Source: a virus | Virus record (IMG/VR): IMGVR_UViG_3300041409_000649 | Coordinates: 1-34,868 of that record | DNA length: 34,868 nt | Reading direction: 5' to 3' (one strand) | Shown here: piece after piece, positions 1 to 34,868 of the stretch | Numbering within the stretch: the stretch's first letter is position 1 | Layout: each line of letters opens with the position of its first letter | Program-made: the position numbers and the translations under genes | The notes under the pieces: generated by a model | The model's input: only the letters and a program-made list of their open reading frames with translations | What the model was told of the DNA's origin: nothing | Database searches by the model: none

Positions 1-69
1 AGGCGCGGCCGGCGTACACCGCCAGCAGGAGCAGGCTGTACGCGATGAGCGAGCCCAGCACCAGCAGGA
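1..69. repeat. Terminal direct repeat, left copy (circular overlap)
   Basis: Bases 1-69 are identical to bases 34800-34868. An exact repeat at both contig ends is what an assembler leaves when a circular or circularly permuted molecule is opened. A coding frame continues across the join, which supports circularity. It is more likely an assembly overlap than a biological terminal repeat, because it lies inside a gene. Confidence 0.9.
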
Positions 70-94
70 ACGCGAGCACCGTGCCGCCGGTCAC
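1..94 (-). CDS. Small membrane protein, N-terminal part (spans circular join)
   Basis: Reading leftward from a GTG at 94 the frame is open to base 1 and, if the circle is closed, continues from 34799 to a TGA at 34705, giving 62 residues. Residues about 5-28 form one long hydrophobic segment (AFLLVLGSLIAYSLLLLAVY), followed by a short basic and polar tail. That is the pattern of a single-pass membrane protein with a small cytoplasmic tail. The start overlaps the stop of the preceding gene (GTGA at 91-94), so it belongs to the leftward early operon after recT. Function is unknown; it resembles the small membrane proteins common in actinophage early regions. The intact frame across the join is direct evidence that the genome is circular. 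Confidence 0.75.
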   Translation of the reverse strand, partial: MTGGTVLAFLLVLGSLIAYSLLLLAVYAGRA

Positions 95-819
95 TGCGGA
101 CCCGCCTGGGTGATCGCGACCGTCGTCCGGCCGGGGATGGCGTGGCAGTACTCGTCCGGGTCGACGTCGAGCTGCTTGAGCGCCGTCGTCCGCCACGCCG
201 GCCGGTTCGTCAGGGCGTACTGGCCGATCGCGTCGCGAACGAGCGCCTCGAGCATGTCGTCGGTCTCACCCGACGCGCGATCGGTAGCGGCGTCGAGCGC
301 GATGCGACGGGTGACGACCTCGGTGAGCTCGTCGTGATTCCACTCGCGCCGGTCCTTGCCGAAGCGGCGCTCGGCGACCCCACCCGGCCACTCAACGACG
401 TTCCCGCTCATGAGCCGTGCGGCGCGCTGCTCGATGACGGCTTCGACCTGCGCGAGGTCCTGCCGTGCCTGCCGGACCGTGGCGAGGGCGTCCAGGGCTT
501 CGACCTCCTGCGCGCTGTCGAGCCAGGCGGCGACGTCGCGGGACAGGGCGGCGACCGTGCCGGTCAGGTCGAGCGCGTCCAGGCTCAGAGGGGCGGTGGC
601 AGGTACGCCGGCCACGGAAAGGTGCGCGGCCTCATGGGCGTCCTTCTCCGCGTAGGCCGGAGCAGCGACAGCGTCCGCGTCGTTGACCACCGCCCCTGCA
701 GGCTCGGTGTGGCATGGGCAGGAACACCAGGGGTTGCGGCGGCAGAGATCGTGGTGCTTCGAGTACGCGCAGAACCCGGAGTACTGCGGCCGCGGGATGG
801 CTTGTACCGCGGTGCTCAT
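91..819 (-). CDS. Early protein with N-terminal Cys/His cluster, function unknown
   Basis: A 242-residue protein directly downstream of recT, sharing ATGA (816-819). The N-terminus carries a Cys/His-rich stretch (Cys17, Cys25, then CSCPCH around residues 32-37) that could bind zinc. A helical middle region (about 75-135) is followed by a charged block containing RRFGKDRREWNHDEL. The C-terminal half is typical of proteins encoded beside phage RecT genes in actinophages, so a role in recombination or replication is possible, but I recognise no named domain. It is clearly not a YqaJ or RecE-type exonuclease: I see none of the expected acidic motifs. Function remains open. Confidence 0.75.
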   Translation of the reverse strand: MSTAVQAIPRPQYSGFCAYSKHHDLCRRNPWCSCPCHTEPAGAVVNDADAVAAPAYAEKDAHEAAHLSVAGVPATAPLSLDALDLTGTVAALSRDVAAWLDSAQEVEALDALATVRQARQDLAQVEAVIEQRAARLMSGNVVEWPGGVAERRFGKDRREWNHDELTEVVTRRIALDAATDRASGETDDMLEALVRDAIGQYALTNRPAWRTTALKQLDVDPDEYCHAIPGRTTVAITQAGPQ

Positions 820-1709
820 GCCGGAACTGCCTCGGTGTCGAGGGTCTGCTGCTCGGCGTCAGTGGCGGCCTTCGCGTCGGCGACGGCGCGCTCGCCGCTC
901 TTGATCGCGGCGGCGGCGTCCCGGAACAGGTCCTCCGCAGTCGCGCGGTCGGCGTCGGTGAGCTTGCCGATGCGGTGCTGCTCGACCATTTCCGACCACA
1001 GCCCGCGGCACTCGCCCTCGGTGCGGGCGCGGTCGAGGCGCTCCTGCCAGCGGCCGAACCACGCGATGTCGGTCTCGGGCAGCGGCGCGGGCAGCGCCCA
1101 CGGGTCCGCGGCGAGCGGCCCGCGCTCGGCTGGGGTCTCGCTCGTCGTCAGGTCCTTCACGAGCTGCGCGTGCGTCGGCACGCCTTCCTCGTCTACCTCC
1201 GCGCCGAGCTCCTCGGCCGTGTAGTGCAGACCGGAGAGGGCGTCCTCACAGGCGTCGCGCGCGACCTGGGTGATTGCCCGCGCCTTGAGCATCGAGGCGG
1301 GGTACTGCTGCCAGACGCTCTTCCCAGCGAGCTTCGCCGCCTTGGCGTCGTCCATCGTGAACGTCACCTCGAACGTGAAGTCCGGGTCGTCCGCGCGGAT
1401 GATCTGCGCGGTGGCGCTCTTCGCATCGCCGGTGACCCGCAGCTTGTGGCCAGCCCGGCGTACCAGCGCGGAGATCAGCGCGGCCGACGCCGACGGCTTC
1501 CCGTCGATCACGAAAATGCCGGTGACCGCGGTCAGCGGGTGCGCGCCGAGCATCTCGGCGTACTCGATCGCGTACAGCAGGTTCGCCGGCTGCCGGCGGT
1601 ACTGGGCTGGGAGCAGACCGGACTCGGCTAGCGCCTGCGCGTACCGGATCTTGTCGGGTACGGCCATCCGCGACGGGGCAGATGCGCGGAGCGCGACCTC
1701 GGCGGTCAT
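816..1709 (-). CDS. recT: RecT-family single-strand annealing protein
   Basis: A 297-residue protein. It recognisably belongs to the phage RecT group: the N-terminal half reads IRYAQALAESGLLPAQYR, then NLLYAIEYAEMLG, then AVTGIFVIDGKPSASAALIS, followed by the WQQYPASMLKARAI block. RecT proteins bind single-stranded DNA and anneal complementary strands during phage recombination. The acidic, alanine-rich C-terminal third looks like the usual regulatory tail. I place the start at ATG 1709, where ATGA overlaps the previous stop; an upstream in-frame extension to 1754 has shadow-like composition and was rejected. It lies in the leftward early operon. No RecE or YqaJ exonuclease gene is adjacent; the VRR-NUC nuclease at 32095-32445 is the only nuclease candidate in the same operon. 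Confidence 0.93.
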   Translation of the reverse strand: MTAEVALRASAPSRMAVPDKIRYAQALAESGLLPAQYRRQPANLLYAIEYAEMLGAHPLTAVTGIFVIDGKPSASAALISALVRRAGHKLRVTGDAKSATAQIIRADDPDFTFEVTFTMDDAKAAKLAGKSVWQQYPASMLKARAITQVARDACEDALSGLHYTAEELGAEVDEEGVPTHAQLVKDLTTSETPAERGPLAADPWALPAPLPETDIAWFGRWQERLDRARTEGECRGLWSEMVEQHRIGKLTDADRATAEDLFRDAAAAIKSGERAVADAKAATDAEQQTLDTEAVPA

Positions 1710-2017
1710 GCGGACACCTCGGCGAGGACCGGGGTGGTGCCGGCGATGAGCCACCAGCAGCCGGTGCCGTCGTAGCCGGAGGCGCGCCAGCCGATGCAGG
1801 CGAGCCCCTCGGCGTCCTCGGAGGCGTATTCCTCGACGGGGAGCTCGACGGCGGCGGCCCAGCGCCGGACGGTGTTCTCCACGAGCGGGTCGTGCACTGC
1901 CGTGACCTGGACGTGCGTCGGGCTGACGGAGAGGGCTGCTTCGGGTAGCTGCTCTTTGTTGATGAGGGTCGCGAGGCGGACGAGCCGCGCGGCCTGTGGG
2001 GTGAGGGTGCTTTTCAT
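1706..2017 (-). CDS. Hypothetical early protein upstream of recT
   Basis: A 103-residue soluble protein that I do not recognise. It starts at an ATG at 2017 preceded by GAAGGAG about 12 bases upstream. An alternative ATG at 2104 would overlap the previous stop (ATGA), but the extra 29 residues are Arg/Pro/His-rich and encoded across a strong hairpin, so I prefer 2017. The C-terminal part (GLACIGWRASGY, then TGCWWLIAGTTP) looks like a folded beta-rich core. The stop overlaps the recT start (ATGA, 1706-1709), so it is translationally coupled to recT and probably expressed early with it. Confidence 0.7.
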   Translation of the reverse strand: MKSTLTPQAARLVRLATLINKEQLPEAALSVSPTHVQVTAVHDPLVENTVRRWAAAVELPVEEYASEDAEGLACIGWRASGYDGTGCWWLIAGTTPVLAEVSA

Positions 2018-2062
2018 GGTGCTGCTGGTCTCCTTCGTGGGATGCTGATGGGGCTGGCTCCG

Positions 2063-2092
2063 AGGGCCGTCCGGGTGCGACCGGGCGGCCCT
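2063..2092. terminator. Strong intergenic hairpin in the early leftward operon
   Basis: AGGGCCGTCCGG (2063-2074) and CCGGGCGGCCCT (2081-2092) pair around a 6-base loop. The stem has 12 positions as plus-strand RNA, with one G-U pair; the minus-strand transcript has one C-A mismatch instead. No T-tract follows on either strand. It lies between the 51-residue ORF and the gene before recT, so it could be an attenuator, an RNA-processing site or a weak terminator separating the Cro-like gene from the recombination genes. Confidence 0.4.
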
Positions 2093-2100
2093 TAGCCGTG

Positions 2101-2256
2101 TCATGCGGTGGAGCGGTGGTCGGTGGTGCTGGTGAGGAGGGCGGCTTCGCGCTCCTCGCGGTCGAGGCGGACGAGGACGCCCGCGAGGACCTGGTTCAGC
2201 GCCTGCTCGGCGGCCGCGCCTTCGGGCGTGGCCGGGTCGAGCGGCTCGCGGATCAC
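2101..2256 (-). CDS. Small acidic helical protein (51 aa)
   Basis: It starts at GTG 2256, overlapping the stop of the Cro-like gene (GTGA, 2253-2256), and runs 51 residues. It is highly charged and helical (EQALNQVLAGVLVRLDREER), with no cysteines and no membrane segment. A longer same-frame reading to 2424 would overlap the HTH gene almost completely and has shadow composition, so I reject it. The function is unknown; its position immediately behind the Cro-like gene suggests an early-expressed partner or accessory regulator. Coding status rests on the start-stop coupling and reasonable composition only. Confidence 0.55.
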   Translation of the reverse strand: MIREPLDPATPEGAAAEQALNQVLAGVLVRLDREEREAALLTSTTDHRSTA

Positions 2257-2561
2257 GCTGCGCTGCCAGTGGGCGTCTTCGCGTCCGAGTGCACAGTCAC
2301 GACACGCAGGATGAGCGCCCGGTAGTGGATGCCCAGCGCCTGAGCGATCGACTGCAGGAGCGCCGGGCCGGGCTGCCGGTTGCCGTTGCAGATGTCGCTG
2401 ATGTAGCCGCGGCTGGTCTCGCAACGGGTGGCGAGCTGCGAGCGGTTGATGCCCCGGCGCTCCATCGTGTCGTTCAGGACCTCGGTGTCGATCTCGTACC
2501 CGACCTGCGCGCCCGTCTTCTCGTCGGGCACCCAGGTGAGCGGGGCTCTGGTCGCTGCCAT
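2253..2561 (-). CDS. Cro-like XRE-family HTH regulator, leaderless
   Basis: A 102-residue protein with a Cro/C1-type helix-turn-helix at about residues 26-80: LNDTMERRGINRSQLATRCE, then the recognition part TSRGYISDICNGNRQ, and LLQSIAQALGI. It is the first gene of the leftward array and faces the repressor gene at 2760 across the operator region, which is the classic Cro position. The ATG at 2561 has no Shine-Dalgarno sequence. A strong promoter (TTGACA-17-CATAGT, 2568-2596) ends 6 bases before the ATG, so transcription should start at or next to the start codon and give a leaderless mRNA. The ORF extends upstream to 2657, but that extension would cross the promoter and is rejected. The role as lytic-switch regulator is inferred from position and fold. 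Confidence 0.85.
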   Translation of the reverse strand: MAATRAPLTWVPDEKTGAQVGYEIDTEVLNDTMERRGINRSQLATRCETSRGYISDICNGNRQPGPALLQSIAQALGIHYRALILRVVTVHSDAKTPTGSAA

Positions 2562-2567
2562 GTGTGC

Positions 2568-2596
2568 ACTATGGCGAACATCTGTGAACGTGTCAA
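2568..2596 (-). promoter_or_regulatory. Leftward early promoter with leaderless start
   Basis: On the minus strand TTGACA (2596-2591) is a perfect -35 hexamer. A 17-base spacer and CATAGT (2573-2568) as -10 follow. Only six bases separate the -10 from the ATG at 2561. The half-site GTTCGC, shared with the inverted repeats to the right, lies inside the spacer, so a repressor bound there would block polymerase. This is the best promoter in the window. Confidence 0.75.
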
Positions 2597-2616
2597 CCAC
2601 TTCCGAAACTGCGTGC

Positions 2617-2639
2617 ACCTGCGAACGGTTTTCGCAGGT
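2617..2639. promoter_or_regulatory. Putative repressor operator 1 (inverted repeat)
   Basis: ACCTGCGAA (2617-2625) and TTCGCAGGT (2631-2639) are perfect 9-base arms around a 5-base centre. The site lies between the two divergent HTH genes and shares the GCGAA core with operator 2 and with the leftward promoter spacer. It is the most likely binding site of the repressor and/or the Cro-like protein. Confidence 0.6.
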
Positions 2640-2686
2640 CGCGCACCTGAATGACACGCGTGTAAGCAGGTCAGAACCATCGCCTG

Positions 2687-2715
2687 GAGCGAACTTCTAC
2701 GTGCACTGTTCGCTC
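2687..2715. promoter_or_regulatory. Putative repressor operator 2 (inverted repeat)
   Basis: GAGCGAAC (2687-2694) and GTTCGCTC (2708-2715) are perfect 8-base arms separated by 13 bases that include GTGCAC. Further single half-sites occur at 2575-2580 (GCGAAC), 2584-2589 (GTGAAC) and 2728-2733 (GTTCGT). A 10-base palindrome ACACGCGTGT lies at 2654-2663. I could not identify a convincing rightward promoter in 2640-2759, although one must exist for the immunity operon. Confidence 0.5.
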
Positions 2716-2759
2716 AGAGACGTCACCGTTCGTCGGCGGCAGGCACCACGCTCTGCCGT

Positions 2760-3302
2760 GTGACCAGTACGCAGCCGCCTCCGCAGCCCGAGTGGGGCAA
2801 GCTCATCCAGGCCCGCCGTGAGCAGCAGGGCCGGTCCGCTAGACAGGCCGCCCTGATGGCAGACGTCTCCAACGCCTACTGGGGGCAGGTCGAGAAGGGC
2901 TACGTCTCGGTCGGCGGTGAGTATCGGCCCGTGACGCCTACGCGCCGGACGTTGCTGGCGATCTGCGACGCCCTCCGGATGACCCCGAAGGAGACGCAGG
3001 CGGTGCTCGCTGCAGCCGGCCACAAGGGCTACGTGCCCGGCGACATGAAGGCACCGCGCGAGAGCGAGGTCGACCTGACCGGTCTGTCGCGGAAGGACGT
3101 CGCGCTGCTCAACGCGATCGCCGACCGGTTCCGCGAGGGCGTGGAGGTCGCGGACGTGGTGCCGCTGACGGTGGAGCCGACGCCGCTGCGCCGCGTCGCC
3201 TCAGGACGACCGACGCGGCCGGCGCCGGAGCGCGAGACCGCGGCGGAGCGGAAGGCGCGCGAGGCCGCGAAGAACAACCCGCACGGGCGGAGGTCGAAGT
3301 GA
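2760..3302 (+). CDS. XRE-family immunity repressor (C1-like)
   Basis: A 180-residue protein starting at GTG 2760. Residues about 12-80 form a Cro/C1-type helix-turn-helix (LIQARREQQGRSARQAALMA, then SNAYWGQVEKGY, then RRTLLAICDALRMTP). The C-terminal part is charged and apparently flexible (AERKAREAAKNN), without a recognisable LexA-type peptidase domain. Self-cleavage is therefore unlikely, and regulation probably depends on the next gene, an ImmA-like protease. It is first in a rightward operon and diverges from the Cro-like gene across the operator region. The stop overlaps the next start (GTGA, 3299-3302). The repressor role is inferred from position, fold and partner. Confidence 0.85.
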   Translation: MTSTQPPPQPEWGKLIQARREQQGRSARQAALMADVSNAYWGQVEKGYVSVGGEYRPVTPTRRTLLAICDALRMTPKETQAVLAAAGHKGYVPGDMKAPRESEVDLTGLSRKDVALLNAIADRFREGVEVADVVPLTVEPTPLRRVASGRPTRPAPERETAAERKAREAAKNNPHGRRSK

Positions 3303-3721
3303 TCGACCCCGGCGAGCTCGCCCTGCGCATCCCGTCCCTGACGATCACGACGGCGCTGCTACCCGACGGCGTGAAGGCGTACTACTACCCGGAGATCGAC
3401 ACGATCGTCCTCGACGAGCGCCTGTCCGAGGCCGAGAAGCGGTGCGCCGTCATGCACGAACTCGTTCACAGGCAGCTCGAGCATGACCTGCCGGAGGGCT
3501 TCGACAAGTGGCAGGAGAAGCGTTGCCGCGAGATCACAGCCCGCGCGCTGATCAACATCTACGACTACGGCGACGCCGTCATGTGGTCTGACGACCCCGT
3601 CGAGCAGGCCGAGCACCTGGTGGTGGACCCGGACACCCTTGAGGACCGCAAGAACGCACTCACGGCCGACGAGGACGGGTACCTGCGCGCGCTGCGCGCG
3701 CGGGCGGAGGGAGCAGCGTGA
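3299..3721 (+). CDS. ImmA/IrrE-family metallopeptidase (anti-repressor protease)
   Basis: A 140-residue protein with a zincin motif HELVH at residues 53-57 inside AVMHELVHRQLEHD, where the two histidines and the glutamate would bind zinc and activate water. In ICEBs1 and several phages ImmA proteases cleave the adjacent XRE repressor to trigger induction. Here the gene directly follows the repressor gene with a GTGA overlap (3299-3302), the same arrangement. The rest (DTIVLDERLSEAEK before the motif, helical segment after it) fits a minimal IrrE-like domain. The family assignment is firm from motif and context; that the neighbour repressor is its substrate is inference. Confidence 0.85.
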   Translation: MIDPGELALRIPSLTITTALLPDGVKAYYYPEIDTIVLDERLSEAEKRCAVMHELVHRQLEHDLPEGFDKWQEKRCREITARALINIYDYGDAVMWSDDPVEQAEHLVVDPDTLEDRKNALTADEDGYLRALRARAEGAA

Positions 3722-4371
3722 CCACCACCGCGTGCCGCGCATGCGGCGGGGTCGTCTCGTTGAACGCGGCGACTTGCCCGCACTGCGGCGAAGGTCATCC
3801 GTCGGGTTCGGGGCGCCCTCCGCGTGGTTCCAGGCGGATGTGGCTTCTGCCCGCTGTCATCGCAGCCGTGGCCCTCGCTGCTGCCGCGGCGTGGCTCGTC
3901 ACAAGAGGCAGCGATGACTCGCGCACGCTGACAGCAGGCGACGTGGAGCGGGAGTTGGCCAGCGGGCTGCCCGGGTCGCCCCAGGTGTTCTGCCCCGGCC
4001 CGATCCCACTAGACCGCGGCAAGATCGTCGACTGCGTTGCATGGCGACGGGGGGAGGGGCCGAGGTACGTGCGCGTCACGCAGGATGACGACGAGGGTCA
4101 CTACTCCTTCAAGTTGACCGGCCAGAACGCGCCGCCCCCACCAAAACTCTGCCGCGAGGTGACCAGCGGCATCCCCGCCGCCGCTGGCGAGACCGACCTC
4201 GCTTTGCGAGTACAGCCGGCCGGCGGGACCGACCTGTCCCAGGCGCAGGTGGAGGAGATCACTCGCACGCGCGAGGCTCTGCTCGCCCTGGTGAACGATG
4301 CGGCGAAGGCAGGCTGCAGCATTGACGGGCTCATCAGCGACCCGCTCCGACAGGTGTTGAAGATCCCGTGA
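3718..4371 (+). CDS. Zinc-ribbon single-pass membrane protein in immunity operon
   Basis: A 217-residue protein. Residues 6-23 form a zinc ribbon with Cys6, Cys9, Cys20 and Cys23 (CRACGG, then CPHCG). A basic linker is followed by a transmembrane helix at about 42-62 (LLPAVIAAVALAAAAAWLV). The rest should be outside the cell: a domain of about 150 residues with paired cysteines (FCPGPI, DCVAW, KLCREV, AGCSIDG) that resembles the small DUF4333-like extracytoplasmic domains of actinobacteria, although I am not sure of that name. It is coupled to its neighbours by GTGA overlaps on both sides. A membrane protein made from the repressor transcript would be present in lysogens, which suggests superinfection exclusion or envelope sensing; this is inference. 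Confidence 0.75.
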   Translation: MTTTACRACGGVVSLNAATCPHCGEGHPSGSGRPPRGSRRMWLLPAVIAAVALAAAAAWLVTRGSDDSRTLTAGDVERELASGLPGSPQVFCPGPIPLDRGKIVDCVAWRRGEGPRYVRVTQDDDEGHYSFKLTGQNAPPPPKLCREVTSGIPAAAGETDLALRVQPAGGTDLSQAQVEEITRTREALLALVNDAAKAGCSIDGLISDPLRQVLKIP

Positions 4372-4616
4372 CCGAGCTCAGCGGCGACGAGCAGGCGATG
4401 CTGGCGTTCGAGCGCAGCTGGTGGAAGTACGCCGGCGCGAAGGAGAGCGCGATCCGGGAGCAGTTCGGGATCAGCGCCACCGCCTACTACCAGCGCCTCG
4501 GGCGGCTGATGGAGCGGCCGGAGGCGTACATGCACGACCCGGTGCTGGTGAAGCGCCTCCGCCGACTCCGTGAGACGCGCGCGGCCGCACGGCGGGGGCG
4601 GGCCGCCGCGTCGTGA
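4368..4616 (+). CDS. DUF3263 family protein
   Basis: An 82-residue protein with the typical DUF3263 pattern: LSGDEQAMLAFERSWWKYAG, then KESAIREQFGISATAYYQ, then a DPVLVKRLRRLRETRAAARR tail. The family is small, almost confined to actinobacteria and usually chromosomal. The middle of the protein looks like a helix-turn-helix and the tail is strongly basic, so DNA binding is likely. It sits between the membrane protein and the serine recombinase with GTGA overlaps at both ends, so it is made together with the integrase. It could be an accessory DNA-binding factor for integration or immunity; no function is established for the family as far as I know. Confidence 0.85.
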   Translation: MTELSGDEQAMLAFERSWWKYAGAKESAIREQFGISATAYYQRLGRLMERPEAYMHDPVLVKRLRRLRETRAAARRGRAAAS

Positions 4617-6115
4617 GCGCGCAGCGGCGGCTCCGCGCGGTCACGGACGCGCCATTGCGGTTCGGTATCGCCGTCCGGGTCTCCCGCGTCATGGGTCGTG
4701 GCGGGGACACGTTCCACAGTCCGGAGACGCAGGAGACGGCCGCGCGCCGCGCCGTCGTTGCCGCCGGCGGCGTCGTGGAGGAAGGCGTCGGCGCCAGCGG
4801 CGTCTTCTTCGACCTCGACGTGTCCGGCGCGATCGCGCCGTCCGACCGACCCGGCCTCGGTGAGGCGCTCGAACTGGTCCGCGCCGGCAGGCTGGACGGG
4901 ATCGCGCTGTACGACCTGTCGCGCTGGTCCCGCGAGACCGTCGCCGGGCTGCGGGAGCTCGAGCAGGTCGCCGCTCTCGGCGGGCAGGTGCTGTCCGCCT
5001 CGGAGACGATCGACCTCGCAACCCCCGCCGGCCGCTTCTCCACGACCGTGCAGCTCGCCGCGCACCAGATGCGCCGCGATGAGGCGTCGCGGGCGTGGCG
5101 GGCGACCCACGCCGCCCGGCATGAACAGGGCAAGCCACACGGCACCGTGCCCCTCGGCTACCTCCGCCATGACGGGCAGGTGATCGTCGACCCCGTCCTC
5201 GGCCCGGCCGTGCGGCAGGCGTTCCTCGACTACGCCGCCGGGCTCGTCTCGCAGATGGACATCGCGAAGCGCCTCGGCCCGCTGCGCGGCCGGCGGGTGT
5301 GGCAGTCGACGGTCAGCGACATGCTCCGCTCACCGTTCTACATCGGACAGGTGCGGCTCAACGGGCAGACCGCGCCCGGCCGGCACGAGCCGCTCGTCGC
5401 CGACGAGGTGTGGCATGCCGCCCGCCGTCGCCTTGAACGGGAGGGGCAAGGCCCCGTCCGGGTCCGCAGCGCGTCGCACAGCCTCGCCGGGCTCCTCGTC
5501 TGCGACCTCTGCGACCACGCGATGTGGCAGCGCAAGCCGGGCTATCAGCGCGAGCACCTCGGCAGGCCGGTGCTCGTCACGTGCAGGACGAAGCGGGAGA
5601 CCGGCGGCTGCGCCGGGGTCGGCACGCCCCGGTTCGACCTGATCGAGCAGGAGGTCCTCGCCGCCGTCCTCCGCGACGCCGCACGGCTACGGTCCGACGC
5701 GAACGCGCTCGCTGCCCGCCAGTCCGAGCAGGCACGGGCGACCGTGGACGTCACTGGCCTGCGCGCTGAGCTCGCCGAGCTCGAAGCCGCGGTCGGCCGG
5801 GCGGGGGTGCTCCTTGCGCGCGCAGTGATGACGGAGAGCGCCTACCAGTCGACGGTCAGTGAACTCGACGAGGCAGCGGCGAGCGTGCGGGCGCGGCTCC
5901 TCGCGGCGGAGGACACCGCGACGGCACCGCGACCGGCCGCGCTGCTCAACGCCGCCGAGCAGCTCGAGCGGCTGTGGCCGAGGATGACCTCCACGGAGCG
6001 GCGAGCCGCGCTTCGGCCGTTCGTGTCGCAGGTCCGGGTCGGCCCGACGGAGCGTCGCGGCCAGCCGATCGCTGAGCGCCTGGACGTGCTCGACCACCAG
6101 AGGAGACCCATGTGA
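4613..6115 (+). CDS. int: Large serine recombinase (phage integrase)
   Basis: A 500-residue protein with the full large-serine-integrase layout. An N-terminal catalytic domain holds Ser24 as likely nucleophile (AVRVSRV) and the DLSRWSRE block at 101-108. A recombinase domain follows (about 175-275, including STVSDMLRSPFYIGQ). A zinc ribbon has Cys297, Cys300, Cys324 and Cys333. A coiled coil (about 350-430) sits in the C-terminal DNA-binding region. Length and motifs suggest an active enzyme that joins attP and attB in one direction. Unusually, it lies within the immunity operon, starting at GTG 4613 over the previous stop, with no gap on either side that could hold attP. A second, unrelated integrase lies at 27243-28166. 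Confidence 0.95.
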   Translation: MSAQRRLRAVTDAPLRFGIAVRVSRVMGRGGDTFHSPETQETAARRAVVAAGGVVEEGVGASGVFFDLDVSGAIAPSDRPGLGEALELVRAGRLDGIALYDLSRWSRETVAGLRELEQVAALGGQVLSASETIDLATPAGRFSTTVQLAAHQMRRDEASRAWRATHAARHEQGKPHGTVPLGYLRHDGQVIVDPVLGPAVRQAFLDYAAGLVSQMDIAKRLGPLRGRRVWQSTVSDMLRSPFYIGQVRLNGQTAPGRHEPLVADEVWHAARRRLEREGQGPVRVRSASHSLAGLLVCDLCDHAMWQRKPGYQREHLGRPVLVTCRTKRETGGCAGVGTPRFDLIEQEVLAAVLRDAARLRSDANALAARQSEQARATVDVTGLRAELAELEAAVGRAGVLLARAVMTESAYQSTVSELDEAAASVRARLLAAEDTATAPRPAALLNAAEQLERLWPRMTSTERRAALRPFVSQVRVGPTERRGQPIAERLDVLDHQRRPM

Positions 6116-6159
6116 CGAGCTACGTGGCCATCAACGTCCCCCGAACACGCCACACATGA
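6112..6159 (+). CDS. 15-codon bridging ORF between integrase and excisionase genes
   Basis: A GTG at 6112 overlaps the integrase stop (GTGA). The frame reads MTSYVAINVPRTRHT and stops at 6157-6159, where it overlaps the ATG of the next gene (ATGA). It exactly bridges the gap between two genes using the same start-stop coupling as the rest of the operon. It may act as a translational relay rather than encode a functional peptide; it is too short to judge by composition. Confidence 0.35.
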   Translation: MTSYVAINVPRTRHT

Positions 6160-6332
6160 CCGACGAGGATCCGTGGCTGTCACCGTCCGTGATCGCCGAG
6201 GAGTGGGATTGCTCGACCGACACGGTTCTGCGAGCGGTGCAGCGGGGCGATCTCCCGGCATTCCGCTACGGACGGCTAGTACGGGTACGGCGCAGCGACC
6301 TCGACGCCTTCGTCGCGAAGCACCGCAGCTAG
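6156..6332 (+). CDS. xis: Excisionase-like HTH (HTH_17/MerR-type) protein
   Basis: A 58-residue protein that is one winged helix-turn-helix: LSPSVIAEEWDCSTDTVLRA, then VQRGDLPAFRYGRLVRVRR, then SDLDAFVAKHR. This is the standard excisionase or AlpA-like HTH_17 pattern. Such proteins usually serve as recombination directionality factors for tyrosine integrases, yet here the gene is coupled to a serine recombinase. It might direct the serine enzyme, act in trans on the tyrosine recombinase at 27243-28166, or be a regulator. ATG 6156 overlaps the bridging ORF. The TAG stop shares CTAG (6329-6332) with the stop of the convergent holin gene. Confidence 0.8.
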   Translation: MTDEDPWLSPSVIAEEWDCSTDTVLRAVQRGDLPAFRYGRLVRVRRSDLDAFVAKHRS

Positions 6333-6640
6333 AGCGGGAGGAGCCCGCTCTCGCCCTCGTCGGCGGCGTGCTTCCCGACGGGGCTGTTGTCGGTCGTCGG
6401 CACAGGCTCGGCCGGGCTGTTCGCGACCGTCACCGGCGCGGGCGCGTCGTCTGCCTCCGGCTGCCGGGTCGTCGTCAGCCTGCCGAGCAGGCCGCCGGCG
6501 AGGAGCACGACGAGGTCGTGCAGGTCCGGGTCGACCTTGTGCCCGTGCACGACCTGCCAGCACAGCGACAAGACGGAGAAGCCGGCCAGGATGCAGACGG
6601 TCCAGCCGACGATCCGGGCCAGGTGCTTGTCGGTGGTCAC
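6329..6640 (-). CDS. Putative holin
   Basis: A 103-residue protein with two hydrophobic segments, about residues 9-30 (IVGWTVCILAGFSVLSLCW) and 40-55 (LHDLVVLLAGGLLGRL), then a polar, acidic and proline-rich tail. Size, two-helix topology and position right after the endolysin gene (GTGA overlap, 6637-6640) fit a phage holin that opens the membrane for the lysin. It is the last gene of the leftward array and meets the excisionase gene tail to tail, sharing a CTAG. No family was identified by motif, so the holin call rests on topology and context. Confidence 0.7.
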   Translation of the reverse strand: MTTDKHLARIVGWTVCILAGFSVLSLCWQVVHGHKVDPDLHDLVVLLAGGLLGRLTTTRQPEADDAPAPVTVANSPAEPVPTTDNSPVGKHAADEGESGLLPL

Positions 6641-7467
6641 TTCGGCTCCTCCTTGAGGGTCTTCGCGATGCTCTCGATGCTGTGCGGGTGCGTCGCGTCG
6701 CCGCGGAGCATCAGCACGTGGTCGCCGTGGAGCTGCTTCACCGCCGCGGCGAGCTCCTCCCGCACGACCTGACGAACCTCATCCAGTGACGCCATGACGT
6801 CCTCCTCGCCTGGTGCGGTGGTGGGCTTCGGGTCGACCGCGGCGGCCGCCTTCACGTCGGTGATCACGTACACGCCGTTGACGAGGCGGGTGTGCGCGAG
6901 GCGGTGCGCGACGGCGGCGCGCAGTGGCGCGGCGGGCAGGGACCAGTCGCTCTTCCGCATGGTCCACTCGGAGTGCAGGATCACCCGGTTCGCGGTCCAG
7001 CCGTGGTGCCGGCACAGGGCGGCGCAGGCCCGGATGGTGGTGTCGAGCTGCTCGGACGGGTAGGGCTGGCCGAGTCCGTCGTTGTCGACCTCGAGCCCGT
7101 ACAGCCATCCGTTCCCGACGGTGTCGTCGCGCAGCCCGAGCGTGTGGGCTAGGCCGAGGGGTGGGAGGTCCTGCCGGATCCGGGCAAGGACGGCGCCCGA
7201 CCCGGGCCCGGCGTGGTTCGCCCGCCCGGCGCTGATCAACGCGAGGCGCCCGTTCTCGCGGGGGCTGCCGTTGCACAGCGGCCCGTTCAGGTCCGGCCGG
7301 CCGTGGACGAGGACGCCGAGGCCGCTGTCGCCGCGGCCCTTGTCACCGGTGTGGTGCACGACGACCCCGGCCGGGGTGAACAGGCCGGGGCGGACGCGGC
7401 TGCGCCAGTCGCCGATCTCGTCGACGCTGATGCCTTCGGCGCGGAACAGCCGTAGGAGGTCAGTCAT
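6637..7467 (-). CDS. lysA: Endolysin: N-acetylmuramoyl-L-alanine amidase (amidase_2/PGRP type)
   Basis: A 276-residue protein starting at ATG 7467. The catalytic domain spans about residues 1-200. The first zinc ligand lies in VVVHHTGDKG (His38 or His39). The conserved block GWLYGLEVDNDG follows at about 120-131. The second ligand and catalytic partner lie in RVILHSEWTMRKSDW (His165, Lys172, Asp174). These are the signatures of the amidase_2/PGRP fold, which cuts the amide bond between muramic acid and the stem peptide. After a linker the C-terminus (about 225-276) is a short charged helix rather than a recognisable wall-binding domain. There is no signal peptide, so release should depend on the holin encoded next. 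The longer frame to 8421 is shadow. Confidence 0.93.
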   Translation of the reverse strand: MTDLLRLFRAEGISVDEIGDWRSRVRPGLFTPAGVVVHHTGDKGRGDSGLGVLVHGRPDLNGPLCNGSPRENGRLALISAGRANHAGPGSGAVLARIRQDLPPLGLAHTLGLRDDTVGNGWLYGLEVDNDGLGQPYPSEQLDTTIRACAALCRHHGWTANRVILHSEWTMRKSDWSLPAAPLRAAVAHRLAHTRLVNGVYVITDVKAAAAVDPKPTTAPGEEDVMASLDEVRQVVREELAAAVKQLHGDHVLMLRGDATHPHSIESIAKTLKEEPK

Positions 7468-7603
7468 CGCCGTCCCCTCGCTGCTCGGGCACGCGGAACG
7501 GATCGCCGTGCTCGCCGGTGAAGCACCAGCACTCGCACCACTCCTGCAGCGGGTCGCAGGAACGGTGCGCGCGGGCGCGGCAGGCGGTGCACAGCTCAGC
7601 CAC
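7460..7603 (-). CDS. Small Cys-rich (zinc-binding-like) protein, 47 aa
   Basis: It starts at GTG 7603 and stops at 7460, overlapping both neighbours by 8 bases, an overlap length also seen elsewhere in this genome. It contains six cysteines in its first 27 residues (CTACRARAHRSC, then WCECWCF), a spacing suited to a zinc knuckle, followed by a polar tail. It lies between the TM/coiled-coil protein and the endolysin. Function is unknown; an 8-base overlap at both ends plus the non-random cysteine spacing make it likely to be real. Confidence 0.6.
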   Translation of the reverse strand: MAELCTACRARAHRSCDPLQEWCECWCFTGEHGDPFRVPEQRGDGDD

Positions 7604-8240
7604 CGCCTGCCTCGTCGTCGGGCTTGTAGAAGCCGAGTTCGGTGAGGATCGCGATGGCCTGCTCGAGCTTCTCCCTGTCGACGCGGCCTGCTTCGACGTC
7701 GGCGCGGAGCGATTCGATCCGTTCGAGGAGGTGCTCGGCCATGACCTGCACCGCCTGGTTCTGGCGGTCGCGGTGGCCGGTGACGCGGGTGTCGAGGCCG
7801 GTGATGCGTGTGTCGAGTGCGCCGATTGCGTCGCCGTTGTCGACGGCGGACTTTGCGATGGCGTCGAGCTTGTCGAGCTGGTTCTCGATCAGGATGAGCC
7901 GGCCGAGGGTCTCGGTCGCGAACTCGTGCTGCAGCTTCTCGGTGCGGGCTTCCGTTCTCGCGACCCGTTCCGGCATCGACGGGACCTCCGGCACCCCCGG
8001 CCGTGCGGGGGTGCCCTTCCAGTCTGTAGCGAAGTCCTCGAAGAACGGCACGAGCTTTGCGAGGGCGCGCTGGCCCTCCATGCGTTCCTTGACGTGGAGG
8101 AACCGGGAGATGATGCCGAGGGCGGTGATCGTCGTGGCGATGAGGGCGATGATGTCGAGGACGCCGGAGCCGGTGACGCTCTTCGCCGCTGCGACGCCGA
8201 CGGCGGTAACGGTGCCGAGCGCGACGGCTGAGCCCATCAT
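7596..8240 (-). CDS. TM/coiled-coil protein of tail-lysis junction
   Basis: A 214-residue protein starting at ATG 8240 (ATGA overlap with the previous stop). The N-terminus is hydrophobic: a small-residue stretch (residues 3-25), then a clear transmembrane helix at about 28-48 (LDIIALIATTITALGIISRF). The remainder, about residues 85-200, is strongly helical with heptad-like spacing (ARTEARTEKLQHEF, IENQLDKLDAIAK, LRADVEAGRVDREKLEQAIA), indicating a coiled coil. Proteins of this shape (DUF2746-like in mycobacteriophages) occur between minor tail and lysis genes. It may be a tail-associated or lysis-accessory membrane protein; function not established. Confidence 0.7.
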   Translation of the reverse strand: MMGSAVALGTVTAVGVAAAKSVTGSGVLDIIALIATTITALGIISRFLHVKERMEGQRALAKLVPFFEDFATDWKGTPARPGVPEVPSMPERVARTEARTEKLQHEFATETLGRLILIENQLDKLDAIAKSAVDNGDAIGALDTRITGLDTRVTGHRDRQNQAVQVMAEHLLERIESLRADVEAGRVDREKLEQAIAILTELGFYKPDDEAGGG

Positions 8241-9979
8241 CGTGCAGCCCCTGGCCCGCGGCGGGGACTGCCTGCTCGGGCGGCGATCTGTCGGCGGCGC
8301 GGCGCGCTGCCGACGGGCGCGGCCTGCTGGCGGCGGCGGAGCGTGCCGACGACAGTGCCGGGCGGGCTGGTGTAGATGAGCCGGTAGCGGCGCGGACGGT
8401 AGGTCCAGGTGCCGCGCACATCCGCCTCGCGGAGGAGCTGCTTGATGCTGCCGGTGCGCAGCGCGGGCGTCGGGTCGATCACGGGCGGGCTGATCGCGCT
8501 GGCGTCGACGAGGGGGCTGAGGGTGACCAGCCATGCCCTCGCGTCACCGAAGTCCGCCCAGCTGACGCCGGTCGGTCCTTGCGGCCCCACAGCGGCGCCG
8601 TCGACGAGGGCGGCGTGGTTGTCCGTCCAGGACCCGGCGCTGCTGGTCGTGAGCGCCGCGCCCGGGTTGAGCGCGGAGCGGGTGAAGTCCAGCGGCAGCG
8701 ACGCGGCGTGCGTCTTCGACGGCCACACGCCGGAGGTGAACTTCGGGAGCAGCCCGTCGAACGTCCAGTCCGAGTCGGGGAGACGGCGGTACTCCATGCT
8801 CGCCTGCCACAGGTCTTCGCTGAGGCTGCGACTGTTGCTGTCCTCGTTGTACTCGCCGGTGCTCTTGCCGTTCGTCCCACCGGTCTGCACGTCGAACGTA
8901 ATCGTGATGTCACTCGTCGGAATGGGCGTGTCAGTGCTGTCGATGGCATAGTCGACGGCGTCGGGATCGGCGGCGACCTCGGCGGTGGGGCTGTAATCCG
9001 GCATCGTGTAGGTGCCGCTGCGTTCGTCGAGGACGATGACGACGCCGGTCAGGTCCCACGACACTGCGTCTGAACTGAGGTCACCGCCCGACGCCACGAG
9101 ACCGTAGAAGCCGCCGCTACCGGTGAACGCGGCGCCCGCCAGATCAGGTTGGGTGGCGGCGACCGCTGTGCTGCTGTACGCCGCGGCCTGTGTTGACGGG
9201 TTCGACGTGTCGGTGGCGGTCAGATCGGCGGAGTACGTCCACGGCCCCGGGTAGTAGACGAGGGCACTGCTGAACCCGCCGTTCGGGGCGGTCGCGCTAC
9301 CGCCCGCGTTCGACACGACGACAGGACCGCTGACGGCCGCAGTCGTTACGGTGACCGTCAGGTGCGTGCTGTCGGTGATGGTGAACGGCTGCGCCACCCC
9401 CCCGATGGTGACGCCGGTGACCGTGTCGAGGCCGGTGCCGACGATCTCGATGTCGTCCCCGGCCCACATGGTGCGTGTGCCGCGGCTCCCAGTGATGTCA
9501 GTCCAGCCAGACGCTGTCGGCGCGTCCGGCGGGACGGGGGCTGCGGAGTAGGCCAGGACGCCCGCGATAGTCGGCCCGGTCGAGCCGTAAGAGATCCAGC
9601 TGTCGACTCGGATTCGCAGGACGGTGCCGTCGGGCACGGCCAGGAGCGTCAGCTCGGACTGCACATTGCTGGGGTAGTCGATGTCGTCGGAGCTGCCCAG
9701 CAGCGTCAGTCCGGCGAGGGTCGAGCCGGTGAACACCTCAAGGGTCGTGTCGGCCGTCGACGGGCTGGTGCCGACTGTGTCGATGGTGACGTTCCAGCCG
9801 TTGCCGTCGGCGCTGCTCCCGAGCGTCCATAGGAACCACACGGACGCGGCACCGTCGGCACCCAGGTCGTTCGCGGGCTCGCCGCTCTCGTAGGTAGCTC
9901 CGGTGTTGTCGAACCCCACCGACCCGGACAGGCCGGTCAGGACCGTCGGCGAGGCGAAGGCGTTGTTCGCGGCTGGCAT
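8237..9979 (-). CDS. Minor tail protein with IPT/TIG-like domain
   Basis: A 580-residue, Ser/Thr/Gly-rich beta protein. Residues about 1-145 look like a beta-sandwich (ASVWFLWTLGSSADG is the recognisable part). Residues about 165-235 form an IPT/TIG immunoglobulin-like domain (WAGDDIEIVGTGLDTVTGVT, then GPVVVSNAGGSA). The final 50 residues are Arg-rich and low-complexity, possibly disordered or partly over-extended. Position downstream of the hub gene, composition and the Ig-like fold fit a tail-tip or receptor-binding protein exposed on the virion. The start ATG 9979 follows the preceding stop directly, with GGAG as ribosome-binding site. Confidence 0.8.
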   Translation of the reverse strand: MPAANNAFASPTVLTGLSGSVGFDNTGATYESGEPANDLGADGAASVWFLWTLGSSADGNGWNVTIDTVGTSPSTADTTLEVFTGSTLAGLTLLGSSDDIDYPSNVQSELTLLAVPDGTVLRIRVDSWISYGSTGPTIAGVLAYSAAPVPPDAPTASGWTDITGSRGTRTMWAGDDIEIVGTGLDTVTGVTIGGVAQPFTITDSTHLTVTVTTAAVSGPVVVSNAGGSATAPNGGFSSALVYYPGPWTYSADLTATDTSNPSTQAAAYSSTAVAATQPDLAGAAFTGSGGFYGLVASGGDLSSDAVSWDLTGVVIVLDERSGTYTMPDYSPTAEVAADPDAVDYAIDSTDTPIPTSDITITFDVQTGGTNGKSTGEYNEDSNSRSLSEDLWQASMEYRRLPDSDWTFDGLLPKFTSGVWPSKTHAASLPLDFTRSALNPGAALTTSSAGSWTDNHAALVDGAAVGPQGPTGVSWADFGDARAWLVTLSPLVDASAISPPVIDPTPALRTGSIKQLLREADVRGTWTYRPRRYRLIYTSPPGTVVGTLRRRQQAAPVGSAPRRRQIAARAGSPRRGPGAAR

Positions 9980-11797
9980 CTACTGCTCCGGCGCCAGGTA
10001 CAGGCGGCCGCTGAACGTGCACGCGACGTCGGGGAAGACGGCGACCCACAGCCACGGCGGGGTGTCGCTGATGAAGTCCCACGAGCCGTCGTCGATGAGC
10101 CGCCCCGTGACGGGATGGGTGCCGTCGCCCGAGAGCGGCCAGTAGCCGGCGAGCTCGAGCGTGTCGCCCCACGCCATGAGCAGCCCGGCGGCGGAGAGGC
10201 TGTCGGCGTTGACGTCCCAGCCGGTGCCGCTGATCGGGTTCCCGACGAGGCTGTTCAGCGTGCCCGCGGTGACAGCCTTCGAGAACACGCCGACCGCGAA
10301 GCTGCTCGCCGCCGACGCTGCGGTCATCACGGTGCGGGCGATCGTGCCGTAGCGGCTCGCGGGGATGCGGATGATCGTCCAGGCGTCCGCGGCACACGAG
10401 GTGGCAGGGATGAGGCCGGCGCCGGACTCGGCGTCGAACACCGCCGTCGAATCCGGGGTCTGCCGCGAGCGCCGGCGCGGCGGGCTGAGCCGGCGGGCCG
10501 GGTCGGTCGCGGCGTCCTTGTTCCGTGCGTGCAGGGCGACGAGGGTGATCGCGTCGCGCGCGTTCGTGTCGATCGTCAGCGTCACCGCGCCGGTCAGGTC
10601 GTCTACGTGGACCTGCGCGATGTGGAACAGCCGCGTCGGGTCGCCGTGGTGATGCCGCAGGGCGATGTTCTGCCCCGCGCGCATGTCCAGCCGCGAGCCC
10701 TCTTCCGGGTCGATGGTGAGCGTGAGGGTGCCGAACCAGCCGGGGTTGACGTCGCGGGTCAGCTCGCCACGCGCGGAGTCGACGCCGTCGCTCTTCTCCA
10801 CCCCGGCACCGAAGTTCTCGTATCGGGCGACGCGGAGCCGGGCAGGGTCGAACGACGGGTTCACGGTGGCGTTGCCCTCGCCGTCATAGGTGTACGGCAT
10901 GTTCTGCGACACCGACGCGAGCGGCACGAACACCGGATCGGCCGCCGTCGGATAGCGGGTGTTCCGCCACCGGCCGCCGTCCGGTGCGATGCCCTCCCCA
11001 AAAATGACGTTCACCGACGAGGTGATGTCCGACCGTTCCCGCAGCGTGGCGCCGGGCGTGCCGACCGCGACATGCCAGTGCACGCTCGTCAGGTCCTTCT
11101 GGTGCAGCGTCGGGAACCGACCCGGGTTGCACCCGACGGTCCACTGCCGCGTCCCGTCCGCGTTGTAGGCCGTCGACAGGATCTCCTGCACGTGGTCGAG
11201 GCGGCTGTTCCACGCCCCCCGGTTCCTGGTCCCGATCGTCGTCACGACCGTCGGCAGCGCCGCGTACCGGCGGGCCGGGAGCCCGTCGAGAGCCTGCTTG
11301 ATCGCCAGACCGACGTCGATCCGGTCCGTGTCGAAGTCCGGCGGCATCGGCTCGAGCGACGCCTGGAACAGCGCACCCATGCACTGCACGACCATCACGT
11401 AGCCGTCCGCGGCGTGCTCCGGGTCCCACGACGCCGCGATGCCCTCCCACGCGTTCGTTTCGGTGACACCGTCCGGGTCGAGCTTCTTGAGCGTGACGTT
11501 CATGCCCTGCACGAACCAGTCGAGGTCCCCGGCGCCGAGCGTGTCGTAGGGGCTGATCTGCGGGAACGCGATCACGGCCGGGCCGTAGGCGAACGGCTCG
11601 ACGAACGTGTGCTCCCGGATCACGGTGCGGACGCCGCGGAACTCGGTGACGTCCGTCGTGCCGCAGTACACCTTCCAGGTGCCCCAGTCCTCCTCGACGG
11701 TCGACGCGACTGTCCAGTCGACCGGGCGGCCGTAGTCGTCGAGAACGAGCGGGGTCGCCATCGTCGGGCTGACCCGACGGATCTGCCGCACGGTCAC
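9980..11797 (-). CDS. Tail hub / minor tail protein
   Basis: A 605-residue protein that follows the distal tail gene with a GTGA overlap (11794-11797). The N-terminal 150 residues (YCGTTDVTEFRGVRTVI, PYDTLGAGDLDWFVQGMNVT) and the middle region (RAGQNIALRHHHGDPTRLF, TLTIDTNARDAITLV) resemble the beta-rich hub proteins at the tip of siphovirus tails. The C-terminal 200 residues look like a separate beta domain (WTIIRIPASRYG to SGRLYLAPEQ). Gene order tape measure, Dit, hub, fibre supports the assignment. No enzymatic motif is seen. Confidence in a tail-tip role is high; the exact subtype (Tal, hub or gp27-like) is not resolvable by eye. Confidence 0.8.
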   Translation of the reverse strand: MTVRQIRRVSPTMATPLVLDDYGRPVDWTVASTVEEDWGTWKVYCGTTDVTEFRGVRTVIREHTFVEPFAYGPAVIAFPQISPYDTLGAGDLDWFVQGMNVTLKKLDPDGVTETNAWEGIAASWDPEHAADGYVMVVQCMGALFQASLEPMPPDFDTDRIDVGLAIKQALDGLPARRYAALPTVVTTIGTRNRGAWNSRLDHVQEILSTAYNADGTRQWTVGCNPGRFPTLHQKDLTSVHWHVAVGTPGATLRERSDITSSVNVIFGEGIAPDGGRWRNTRYPTAADPVFVPLASVSQNMPYTYDGEGNATVNPSFDPARLRVARYENFGAGVEKSDGVDSARGELTRDVNPGWFGTLTLTIDPEEGSRLDMRAGQNIALRHHHGDPTRLFHIAQVHVDDLTGAVTLTIDTNARDAITLVALHARNKDAATDPARRLSPPRRRSRQTPDSTAVFDAESGAGLIPATSCAADAWTIIRIPASRYGTIARTVMTAASAASSFAVGVFSKAVTAGTLNSLVGNPISGTGWDVNADSLSAAGLLMAWGDTLELAGYWPLSGDGTHPVTGRLIDDGSWDFISDTPPWLWVAVFPDVACTFSGRLYLAPEQ

Positions 11798-12246
11798 AGC
11801 GGACCTGCCAGGGGCACGGGGTGGCGGGGAATCACGAACCGCAGGGCCTGCTGGTACTGCATCAGCCCGACGGCGTCGAACGCGCCGGCATCACCGGGTG
11901 CGCTGTCCGCACACTCGCACTGCCACCGGTAGGTGATGCCGTCGATGGCGACCTGCAGAACGAACGACGGCTGTTCCATCCGGTCGAGCAGCGAGGTCAT
12001 CTTCGCGGTCAGGTCGGCGCTGCTACTCCCCACGACGAGGACCTGCAGCGTTGCCGTCTCCATCTCGAGAGTGCGGCCGATGAGGATCCGCCCGTCGACG
12101 AATGGGCTCTCGGCAGTCTGCCGGCGCCACAGTCGCGCGCCCGGGCCGAGACCGCCGCGCAGGTTGAGGTAGCCGTTCGCGCGCGTCAGCACCAGGTCCG
12201 ACAGGTCTCCGCCGGTGATCGTGACGGTCAGGTCGAGGTCGCTCAC
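11794..12246 (-). CDS. Distal tail (Dit)-like minor tail protein
   Basis: A 150-residue protein between the tape measure and the hub, coupled to both by GTGA overlaps. Features such as GDLSDLVLTRANGYLNLRGG, a central strand-rich part (RTLEMETATLQVLVVG) and a C-terminal strand (LRFVIPRHPVP) fit the short Dit ring protein that joins the tail tube to the tip. The assignment is mainly by gene order and size; no catalytic motif is present. Confidence 0.7.
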   Translation of the reverse strand: MSDLDLTVTITGGDLSDLVLTRANGYLNLRGGLGPGARLWRRQTAESPFVDGRILIGRTLEMETATLQVLVVGSSSADLTAKMTSLLDRMEQPSFVLQVAIDGITYRWQCECADSAPGDAGAFDAVGLMQYQQALRFVIPRHPVPLAGPL

Positions 12247-14660
12247 GGTGTCCCCAGGGCGGCGAGCGCGCCGCGGTTCGCCAGTTCGCGGTGCAGCTGC
12301 GCCGGGTCGGACGCGACAATCGGGCCGTTCAGGATGAACTGGGTTGTGCGGCTTCCGGCGCGTGCGGTGCCGTGGTTGTTCGTCGGGTCGATGCCGGCGC
12401 CCGGCCGGGTGACGTCCGGGTGCTGGTCGAGGAACGCCGCGCGCAGCGCCGTCTGGTACGCGGCGGCCTGCGCCGCCGCGAGCCGCGCCTCGTCCTTGCC
12501 CAGCGCCGCCTCCGCGAGGCGGATCGCGGCGACCCGCGGCGCGTCGTAGAACTGGAACTGCGCCTTCGTCAGCTCCGCGTACTGCGTGTTCAGGCTCTTC
12601 GCCAGCGCCGGAGTCATCTCCTTCGCCAGACGGTCGAACGACCCCGGGGCGCTCTTCTCGATGTCCTGCAGCGCCCGCAGCAGAGGCTCGGACACGCCCT
12701 GCTTGATGAGCAGACCCGAGTCGGCCACGAGGGTCTGCGCGTTCTTCGTCTGGTCGGTGAGGCGCTTGACGATGTCGCCCGCGCCGAGGGCCTTAGGCTT
12801 CTCCGCGTCGCGCAGGTCCTTCGTGACGTCCTTCGTCCGCTTACGCGCCTCGGTCAGGCGCTCCTCCGCGGCACGGATCTTGTCGGTGTCCGCACCGCCG
12901 CGGGACCGAAGGTCCGCCAGCCGCGCTTCGGCCGCCTCGAGCCGCAGCGCTTCCGCCGCGCTGTTCCCCCCTCGCTTGTTGACGGCGTCGCGCGCGGCGA
13001 GGACAGACGCCTCCGCACCGGCCAGCGCCCCGCGGCCCGCGCCGCGCCCCCCGCGGCCGGCCTCGGCCAGGGCCTGCCGCGCCTCCTGCTCATTCCTCCG
13101 CGCGTCCGCGAGCCGATCCCGAAGCGGGACGGGGTCGCCCGTCAGGCGGGACTGCAGCTCGTCGAAGCCGCCGCCGAACACGCCGCCGCTACGGTCGAGC
13201 GTCCCGCCGGTGCGCCGGTTCTGCTGCAGCCCGGCGATCCCTGCGCGGCCGCGAGCCAGGTCCTGCTCGAGCGACGACTGGTAGGAACCGACTGTCACCT
13301 CGCGGCGGGCAACCGCGGCGCGTCCCTCGAGTGTCTTGACGAGCTCCTGTCCGTGCTTGAGATGATCCTTGTCGAAGCCGAACAGTCGCTCCCGAAGGGA
13401 CAGCTCGTACTCGTCGACCTGCTTCCGGGACGCGCCGAGCTGCTCGAGGCGTTTCTGGACGCGCTCGACCTCCTGGCTGCGCTTGACGGTGCCGATGGCG
13501 TTGAGCCCGGCGAGGGCTGTGCCGATCGCAGCGGCTCCGATGGCGGCCGGGCCGAGGCCACCGACGCGGGCGAGGATCCCGCCGGCGCCTGCCTTGCCGC
13601 CCAGCCCGCCCGCACCGGCGGCTGCGGTCTCGGCGCCGGCCGCCCGTCCGGCGGAGGTGGCGACGCCGTCGTAGGACTTCGCGAGCAGCGCGTTCGCCGC
13701 GACCTTCTTCGCCGTGCTGCCGAACAGGGTGTCCTGCAGCGCCCGGTAGGCGGTGACGGCCTTGTGCGCGGTGTAGACGCCGCCGACGACGCCGACGAGA
13801 GCGACGGTCGTCTTCTGGTTGTGCGCGACGAAGCTTGCCGTCGCCCCGACGATGGTCTGGCTGATGTCCTCGAACGCCCGCTTCCCCCGGTCGATCTGCC
13901 CGGGCAGCGTCTCGCCGTAGGCTTTCGCGCTGCCACCGACCTGCTTCTCGACCTCGGCAAGGATGATCTTCTGCGCGTCGAGGCTATGGCCGGTGGCGTC
14001 GAGCTGCCGGATCGTCTTCGTCTGCGCGTCGTTGAACTGGATCCCCGACCGCGACAACGCTGTCAGCCCGCGCGCCGGGTCTTGCAGCGCCTTGCCGAGC
14101 ATGATCGCCTTGTCGGATGCCTCACCGCCGAAACGGGCTGCCAGGTCGGCGGCGGCCCTCGTCGCGCGGGTGAACACGTCGTTCCCAGCTCCGACGCTGT
14201 CCTTGACCTTGTCGAAGGTGAGCAGGAACGACTCCGCCCGCACGATGCTGTCGTCGGTCTGGCCGCTGTACTTCTGCACCGACCCGGCGAGGTCCTCCAT
14301 CTGCTTTGCGGTCAGCCCAGCCGCCCCGCCGGTGGACTTGATCCCGGCGGACAGCTGCGCCAGCCCGGCCTGGTAGTCCTTCACCTCCTGGAACCCGGTG
14401 CGGGGCAGGAGCGTCACGCCGCGCATGGCCGCGGCGATCCCGCGGCCGATGCCGGTCCCGACGATCGTGCCGATCGCCGCACCCGCACCCGCCGCACCGG
14501 CGGGGGTCTTGAGCCCCTCACGGACGGCGCCGGACAACGTGCCGGACAGGCCACGAGCCGCAGGCTCGGCCATCTTGCGGACGTCCCGCTCGAACTTCGG
14601 CGCCGCCCCCGGCTCGGGGCGGATCTCGATGTACTCGACGGCGATGGGTCCTTCGCTCAT
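12243..14660 (-). CDS. Tape measure protein
   Basis: At 805 residues it is the longest CDS of the window. It is Ala/Gly/Lys/Gln-rich and mostly helical. The N-terminus (about 1-130) holds a basic region, then a Gly/Ala-rich hydrophobic stretch (GAGAAIGTIVGTGIGRGIAA). A conserved tape-measure segment follows (QMEDLAGSVQKYSGQTDDSI to DPARGLTALSRSGIQFNDAQ). Further hydrophobic segments lie near 290-400 (VALVGVVGGVYTAHKAV, GPAAIGAAAIGTALAGLNA). The remainder is long coiled coil. Tape measure length sets tail length; at about 1.5 angstrom per residue this predicts a tail of roughly 120 nm. A lysozyme or peptidase domain was not seen. The 867-codon plus-strand frame opposite it is a composition artefact. 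Confidence 0.95.
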   Translation of the reverse strand: MSEGPIAVEYIEIRPEPGAAPKFERDVRKMAEPAARGLSGTLSGAVREGLKTPAGAAGAGAAIGTIVGTGIGRGIAAAMRGVTLLPRTGFQEVKDYQAGLAQLSAGIKSTGGAAGLTAKQMEDLAGSVQKYSGQTDDSIVRAESFLLTFDKVKDSVGAGNDVFTRATRAAADLAARFGGEASDKAIMLGKALQDPARGLTALSRSGIQFNDAQTKTIRQLDATGHSLDAQKIILAEVEKQVGGSAKAYGETLPGQIDRGKRAFEDISQTIVGATASFVAHNQKTTVALVGVVGGVYTAHKAVTAYRALQDTLFGSTAKKVAANALLAKSYDGVATSAGRAAGAETAAAGAGGLGGKAGAGGILARVGGLGPAAIGAAAIGTALAGLNAIGTVKRSQEVERVQKRLEQLGASRKQVDEYELSLRERLFGFDKDHLKHGQELVKTLEGRAAVARREVTVGSYQSSLEQDLARGRAGIAGLQQNRRTGGTLDRSGGVFGGGFDELQSRLTGDPVPLRDRLADARRNEQEARQALAEAGRGGRGAGRGALAGAEASVLAARDAVNKRGGNSAAEALRLEAAEARLADLRSRGGADTDKIRAAEERLTEARKRTKDVTKDLRDAEKPKALGAGDIVKRLTDQTKNAQTLVADSGLLIKQGVSEPLLRALQDIEKSAPGSFDRLAKEMTPALAKSLNTQYAELTKAQFQFYDAPRVAAIRLAEAALGKDEARLAAAQAAAYQTALRAAFLDQHPDVTRPGAGIDPTNNHGTARAGSRTTQFILNGPIVASDPAQLHRELANRGALAALGTP

Positions 14661-14827
14661 CCCATCTCACCGCCAGCATCGAGCAGCGCCGTCGTCTTCT
14701 TGCTGTTCTGCTCCGCTGCGAACCCATCGGGGTCGCGCAGGTGCCAGCGGGTCAGGGCGCGCGTCTCCTCATCGAGGCCCTCGCACATGAGGTACTCGAC
14801 GCGGTTGAGGAGCGCCCGACCACTCAT
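14657..14827 (-). CDS. Tail assembly chaperone, downstream (T-type) frame
   Basis: In the -1 frame relative to the upstream chaperone, an ATG at 14827 opens 56 codons ending at 14657, overlapping the tape measure start (ATGA). The same frame is open and protein-like well upstream of this ATG (YYACQAWAQWEGRLHPRGK, rich in Trp and Tyr), whereas the 0-frame there degenerates to Ser/Pro/Arg-rich sequence. That is the usual sign of a programmed -1 frameshift giving a fused G-T chaperone, as in phage lambda. A separate ATG start overlapping the upstream stop (14824-14827) is also available, so both modes are possible. I found no textbook slippery heptamer; a Pro CCT that can re-pair as CCC at 14920-14923 is one candidate. 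Confidence 0.7.
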   Translation of the reverse strand: MSGRALLNRVEYLMCEGLDEETRALTRWHLRDPDGFAAEQNSKKTTALLDAGGEMG

Positions 14828-15255
14828 GCGGAACGGGGACTTCCCGCGCGGGTGGAGCCGCCCTTCCCACTGCGCCCACGCTTGGCAGGCGTAGTAGGCG
14901 AGGAGGACGACTCCGGCGTAGGGCGGCCGGCGTAGTCGCTCACGATCTTCTCCACGAGCTTCTCGACCAGCTCGTCGTCGACGGGCCGGTCCCGGTCACG
15001 TAGGAGCGGCGCGAACCGCTCCCACGACTCGGGGAGGAGCTGGTCCTCGAGGAACGCGATGTACGCGGGGACGCGTCCGACATCGTTGGAGCGGACGGCG
15101 ACGTCGAGGAGCGCCCCTGCGCGCAGCACGGGCTCGCAGATGAACGTCTCCCCGTCGAGGCGGAACCCGGGCGCGCGCTTGCGGTCCTCGCGGCGGGCAG
15201 CCATGTAGGCGGTGAAGTCCTCGAAGTCCTCGCCGCCGTCGCCGGCGGACGGCAT
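14824..15255 (-). CDS. Tail assembly chaperone, upstream (G-type) frame
   Basis: A 143-residue ORF between the major tail protein and the tape measure, the standard place for tail assembly chaperones. The first 105 residues look like a folded helical acidic protein (GETFICEPVLRAGALLDVAV, VAYIAFLEDQL-like segment, DDELVEKLVEKIVSDYAGR). The last 35 residues (SSSSPTTPAKRGRSGK) are low-complexity and probably reflect read-through past the natural frameshift site. The start ATG 15255 overlaps the previous stop by one base (TGATG). The chaperone would bind the tape measure protein and help tail tube assembly. Confidence 0.8.
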   Translation of the reverse strand: MPSAGDGGEDFEDFTAYMAARREDRKRAPGFRLDGETFICEPVLRAGALLDVAVRSNDVGRVPAYIAFLEDQLLPESWERFAPLLRDRDRPVDDELVEKLVEKIVSDYAGRPTPESSSSPTTPAKRGRSGKGGSTRAGSPRSA

Positions 15256-15782
15256 CAGATCGTGCCGTCAGCAGCCGGGAAGATCTTGAACGGCTTGGCG
15301 CCGTCCGGCTTCTCGAGGCGGAACTCCGTCGCGATGATCCGCTTCGCTGGGGCCTTCGCGTTGCTGATGCTGATGCTGCCCGCGTTCAGGCACTGCCGGA
15401 ACAGGTAGCGGGCGCCCGTCTCGGCCTCGAACACGATGATGACCCGGACCTCGTCGCCGAGGTCCGGCGGCTCGAACGCGCCGGAGGCGACGTCCGCACC
15501 GACGTTGAGGGCGAGGGCGAGGTTCTTCGCGGTCGCCTCGGCCATCGGGACGGTGATCGACGCGGTGCGGCCGGTGGTGCGCTGACCGATAGCCTCGAGC
15601 TCCTGGTCGACCAGGGTCGGCTCGACCGTCAGGCCGTAGTTGAAGGTGACGCCGCCGTCGGTGTAGCCGACGTTCCGGAACGCGACGTCGAGACTGCCCG
15701 TGGCGGTGGTCGGCATGGTCGTGCCGATCGGCGCGACGAACACCTCGCCGGGGCCGATGCTGACGTTCGAGGGAGTGCCCAC
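15255..15782 (-). CDS. Major tail (tube) protein
   Basis: A 175-residue beta-rich protein: SNVSIGPGEVFVAPIGT at the N-terminus, YTDGGVTFNYGLTVEPTLV, then EVRVIIVFEAETGARYLFRQ and a C-terminal PFKIFPAADGTI. This is the typical layout of actinophage major tail tube proteins, and it lies just upstream of the chaperones and tape measure. It starts at GTG 15782, preceded by AGGAG; a perfect hairpin (15799-15813) ends four to five bases before that ribosome-binding site. High expression is expected, as hundreds of copies polymerise into the tail tube. Confidence 0.88.
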   Translation of the reverse strand: MGTPSNVSIGPGEVFVAPIGTTMPTTATGSLDVAFRNVGYTDGGVTFNYGLTVEPTLVDQELEAIGQRTTGRTASITVPMAEATAKNLALALNVGADVASGAFEPPDLGDEVRVIIVFEAETGARYLFRQCLNAGSISISNAKAPAKRIIATEFRLEKPDGAKPFKIFPAADGTI

Positions 15783-15798
15783 TGTGGGCTCCTGTTCT

Positions 15799-15813
15799 GC
15801 CGGGCTGCCCGGC
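15799..15813 (-). promoter_or_regulatory. Hairpin just upstream of the major tail gene RBS
   Basis: GCCGGG and CCCGGC form a 6-bp stem with a 3-base loop, placed in the 62-base gap before the major tail gene and immediately upstream of its AGGAG. The capsid and connector leaders have hairpins in the same place. It may stabilise or process the mRNA, or it may be a weak terminator; no T-tract follows. Confidence 0.35.
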
Positions 15814-15844
15814 GTCTGTGGTGCAGGGATGGTGGAGCGGTGGG

Positions 15845-16006
15845 CTACTTGCTGCTGACCTTCTTGACCTGCTTCTCGAGCTTGTTGCGCTTCACGGCGT
15901 CGGCGCTGACACGGTCGCCGTCGTTGTAGGCGCGGACCCCGCCGAGGTTGATCGGCCCGTCCGCGACGTACTCGTCGCCGGCAGGAGTCGTGTCGGTGTC
16001 GGCCAT
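15845..16006 (-). CDS. Small head-tail region protein, 53 aa
   Basis: A 53-residue protein starting at ATG 16006 with a strong TGAGGAGG ribosome-binding site that overlaps the stop of the previous gene. It reads DEYVADGPINLGGVRAYNDG followed by a Lys-rich helix (KRNKLEKQVKKV). Similar tiny proteins occur between the tail terminator and major tail genes of actinophages. Function unknown; it is probably structural or a chaperone because of its place. Confidence 0.7.
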   Translation of the reverse strand: MADTDTTPAGDEYVADGPINLGGVRAYNDGDRVSADAVKRNKLEKQVKKVSSK

Positions 16007-16017
16007 GCGGTGCCTCC

Positions 16018-16446
16018 TCAGGCGGGGAGCACGGCCAGCTGGGCCGTGACGATGTACCGGGGCAGCACCGGGTCGGCGCTGTTGTCCGGGCTGAACAGGG
16101 AGCTGGTCACGCGTGCGTCGGCGAGGATCACGTCGCCGAGGCTGGTGGTGACCGTGGTGCGGGTCAGGCTGTGGAGCGCCACGAGCAGGCCGAGTCGGAC
16201 CGCGGCCGCTTCGGCCTTGGTCACGCCCCAGCAGTCGAACTGCAGCTCAGGGAGATCGAGGGGTGTCGTGCTGTCGGGGGCGCCGCCGATGAGGTTCACA
16301 GTGATCGCGGGGCCCTTGGCCGACGGCAGGTAGTTCTCGGGCAGGCCGAAGAACGTCCGCGACCCGACGAGGCCAGTCAGGACGGGGTGGGTGCGGCACC
16401 AGGTGCGGACGGCGAGTTCGGCGTCGACGTAGGTCAGGACGGTCAT
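16018..16446 (-). CDS. Tail terminator protein
   Basis: A 142-residue protein that begins MTVLTYVDAELAVRTWCRT. It includes the block GPAITVNLIGGAPDSTTPLD and a helix-strand pattern (DCWGVTKAEAAAVRLGLLVA) typical of siphovirus tail terminators, which cap the tail tube and join it to the head. Its position between the HK97 gp10-like protein and the major tail protein agrees. The start overlaps the upstream stop (ATGA, 16443-16446). The apparent 340-codon frame extending to 17040 is shadow beyond this start. Confidence 0.8.
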   Translation of the reverse strand: MTVLTYVDAELAVRTWCRTHPVLTGLVGSRTFFGLPENYLPSAKGPAITVNLIGGAPDSTTPLDLPELQFDCWGVTKAEAAAVRLGLLVALHSLTRTTVTTSLGDVILADARVTSSLFSPDNSADPVLPRYIVTAQLAVLPA

Positions 16447-16811
16447 GTTCGCCCCTGCCTGGTCTTCGCCAGCGCCCGGCGGAGGAACGGGCGGGGCGCC
16501 ATGCTGCGGGTGCCGCGCTCGAGCGGCCTGGCGTAGACGACGTTCGTGCCGACGACCTCGACGAGGCCCTTGCCGTCCTGGCGGAGTTCCTCGCGGATGC
16601 TCGCGGCGAGACGGCCGGTGTCGGTCGCCGGCGGCTGGCCGGGGGCGGATGCCTGGTGCCGGCCGTACTGCCGTCCGGTGCCCGTCTGGTGGAGGCTCTT
16701 GATCGCCTCCCGCTGCACGCGGATCCCGCGGCGCTTGAGGCTCTTCGCGACCGGCCCGTCCTGCGACTCGAACAGGGCCGCCATGCGCGCGTTGTCGAAG
16801 CGGAGCGTCAT
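16443..16811 (-). CDS. HK97 gp10-like head-tail joining protein
   Basis: A 122-residue basic protein. The N-terminal helix (DNARMAALFESQDGPVAKSL) is followed by GIRVQREAIKSLHQTG, then a central SAPGQPPATDTGRLAASI motif and a C-terminal VYARPLERGTRSMAPRPFL. That TG-L-S-I and Y-A...E-G...P-F-L pattern is characteristic of HK97 gp10-type proteins, which sit at the head-tail interface. Start ATG 16811 overlaps the previous stop (TGATG). The N-terminal extension to 16958 is Arg-rich shadow. Confidence 0.82.
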   Translation of the reverse strand: MTLRFDNARMAALFESQDGPVAKSLKRRGIRVQREAIKSLHQTGTGRQYGRHQASAPGQPPATDTGRLAASIREELRQDGKGLVEVVGTNVVYARPLERGTRSMAPRPFLRRALAKTRQGRT

Positions 16812-17143
16812 CAGAGCGCCCCACTGATGTGCTGCAGGTCCGCGGAGGTGTGGTCCAGGCCGAGGCCGACGTGCGCGGCGACGCCGCCGACGGCCCACTC
16901 GACGCCCGTGCTCTCGTCCACGACGGTGTCGGTGTGGAGCAGGTCGACCGGGTCGCACAGCAGCCGCGCGCCAGACGTCTGCCGGGAGCCGCCGGCGCGG
17001 TCCTCGCGGCCGCCGGGGGAGGACAGATGCGCGCGGACACCGGTCGCCACGTCCTCAGCCGAAGGATGCGGGTCGTACCCGTCGCGGGTGTCGTCGGATG
17101 GGACGCGGCGAACGGTGATCGTGGTCGTCGCGAGCGGGATCAT
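16811..17143 (-). CDS. Head closure (stopper-like) protein
   Basis: A 110-residue protein starting at ATG 17143 over the preceding stop (ATGA). It has a beta-rich N-terminus (TTTITVRRVPSDDTRDGYDP) and a middle Arg/Gly linker, then LLCDPVDLLHTDTVVDESTG, which looks like the beta strands of phage head-tail adaptor or stopper proteins (SPP1 gp16 or DUF-type). Order portal, connector, stopper, gp10, terminator is typical. The call rests on context and size more than on a diagnostic motif. Confidence 0.7.
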   Translation of the reverse strand: MIPLATTTITVRRVPSDDTRDGYDPHPSAEDVATGVRAHLSSPGGREDRAGGSRQTSGARLLCDPVDLLHTDTVVDESTGVEWAVGGVAAHVGLGLDHTSADLQHISGAL

Positions 17144-17712
17144 GATGCCCGCCTACGGACGTAGGGCCTCAGCTGCGACTGGCTCGTCTCGTCGAGCGCC
17201 CCGCCGGCCGCTCCGCCGCTGCCGAACGCGACGCTGATGTCCCCGACCTTCACCGACGCCGCACCAGCGAGAACGGCAGTGGCGGAGGCGGTGGTGAGGG
17301 CGCGGGCGGTGCGGGCGATCTCCCGCGCGATCGTCAGCGGGAGCGTCTCGGCGGTCCAGCCGCCGGTGTAGGTGACGGTCGCGTAGCCGGGGCTGTCGTA
17401 CTGCCCGTACATCCACGGGCCGTCGTCCGGTCCGACGCCGACCAGCGCGACGCCCTCGACGGTGTAGCCGGTCGTCGCCTCAGCGTCGATGGGCGTCGCG
17501 GACGGGTAGGCGGCCCAGCCCGCGCCGAACCCTCCGCTGTCCTGCCGGTACAGCCGGCACCGCTCCGTGCGCTCCTGACGATCGAGTGGCCGGCGGAGGT
17601 ACTCGGCGATGAGCTTCTCGGCGTCGGCGAGCGCGGCGGTGACTGTGTCGTCCGCGGTGCTGGTGTCGCCGGTGAGACGCCGGTACGCGGCGAGACTGAC
17701 GAGGGTCGTCAT
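17140..17712 (-). CDS. Head-tail connector (adaptor) protein
   Basis: A 190-residue protein. The N-terminus (LVSLAAYRRLTGDTSTADDT, then AEKLIAEYLRRPLDRQE) is a helical bundle like the gp6/gp15 adaptor that sits under the portal. It is followed by a beta segment and a helix (TIAREIARTARALTTASATA). It is the first gene behind promoter/leader cassette A. ATG 17712 is preceded by TAGGAG, just after a hairpin. Expression is therefore probably independent of the capsid unit. Confidence 0.78.
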   Translation of the reverse strand: MTTLVSLAAYRRLTGDTSTADDTVTAALADAEKLIAEYLRRPLDRQERTERCRLYRQDSGGFGAGWAAYPSATPIDAEATTGYTVEGVALVGVGPDDGPWMYGQYDSPGYATVTYTGGWTAETLPLTIAREIARTARALTTASATAVLAGAASVKVGDISVAFGSGGAAGGALDETSQSQLRPYVRRRAS

Positions 17713-17717
17713 CGCAC

Positions 17718-17822
17718 GCTCCTAGGACGCAGGGATCAGCGTCCCGTCAGCGCGTGCGTATCGGCCGCCACGTCCGGGTCTGCCGTCAAGGTACGCGCCG
17801 GTGCGTGCTGGTCAAGCAGCCA
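17718..17822 (-). repeat. Late promoter/leader cassette, copy A
   Basis: About 105 bases that match the segment 20838-20944. Both copies lie just before a minus-strand gene (connector here, capsid there). In order on the minus strand they share GGCTGCTTGAC (with the -35), GGCGCGTACC (-10), GTGGCGGCCGAT, GCACGCGCTGA, a hairpin and the ribosome-binding site GGAGCG. The hairpin in this copy is GGACGC, loop TGATCCCT, GCGTCC (17725-17744); its sixth pair is C-G where copy B has A-T, so the pairing is kept while the bases differ. Confidence 0.75.
17788..17815 (-). promoter_or_regulatory. Late promoter A (connector/tail genes)
   Basis: On the minus strand TTGACC (17815-17810), a 16-base spacer and TACCTT (17793-17788). 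The -10 fits the actinobacterial TANNNT form. Copy B has TTGACG-16-TACCGT at the same place in the repeat. The transcript would carry a leader of about 65-70 bases with the conserved hairpin before the connector gene. Confidence 0.6.
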
Positions 17823-17823
17823 C

Positions 17824-17852
17824 GCGACAGAGACCGGGCCCGGCGTTACCGT
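17824..17852 (+). promoter_or_regulatory. Possible leaderless promoter of the plus-strand moron
   Basis: GCGACA (17824-17829), a 17-base spacer and TACCGT (17847-17852), ending 7 bases before the ATG at 17860. Geometry is almost the same as for the leaderless Cro-like gene. There is no Shine-Dalgarno sequence before the ATG, which favours a leaderless start. The -35 is weak (4 of 6). Confidence 0.4.
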
Positions 17853-17859
17853 CCGCGCC

Positions 17860-18198
17860 ATGAGCCTCGTGAACTGGCACACCGTCCGCGCCGGATGGAC
17901 CCCGGAGGGTCACGTCATGGAGGTGATGCACGAGATGACCGACCGGGTGATGCCGATCTTCGAGGACATGCTGCAGGAGTGGCTCGACTCCCAGGCCGTC
18001 ATGTTGATGGCGGCCGTCGTGCCCGCGTACATCAGGATCGAGGGACACGAGCTGCTGAACGTCGACCCGCTTGAGCTCCGCGCCAGCGTCAACGACGCGG
18101 CGGAGCGGGCAAACGCGCTCGTCGACGAGCAGATCGCTCAGGAGCAGCCGCGGATCAACAACTTCGTCGCGCAGCTCCGCCTCGGCTTCATCGAGTAG
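17860..18198 (+). CDS. Plus-strand moron gene inside the head module, unknown function
   Basis: A 112-residue protein and the only plus-strand gene outside the immunity operon, lying between late cassette A and the 18255-19067 gene. It is mostly helical and acidic, unusually Met-rich in its first half (eight Met in the first 50 residues, including VMEVMHEMTDRVMP). A more hydrophobic patch at 47-57 is followed by a helix (ASVNDAAERANALVDEQIAQ). No cysteines, signal peptide or clear membrane helix are seen. I do not recognise it. An independently promoted gene facing against the late operon is the usual form of a moron expressed from the prophage, for example for exclusion of other phages or host fitness; that is inference. 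Confidence 0.7.
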   Translation: MSLVNWHTVRAGWTPEGHVMEVMHEMTDRVMPIFEDMLQEWLDSQAVMLMAAVVPAYIRIEGHELLNVDPLELRASVNDAAERANALVDEQIAQEQPRINNFVAQLRLGFIE

Positions 18199-18206
18199 CG
18201 AACCGA

Positions 18207-18232
18207 GCCCGCCTTAGCGGCAGGTTGCGGGC
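18207..18232. terminator. Hairpin between convergent genes
   Basis: GCCCGC (18207-18212) and GCGGGC (18227-18232) enclose 14 bases, in the 56-base gap between the plus-strand moron and the convergent minus-strand gene. A smaller alternative hairpin (CCGC-CTTA-GCGG) overlaps it. No T-tract on either side, so a terminator role is only plausible. Confidence 0.35.
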
Positions 18233-18254
18233 GGCCCCGCGAAGTGACGCAGGC

Positions 18255-19067
18255 TCATGCTTCTACGTCGTACTCCACGACAATCCAGCCATCAGCCAGG
18301 ATGCCAATGGACTGGGGGTTGGTCTGCTCGAAGTCAGCGGTATCGGCGGGCCATGTGTCCCAGGTGATCGCTAGGGCATCGCCGAGAGAACCACCCGACC
18401 CGAGTTCCACTGTGAATCGTGACCCCAGTGCGATCACAGCCCCCGCAGCGTCCGCTACACGCCGCACGGACAGGCTCGCGTAAGACGCCGCAAAACTCGA
18501 GTGGTCCTGCGTCCGCACGCTCAACTGCACAAGGTCCCCGGCGTGAACGGGGGCCGTCATCGCCCCGGCTGCGAACCAGCCAGGGGCACCGAACGCTATG
18601 TCTCCGAACCCGCCTGTGATCGTCACCTGGGCCAGGAAGGGCACACCCGACGCGCCGCCCGGTGCCCTCAGTTCATACCCGTCCTCGGCCTCATTGACAG
18701 TGACGACCTTGCCCGTATCGCCCGTCGTCGGAACCGGCACCGAACTGCCACTACCGTCCGCCGGGTCAACGACGCCCGCGACCTCGATCGCGGTGTACGG
18801 CGGACCAGACGCGTCCGCGTACAGCACGAACAGGCTGTCGACACCGTCCGGGCCGTAGAAGCGCGGCAGCTCACCGCCCCGGTCGACGCGCAGCTCCCCG
18901 CGCGGGAGCGGGTCGCCGTCGACGTCCTCGATCTCGGCGTAGATCGACGACAGGTCGAACGTGCCCGGGTACGAAGCGGGGACCTGCTGCGTGAGGACGT
19001 GCGCGACGGAGCCGGCCGCTGACGGTCGCAGCGTCAGCAGATCGGCCCGGAAGAGCTTGCGTGCCAC
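18255..19067 (-). CDS. Structural protein downstream of capsid (fibre or decoration candidate)
   Basis: A 270-residue beta-rich protein, N-terminus MARKLFRADLLTLRPSAAG, then FDLSSIYAEIEDVDGDPLP, a Pro/Thr/Gly linker at about 105-140 (SVPVPTTGDTGK), and a C-terminal beta-sandwich-like domain (QVTITGGFGDIAFGAPGWFA to WIVVEYDVEA). The two-part structure with a flexible linker resembles virion fibres and head decoration proteins. Its place between capsid and connectors suggests a head fibre or decoration protein rather than a tail fibre. No enzymatic motif. It is probably in the capsid transcript. Confidence 0.65.
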   Translation of the reverse strand: MARKLFRADLLTLRPSAAGSVAHVLTQQVPASYPGTFDLSSIYAEIEDVDGDPLPRGELRVDRGGELPRFYGPDGVDSLFVLYADASGPPYTAIEVAGVVDPADGSGSSVPVPTTGDTGKVVTVNEAEDGYELRAPGGASGVPFLAQVTITGGFGDIAFGAPGWFAAGAMTAPVHAGDLVQLSVRTQDHSSFAASYASLSVRRVADAAGAVIALGSRFTVELGSGGSLGDALAITWDTWPADTADFEQTNPQSIGILADGWIVVEYDVEA

Positions 19068-19075
19068 CGGGAGCT

Positions 19076-19474
19076 CTACCGGGACTCGCGCGCGGGCGCG
19101 CGCTTCTTCGACGCGGCCGCGGCCTTCTGGCCGCTGCCGTCCTCGTCCTCGCCAGCGGGCGGCGGGGTCTCGAGGTCGTCACGGCCGGCGGGCTTACCCG
19201 CATCGGCGGTCTCGACCTCGACCGAGCGGGCGTCCTGCTCGAGCCGGGTCGGGTCGGCGCGGAGGTTCTTCACCTCGCTCTTCGGGACCTGAGCGCCCGC
19301 CGCGTAGCGGAGCACCCCGCCCCCGTCGAACAGGCGGGTCTCCGCCGTCACAGTGTCTTCGGTCTTCGCCACGGTGCCTCCTGGCAGGAACGGGTAGTCG
19401 GCGCGGTGCTCGATGTCCGGGAAGCTCAGACAGGAGCCTCCGCAGACCGGGCAGGCCGCCCCTGAAGTGCTCAT
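19076..19474 (-). CDS. Capsid-adjacent protein with zinc-knuckle N-terminus
   Basis: A 132-residue protein. The N-terminus has CPVCGGSC (residues 8-15), likely a zinc knuckle. The middle part (FPDIEHRADYPFLPGGTVAK, LRYAAGAQVPKSEVKNLRAD) is followed by an acidic then Lys/Ala/Arg-rich tail (QKAAAASKKRAPARESR). Similar small proteins follow the capsid gene in actinophages and may be head accessory proteins. Function not established. It starts at ATG 19474 in the same direction as and shortly after the capsid gene. Confidence 0.7.
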   Translation of the reverse strand: MSTSGAACPVCGGSCLSFPDIEHRADYPFLPGGTVAKTEDTVTAETRLFDGGGVLRYAAGAQVPKSEVKNLRADPTRLEQDARSVEVETADAGKPAGRDDLETPPPAGEDEDGSGQKAAAASKKRAPARESR

Positions 19475-19498
19475 GAGGAGCGGCCCGCCCGTCGCCTG

Positions 19499-20833
19499 CT
19501 AGGCGGCGAAGGTGACCTCGACGAAGTAGTCTGGCCGGTGGTTGAGCAGCGCGACGCGCTCCTCGGCCAGGATCGCGACCTTGTTGTAGACGAAGTAGTC
19601 GGCGTGCTGCTCACCGACGCGGATCGTCGTCTGCTCACGGTCGAGCAGCTGCGCGCCGATGCGCCACGCGCCGACGATCGCCGTGCCCGCGGCCAGCGAG
19701 CGGGTGCGGACGGCCGGCAGACCCCACGGGGTGAGCCGGGCCGGGTCGACGAACGGGTCGACGTCGTAGTGCCCGTCGCCGCCGCGGCGGGTGACCATCG
19801 CCCAGAAGTCCGTCGGGTTCATCGCAACGCCGTCGGGCTCGCCGTCGACGAGCTCGATCTTCGCGATGGCGTTCGCCAGCGAGGTGGCGTTGTCGCCGGC
19901 GGTGCCGGCCTGCGTCTGCAGCCCGGTGGTGTTCCGGATGCCCGTCAGGTTCGGGGCGCTGCCGTTGCCGTTGAGGACCTGGTCCTCCTCGCGGACGGCG
20001 AGCATGTAGGCGAGTCGCGCGTCGATGTAGGAGCGCAGCGTCGGCGCGTCCGCGAGCGCCTCCGAGGTGGCCGGGATCCACGCGGCGATCTTGCGGACGG
20101 GGGCGTCGGCCTGGACGAACGCCATGCCGACCTCGGGCTTCGCGGCGCCCTCGGCGACGGTCGTCGCGCCGGTCTCCGACGTCCGCGGGCTGACCTCGCG
20201 GATGTAGGGCACCGAGCTCAGTCCGGTCTGACCGCCCGAGAGGAGGTCGCGGACGAACAGGCGCCTGCGGTCGACACCGTTCGGGTTCAGGACGGGCTGG
20301 CCGACGGGGCGGAACACGCCGGTGCCGGTGCCGTCGAGCAGGGTGCGGACCTCGATCTCGACGGCCTTGGAGCGGCCGGCCTGGAAGTCGGCGTACAGGC
20401 TGTCGTCGATGACCTGCGCACCAGCGGAGCGGGTGTCGACGTCGTCGCCGGTGTGCGCGCCGGTCGCGGCCGACGGCCCGCGGCCCTTGTTGCGGCTGCG
20501 CTGCTCGTCCTCCGTCGCCTGCGCGAGGATGCGGGTGACGGCCTGGTGCATCGCGTCGGAGCTGTTCAGCTCGTCGAGGGCGCTGCGGAAGTCGGCCGTG
20601 TACGTCTCGCCGCGCTTGTCGGGGCTGACGCTGCGGAGCTCACCGACGCGGGTGACGGCGGCGAGGCAGGCGTCGCGAAGGCCGACGGCCTGCTCGCGGA
20701 GGTCGTTCACGTCGAGGGTGGCGAGGTCGCCGATGTCGTTCAGCCGGCGGCGGTTGCCGGGGGCGAGGACGATGCCGAGCAGGAACACCGCGAGAGCGGT
20801 GACGAGGCTGAGGTTCAGCAGGACAGCGAGCAC
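19499..20833 (-). CDS. HK97-fold major capsid protein with hydrophobic N-terminus
   Basis: A 444-residue protein. The C-terminal two thirds show the HK97 capsid fold: GQTGLSSVPYIREVSPRTSE and AKPEVGMAFVQADAPVRKIA, then DARLAYMLAVREEDQVLNGN and GAWRIGAQLLDREQTTIRVG. Residues about 35-120 are the helical scaffold-like delta domain, expected to be removed by the prohead protease. Unusually, the first 25 residues (LAVLLNLSLVTALAVFLLG) form a membrane-like helix followed by Arg-Arg-Arg. I choose GTG 20833, 6 bases after GGAG; a TTG at 20845 is the alternative. It is the first gene behind cassette B, so strong late expression is likely. Confidence 0.88.
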   Translation of the reverse strand: MLAVLLNLSLVTALAVFLLGIVLAPGNRRRLNDIGDLATLDVNDLREQAVGLRDACLAAVTRVGELRSVSPDKRGETYTADFRSALDELNSSDAMHQAVTRILAQATEDEQRSRNKGRGPSAATGAHTGDDVDTRSAGAQVIDDSLYADFQAGRSKAVEIEVRTLLDGTGTGVFRPVGQPVLNPNGVDRRRLFVRDLLSGGQTGLSSVPYIREVSPRTSETGATTVAEGAAKPEVGMAFVQADAPVRKIAAWIPATSEALADAPTLRSYIDARLAYMLAVREEDQVLNGNGSAPNLTGIRNTTGLQTQAGTAGDNATSLANAIAKIELVDGEPDGVAMNPTDFWAMVTRRGGDGHYDVDPFVDPARLTPWGLPAVRTRSLAAGTAIVGAWRIGAQLLDREQTTIRVGEQHADYFVYNKVAILAEERVALLNHRPDYFVEVTFAA

Positions 20834-20837
20834 GGGT

Positions 20838-20944
20838 CGCTCCAAGGACGAAGGGATATTCGTCCCTCAGCGCGTGCAGATCGGCCGCCACCTCGGGGGT
20901 TCAAGGTCGAACGGTACGCGCCAACGCGTACTCGTCAAGCAGCC
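20838..20944 (-). repeat. Late promoter/leader cassette, copy B
   Basis: Second copy of the roughly 105-base cassette found at 17718-17822, here ahead of the capsid gene. Its hairpin is GGACGAA, loop TATCCC, TTCGTCC (20846-20865), a perfect 7-bp stem ending one to two bases before the ribosome-binding site. The loop keeps the ATCCC core of copy A. Conservation is patchy: promoter elements, hairpin and the blocks GTGGCGGCCGAT and GCACGCGCTGA are kept, the rest diverges, suggesting selection on these parts. Confidence 0.75.
20911..20938 (-). promoter_or_regulatory. Late promoter B (capsid genes)
   Basis: On the minus strand TTGACG (20938-20933), a 16-base spacer and TACCGT (20916-20911), aligned position by position with late promoter A. 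Predicted transcript leader about 65-70 bases, including the hairpin, before the GTG at 20833. Confidence 0.6.
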
Positions 20945-20960
20945 GTGTCGTGTCGGCGTG

Positions 20961-21143
20961 TCAGGTCGCTCGCCTCAGCTGGTCGAGGACCCGGCGCAGA
21001 GCGGCACCGTCGAGCCTGCGGCCGTGGTAGGCGAGGTACGCCTGCCGGATCCACTCCTGCCGGGTGGCTTCGGTGGTCGGCCGTGGGCGCGGGGGCCGCG
21101 GGCGGCCCTCCACACGCCGGACGTTACGCCGCTGTGCCGTCAA
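20961..21143 (-). CDS. Small basic protein upstream of capsid, 60 aa
   Basis: A short ORF overlapping the stop of the previous gene by 20 bases if started at TTG 21143, or separated from it if started at GTG 21113. The N-terminal part is Arg/Pro-rich. The C-terminal part (RQEWIRQAYLAYHGRRLDG, then AALRRVLDQLRRAT) looks like a genuine two-helix fold. Function unknown. Coding status is moderately supported by composition of the C-terminal half and its snug fit between neighbours. Confidence 0.5.
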   Translation of the reverse strand: MTAQRRNVRRVEGRPRPPRPRPTTEATRQEWIRQAYLAYHGRRLDGAALRRVLDQLRRAT

Positions 21144-21477
21144 GAACGAGCGTGGCAGTCAGGTCGACCAGCCCGGCCGCGTCCTCGCCGAGGTGCAGAT
21201 CCGTGGCTGCGCGCAGCTCGAAGCGCCAGCCCTCCGGCGCCTTGCTGGTGCGGTCGAGGTCGATCTGCCGCAGCTCGAGGGTCATGCCCGCGTCGGCCTC
21301 GAGCATCTGCAGGAGTGCGGCGGTCGCCTGCCAGCGCACGGACCAGTCGCGCGCGTCGTCGAGCCAGCCGGCGTCGGCCAGCGCCTGCTCGAGCGCGTGC
21401 CACGCCATCTCTTCGCGGATCGCCGGGTCGCCGTACAGGTCGACCGGGCACATCGCGCGTCCGCCGTAGTCCCTCAC
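21124..21477 (-). CDS. Hypothetical head-module protein
   Basis: A 117-residue protein from GTG 21477, overlapping the upstream stop (GTGA, 21474-21477). An ATG at 21453 is the alternative start. It contains DLYGDPAIREEMAWHALEQA, WSVRWQATAALLQMLEADAG and a beta-rich end (WRFELRAATDLHLGEDAAGL). It looks like a folded alpha/beta protein, but I do not recognise it. It is one of four small genes between prohead protease and capsid, where scaffold or head-assembly helpers are sometimes encoded. Confidence 0.6.
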   Translation of the reverse strand: MRDYGGRAMCPVDLYGDPAIREEMAWHALEQALADAGWLDDARDWSVRWQATAALLQMLEADAGMTLELRQIDLDRTSKAPEGWRFELRAATDLHLGEDAAGLVDLTATLVLDGTAA

Positions 21478-21629
21478 GGTCGTCGTCCTCTCCACCAGTC
21501 GCGCAGGCGCTGCGGGCCGGGACAGCAGCGGGGGTTGCCGTCCTCGAGCCACATGTGCGGCCAGCGGCACGGCGCGGGGCACCGGACCCGGAGCGCCTTG
21601 CGGGCGGCGGGGTCCGGCGCGGCGGTCAT
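21474..21629 (-). CDS. Small Cys-rich protein in head module, 51 aa
   Basis: ATG 21629 overlaps the preceding stop (ATGA), and the stop at 21474 overlaps the next start (GTGA). The 51 residues contain a possible zinc site (VRCPAPCRWPHMW, then NPRCCPGP) and a basic Trp-containing tail. A longer frame to 21968 is Arg-rich shadow. Function unknown; start-stop coupling on both sides supports it as real. Confidence 0.55.
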   Translation of the reverse strand: MTAAPDPAARKALRVRCPAPCRWPHMWLEDGNPRCCPGPQRLRDWWRGRRP

Positions 21630-21883
21630 GTGACGGGCAGGCCGTTGCCGGTGAGCGCCTCGACCTCGTCGATCACGCTGTGGATGGCGGCGTCGGCGCC
21701 GAGGCCGGTGAGCTCGCCGATCCGCTGGTACATGGCGACCTGACGGGCCAGGAGCTTCGGGCCGCCGGCGGCGGCGTACTTTGCGACGGCATCGCCGACG
21801 AGCTCGGTGCGCATCTGCTCGACGGTCATGCTGTCGACGTGGGGGAGGCGCTTGCCGTCCCGACCGTAGCCCGGGTGGCTCAT
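21626..21883 (-). CDS. Hypothetical protein following prohead protease, 85 aa
   Basis: An 85-residue protein from ATG 21883, which overlaps the protease stop by one base (TGATG). It has a polar start (SHPGYGRDGKRLPHVDSMT), then helices (VEQMRTELVGDAVAKYAAAG, LLARQVAMYQRIGELTGLG, AIHSVIDEVEALTGNGL). No motif is recognised. Its coupling to the protease suggests a head-assembly role. Confidence 0.65.
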   Translation of the reverse strand: MSHPGYGRDGKRLPHVDSMTVEQMRTELVGDAVAKYAAAGGPKLLARQVAMYQRIGELTGLGADAAIHSVIDEVEALTGNGLPVT

Positions 21884-22674
21884 CAGCGCCGCCCGCGGGT
21901 GAGGGTGGCGTCGGCCTCGGCGAGGAGCGCGTCGATCTCCGCCTGCGCCTCCTCCGCCGCGAGCGCACCCGCCTCGTCCTCGTCGTGCTCGGTGCCGGCC
22001 GAATCTCCGGTATCCCCGACCGGCACCGGGTCCGCGTCCGCCAGGAGACGGACAGCCTCGTCGGCCTCCTCGAGCGTCAGGTCCCCGCTCTTCACCCTGC
22101 GGGCGAGCTCCACGACCGCATCGAGGTCGACCTTCCCCCGCGCCGCCCGCACCGACACCAGGGCCGTGCCCGGCACAGCACCGACGAGCACCGGGGAGGC
22201 TTCGTCGAGGGCGGCCTTGACCATCTCCTCGTAGGCGCCCTGCGCGCGCTTCGCCTCGTCGTCGACGTTCGTCCACTTCTGCCGGGTGAACCCGACGGAG
22301 AACTGGTCGATCGTGCCGGACTGCATCTGCGCGTAGCACTGCCGGGCGCGGGGGACGGCGTCGAAGTCGTCGAGCTGGCCGAGGAGCTCGAGCACAGCGC
22401 CGTCGTTCTTCACGACTTCGGTGTAGACGCCGATCGGCTCGGACCACTGGTGCGCCCACGCCACCCGGGGCATGCGGACGGCGAGGCTGTCGTCGAAGCA
22501 GCCGGGGAGCCAGATCGTGCCGTAGTCGTCGATCGTGTTGTAGGTGAGGACGCGGGCGACGAACTGCCGCTTTCCCTCGTCGACGACGCGGACCTCGTGC
22601 TGGCCGCCGCCGATGACGCGGGTGCCCTTCTCGCCCGGGCGGTGGTCGCGGATGCCGCGCTTCTTGAGGGTCAT
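21883..22674 (-). CDS. Prohead serine protease (HK97 / S78-like)
   Basis: A 263-residue protein from ATG 22674. It carries the prohead protease pattern: FVARVLTYNTIDDYGTIW, then the catalytic His75 in RVAWAHQWSEPIG, and the catalytic Ser126 in GTIDQFSVGF. The C-terminal part is a long acidic helix (LTLEEADEAVRLLADADP, then AAEEAQAEIDALLAEADATL). Such enzymes trim the delta domain of the capsid protein and themselves during maturation. The longer upstream frame to 22929 is Arg-rich shadow and is excluded. Position between portal and capsid is standard. Confidence 0.92.
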   Translation of the reverse strand: MTLKKRGIRDHRPGEKGTRVIGGGQHEVRVVDEGKRQFVARVLTYNTIDDYGTIWLPGCFDDSLAVRMPRVAWAHQWSEPIGVYTEVVKNDGAVLELLGQLDDFDAVPRARQCYAQMQSGTIDQFSVGFTRQKWTNVDDEAKRAQGAYEEMVKAALDEASPVLVGAVPGTALVSVRAARGKVDLDAVVELARRVKSGDLTLEEADEAVRLLADADPVPVGDTGDSAGTEHDEDEAGALAAEEAQAEIDALLAEADATLTRGRR

Positions 22675-22682
22675 GACGGCTC

Positions 22683-22898
22683 CTACCGCAGGGGTTTCGG
22701 CTGGCTGCATCGCCAGACCGTGACGGGCCCGCCGTTGAGGCGGGCGTAGAAGGTGTGCAGGACCGGGCGTTGGTGCGCGGCGACGAACGTCTGCAGCCCG
22801 CCGTTGCCGCTGTCGACGACGTCGCGGGTGCCGCAGGCTTCGCAGAGGACGTCGAACGCCTCGACCGTGACCACGTCGGTCTTGCTCATGACGTTCAC
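22683..22898 (-). CDS. Small zinc-finger-like protein after portal, 71 aa
   Basis: A 71-residue protein starting at GTG 22898, overlapping the portal stop (GTGA), or at ATG 22889. CEACG (residues 19-23) and a C-terminal VWRCSQPKPLR may bind zinc, and the intervening part (SGNGGLQTFVAAHQRPVLHT) could form a small fold. Unknown function; its position between portal-MuF and prohead protease suggests a head-related or regulatory role. Confidence 0.6.
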   Translation of the reverse strand: MNVMSKTDVVTVEAFDVLCEACGTRDVVDSGNGGLQTFVAAHQRPVLHTFYARLNGGPVTVWRCSQPKPLR

Positions 22899-25255
22899 GC
22901 GCTCGCCCGCATCCGCGTCTCGACCTCATCGGGCTCGAGGAGGCCGGTCTGCACGAGCCGGAACGCGGCGCGGGCGAGACGCTCGTCGACCCGGCGGGCG
23001 CGCTCGTCGGGCATCTCGTCAGGGGTGAGGAACGCGACGGTGCAGCGGCAGTTGATCGAGTTCTCCGCGCTGCCGTCGCCCGGGTACTCGACGGTCTCGC
23101 CGCCGACGTCGAACGCGTCGCGGATGCTGACGGTCTGCCCGTCCGCCTCGCTGTGGGCTTCGCGGGTGCGGGGATCCCGTGTGGCGACCCACTCCTTCCC
23201 GGCCACGACGTCCTCGGGCAGCTGCGCGGCCTGCAGGGTCGCGGCGCCGTTGTAGGCGGAGATCACCTCGGTGCGGGCGATCATCGTCGCGCGCGAGTCA
23301 GACGCGACAGCGAACACGTGCTTCACCGCGTCGGCGAGGTCGTCGATCCCGAGCCCGTCCGCGACGCCCTGCACGAGCGCCGCGCGGATCTGGTCGTAGG
23401 TCGTCTGCGTGACCTGCCCGGCCAGGTCGTGCGCGCGCGCCTGGATGAAGTCGGCGACGTAGGCGGCGTCGAGGTCGAACGCGATCCCGAACCGCTCCGC
23501 GACCTCTGTGCCGGCGACGGTCACGACCTGCTCGTACAGGCCGGCGGCGGTGTCGCGGGTCTCGTCGGTCCAGAACTCCGGGTCGAAGATGTCGGTCGGG
23601 TCGACCTGCGGCGCCGGGTCCTCCGGCGCGCGCGCTTCCAGCGCGGCGGTGAGCATCTGCCGGCCGCGCTTCCCGCCGAGGCGGGCGAGGGTCGCCTGCT
23701 GCTGCCGGGTGAACAGGCGGGTCATGCTGCGCTGCCACGTCTTCTCGAGCGTCTCGGCGCGGCTGTTCACGACCTTCCAGCGGCTGTCGCGGCGCTCGAG
23801 CGCGAGCGCCTCCCGATCGGGGGCGGGCTCCGCGTCGCGGGTCTGCTGCCCGACCGCGCGGTCGGCGGGTGTCTCCTGCGCCGGGATCTTCCCGGGCGAG
23901 GGCGCGAGTCCGTCCCAGCCGGTCGCGGCAGCGGCCGAGTCGAACGTGACGCCGTTCTGCACGAGCGTGGCGAAGGCCGCCGCCGCCGCCTGCAGATCCG
24001 GTGCGGGCTGCTCCTCGCCGAGGAGATCACCCTCCGGGCCGATGCCGGGCAGTTCGATCAGCCCACGGCCCTCGTTGATCGTCGCGACCTTCGCCGCGAC
24101 CAGCGCCGGCACACCAACTGCGGTGACCTTCGGCTCGGGCTGCAGCGCCTTCACCACGGTCCAGTCGAACCAGCCGACGTTGTCGCCGAGCATCGGGGCG
24201 AGCTTGATGTTCACGACGTCGGCGAGCTCGTCGCCGAGGGGCTGGACGGTCTCGCCGTACCAGTTGATGTCCTCCTGCCCGGCGTTGTTGAACGTGCGGC
24301 CGGAGGCGTCGCCGAGCTTCGACAGTGGCGTGCCGAGCGCGAGGCAGATCTGCCGGACCTTCTGCTCGTACCGGCGGATCGACTCGGCGTCTTTTTGCGA
24401 CAGGCCGAGCTGCTTGACGTCGATCGCGCCGCTGACGCCCTTGTCGCCGGTGCTCTCGGCGCCGACGAACGCGGGCTTGCCGGCGTTGTCGGGGCCGCGG
24501 TGCTCGGCGAGGAACTGCGCCCGGAAGGCGTCTTCCTCGTCCGGCTCCGTGAACGACTCGTGGACGAGGAGGAAGTCGGGGCGGGCGCCGTTCTTGAGGA
24601 ACGCGTAGTCGTACCGGTCCTGCATGACGGCGACGGAGATGTCCATCCGCGCGGCCTGCAGGGCGCTCTCGGGCTGCCGCCAGTCCTGCGCGCTGGGCCG
24701 CCAGCCGTAGGTGACCTGCTCGGCCCGAAGGGGACGGCGCTTCGACGGCGGCCCGAACTCGAACCGCTCGAAGTAGAGGGCGCCGCCGGACGACGGGATC
24801 GCCTGCAGGCTCGAGGACGGGAGCGGCCACAGCGCGACAGGTCGGCCGTCGTCGAGCTCGTTCTCCCAGGCGAAGCGGCCGGTGACGAGGTACTGCGCGA
24901 CGGTCCACGCCCAGAGCTGCCGGGCGGACGTCTCGCGGTTCGGCCCGTAAGGGGCCGGGCCGAGGAGCCGGGCGAGCGGTGCCTTCGGGTCGAAGTCCTT
25001 GGGCTTCGTGGGGTCGGCACCGACCCGGAACGGCACGCGGCTGAGCGCGTTCGCCGTGACCTGCACGCAGCGGTAGACGATCGTGTTCGCGTAGTACGCC
25101 CACTGCAGGGCGCTGCCGGCGTCCCACTCGGCGACCATCGGCATGCCGCGGGCGCGGAACCCGAGGTTGCCTGTTGCGGCGGACGGGTCGCGGAGCTCGA
25201 CGCGGCGGCGGCCGCGCATGTCGCGGACGACGATGCCGCCCGTCTCGTCCGGCAT
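22895..25255 (-). CDS. Portal protein fused to MuF-like minor head domain
   Basis: A 786-residue protein. Residues about 1-400 form an HK97-type portal: YYANTIVYRCVQVTANALSR, LWAWTVAQYLVTGRFAWENE, VRQICLALGTPLSKLGDASG and NAGQEDINWYGETVQPLGDE. A linker follows. The C-terminal 300 residues resemble the phage Mu F-like minor head domain: DSRATMIARTEVISAYNGAA, EWVATRDPRTREAHSEADGQ, then ENSINCRCTVAFL. The portal ring is the DNA gate and MuF proteins enter the head. In many phages these are two genes; here one uninterrupted frame joins them. I use ATG 25255; a GTG at 25300 would add 15 residues. Confidence 0.9.
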   Translation of the reverse strand: MPDETGGIVVRDMRGRRRVELRDPSAATGNLGFRARGMPMVAEWDAGSALQWAYYANTIVYRCVQVTANALSRVPFRVGADPTKPKDFDPKAPLARLLGPAPYGPNRETSARQLWAWTVAQYLVTGRFAWENELDDGRPVALWPLPSSSLQAIPSSGGALYFERFEFGPPSKRRPLRAEQVTYGWRPSAQDWRQPESALQAARMDISVAVMQDRYDYAFLKNGARPDFLLVHESFTEPDEEDAFRAQFLAEHRGPDNAGKPAFVGAESTGDKGVSGAIDVKQLGLSQKDAESIRRYEQKVRQICLALGTPLSKLGDASGRTFNNAGQEDINWYGETVQPLGDELADVVNIKLAPMLGDNVGWFDWTVVKALQPEPKVTAVGVPALVAAKVATINEGRGLIELPGIGPEGDLLGEEQPAPDLQAAAAAFATLVQNGVTFDSAAAATGWDGLAPSPGKIPAQETPADRAVGQQTRDAEPAPDREALALERRDSRWKVVNSRAETLEKTWQRSMTRLFTRQQQATLARLGGKRGRQMLTAALEARAPEDPAPQVDPTDIFDPEFWTDETRDTAAGLYEQVVTVAGTEVAERFGIAFDLDAAYVADFIQARAHDLAGQVTQTTYDQIRAALVQGVADGLGIDDLADAVKHVFAVASDSRATMIARTEVISAYNGAATLQAAQLPEDVVAGKEWVATRDPRTREAHSEADGQTVSIRDAFDVGGETVEYPGDGSAENSINCRCTVAFLTPDEMPDERARRVDERLARAAFRLVQTGLLEPDEVETRMRASA

Positions 25256-25333
25256 CAGGCAGCGCGCAGACGGGTGGCCACGTTCGCGAGTGGACCACAC
25301 GCGCGCGCTGCTGTCACGCAGACGCGCTGACTG

Positions 25334-26575
25334 CTACGCGGCGCGGAATCGGAGCTTGCGGGGCTGCTCCCCTAGCGCGAGGTCGGTCACGGCCCACACC
25401 AGCGCGTCGAGCCGGTCCGGGCTGGTGCCGCTCTCCGGCGTCCACGTCGTCATCTGGTCCTCGAGGACGGGGAGCCCGCCGACGTGATGCACCCGGCCCT
25501 GCTCGTACAGGGCCGCGACGGGCTCGGCGCGGGTGCGCTTGCCGCGGGAGGCGGTGACCTTCCGGTACGCGACGCGGCTGCCTGCCTGCGAGCGGACCAT
25601 CGCCTCGATGAGGTCGCCGCCGTTGTTGGTCTCGGCGACGAGCCGGTCGGCGCCGTGTTCGTCGTAGGCGGCGAGCGCGCGCAGCATCCACGCTTGGGGG
25701 GTGTCGCGGATGCTGCGGTCGGCGAGGACGTAGATCTGCCCGTCCAGGCCGACGCCGGCGACGACGATGCCGGTCTCGTCGCTCTCCTCGCCGGACGTGA
25801 CGGCCGGGTCGATCGCGACGACGACCCGCGCCAGCTCCGGTGCGGAGTCGACCCGCGCGGCGTCGATGAGCGCGGCGGTCCACAGGGCGCCCTCGACGTC
25901 GTCGAGGACCTCCGCGTACAGCTCCTGCCGGCCGAGGCGGGTGCCCTCGTACCGGTCACGGACGGCCTCGAGGAACGTCGCCGCGAGGTGGTCGGCGTTG
26001 TCGAACGTGCTGCCGCGGGTGACGTGCGTGTCCGGGCGCTTCATCAGGTCCCGCACGAGCGGCGTCGGCCGGGGGGTTGTGGCGACGACGGCCTGCGGAT
26101 GGTCCCCGAGGCGCAGCCCGAACTGCAGCTGGTCCCACGTCGACGGGTACTCCCAGGCGGCGAGCTCGTCGCAGTACGCCCGGTGGTGCTGCGGCCCGCG
26201 GAGGCTGTCGGGGGTCTCGGCGCTGTAGGTGAAGAACGTCGTGCCGTTGAGGAGGCGGACCTCGCCGTTGACGCGGTTGTAGCCGCCGGCGGCGAGGACG
26301 CCGTACCTGTTCAGGACGGCGAGGAGCCCGCTCTCGCCCTCGAGCATGACCCGGCGGACGTCGCGGTGGTTCGTCGCGATCACGGCGATGCGGCTGCCGG
26401 GGTGCTCGATGGCGTACTTCGCGGCGTCCTCGCACAGCACCCGGGTCTTCCCGAACCCGCGCCCAGCGAGCAGGAGCCACGTCTTCCAGTCCCCGGCAGG
26501 GGTGAGCTGTTCGGGCCGGGCGGTGAGCCGCCAGGCCGCGCGGGCGCCGAGAATCCGTCGGCGATCAGGCGTCAG
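25334..26575 (-). CDS. terL: Large terminase subunit (non-canonical start)
   Basis: A packaging motor of about 413 residues. Walker A GRGFGKT is at 38-44 when counted from the CTG at 26575. Walker B-like YCDELAAWEY follows, and the nuclease acidic residues lie in VVAIDPAVTSGEESDETG, VAETNNGGDLIE and DRLDALVWAVTD. The open frame begins after a TGA at 26594-26596 and contains no ATG, GTG or TTG until 26440, which lies after Walker A. The family's expected N-terminus (TPDRRRILGARAAWRL) starts exactly at CTG 26575. Translation therefore probably starts at CTG, or arises by +1 frameshift from the small terminase, whose stop lies at 26565-26567. A sequencing error is also possible. Confidence 0.92.
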   Translation of the reverse strand: MTPDRRRILGARAAWRLTARPEQLTPAGDWKTWLLLAGRGFGKTRVLCEDAAKYAIEHPGSRIAVIATNHRDVRRVMLEGESGLLAVLNRYGVLAAGGYNRVNGEVRLLNGTTFFTYSAETPDSLRGPQHHRAYCDELAAWEYPSTWDQLQFGLRLGDHPQAVVATTPRPTPLVRDLMKRPDTHVTRGSTFDNADHLAATFLEAVRDRYEGTRLGRQELYAEVLDDVEGALWTAALIDAARVDSAPELARVVVAIDPAVTSGEESDETGIVVAGVGLDGQIYVLADRSIRDTPQAWMLRALAAYDEHGADRLVAETNNGGDLIEAMVRSQAGSRVAYRKVTASRGKRTRAEPVAALYEQGRVHHVGGLPVLEDQMTTWTPESGTSPDRLDALVWAVTDLALGEQPRKLRFRAA

Positions 26576-26918
26576 CGGGTGCCCGGCCGGTGGTCAGGGC
26601 GGCCAGGGCGGCGTCGAGGTCGGCGAGATCCCCGTCGTGGGTGGTTACCTCGACCTGCTGCTTCGCGCCCTCGCCCGCGCGGTCGAGGAGGTCGCGGGCT
26701 GCGGCGAGCCGGACGGGCCAGGGGACGGTCTCGTCGGTGGTGGCGCGGATGAGGGTGCTGACGGCGTCTTGTGCGGCGTCGAGGATCCGCTGCCGTGCGG
26801 CCTTCTGCACCTGAGGGGCGCCGCCGCCGTGCTTGACGCAGACGGTCCCGCCGATGATCGGCGCGCGTCGGCACTGGTTGCCCGTGCCCTTCGCGCGGGC
26901 GGTGCAGCGGCTGTCCAT
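26565..26918 (-). CDS. terS: Small terminase subunit
   Basis: A 117-residue protein from ATG 26918, preceded by GGAAGGA. The N-terminus has the zinc-like pattern SRCTARAKGTGNQCRRAP and VCVKHGGGAPQVQ, typical of actinophage small terminases. It is followed by helices (QRILDAAQDAVSTLIRATTD, VRLAAARDLLDRAGEG) used for oligomerisation. It recognises phage DNA and hands it to the large subunit. It overlaps the large terminase N-terminal coding region by 11 bases. Confidence 0.85.
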   Translation of the reverse strand: MDSRCTARAKGTGNQCRRAPIIGGTVCVKHGGGAPQVQKAARQRILDAAQDAVSTLIRATTDETVPWPVRLAAARDLLDRAGEGAKQQVEVTTHDGDLADLDAALAALTTGRAPADA

Positions 26919-26922
26919 GTGG

Positions 26923-27228
26923 TCAGTCCTTCCCTGCGGTGACGCTGCGACCGTCGACTCCGAACGCCTTGAGGATGATGTCGGTGACCAGCCCGCCGAG
27001 GAGGAACCCGCAGGCGCAGAGGGCGACGATCCCAACCCACTTCTCGTGGTAGTCGGTGAACAGGGCGTCGAGGACGATCGTCTCGCCGATGCCGCCGATC
27101 AGGGTAGGGACGAGCGTGAGGATGCCGGTGCGCAGGCTCGGAGTCCGGAGGTTGCCGGTCTCGTAGACCAGGGCCAGCAGCAGGACGGGAATGACTTGCG
27201 CCATGGTGACCAGGAAGTCGCTGTTCAT
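26923..27228 (-). CDS. Small membrane protein between integrase and terminase
   Basis: A 101-residue protein with three hydrophobic segments, about residues 8-23 (TMAQVIPVLLLALVY), 36-53 (ILTLVPTLIGGIGETIV) and 64-86 (WVGIVALCACGFLLGGLVTD). It starts at ATG 27228 without a clear ribosome-binding site. It could be a second holin-like protein, but its place far from the endolysin makes another membrane role equally likely. No family recognised. Confidence 0.65.
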   Translation of the reverse strand: MNSDFLVTMAQVIPVLLLALVYETGNLRTPSLRTGILTLVPTLIGGIGETIVLDALFTDYHEKWVGIVALCACGFLLGGLVTDIILKAFGVDGRSVTAGKD

Positions 27229-27242
27229 GGGCTAAGTGTCGG

Positions 27243-28166
27243 TCATCCGGCGGCGCCCGCGAGGAAGGACGCGACGCGGTGGCTCGCGTTCCGATCGAAC
27301 GAGCGCGCTGCCATGTCGTAGATCGCCGTGGTGTTGGGGCTTGAGTGTCTGAGGGCGAGTTGCATGTCCCGGAGGGGGACGCCTGAGAGCAGGCCGCTGG
27401 TGGCGAAGGTGCGGCGTAGGGCGTGGGGTGGGACGTGCTTCTCGAGGTGGGCGGTGCTGGCGATGCGCTGCAGCATCCGATTCGCCGATGCGCGGTCGAG
27501 CCGGCGTCCTTGGGTGTTCACGAGGAGCGGCCCCTCGGTGCGGGTGCCGATGACGGCCTTGAGCGCGCGCACAACCGGAAGGGGCAGCGGGACGATGGCG
27601 TACTTGCTGCCCTTGCCCATGAAGCGGATGGTGTCGTAGCCCTGCTCGACCTGCATGCTCTCGACGTTGAGGCTGCACGCTTCGCTGATGCGGAGTCCTG
27701 ACAGCCCGAGCAGCGAGACGAGGGCTGTCTCGGTCGGCCCCATCTTCCGGGCGCCTTGCAGCAGCTGGCCGAACTCGAGGGTGTTGAGGAACGGGCGGTG
27801 TTGCTCGTCGCGGTTGACCTTAGGGCGTTCCACGCTGACGGCCGGGTCTTTCGCGATGAGGTCGTCGAGGGCGGCGTACTTGTAGAAGCCGGCGACGACG
27901 GTGACGCGGCGGCTGATGGTGCTGGTCGCCCAGCCGGTCTGCTCGAGCCAGCGGACGTACAGCTCGACGTGTCCGCGGAGGGCCCGCAGCGGGTGGAGGC
28001 TGTTGCGGTCGCACCAGTCGAGGTAGACGCGTAGGTCGGTTGTGAAGTCGCGGAGGGTGCTGCCGCGGTAGCGGCTGAGGTAGCCGGCGATGGCGAGCTT
28101 GAGCGGGTCGCGGGACACCAGGTCGTGTCCTACGTCGTAGGTGCTGATGGTGGTCGTAGCGTTCAT
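27243..28166 (-). CDS. Tyrosine recombinase (integrase or XerC/D-like resolvase)
   Basis: A 307-residue protein with an N-terminal SAM-like core-binding domain (about 20-110) and the catalytic domain. All catalytic residues are visible: Arg159 (LSGLRISEAC), Lys185 (MGKGSK), His248 and Arg251 (PPHALRRTF), His274 (LRHSSPNTT) and Tyr283 (TTAIYD). It therefore looks active. Size and the compact layout are XerC/D-like. GAGGAG precedes the ATG at 28166. It sits at the border between early genes and terminase, not next to the excisionase-like gene, and is the second integrase-type enzyme of this phage. A dif-like inverted repeat lies 41 bases upstream. Confidence 0.93.
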   Translation of the reverse strand: MNATTTISTYDVGHDLVSRDPLKLAIAGYLSRYRGSTLRDFTTDLRVYLDWCDRNSLHPLRALRGHVELYVRWLEQTGWATSTISRRVTVVAGFYKYAALDDLIAKDPAVSVERPKVNRDEQHRPFLNTLEFGQLLQGARKMGPTETALVSLLGLSGLRISEACSLNVESMQVEQGYDTIRFMGKGSKYAIVPLPLPVVRALKAVIGTRTEGPLLVNTQGRRLDRASANRMLQRIASTAHLEKHVPPHALRRTFATSGLLSGVPLRDMQLALRHSSPNTTAIYDMAARSFDRNASHRVASFLAGAAG

Positions 28167-28206
28167 GCGGGTCGCGCTCCTCTGGTTGTGGGGGTGCGGT
28201 CAAGGG

Positions 28207-28234
28207 GCCGGTCGCTGTTCCAGCAGCGGTCGGC
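28207..28234. promoter_or_regulatory. Candidate tyrosine-recombinase core site (dif/att-like)
   Basis: GCCGGTCGCTG (28207-28217), a 6-base centre TTCCAG, and CAGCGGTCGGC (28224-28234). The arms are inverted with 9 of 11 positions matching. Two 11-base arms around a 6-base centre is the geometry of XerC/D and many phage core sites. It lies in the 76-base gap directly upstream of the tyrosine recombinase gene. A plain hairpin by chance in GC-rich DNA cannot be excluded. Confidence 0.35.
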
Positions 28235-28242
28235 TCCGTCGT

Positions 28243-28404
28243 TCAGGGGGCCTGCGTAGACGAGGCGTTAGCAGTCGTCCAGCGCGGGTCGGGCTGGTGC
28301 GCTTCCTTCGGCCCGACGAGCGGCCCGTAGGTCTTGTACTGATCCAGCTGCGCGAGGAACCGGAGGGCGCGGTGCAGGCGCGCGCTCGGGCTGTTGCTAC
28401 CCAT
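28243..28404 (-). CDS. Small hypothetical protein, 53 aa
   Basis: ATG 28404 lies 8 bases inside the end of the previous gene, matching the 8-base overlaps seen at three other junctions. The protein starts MGSNSPSARLHRALRFLAQL and continues DQYKTYGPLVGPKEAHQPDP, which looks like genuine coding sequence rather than shadow. No cysteines. Function unknown. It is the last gene before the tyrosine recombinase. Confidence 0.6.
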   Translation of the reverse strand: MGSNSPSARLHRALRFLAQLDQYKTYGPLVGPKEAHQPDPRWTTANASSTQAP

Positions 28405-28537
28405 TGCGGCTTCCGCAGGCGTGGCAGCGCAGCCGGTCTGAATCCCGCCCTCCGACGAGGACTTCGCCACCCTGCGTGACCATGCTCGGAGCCCACCCCG
28501 AGCGGTGGCGACGAGCGGCTGCTGAGTCGTTCGTCAT
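28397..28537 (-). CDS. Small zinc-knuckle-like protein, 46 aa
   Basis: ATG 28537 overlaps the preceding stop (ATGA, 28534-28537). The 46 residues end in SDRLRCHACGSRNG, a CxxC pair next to His and Asn typical of a zinc ribbon half, after a Gly-rich turn (MVTQGGEVLVGG). Function unknown. It is one of the run of very small metal-binding-like proteins of this early region. The longer frame to 28759 is shadow. Confidence 0.5.
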   Translation of the reverse strand: MTNDSAAARRHRSGWAPSMVTQGGEVLVGGRDSDRLRCHACGSRNG

Positions 28538-29193
28538 GGACCCTCGCCGCGCCGTTGGTCCCAGGTCGTGCCTACGGTTGCCAGGTGGTCGATCAGTGCG
28601 TCGGCGGTCGGGAAGACGGGCGTGATGGGCGACCCCTCGCTGACCGTCTCCCAGACCTGCCAGCCCTCGCCCTCGGGGGGTTCGGTGCCTGTCCACTCGT
28701 CGGCAGCCTGCCGCTGCTCCGGTGTCGCGAGGTCGCCGTGTCCGTCGCACGTCGGGCACTTGACGGTGATGCCCAGCCGCTTGCAGCGGAACTCGACGAG
28801 GATGCCCCTGTTGATCGCGTCGTGACCGTCTAGACCTCCCTGACGCTGCCGTGCGTTCACCTCCGCAGCGGTCAGTGGGCGCTTCTCCCAGCGGCCCTTA
28901 CCGTCCTCCATGACCCACGTCCTGAGCCGTCCCTTCGCGAGCAGGTTGTCAACCTCGGCCTGCCCGAGCTTGTCCGCCCATGCGAGCCGCTTCGCGTGGT
29001 CGCCGTAGCCGATCATGTGCGGGTAGAACGTCTCCGCGATGGCATTGGCCTCCGGGCTGTAGCCGCTCGAAAAACTGCCGTCGTAGCGGCAGTCCGGGCA
29101 GTCGGGGAACGTCTCGGAGCGCAGGAAGCCGCCCCATGTTTTGTCGAGCGGCCAGTCGAAGTCGAGAGGCACCCGCTTGATTTCACGACCCAT
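28534..29193 (-). CDS. Actinophage early protein with two CxxC pairs
   Basis: A 219-residue protein from ATG 29193 with AAGGAG ahead of it. It begins MGREIKRVPLDFDWPLDKTW, a start I associate with a widespread but uncharacterised actinophage family. CPDC (about residues 34-37) and CPTCDGHGDL (about 150-160) form two metal-binding pairs; the second resembles a DnaJ-type CxxCxGxG element. The middle part (YPHMIGYGDHAKRLAWADKL) appears helical. Function unknown. The ORF could be opened further upstream into 29194-29410, but composition there changes and the ribosome-binding site supports 29193. Confidence 0.75.
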   Translation of the reverse strand: MGREIKRVPLDFDWPLDKTWGGFLRSETFPDCPDCRYDGSFSSGYSPEANAIAETFYPHMIGYGDHAKRLAWADKLGQAEVDNLLAKGRLRTWVMEDGKGRWEKRPLTAAEVNARQRQGGLDGHDAINRGILVEFRCKRLGITVKCPTCDGHGDLATPEQRQAADEWTGTEPPEGEGWQVWETVSEGSPITPVFPTADALIDHLATVGTTWDQRRGEGP

Positions 29194-29410
29194 GACGGGC
29201 TCCTTGGTCACGTGCTCATAGGGGATGCAGCCGCAGGGCAGGGCGTCGGACGGGGCGCTCGGTGACACCACGGACGGTGACGAAGGGCCGTTGTCCACAG
29301 GACAGTCGCGGCCACGGTGCGCGACACGAAGGGCCAGTCGCGCTACTGGAACCCACACCCGCTCTGTCTGGAAGGGCGAGCGCCGCAGGTACGAGAGCAG
29401 TCGGTCGTGC
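29194..29410. other. 217-base gap with DnaA-type box and short repeats
   Basis: The largest non-coding gap of the early region. It contains TTGTCCACAG at 29291-29300, identical to the actinobacterial DnaA box core. It also has two copies each of CGAAGGGCC and AGTCGCG. A 23-codon ORF with three cysteines (29343-29414, minus, starting at a GTG that overlaps the previous stop) is possible but weak. No strong promoter was recognised by eye. A replication-initiation or regulatory role is possible. Confidence 0.4.
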
Positions 29411-29797
29411 TCACAGGACGCGGTCACGGTCGGCCTCCACTCCGTACAGCGCGGCGGTGCGGCGCAGGTTGTCGGCGTAGCGGTGAGCGTCAGGACACGG
29501 CTCACGACCGCAAGCCATACAGAGCCTGGGGTTCGCCGGGTCGCCGCATCCACGGTGCTCTCGCAGCCCCGCGAGGTCGGATGCGACCCGCTTCCGGTCG
29601 GCGATCCAGTGAGGGTCTTCCCCCGCGTGTGAGTGCGTCAGGCGGTCGATGGCGGCGAGGGTGCGGGCAGCGAGTTCGTCCGCCTGCGTGAACGTGATCC
29701 GGATACCCGCCTCCCGGCCCAACTCGTACTGCGAGGTTCGGGTCGTGGGCGGGGCGCAGAACCCTGCGCAGACCGGAGCGCAGGCGCAGTCAGCCAC
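29411..29797 (-). CDS. Cys-rich early protein sharing a motif with its neighbour
   Basis: A 128-residue protein from GTG 29797, overlapping the previous stop by 8 bases. The N-terminus is cysteine-rich (ADCACAPVCAGFCAPP). Then comes SQYELGREAGIR, a motif also present in the upstream gene. A helical part (FTQADELAARTLAAIDRLTH) and a second Cys/His cluster (REHRGCGDPANPRLCMACGR, EPCPDAHRY) follow. The spacing suggests zinc binding. Function unknown; an early host-interaction or nucleic-acid-binding role is plausible. The frame beyond 29797 is shadow. Confidence 0.65.
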   Translation of the reverse strand: MADCACAPVCAGFCAPPTTRTSQYELGREAGIRITFTQADELAARTLAAIDRLTHSHAGEDPHWIADRKRVASDLAGLREHRGCGDPANPRLCMACGREPCPDAHRYADNLRRTAALYGVEADRDRVL

Positions 29798-30596
29798 GGT
29801 CGGCCTCCTTCGCCACCCGCTCGGCACGGGCCATGTCTTCGATCCAGTCCACGCCCTGCTGCCGCCACTCGGGCATGTCGCCGTAGGAGTAGTCGGTCTG
29901 CAACCACGCGACGGCCTGACGGATGCCCGCCTCGCGGCCCAACTCGTACTGCGGGTCGGGCGTGTCCATGAGGAAGGCGAGTTCCAGCACCCGCTCGTAG
30001 GCACGCGGGTGCAGCGGCACGGTGTTCTCGTCTGACCCCCACAGGTAGGCGTTGGCGACCTCGCGGAGCAGTTCCGCGTCGGTGTGCGATGCGTGGTCCA
30101 GACGCTGCGTCAGGGAGTCGCAGTCGCCGTGGTGCGTGTCAACCAGGGCGCAGTCAGGCGCGTGGACGGTGGTGGTCGTCATGGGTTCTCCTTTGTGGGT
30201 GTGGGACGCGAACAGGTCGCACTCGATGGGGTCACCGACGTGCGTGACGTAGCAGGTGTGGCAGACGGGGATGCCGTGCCGGGAGCAGCAGGGAGCAACC
30301 TCGCGCTGCTGAAAGCACTTGCCGCACTCACCCGTCGTACAAGTCGGCGGTGCGGAGCAGCCCCCGTGGTCGCCGTCGTGGGGGGTCAGTTCAGAGGTGT
30401 CAACCTTTGCTGATGCAGCGCGGGCGTCGAGCGCGTCACGGTAGCGGTCCGTGGCTGCGTCAAGTGCCAGCAACGCTGCCTCGACCTCAGCGTCGGCTCG
30501 TGCCACGGAAGCGACCTCGCGCACACCCTCACACTCCGTGTTGTCCACAGCCTTGATCCTTTCGGTCGGTGTCACAGAGGGGTGGGTGCGTGTCAT
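29790..30596 (-). CDS. Cys-rich early protein, possibly two fused units with an internal start
   Basis: A 268-codon frame. The N-terminal part has a helical region (ALLALDAATDRYRDALDARA), then a dense Cys/His cluster (CSAPPTCTTGECGKCFQQ, EVAPCCSRHGIPVCHTCYV) likely to bind two zinc ions. The frame continues into a second part beginning at an internal ATG at 30182 that has its own strong AAAGGAGAACCC ribosome-binding site and reads TTTTVHAPDCALVDTHHG. The end carries QYELGREAGIRQAVAWLQTD, shared with the next gene. The first start could be ATG 30596 (TGATG overlap) or GTG 30547, which has AAAGGA eight bases upstream in a duplicated leader. It may be one protein, or two produced from one frame. 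Confidence 0.65.
   Translation of the reverse strand: MTRTHPSVTPTERIKAVDNTECEGVREVASVARADAEVEAALLALDAATDRYRDALDARAASAKVDTSELTPHDGDHGGCSAPPTCTTGECGKCFQQREVAPCCSRHGIPVCHTCYVTHVGDPIECDLFASHTHKGEPMTTTTVHAPDCALVDTHHGDCDSLTQRLDHASHTDAELLREVANAYLWGSDENTVPLHPRAYERVLELAFLMDTPDPQYELGREAGIRQAVAWLQTDYSYGDMPEWRQQGVDWIEDMARAERVAKEADRG
30534..30584. repeat. Duplicated 51-base start region, copy 1 (with DnaA-type box)
   Basis: 45 of 51 bases match 30949-30999. The segment holds TTGTCCACAG (30541-30550). On the minus strand it carries a ribosome-binding-like AAAGGA eight bases before a GTG (30547), followed by codons for Asp-Asn-Thr-Glu. The best-kept part covers that ribosome-binding site and GTG, which supports GTG as a real start for this gene and its paralogue. 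Confidence 0.6.
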
Positions 30597-30838
30597 CAGG
30601 CGTGTCCCTGTGAGCGTGCGGTGAGGGCGTAGTGCTGATCGCAGGAAACGCCTTCGTGCTGATCCCACGACGGCAGCGCAACGTCGCACCCGTCCGTGCC
30701 GCACACGCGGTCCGTCAGGCGGCGCAGACGGGTCAGGTGGGCGACGGCCAGTTGCTCGGCGCTCAGCGCCTTTCGCGCCGCCGTGAGGCCGTAGTGCTCG
30801 CCGCACGCTGGGCAGCAGTCCACTCGCTCGCGGTTCAT
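30596..30838 (-). CDS. Small Cys-rich zinc-finger-like protein, 80 aa
   Basis: An 80-residue protein from ATG 30838 (ATGA overlap with the previous stop). Two metal-site-like clusters frame a helix: CCPACGEHYG near the start, the helix LSAEQLAVAHLTRLRRLTDR, then VCGTDGCDVALPSW and EGVSCDQHYAL. The pattern CxxC...CxxxxC...CxxH fits a small treble-clef or double-zinc fold. Function unknown. Same operon as the neighbouring Cys-rich proteins. Confidence 0.65.
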   Translation of the reverse strand: MNRERVDCCPACGEHYGLTAARKALSAEQLAVAHLTRLRRLTDRVCGTDGCDVALPSWDQHEGVSCDQHYALTARSQGHA

Positions 30839-31023
30839 CGCTGCTCGTAGGTGGGCTGTTCCAGCACGAACGGTCCGCGCTGCGGGGCAAGCCGTTCCAG
30901 CGCGTCCGCGATCCGCTCTAGTGCGGACTGACACCTAACGCACTCACGCTCCGTGTTGTCCACAGCCTCGGTCCTTTCGATCGGTGCTACAGAAGGGTGC
31001 CTAGAAGCCGAGGCGTCAGGCAT
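30835..31023 (-). CDS. Small early protein with duplicated N-terminus
   Basis: From ATG 31023 (8-base overlap with the previous stop) it encodes 62 residues. A GTG at 30963 inside the duplicated leader, with AAAGGA upstream, would give 42. The shared N-terminal motif is HPSV.P.ER..AVDNTE.E.VR, also found at the start of the gene ending at 29790. The rest (CQSALERIADALERLAPQRG) is one helix and a polar tail. Function unknown; it may be a truncated paralogue of that gene. Confidence 0.55.
   Translation of the reverse strand: MPDASASRHPSVAPIERTEAVDNTERECVRCQSALERIADALERLAPQRGPFVLEQPTYEQR
30949..30999. repeat. Duplicated 51-base start region, copy 2 (with DnaA-type box)
   Basis: Second copy of the segment at 30534-30584, with TTGTCCACAG at 30956-30965 and a GTG start at 30963 preceded by AAAGGA. 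Six mismatches to copy 1. It may have spread by duplication of a gene start, or be kept because of the DnaA-type box. Confidence 0.6.
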
Positions 31024-31246
31024 CGGGCTCAACCTTCTGTCGCGCCAGCCCTATCTCGACGGCGACCGAAAGCGCGGTGCGCCACTGCTCGGCGCGGTAC
31101 GGGTCCTTCACGGCCATGAGGTGGAGCGCGTGACCGATGCCCTGCATGTCCTTGGCCCTCACGCAGCGGTTGATGATCAGGTCCACGTCCTGGACGGTGA
31201 GGCTCGCGGCCCACTCGGCGTCCGTCACGGAACAGTCCGCGTCCAT
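31016..31246 (-). CDS. Hypothetical early protein, 76 aa
   Basis: A 76-residue protein from ATG 31246, which overlaps the preceding stop by one base (TGATG). It is mostly helical: DAEWAASLTVQDVDLIINRC, then RAKDMQGIGHALHLMAVKD and WRTALSVAVEIGLARQKVEP. No motif recognised and only one possible metal pair (Cys5, Cys31). The function is unknown. The longer frame to 31465 is shadow. Confidence 0.65.
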   Translation of the reverse strand: MDADCSVTDAEWAASLTVQDVDLIINRCVRAKDMQGIGHALHLMAVKDPYRAEQWRTALSVAVEIGLARQKVEPDA

Positions 31247-31626
31247 CAGCAGACCGACGTGCGGGCGTCGGGGTCGTCGGTCAGCAGGTCGTGGGCCATC
31301 GCCCACACACCCTGACTGTCCACGACGAACGCCTTGCTCTGCGTGAACTTGAGCGCCGCCACGACGCGGTCGATCTTGGGCTCGCTCAGGACGGGGCACG
31401 CTGGCGGCTTCCCGATGTGGATGTCGTCGTAGGAGATGTTCTTCTTGAGCGTGGCGTAGTCCCACTTGAGCGCCTCGCGCAGCTTGGCGCGGGCCTTGTC
31501 GAGGTACTGCTTCTCGGCGTCCTTGTGGGCCTTCTCGTTGCGCTTGTCGAAGTCCCGCCAGAACTTGCGGCGACCTTCGAGTGCAGCGATGAAGTCGTCC
31601 TTGCTGGTGAAGCGGATCGTGTTCAC
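31246..31626 (-). CDS. Hypothetical lysine-rich early protein, 126 aa
   Basis: A 126-residue protein from GTG 31626 (GTGA overlap with the preceding stop). Its first half is a long highly charged helix (RKFWRDFDKRNEKAHKDAEK, then QYLDKARAKLREALKWDYAT), very Lys-rich compared with its Arg-rich neighbours. The second half (SYDDIHIGKPPACPVLSEPK, VVAALKFTQSKAFVVDSQG) looks globular. The amino-acid bias differs from surrounding genes and may mark separate ancestry. Function unknown. Confidence 0.65.
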   Translation of the reverse strand: MNTIRFTSKDDFIAALEGRRKFWRDFDKRNEKAHKDAEKQYLDKARAKLREALKWDYATLKKNISYDDIHIGKPPACPVLSEPKIDRVVAALKFTQSKAFVVDSQGVWAMAHDLLTDDPDARTSVC

Positions 31627-31931
31627 AGGCTCTCCTGGTCGTGGTGTCGAAGGGTGTGGTCGTGCCACTCGTCCTGGCAGTCCTCGCAGAGGCAGTGGCC
31701 CTCGTAGGCGCGCCAGCAGCGGGGGCACTCGCAGTCGCACGACGACGGCTGATCCGGCCAGAGCGCGCCGTTCATGCTGTGGGGCTCGGGGTGGGCGGAG
31801 CGAACCGAGTTCAGGCTCTGCGCCGCGACCGGCTCAGAGGCGATCGCGACAGAAGGCTCCGTAGGTTCGCTGCACTCCGGGCACGGATCGCCCGGCCGGC
31901 CTCTGTGGGGACAGGTCATCGGCACCGTCAT
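31623..31931 (-). CDS. Cys-rich zinc-finger-like early protein, 102 aa
   Basis: A 102-residue protein from ATG 31931 (ATGA overlap). It has an N-terminal CPHRGRPGDPCPEC cluster, a polar middle (VAIASEPVAAQSLNSVRSAH), and a dense C-terminal cluster (CDCECPRCWRAYEGHCLC, EDCQDEWHDH). At least ten cysteines and several histidines make metal binding near certain, probably two or three zinc ions. No named family recognised. It is one of the densest Cys proteins of the window. Confidence 0.65.
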   Translation of the reverse strand: MTVPMTCPHRGRPGDPCPECSEPTEPSVAIASEPVAAQSLNSVRSAHPEPHSMNGALWPDQPSSCDCECPRCWRAYEGHCLCEDCQDEWHDHTLRHHDQESL

Positions 31932-32098
31932 CGCGGCTGCTCCTTCGGGACGGGCACGCAGCTGGTGCAGCGCAAGAACCGCGCGACCGGCCGGTCGTTG
32001 TTGGGCTCTTCGTGCGTGCAGACGAGGAGCGCCCACTGCTGGCCGTTGATCCGCCAGCGACGGACAACCTCGCGCAGCGGCTGTTCGCAGCGGGTCAT
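31928..32098 (-). CDS. Small early protein with CxxC, 56 aa
   Basis: ATG 32098 overlaps the stop of the nuclease gene (ATGA), and its own stop overlaps the next ATG (ATGA). It is compact: CEQPLREVVRRWRINGQQWA, then LLVCTHEEPNNDRPVARF and LRCTSCVPVPKEQPR. Cys and His residues could form one zinc site. A basic Trp-rich surface suggests nucleic-acid contact. Function unknown. Confidence 0.6.
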   Translation of the reverse strand: MTRCEQPLREVVRRWRINGQQWALLVCTHEEPNNDRPVARFLRCTSCVPVPKEQPR

Positions 32099-32445
32099 CG
32101 CGGCCTGCTGAGGCACTCGACGACGTCGGCCAGGTGCGACGGCCGCCACAGATACGTCTCGGCCCCGGCGCCGGCGAGCAGGTCGAGCCACTCCTGCTGC
32201 TCCCGGGTCGTCCGGCCGGTCTGGCGCTTGAGCTCGGCGAAGACGAGTCGGCTGCCGCGGACGAGCGTCAGGTCCGGGTAGCCGGCGACGCTCCGGCGGC
32301 TGTCGTGCGTGTGGTAGCTCGTCCAGCCGTGGAGCCGCGCGATCTGCACAACCTGGGACTGCCAGACGGCTTCGCTGACGGTGTTGATCCAGTTCTCGTT
32401 CCAGCGGTTCCGGTCGCCGGCCTGCCTGTGCTCGGGTGCGGTCAC
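32095..32445 (-). CDS. VRR-NUC domain nuclease
   Basis: A 116-residue protein from GTG 32445 (GTGA overlap). It has the PD-(D/E)xK nuclease core of the VRR-NUC family: SQVVQIARLHGW, then GYPDLTLVRGSRLVFAELKR with the Asp and the Glu-x-Lys catalytic residues, and TTREQQEWLDLLAGAGAETY. Stand-alone phage VRR-NUC proteins are thought to act as structure-specific or Holliday-junction-type nucleases in recombination or replication. It shares the early operon with recT and could be its nuclease partner, although the two genes are separated by several others. Confidence 0.88.
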   Translation of the reverse strand: MTAPEHRQAGDRNRWNENWINTVSEAVWQSQVVQIARLHGWTSYHTHDSRRSVAGYPDLTLVRGSRLVFAELKRQTGRTTREQQEWLDLLAGAGAETYLWRPSHLADVVECLSRPR

Positions 32446-32615
32446 GGCCGATCACCGCGAACGGAGTCGCTCTTAGCGGCCGTGTCGCACGGGTGCGGGT
32501 ATGGGCCGCCGAAGGGGTGGTCGAACGTGCAGGTCAGGTCGTGGCAGGCGCTGGCGTCGTGATGCTGCTGGCGCGTGTGACCCGCCGGTCCGTACTCGCA
32601 GCAGGGTTCGCTCAT
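32442..32615 (-). CDS. Small Cys/His-rich protein, 57 aa
   Basis: A 57-residue protein from ATG 32615 (ATGA overlap with the methylase stop) to 32442 (GTGA overlap with the nuclease start). It is Cys/His-rich throughout: EPCCEYGPAGHTRQQHHD, then ACHDLTCTFDHPFGGPYP and HPCDT. It probably binds zinc. Function unknown; start-stop coupling on both sides argues for a real gene. Confidence 0.6.
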   Translation of the reverse strand: MSEPCCEYGPAGHTRQQHHDASACHDLTCTFDHPFGGPYPHPCDTAAKSDSVRGDRP

Positions 32616-33481
32616 GCCGCCCCCTCGCTGTCAGTCAGCAGCGCGTCGGGCTCGGGAAACGGCCGGTTGCCCCACAGGACCTCGGTGCGGTCGCCCTCTC
32701 CGGTGTTGCTGTTGCCGCTGAACGCCTTGAGCGTGGCGACGTGCCATCCGTCGTACAGGTCCTCGTACAGCGGCGAGGCGTAGCCGCTGAGGACGACTGC
32801 GGCGCGACAGGACCTCAGCGCGTCGGCTAGGCGGGCGTGGTCGTCAGGTGCGCCCATCTCGTGCCGGTAGCCGCTGCTGTTGCGCGACGAGCGCAGGTAC
32901 GGCGGGTCCACGTAGAGCAGCACGTCGTCGTGCCGCCCGAACCGGGCGATGATGTCCAGTGCGTCCCGACATTCGAGCGTGACCGCGCGCAGGCGCAGCG
33001 CAGCTGGTGGCATCCGCTCGACGTAGCCGCGCAGGTAGCGGGGGAACGAGGACGACGACCCGGCGGGATCCTGGTAGTGCCGCCACCCGGTGATCCGCAG
33101 CGTCGAGGACCTGGATTGCGTGAGCAGCACCCACACGCGGCGGGCCCGCTCTAGGTCACTGCATGCCCCGTCGAGGTCGCGCGCCGCTGTGAACTCCGCT
33201 CGGCTGTGCGGCGTGAGCGCGGCAGCTGCTACGAGCTCGTCCGGCCGGTCACGGAGGACCTGCCAGAACGTCATGAGGTCGCGGTCGAGGTCGTTCACCG
33301 TCTCCATGCGGGACTGCGGCTTGGCGAGCAGCACCGCGAGGCCTCCGGCGAACGGCTCGACGTAGTGCTCGTGCTCGGGCAGCAGCGCGACGATGCGCTT
33401 GGCGAGGCTGGTCTTGCCGCCGTAGTAGGTGAACGGCGGCTTGAGCGGCGCTACCGAGGCGCCCTTCGTGTCCGACGTCAT
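32612..33481 (-). CDS. dam: DNA adenine N6-methyltransferase (D12/Dam class)
   Basis: A 289-residue protein with the D12-class motif order: FTYYGGKTSLAKRI (N-terminal binding motif), VEPFAGGLAVLL (SAM-binding motif I), ETVNDLDRDLMTFW (acidic motif II), and the catalytic DPPY at 192-195 in LLYVDPPYLRSS. It transfers a methyl group from S-adenosylmethionine to adenine. No restriction enzyme gene is next to it, so it is an orphan methylase that probably protects phage DNA from host restriction or marks it. Start ATG 33481 overlaps the preceding stop (ATGA). Confidence 0.93.
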   Translation of the reverse strand: MTSDTKGASVAPLKPPFTYYGGKTSLAKRIVALLPEHEHYVEPFAGGLAVLLAKPQSRMETVNDLDRDLMTFWQVLRDRPDELVAAAALTPHSRAEFTAARDLDGACSDLERARRVWVLLTQSRSSTLRITGWRHYQDPAGSSSSFPRYLRGYVERMPPAALRLRAVTLECRDALDIIARFGRHDDVLLYVDPPYLRSSRNSSGYRHEMGAPDDHARLADALRSCRAAVVLSGYASPLYEDLYDGWHVATLKAFSGNSNTGEGDRTEVLWGNRPFPEPDALLTDSEGAA

Positions 33482-33993
33482 GAGCTACTCACAACGCGAA
33501 GGGCGGAGCACTGACGGCAGCCAGCGTGCCGGTCGACACCGTGCTCGCAGTCCGCTTCCGGTCCGGACTCCGACCGCGTCCGTACTTCTCTTTTCTCTTC
33601 TCTACTTCTCTCTACGCTCCGACTCGGTACGGACTCGGTGCGGATTCCGTGCGGAGCCTGTCCCCGCTTCCGGGCGGCGTCCTCGGCCCGTCGCTGCGCC
33701 ACGATCGACGCGGGGTCGTTGTGCTGCAGCCACGCCGCGATCGTGTAGGAGCCGTCGTCGAGGTCGAGGACGAGCTGCTCCCGTAGGAGCGTGGCGAGTC
33801 GGGCCTTCCAGCCCGGGACGTGCAGGCGGTCGATCTGCAGCGGCTCGAGCCGACCGTCGGTGCCGAGCCGCTTGCAGGCGAGCGCCATCGCCAGGTACAG
33901 CGTCGTGGCTTTCTCGCCGGCTCGGACGATGCGGGGGTCGTCGAAGAAGTTGACGTCGAGGGGCAGGTACAGCCCTCCCTTGCGACGAGGCAT
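33478..33993 (-). CDS. Replication initiator-like winged-helix protein
   Basis: A 171-residue protein from ATG 33993, which overlaps the preceding stop by one base. The first 95 residues (RKGGLYLPLDVNFFDDPRIV, AGEKATTLYLAMALACKRLG, WKARLATLLREQLVLDLDDG, SYTIAAWLQHND) match the pattern of N-terminal winged-helix domains in phage replisome organisers and O-like initiators. The remainder is charged, with RSVERSREEKREVRTRSE, and ends in a Cys/His cluster (CEHGVDRHAGCRQC). It may bind the phage origin and recruit host replication proteins. The call is based on similarity of pattern, not on a catalytic motif. Confidence 0.65.
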   Translation of the reverse strand: MPRRKGGLYLPLDVNFFDDPRIVRAGEKATTLYLAMALACKRLGTDGRLEPLQIDRLHVPGWKARLATLLREQLVLDLDDGSYTIAAWLQHNDPASIVAQRRAEDAARKRGQAPHGIRTESVPSRSVERSREEKREVRTRSESGPEADCEHGVDRHAGCRQCSALRVVSSS

Positions 33994-34319
33994 CAGGCGG
34001 CCACCTCCGCGGCGTTCGAGCCGACCCACAGGGCGATCGGGTGGGCGTGCGTGCCCGGGTCGTCAGAGGCGACCCACGAGACCTTGCGGATGTCCTTGCG
34101 CCGTGATGCGGCCATGAACCGGGCGCCCACGAGGGCAGGGCGGACACCCGGCGGCAGGAGGGGACGGACGTCGTTCGCGGAGAACGCACGGCCACGTGCG
34201 GCGACCTCACGGATCGCCTGGTCGATGACCGCACGTTCCCAGTCGTCCGACGCCTGCTCCGCGAGGGCGATGCCTTCGTCGCGCAGGGCCTGCCCGAGCT
34301 CGAGCTGCTCGGCCTTCAC
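33993..34319 (-). CDS. Early protein, possible DNA-associated, 108 aa
   Basis: A 108-residue protein from GTG 34319 (GTGA overlap). Helical start (KAEQLELGQALRDEGIALAE, DDWERAVIDQAIREVAARG), then FSANDVRPLLPPGVRPALVG, which looks like a small winged helix, and a C-terminal beta part (IRKVSWVASDDPGTHAHPIA). The pattern is common in actinophages next to replication initiator genes, but I know no function. It is expressed with its neighbours. The extension to 34553 is Arg/Pro-rich shadow. Confidence 0.7.
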   Translation of the reverse strand: MKAEQLELGQALRDEGIALAEQASDDWERAVIDQAIREVAARGRAFSANDVRPLLPPGVRPALVGARFMAASRRKDIRKVSWVASDDPGTHAHPIALWVGSNAAEVAA

Positions 34320-34708
34320 GCGGCCCGCCGGCGGTACTTCGTCGTGCGTCCGTTGTTCCCCTCGCGGAACACAAGGCAGCGGCAGCCGCGGCGGTACCGG
34401 CCGGGAGAACCGTGCGCGGGCATCGGGCGTTGCATCTCGTTCGCGGGCAGGCCGAGACGGCCGCGGATCCGCAGCACCGTCCGGTCGCTGATCCCGAGCC
34501 TCCGCGCGATGGGGCCGTCGTTCATGCCGAGCGCGTGGAGCTGGCGGACACACTCGCGGCGCTCGTACTTCGTCACGTACACCGACTGGTCGCCGGCTAC
34601 GCGGCGTGCGACGGCCATCTCGTCGATGTGCGTCCCCGCCCTGCTGGGACGGCGGACTGCCTCGGCTTCCCCTTCCGGGACAGCCCGCCGCGTTCCAGGG
34701 GCGGTCAT
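34316..34708 (-). CDS. HTH DNA-binding protein
   Basis: A 130-residue protein from ATG 34708 (ATGA overlap with the membrane protein stop). The central part has a clear helix-turn-helix at about 50-85 (ECVRQLHALGMNDGPIARRL, then GISDRTVLRIRGRLGLP), similar to sigma-70 region 4 or transposase-like HTH domains. The C-terminus (RGCRCLVFREGNNGRTTKYR) is basic and contains two cysteines. A role as early transcription regulator is plausible because it stands near the front of the operon. No specific family assigned. Confidence 0.75.
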   Translation of the reverse strand: MTAPGTRRAVPEGEAEAVRRPSRAGTHIDEMAVARRVAGDQSVYVTKYERRECVRQLHALGMNDGPIARRLGISDRTVLRIRGRLGLPANEMQRPMPAHGSPGRYRRGCRCLVFREGNNGRTTKYRRRAA

Positions 34709-34868
34709 GCGCGTGCCCGCTGCCGGGGGAGGACCGTCACGTTCGACGGCGCCCGCTGCGTTCCCGCGTCGGCCAGCCCTGCGGCGTACCCGTTGCGGTA
34801 GGCGCGGCCGGCGTACACCGCCAGCAGGAGCAGGCTGTACGCGATGAGCGAGCCCAGCACCAGCAGGA
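34705..34868 (-). CDS. Small membrane protein, C-terminal part (spans circular join)
   Basis: C-terminal portion of the 62-residue protein whose start lies at base 94 of the left end. Within this end the frame runs from inside the terminal repeat to a TGA at 34705 (ATGA overlap with the HTH gene). It carries the membrane segment and the tail GRAYRNGYAAGLADAGTQRA. On the linear window it appears truncated at the right edge only because the circle was opened inside the gene. Confidence 0.75.
   Translation of the reverse strand, partial: LLVLGSLIAYSLLLLAVYAGRAYRNGYAAGLADAGTQRAPSNVTVLPRQRARA
34800..34868. repeat. Terminal direct repeat, right copy (circular overlap)
   Basis: Identical to bases 1-69. 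Removing one copy gives a circle of about 34,799 bp. See the left copy for interpretation. Confidence 0.9.

Follow-up and report, generated by a model that had tools for sequence, protein, structure and literature searches.

A temperate actinobacteriophage is the probable source of the window, that is, the whole stretch of 34,868 nucleotides analyzed here (IMG/VR record IMGVR_UViG_3300041409_000649), and the gene block at positions 2760–6332 probably constitutes its lysogeny operon. The core of this block (repressor-M78-DUF3263-integrase) recurs among actinophages as a lysogeny cassette; unusual here, in an otherwise known cassette, are the insertion of a membrane-protein gene and the location of a serine integrase behind DUF3263 on the same strand. 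The first 69 bases of the record are identical to the last 69 (1–69 and 34800–34868). Hence, the genome is circular and measures 34,799 bases when closed, and the lysogeny operon is therefore complete and present whole. On the plus strand, the order is XRE repressor, M78 protease, single-pass membrane protein, DUF3263 protein, serine integrase, a 15-codon ORF and an excisionase-like protein. The minus strand holds nearly all the remaining genes, and a cro-like XRE gene is divergent from the repressor.

All six genes named in the initial annotation were found where it had placed them, and they are real genes, given that dozens of phages carry homologues in the same arrangement. The plus-strand genes are contiguous without a gap from 2760 to 6115. 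The start/stop overlaps, GTGA at 3299, 3718, 4368, 4613 and 6112 and ATGA at 6156, are positioned exactly as first annotated; the overlap at 6112, however, opens the 15-codon ORF (6112–6159, plus strand) and not the Xis-like gene as had been supposed. This ORF has a strong Shine-Dalgarno sequence (AGAGGAG), its stop codon shares bases with the start codon (ATG) of the Xis-like gene, and it is a possible leader that couples this gene. The integrase stop and the Xis-like start at 6156 are 40 nt apart, and this stretch is a candidate place for attP. The attP site itself was not located, and neither attL nor attR was present among the sequences found for comparison. An imperfect GTGGC/GCCAC repeat within 6116–6155, seen by eye, was dropped as an attP candidate as it is too short to mean anything. 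A rough gene call of the genome shows 4-nt overlaps at 16 of the 45 junctions between same-strand genes; being this common, such an overlap supports co-translation yet is no special mark.

The candidate immunity repressor (2760–3302, plus strand; 180 aa) has an N-terminal HTH that scores 27.0 bits with HTH_31, exactly at the cut-off, and 2.5e-4 with HTH_3, and it exhibits no protease-type (self-cleaving) C-terminal domain. TAL-effector matches to the repressor were set aside, as no stretch passes on its own. A homologue (110 bits) is present in L039 (IMG/VR 3300033168_000202), a distant relative, beside the L039 homologue (83 bits) of the Cro-like XRE regulator encoded here at 2253–2561 on the minus strand (HTH_3, 7.7e-10). 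The predicted lytic (cro) promoter, TTGACA-17-CATAGT, lies on the minus strand at 2568–2596, with identical hexamers and spacing at the equivalent place in L039. Because this near-consensus promoter ends 6 nt before the ATG of the cro-like gene at 2561, the transcript is probably leaderless. The intergenic region between the cro-like gene and the repressor (2562–2759) is a putative divergent operator region, with GCGAAC half-sites at 2574, 2621, 2689 and 2708 and inverted repeats at 2617–2639 and 2687–2715. L039 contains five GCGAAC in 156 bp, and no 6-mer was common to both regions as often in 500 mononucleotide shuffles. There is good evidence that the GCGAAC sites are operators of this repressor family, since L039 combines homologous Cro and repressor with a promoter of identical hexamers and spacing and with abundant GCGAAC. 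The repressor would shut the cro promoter and thereby the lytic operon. A consensus scan yielded no plus-strand promoter, the repressor's own included, and internal promoters are therefore possible. In mycobacteriophages whose immunity depends on integration, attP lies within the repressor gene and the viral form of the repressor bears a degradation tag; the C-terminus of the repressor described here reads NPHGRRSK, and no ssrA-like end was seen.

The M78 (ImmA/IrrE) metalloprotease (3299–3721, plus strand; 140 aa) contains the sequence HELVH, and HExxH is invariant among the eight phages compared. The Peptidase_M78 match (PF06114, 1.2e-5) amounts to 25.5 bits versus a cut-off of 22, and phrog_87 is matched at 1.1e-14. 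In ICEBs1, the XRE repressor ImmR is followed by the M78 protease ImmA, which inactivates ImmR. The same succession of XRE repressor and M78 protease is seen here, whereas the host, the integrase type and the regulators of induction differ. By analogy, the phage protease would probably inactivate the repressor on induction, as the repressor carries no self-cleaving domain.

The DUF3263 protein (4368–4616, plus strand; 82 aa) matches PF11662 at 8.7e-35 (118.9 bits) and is predicted to be a NapA-family DNA-binding protein. The best PDB match by sequence and by fold is 9n2n, Mycobacterium tuberculosis NapA (Rv0430) on AT-rich DNA (3.6e-24), with 61–64% identity in the fold alignment. The NCBIfam NapA model NF053843 gives 106.7 bits, below its equivalog cut-off of 160; judged by these scores, the phage protein is a relative of NapA rather than the same orthologue. 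Fold and sequence family are thus common to both proteins, whereas the M. tuberculosis gene is chromosomal. M. tuberculosis NapA is reported to prefer AT-rich DNA, to form stiff filaments and to regulate a virulence operon (PMC7177045, PMC10665949). By analogy, the phage NapA-like protein may coat or stiffen DNA and tune the switch, the recombination complex or both. At 72 of 80 loci on actinobacterial chromosomes (L181–L260), the gene behind NapA/DUF3263 encodes a transmembrane (TM) protein whose ectodomain is of the LytR_C type, an arrangement matched by the Rv0430-Rv0431 pair (PMC3000826). A DUF3263 scan of GTDB genome contigs gave chromosomal NapA-type genes only, with flanks that lack M78 and integrase; for this reason, neither a prophage with the full operon nor att sites were obtained. 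Positions 5995–6672 of L039 (plus strand) hold one 225-aa ORF comprising DUF3263, a lipobox/TM, a Ser/Thr/Pro-rich linker and an Excalibur domain.

The large serine integrase (4613–6115, plus strand; 500 aa) contains Resolvase, Recombinase and Zn_ribbon_recom (zinc beta-ribbon) domains, all over cut-off (PF00239, PF07508, PF13408), and matches phrog_95 at 1.2e-68. A single-sequence search of IMG/VR and GTDB genomes revealed no close relatives. The enzyme would insert the phage DNA, and the 58-aa excisionase-like HTH_17 protein (6156–6332, plus strand; PF12728, 1.5e-11; TIGR01764, 39.7 bits versus a cut-off of 28.8) is its likely directionality factor. The phage carries two different site-specific recombinases, serine and tyrosine. 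The second, an apparently intact tyrosine recombinase (27243–28166, minus strand; PF00589, 1.4e-25), retains the R, K, HxxR, H and Y residues, is located on the lytic strand and shares ~45% identity with Arthrobacter phage integrases. It could be the working integrase. In L068, a serine integrase beside DUF3263 is accompanied by a homologue of this second recombinase. Five relatives by portal protein (L010–L014, 43–46% identity), some of whose records are fragments, exhibit no M78, DUF3263, serine recombinase or tyrosine recombinase; the cassette may be absent from this structural lineage or lost. A lone plus-strand ORF with a good coding score (17860–18198; 112 aa; no Pfam match) lies inside the minus-strand head-tail genes and is possibly expressed in lysogeny, and a D12-class adenine methyltransferase gene (32612–33481, minus strand) is located in the early region.

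A tblastn search with the DUF3263 protein identified 123 phage records, mainly from Gordonia and Mycobacterium phages. Annotated repressor, variable genes, M78, DUF3263 and integrase are found in Tortellini, Sejanus, Mycofy1 and Sbash, and the integrase is reversed in Azula, Lucky10 and CarolAnn. IMG/VR loci and annotated phages together yielded 77 distinct modules with M78 upstream of DUF3263 on the same strand, distinctness being defined by identity of the last 80 M78 residues; in 57 of these the two genes overlap or lie within 10 nt of each other, with start codons that are approximate. The next integrase is a same-strand tyrosine enzyme in 24 modules, an opposite-strand tyrosine enzyme in 24, an opposite-strand serine enzyme in 11 and a same-strand serine enzyme in one, which is this phage; the remaining 17 modules have no integrase within 1 kb or reach the contig end. 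When counted from M78, there are 71 distinct loci, 30 with DUF3263 and 41 without, and five of these 41 have a same-strand serine integrase. In L097, a repressor-like gene, M78 and a serine integrase follow one another in order, with a 4-nt overlap between the last two. Core-gene order and strand in the present phage are those of the actinophage repressor-M78-DUF3263-integrase cassette, and comparable precedents exist for each pairwise coupling, whereas the exact combination has none within the sequences searched. The initial annotation knew of no described phage switch with exactly this gene set; the four-gene core proved to be a common actinophage cassette. Separation of the genes in relatives, which the annotation had named as a refutation, is indeed seen as regards the membrane protein, DUF3263 and the integrase type.

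The proposal of one coupled lysogeny operon is supported by expression data on a related cassette. RNA-seq of the Sbash lysogen showed genes 40–43 (integrase, DUF3263, IrrE-like and repressor) as one expressed group adjoining attL, and Sbash gp43 alone confers immunity (PMC6426596). The Sbash/Tortellini cassette resembles that of the present phage in gene order, strand, the divergent Cro-like gene and the M78-DUF3263-integrase overlaps. It differs in having a tyrosine integrase and a gap of ~60 nt between M78 and the preceding gene, and in lacking both a membrane gene between M78 and DUF3263 and a Xis-like gene behind the integrase. L067 (IMG/VR 3300031447_000102) also supports the proposal, as it has the divergent Cro-like gene and, on one strand, the same coupled order of repressor, M78, membrane protein, DUF3263 and integrase; in contrast, its integrase is a tyrosine enzyme, its ectodomain is unrelated and no Xis-like gene is shown. 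L039 shares, in addition to the homologous repressor and Cro, the identical cro promoter and the putative GCGAAC operators, the 4-nt overlaps of repressor-M78-DUF3263, but it has no separate membrane gene, its DUF3263 is fused to a lipobox/TM-Excalibur tail and its integrase is of the tyrosine type. The Gordonia phage CarolAnn contains the same set of Cro, repressor, cargo, M78, DUF3263 and serine integrase, although the cargo (gp44/gp43, RexAB-like defence) precedes M78 and the serine integrase lies on the opposite strand. Its defence genes 43/44 are co-transcribed with the repressor, gp43 being a four-TM membrane protein, and the text gives genes 43–45 as lysogen-expressed without listing M78, DUF3263 or the integrase (PMC6426606). 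Because CarolAnn differs from Sbash, the integrase-repressor link varies between phages and the core may not form a single transcript in all of them.

Two other readings concern the gene packing and the target of the protease. The overlaps might reflect nothing but a compact genome, with the integrase and the membrane gene having internal promoters of their own or being used in different states. The abundance of 4-nt overlaps noted above would be compatible with mere packing, as would the gaps of >40 nt before M78 in 27 of 41 modules and the opposite-strand position of the integrase in 35 of the 60 modules where one was found; given the strictly contiguous plus-strand genes from 2760 to 6115 and the joint expression of the four core genes in the Sbash lysogen, however, we consider this reading improbable. 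It is also improbable that the protease has the NapA-like protein, and not the repressor, as its target, such that M78-DUF3263 would be a regulatory pair and the repressor would be controlled otherwise. Phage DUF3263 nearly always has M78 just upstream, usually overlapping, the gene upstream of M78 is within 10 nt in only 8 of 41 modules, and the repressor could be dealt with by antirepressors such as those that related phages encode. Nevertheless, DUF3263 is absent downstream in 41 of the 71 distinct M78 loci, most of which go straight to the integrase, the repressor is coupled to M78 in both the present phage and L039, and the annotated early genes near the switch of this phage include no antirepressor. 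One lysogeny operon with a protease probably directed at the repressor is the preferred reading.

The single-pass membrane protein (3718–4371, plus strand) comprises an N-terminal zinc ribbon with two CxxC pairs (CRAC/CPHC), one TM segment at approximately residues 43–61 (hydropathy 2.4) and a weakly DUF4333-like ectodomain whose match is sub-threshold (E 0.023). The AlphaFold model, computed from one sequence, is poor (pLDDT 61.5). No relatives were found by tblastn against phages or by single-sequence search of IMG/VR; no defence-protein model matches the protein, and PADLOC returned nothing for any cassette protein. Most modules have no membrane gene between M78 and DUF3263. Where the insert is large, all six loci found (this phage, L052, L060, L067, L091 and L095) encode a single-pass membrane protein; several have a short cytosolic zinc-ribbon or DUF2510-type end, five of the six genes, that of this phage among them, overlap the end of M78 by 4 nt, and the ectodomains are dissimilar and unrelated, that of L067 with a possible, weak HNH motif (E 0.045). 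The smaller inserts (49–85 aa) have no TM segment. Small soluble ORFs of 49–53 aa, most ending in ADPEGxEWGA, occupy the position in L021, L035, L061 and L090. By a rough gene call, a TM segment is present in 4 of the 21 cases of genes intervening between repressor and M78. The membrane protein would be cargo in a variable slot, produced by virtue of its place on the repressor message, and is most likely a lysogenic-conversion or superinfection-exclusion protein. Exclusion cargo is preferred because the slot is variable and dispensable and has a defence precedent in the CarolAnn cassette; the absence of any matching defence-protein model counts against it.

The initial annotation had instead suggested that the membrane protein and the protease pass an outside or envelope signal to the repressor. 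Signaling from the membrane protein to the protease is a weak proposition; the function of the protease does not need the membrane protein, since M78 and DUF3263 overlap or lie within 10 nt in the great number of modules counted above (57 of 77). In a broader form, the membrane protein would read an outside signal and act on the NapA-like protein or the protease, shifting the lysogeny decision, with the NapA-like protein as the more likely partner. Such an envelope-sensing switch is unlikely, but it would account for the consistent single-pass topology of the six large inserts, the zinc-ribbon or DUF2510-type cytosolic ends of several and the start of five genes 4 nt inside the M78 stop, and it has a host parallel in the 72 of 80 NapA-LytR_C loci resembling Rv0430-Rv0431 (PMC3000826). 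The in-frame fusion of DUF3263 to a lipobox/TM and Excalibur ectodomain in L039 also points in this direction, although it is a single case and could be due to a lost stop codon. Most phage M78-DUF3263 pairs, in contrast, have no membrane protein, the unrelated ectodomains, including that with the weak HNH motif, suit exclusion better, and the genes co-transcribed with the CarolAnn repressor, one of which encodes a membrane protein, are phage-defence genes (PMC6426606). We consider it quite unlikely that the exchangeable membrane-anchored ectodomain is a sensing arm that controls the NapA-type protein and thereby prophage silencing or integration, as a one-operon envelope-to-nucleoid switch with the host NapA-LytR_C operon as its chromosomal counterpart. 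Exclusion is more likely than envelope sensing.

In the literature searched, DUF3263 is mentioned in a cyanophage genome paper only, and nothing was found that describes the cassette as a whole beyond the Sbash expression data and the CarolAnn neighbourhood. The present analysis identifies DUF3263, a widespread unnamed actinophage gene, as encoding a predicted NapA-family nucleoid protein of phages that is linked with an ImmA-type protease in a common lysogeny cassette, and this pairing provides a testable role for both proteins. Furthermore, the slot between M78 and DUF3263 is a defined place in which to seek new prophage cargo, probably exclusion proteins.

Follow-up and report, generated by a model that had tools for sequence, protein, structure and literature searches.

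Why would a phage place the same noncoding cassette before two of its late genes, and does the leader within it act on the translation of the gene that follows? The question arises in the window, the whole stretch of DNA that was analysed, which is a virus contig of 34,868 bases with identical 69-base ends. The phage is temperate and its late genes (terminase, portal, protease, capsid, adaptor, neck, major tail protein and tape measure) lie on the minus strand. Relatives of its capsid protein are found in phages of high-GC bacteria, mostly actinophages, with a protein identity of at most about 50% (48-53%). Phages make more of the capsid protein than of any other product, and to our knowledge RNA-level control of its synthesis has been little described in the tailed phages of high-GC bacteria. 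Our analysis mainly yields, for an uncultured phage group, a candidate capsid-leader RNA, which would belong to a kind already known in T4 and whose duplication in this phage appears to be unusual. The genes around the two cassettes are the following:

19499..20833, minus strand: major capsid protein gene (HK97 fold), GTG start at 20833
19076..19474, minus strand: 132-aa gene, conserved in relatives between the capsid and adaptor genes
18255..19067, minus strand: 270-aa gene, part of an insertion, matchless in the fetched relatives
17860..18198, plus strand: 112-aa antisense gene, part of the insertion, divergent from cassette A, without a family match
17140..17712, minus strand: head-tail adaptor gene (phrog_442), ATG start at 17712

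The N-terminus of the capsid protein (20755-20833, minus strand) carries a hydrophobic stretch of about 26 residues (MLAVLLNLSLVTALAVFLLGIVLAPG) that is absent from the relatives. The phage also harbors two integrases of different kinds: the one at 4613-6115 (plus strand) is large, has an invertase-like domain (phrog_95) and is presumably of the serine type, and the one at 27243-28166 (minus strand) is of the phrog_1 type.

The cassette is about 106 nt long and occurs twice, on the minus strand in both cases:

20838..20944, minus strand: cassette B (promoter, leader, hairpin and Shine-Dalgarno), upstream of the major capsid gene
17717..17821, minus strand: cassette A, the second copy, upstream of the head-tail adaptor gene

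Both segments had been recognized in the initial annotation, and our ends agree with it within 1 nt. The local alignment of A and B reaches a score of 59, whereas 4,930 random pairs of window segments score 18 on average and 37 at most, and about 80% of the aligned positions agree. The similarity extends from GGCTGCTTGAC to the Shine-Dalgarno GGAGCG and ends where the coding sequences begin. Within the window each shared block is confined to the two copies: TTGAC-AG-ACGC...GGCGCGTACC and GTGGCGGCCGAT-NN-GCACGCGCTGA occur exactly twice each (chance expectation 0.00 at up to 3 mismatches), and so does the hairpin block GGACGM..ATCCCT-KCGTCC (0.34 expected at up to 3 mismatches). A third copy at 31929-31992, suggested by covariance model R2, was rejected after its score fell from 16.2 to 9.3 bits under model R3, which was built without the window.

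The upstream part of each cassette is a promoter of the host (sigma-70) type, defined here as TTGAC and TANNNT separated by 16-18 nt:

20911..20938, minus strand: promoter B, TTGACG-N16-TACCGT
17788..17815, minus strand: promoter A, TTGACC-N16-TACCTT

This pair, proposed already in the initial annotation, comprises the only TTGAC-(16-18)-TANNNT sites of the whole window, where 0.07 would be expected; a stricter scan for TATAAT promoters returned zero sites. We infer that the cassette promoters are active. In the spacer of promoter B, from the -35 to the -10 box, there is a perfect dyad, GTACGCG-ttgg-CGCGTAC (20914-20931), and copy A keeps it with two mismatches. The dyad of promoter B could be an operator; as a general operator it was rejected, since 7 sites were counted against 7.5 expected, which leaves an operator role without evidence outside copy B. 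In one related capsid leader (L003, 5860-5985) a promoter-like TTGACC and a terminator-like hairpin (GGATCGG...CCGATCC-TTTTT) are found right before the ribosome site.

The presence of a second copy is best discussed together with the gene order. The succession of capsid gene, small 132-aa gene and adaptor gene is common to the window and to seven relatives (L036-L042), and in the relatives where the adaptor start was read (L007, L008, L009 and L011) it adjoins the preceding gene, with neither leader nor cassette. In the window the 270-aa minus-strand gene and the 112-aa plus-strand gene sit after the small gene and before the adaptor; neither matches anything in the fetched relatives, and GC content by codon position favours the plus-strand reading of the latter (17860-18198). 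The region between 18255 and 18198 was searched for a terminator and a significant fold is absent there. Since the operon is unbroken in the relatives and the window has two extra genes, copy A would restart late transcription past the insertion; the simplest reading, and the most likely one judging from the gene layout, is that it drives the connector, neck and tail genes anew.

One would argue that the repeats are recombination boundaries, i.e., that a module was swapped with a related phage via the shared leader and that two leaders remained as a by-product. The similarity stops exactly at the gene starts, the interval carries genes missing from relatives, and repeats that flank inserted genes have been described in cluster O mycobacteriophages (PMC4351075), where YungJamal 60, likewise a gene opposing the structural operon, lies between repeats of which relatives have one copy. 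However, the repeat of our phage is a complete promoter-leader-ribosome-site cassette, and recombination accounts for its origin but not for the retention of the promoter hexamers, the hairpin and the Shine-Dalgarno in both copies. We regard this explanation as distinctly unlikely.

Between promoter and start codon both copies contain the elements of a nested fold:

20867..20891, minus strand: leader block B, GTGGCGGCCGAT-CT-GCACGCGCTGA, with GCACGCGCT as the predicted 5' arm of the outer stem
17747..17771, minus strand: leader block A, GTGGCGGCCGAT-AC-GCACGCGCTGA, with GCACGCGCT as the predicted 5' arm of the outer stem
20846..20865, minus strand: inner hairpin B, GGACGA..ATCCCT..TCGTCC
17725..17744, minus strand: inner hairpin A, GGACGC..ATCCCT..GCGTCC
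20830..20843, minus strand: capsid Shine-Dalgarno and start region, GGAGCGACCCGTGC, predicted 3' arm of the outer stem
17714..17722, minus strand: adaptor Shine-Dalgarno, GGAGCGTGC, predicted 3' arm of the outer stem

The full hairpins read GGGACGC-TGATCCCT-GCGTCC in A and GGGACGA-ATATCCCT-TCGTCC in B. One stem pair is C-G in A and A-T in B and the remaining differences are confined to the loop, thus the exchange reported earlier is real. A lone compensated pair between two copies suggests a structure, but it is weak evidence by itself and proof is beyond its reach. Two features are absent from the initial annotation: GCACGCGCT is able to pair with the Shine-Dalgarno and start region in both copies, and the plus-strand gene at 17860-18198 is a neighbour of copy A. 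The masking is partial, as the unpaired probability of the Shine-Dalgarno is 0.30 and 0.51 in the window copies, and their folding z over 63 nt is only -1.5 and -0.7. Because the predicted fold covers the ribosome-binding region, it probably keeps the translation of both genes, capsid and adaptor, at a low level, and the window leader would in that case be a translational control element. A peptide encoded by the leader block (VAADLHAL...; 11 codons in A, 83 in B) was considered and rejected, a clear Shine-Dalgarno being absent.

It could be argued at this point that only the promoter and the Shine-Dalgarno are functional, that the copy serves to restart transcription and that the hairpin was kept through recent copying or for mRNA stabilisation. 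The promoters are the strongest feature of the cassette, and the partial pairing and the single compensatory pair just described agree with such a view. However, about 20% of the cassette positions have changed with all inner-stem pairs intact and the sole stem change compensated, and in relatives a covarying nested hairpin is kept at the same place. We consider the promoter-only explanation possible but rather unlikely.

The evidence from relatives is as follows. The capsid leaders of L036-L042 consist of GCCGA, a TTGCTC-type arm, an inner hairpin of variable sequence and AGGAGCA (AGGAGTC in one variant) abutting the ATG. The TTGCTC-type arm pairs with the Shine-Dalgarno, which thereby forms the 3' arm of the hairpin, and the nested hairpin has an almost fixed 5' block, GGCCGATTGCTC. 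A gene-blind scan of all viral contigs for GGCCGATTGCTC-N20-45-AGGAGCA found five places, and all five are capsid leaders. Two of the five, L119 and L120, belong to phages recovered by DNA pattern alone, their capsid proteins being only 33-34% identical to that of L036; all nine leaders share GGCCGA-TTGCTC, the inner hairpin and AGGAGCA before the ATG. Whole-record searches found one copy of the element per relative. A structural alignment of these nine leaders without the window, fitted by hand, pairs 88% of its cells and has 11 pairs that change on both sides, compared to 2-5 when the partner is slid; with the window copies included, 88.5% of the cells are paired and 13 pairs change on both sides. 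The inner-stem covariation rests on that fit, and unsupervised alignment and folding recovered the outer stem alone, with zero compensatory changes in it.

The Shine-Dalgarno of the relatives is unpaired with a probability of 0.00-0.25, and the mean folding z of the nine leaders is -2.4, compared to -0.1 for the adaptor starts of the same phages and -0.6 for capsid starts that lack the element. Pooling the seven relatives with the two window copies gives a combined z of -7 (the L038 segment being shortened), and when the halves of these leaders are swapped among them the pairing weakens, with only 11 of 20,000 permutations as good. Masking of the Shine-Dalgarno suits the relatives better than mRNA stabilisation, although it is partial in the window. 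No Rfam 15 covariance model matched the window or five relatives above the gathering threshold, nor the cassettes at a relaxed E-value. The selection for structure proposed in the initial annotation is supported at the capsid leader by the nine nested covarying leaders, the five-of-five scan and the z of -2.4, whereas the C-G/A-T exchange alone would have been a weak basis. The GGCCGATTGCTC arm is kept though its partner varies (AATC, CACC, AACC, ATC), so the arm is perhaps read as sequence; its near invariance hints that something recognizes it also in this way.

Do the window cassettes belong to the same element? Both have GGCCGAT at the matching distance, a nested fold and GGAGCG, with looser pairing than in the relatives. 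The covariance model R3 (nine relatives, window left out) detected neither of them, which again agrees with the promoter-only explanation. A loose layout test (GCCGA distance and a nested hairpin touching the Shine-Dalgarno) is passed by 83 of 317 candidates and by about 3% of GGAG starts by chance; in GC-rich DNA the pairing of a single leader to its Shine-Dalgarno is frequent by chance. The window capsid protein groups outside the clade that bears the element. Our judgement is that the window leaders and those of the relatives probably share a common descent, rather more so than not, although the miss by the window-free model leaves it unproven.

The exact cassette pattern has zero matches in other viral contigs, and the hairpin and Shine-Dalgarno pattern has a single one, outside any leader, which we put down to chance. 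A search of viral contigs with the adaptor protein found nothing, a scan of genome contigs found distant capsid relatives only, the actinobacterial prophages examined lack such a leader, and the RNA-element pattern has zero matches across 396 actinobacterial genomes. The element is also absent from Cantare, Lton and GMA6, named phages with related capsid genes. An early covariance model (N-padded) was discarded as too weak, and a model match in L072 because it lies inside a coding sequence.

The interpretation in the initial annotation is thus partly supported. Its late-gene element agrees with the matched promoter-leader cassettes before the capsid gene and the first connector gene, and its selection for structure agrees, at the capsid leader, with the nine leaders of relatives. 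On the other side, other viral contigs lack the exact cassette, model R3 misses the window copies, and the adaptor gene of relatives has no copy. The same cassette before the capsid and adaptor genes, together with a single masking hairpin in relatives, suggests a little-known control of capsid production. We slightly favour a reading in which the cassette is a late-gene control unit, copy A is its duplicate past the insertion and the leader fold holds down translation. In such a unit the Shine-Dalgarno would move together with its leader, some 70 nt long, and a host-type (sigma-70-like) promoter; copy B would drive the capsid gene and copy A would drive the adaptor-neck-tail genes again beyond the 270-aa and antisense 112-aa genes. 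The leader RNA would form a hairpin nested within a longer-range pairing over the ribosome-binding region, and capsid and adaptor translation would be held down until a protein, a ribosome or a different transcript start opens it. A more specific version, which we find doubtful, is that a phage protein, perhaps the capsid protein itself, recognizes the fixed GGCCGAUUGCUC arm and sets the timing or amount of capsid translation, the unit having been copied to the connector genes so that the head parts are kept proportionate.

The nearest precedent, by analogy, would be found in phage T4, where e, soc, 49 and I-TevI have leaders whose ribosome site is enclosed in a helix (PMC3014915, PMC2988022). 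There, too, the ribosome-binding site is paired within a leader hairpin and a late promoter is nearby. The genes here, however, are those of the capsid and the connector in an uncultured temperate siphophage group, a fixed 5' block is common to the relatives, the window has two copies, and its predicted promoter is upstream of the entire hairpin. If control followed T4 e, soc and I-TevI, the masked site would silence read-through RNA, and only transcripts starting late, inside or after the 5' arm, would be translated. The masking layout is the same (PMC3014915, PMC2988022). In L036-L042 a GTCAACAC-like block is seen about 94-107 nt before the capsid start, just past the upstream stop codon. 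Its distance to the downstream GCCGA is 38-44 nt in each of the seven, so a start near the 5' arm is possible in relatives; an obvious -10 box is absent, and the block is possibly part of their promoter, perhaps an unusual late one. In the window, however, the predicted start (about 7 nt past the -10) is upstream of the 5' arm, hence late transcripts would include the arm, and we hold a T4-like scheme to be unlikely.

Repeated noncoding elements at Shine-Dalgarno sites are also known as SAS and ESAS in cluster K mycobacteriophages and Microbacterium cluster EF, and ESAS has an inverted repeat just upstream of the site. SAS has a fixed sequence of 13 bp, is present in 11-19 copies and is restricted to non-structural genes of cluster K (PMC3203893, PMC7302621), whereas the leaders described here number two in the window (one in relatives), lie at structural genes, differ in sequence and use the Shine-Dalgarno itself as an arm. 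Membership in this family, which would imply a GGGATAGGAGCCC-like 13-bp element at many non-structural starts, was rejected: the two cassettes precede structural genes and have GGAGCG instead.

A covarying leader that masks the capsid site in divergent phages, and is a portable cassette in this one, would allow the timing and balance of head assembly to be tested in a small system, and it would also serve as a marker for annotating capsid genes in metagenomes. The window contains a second duplicated leader on the minus strand, a 62-nt repeat at 30523-30584 and 30938-30999 (85% identical), which includes a ribosome site, GAAAGGA, and the initial codons, GTGGACAACACGGAG, of two small genes nearby.
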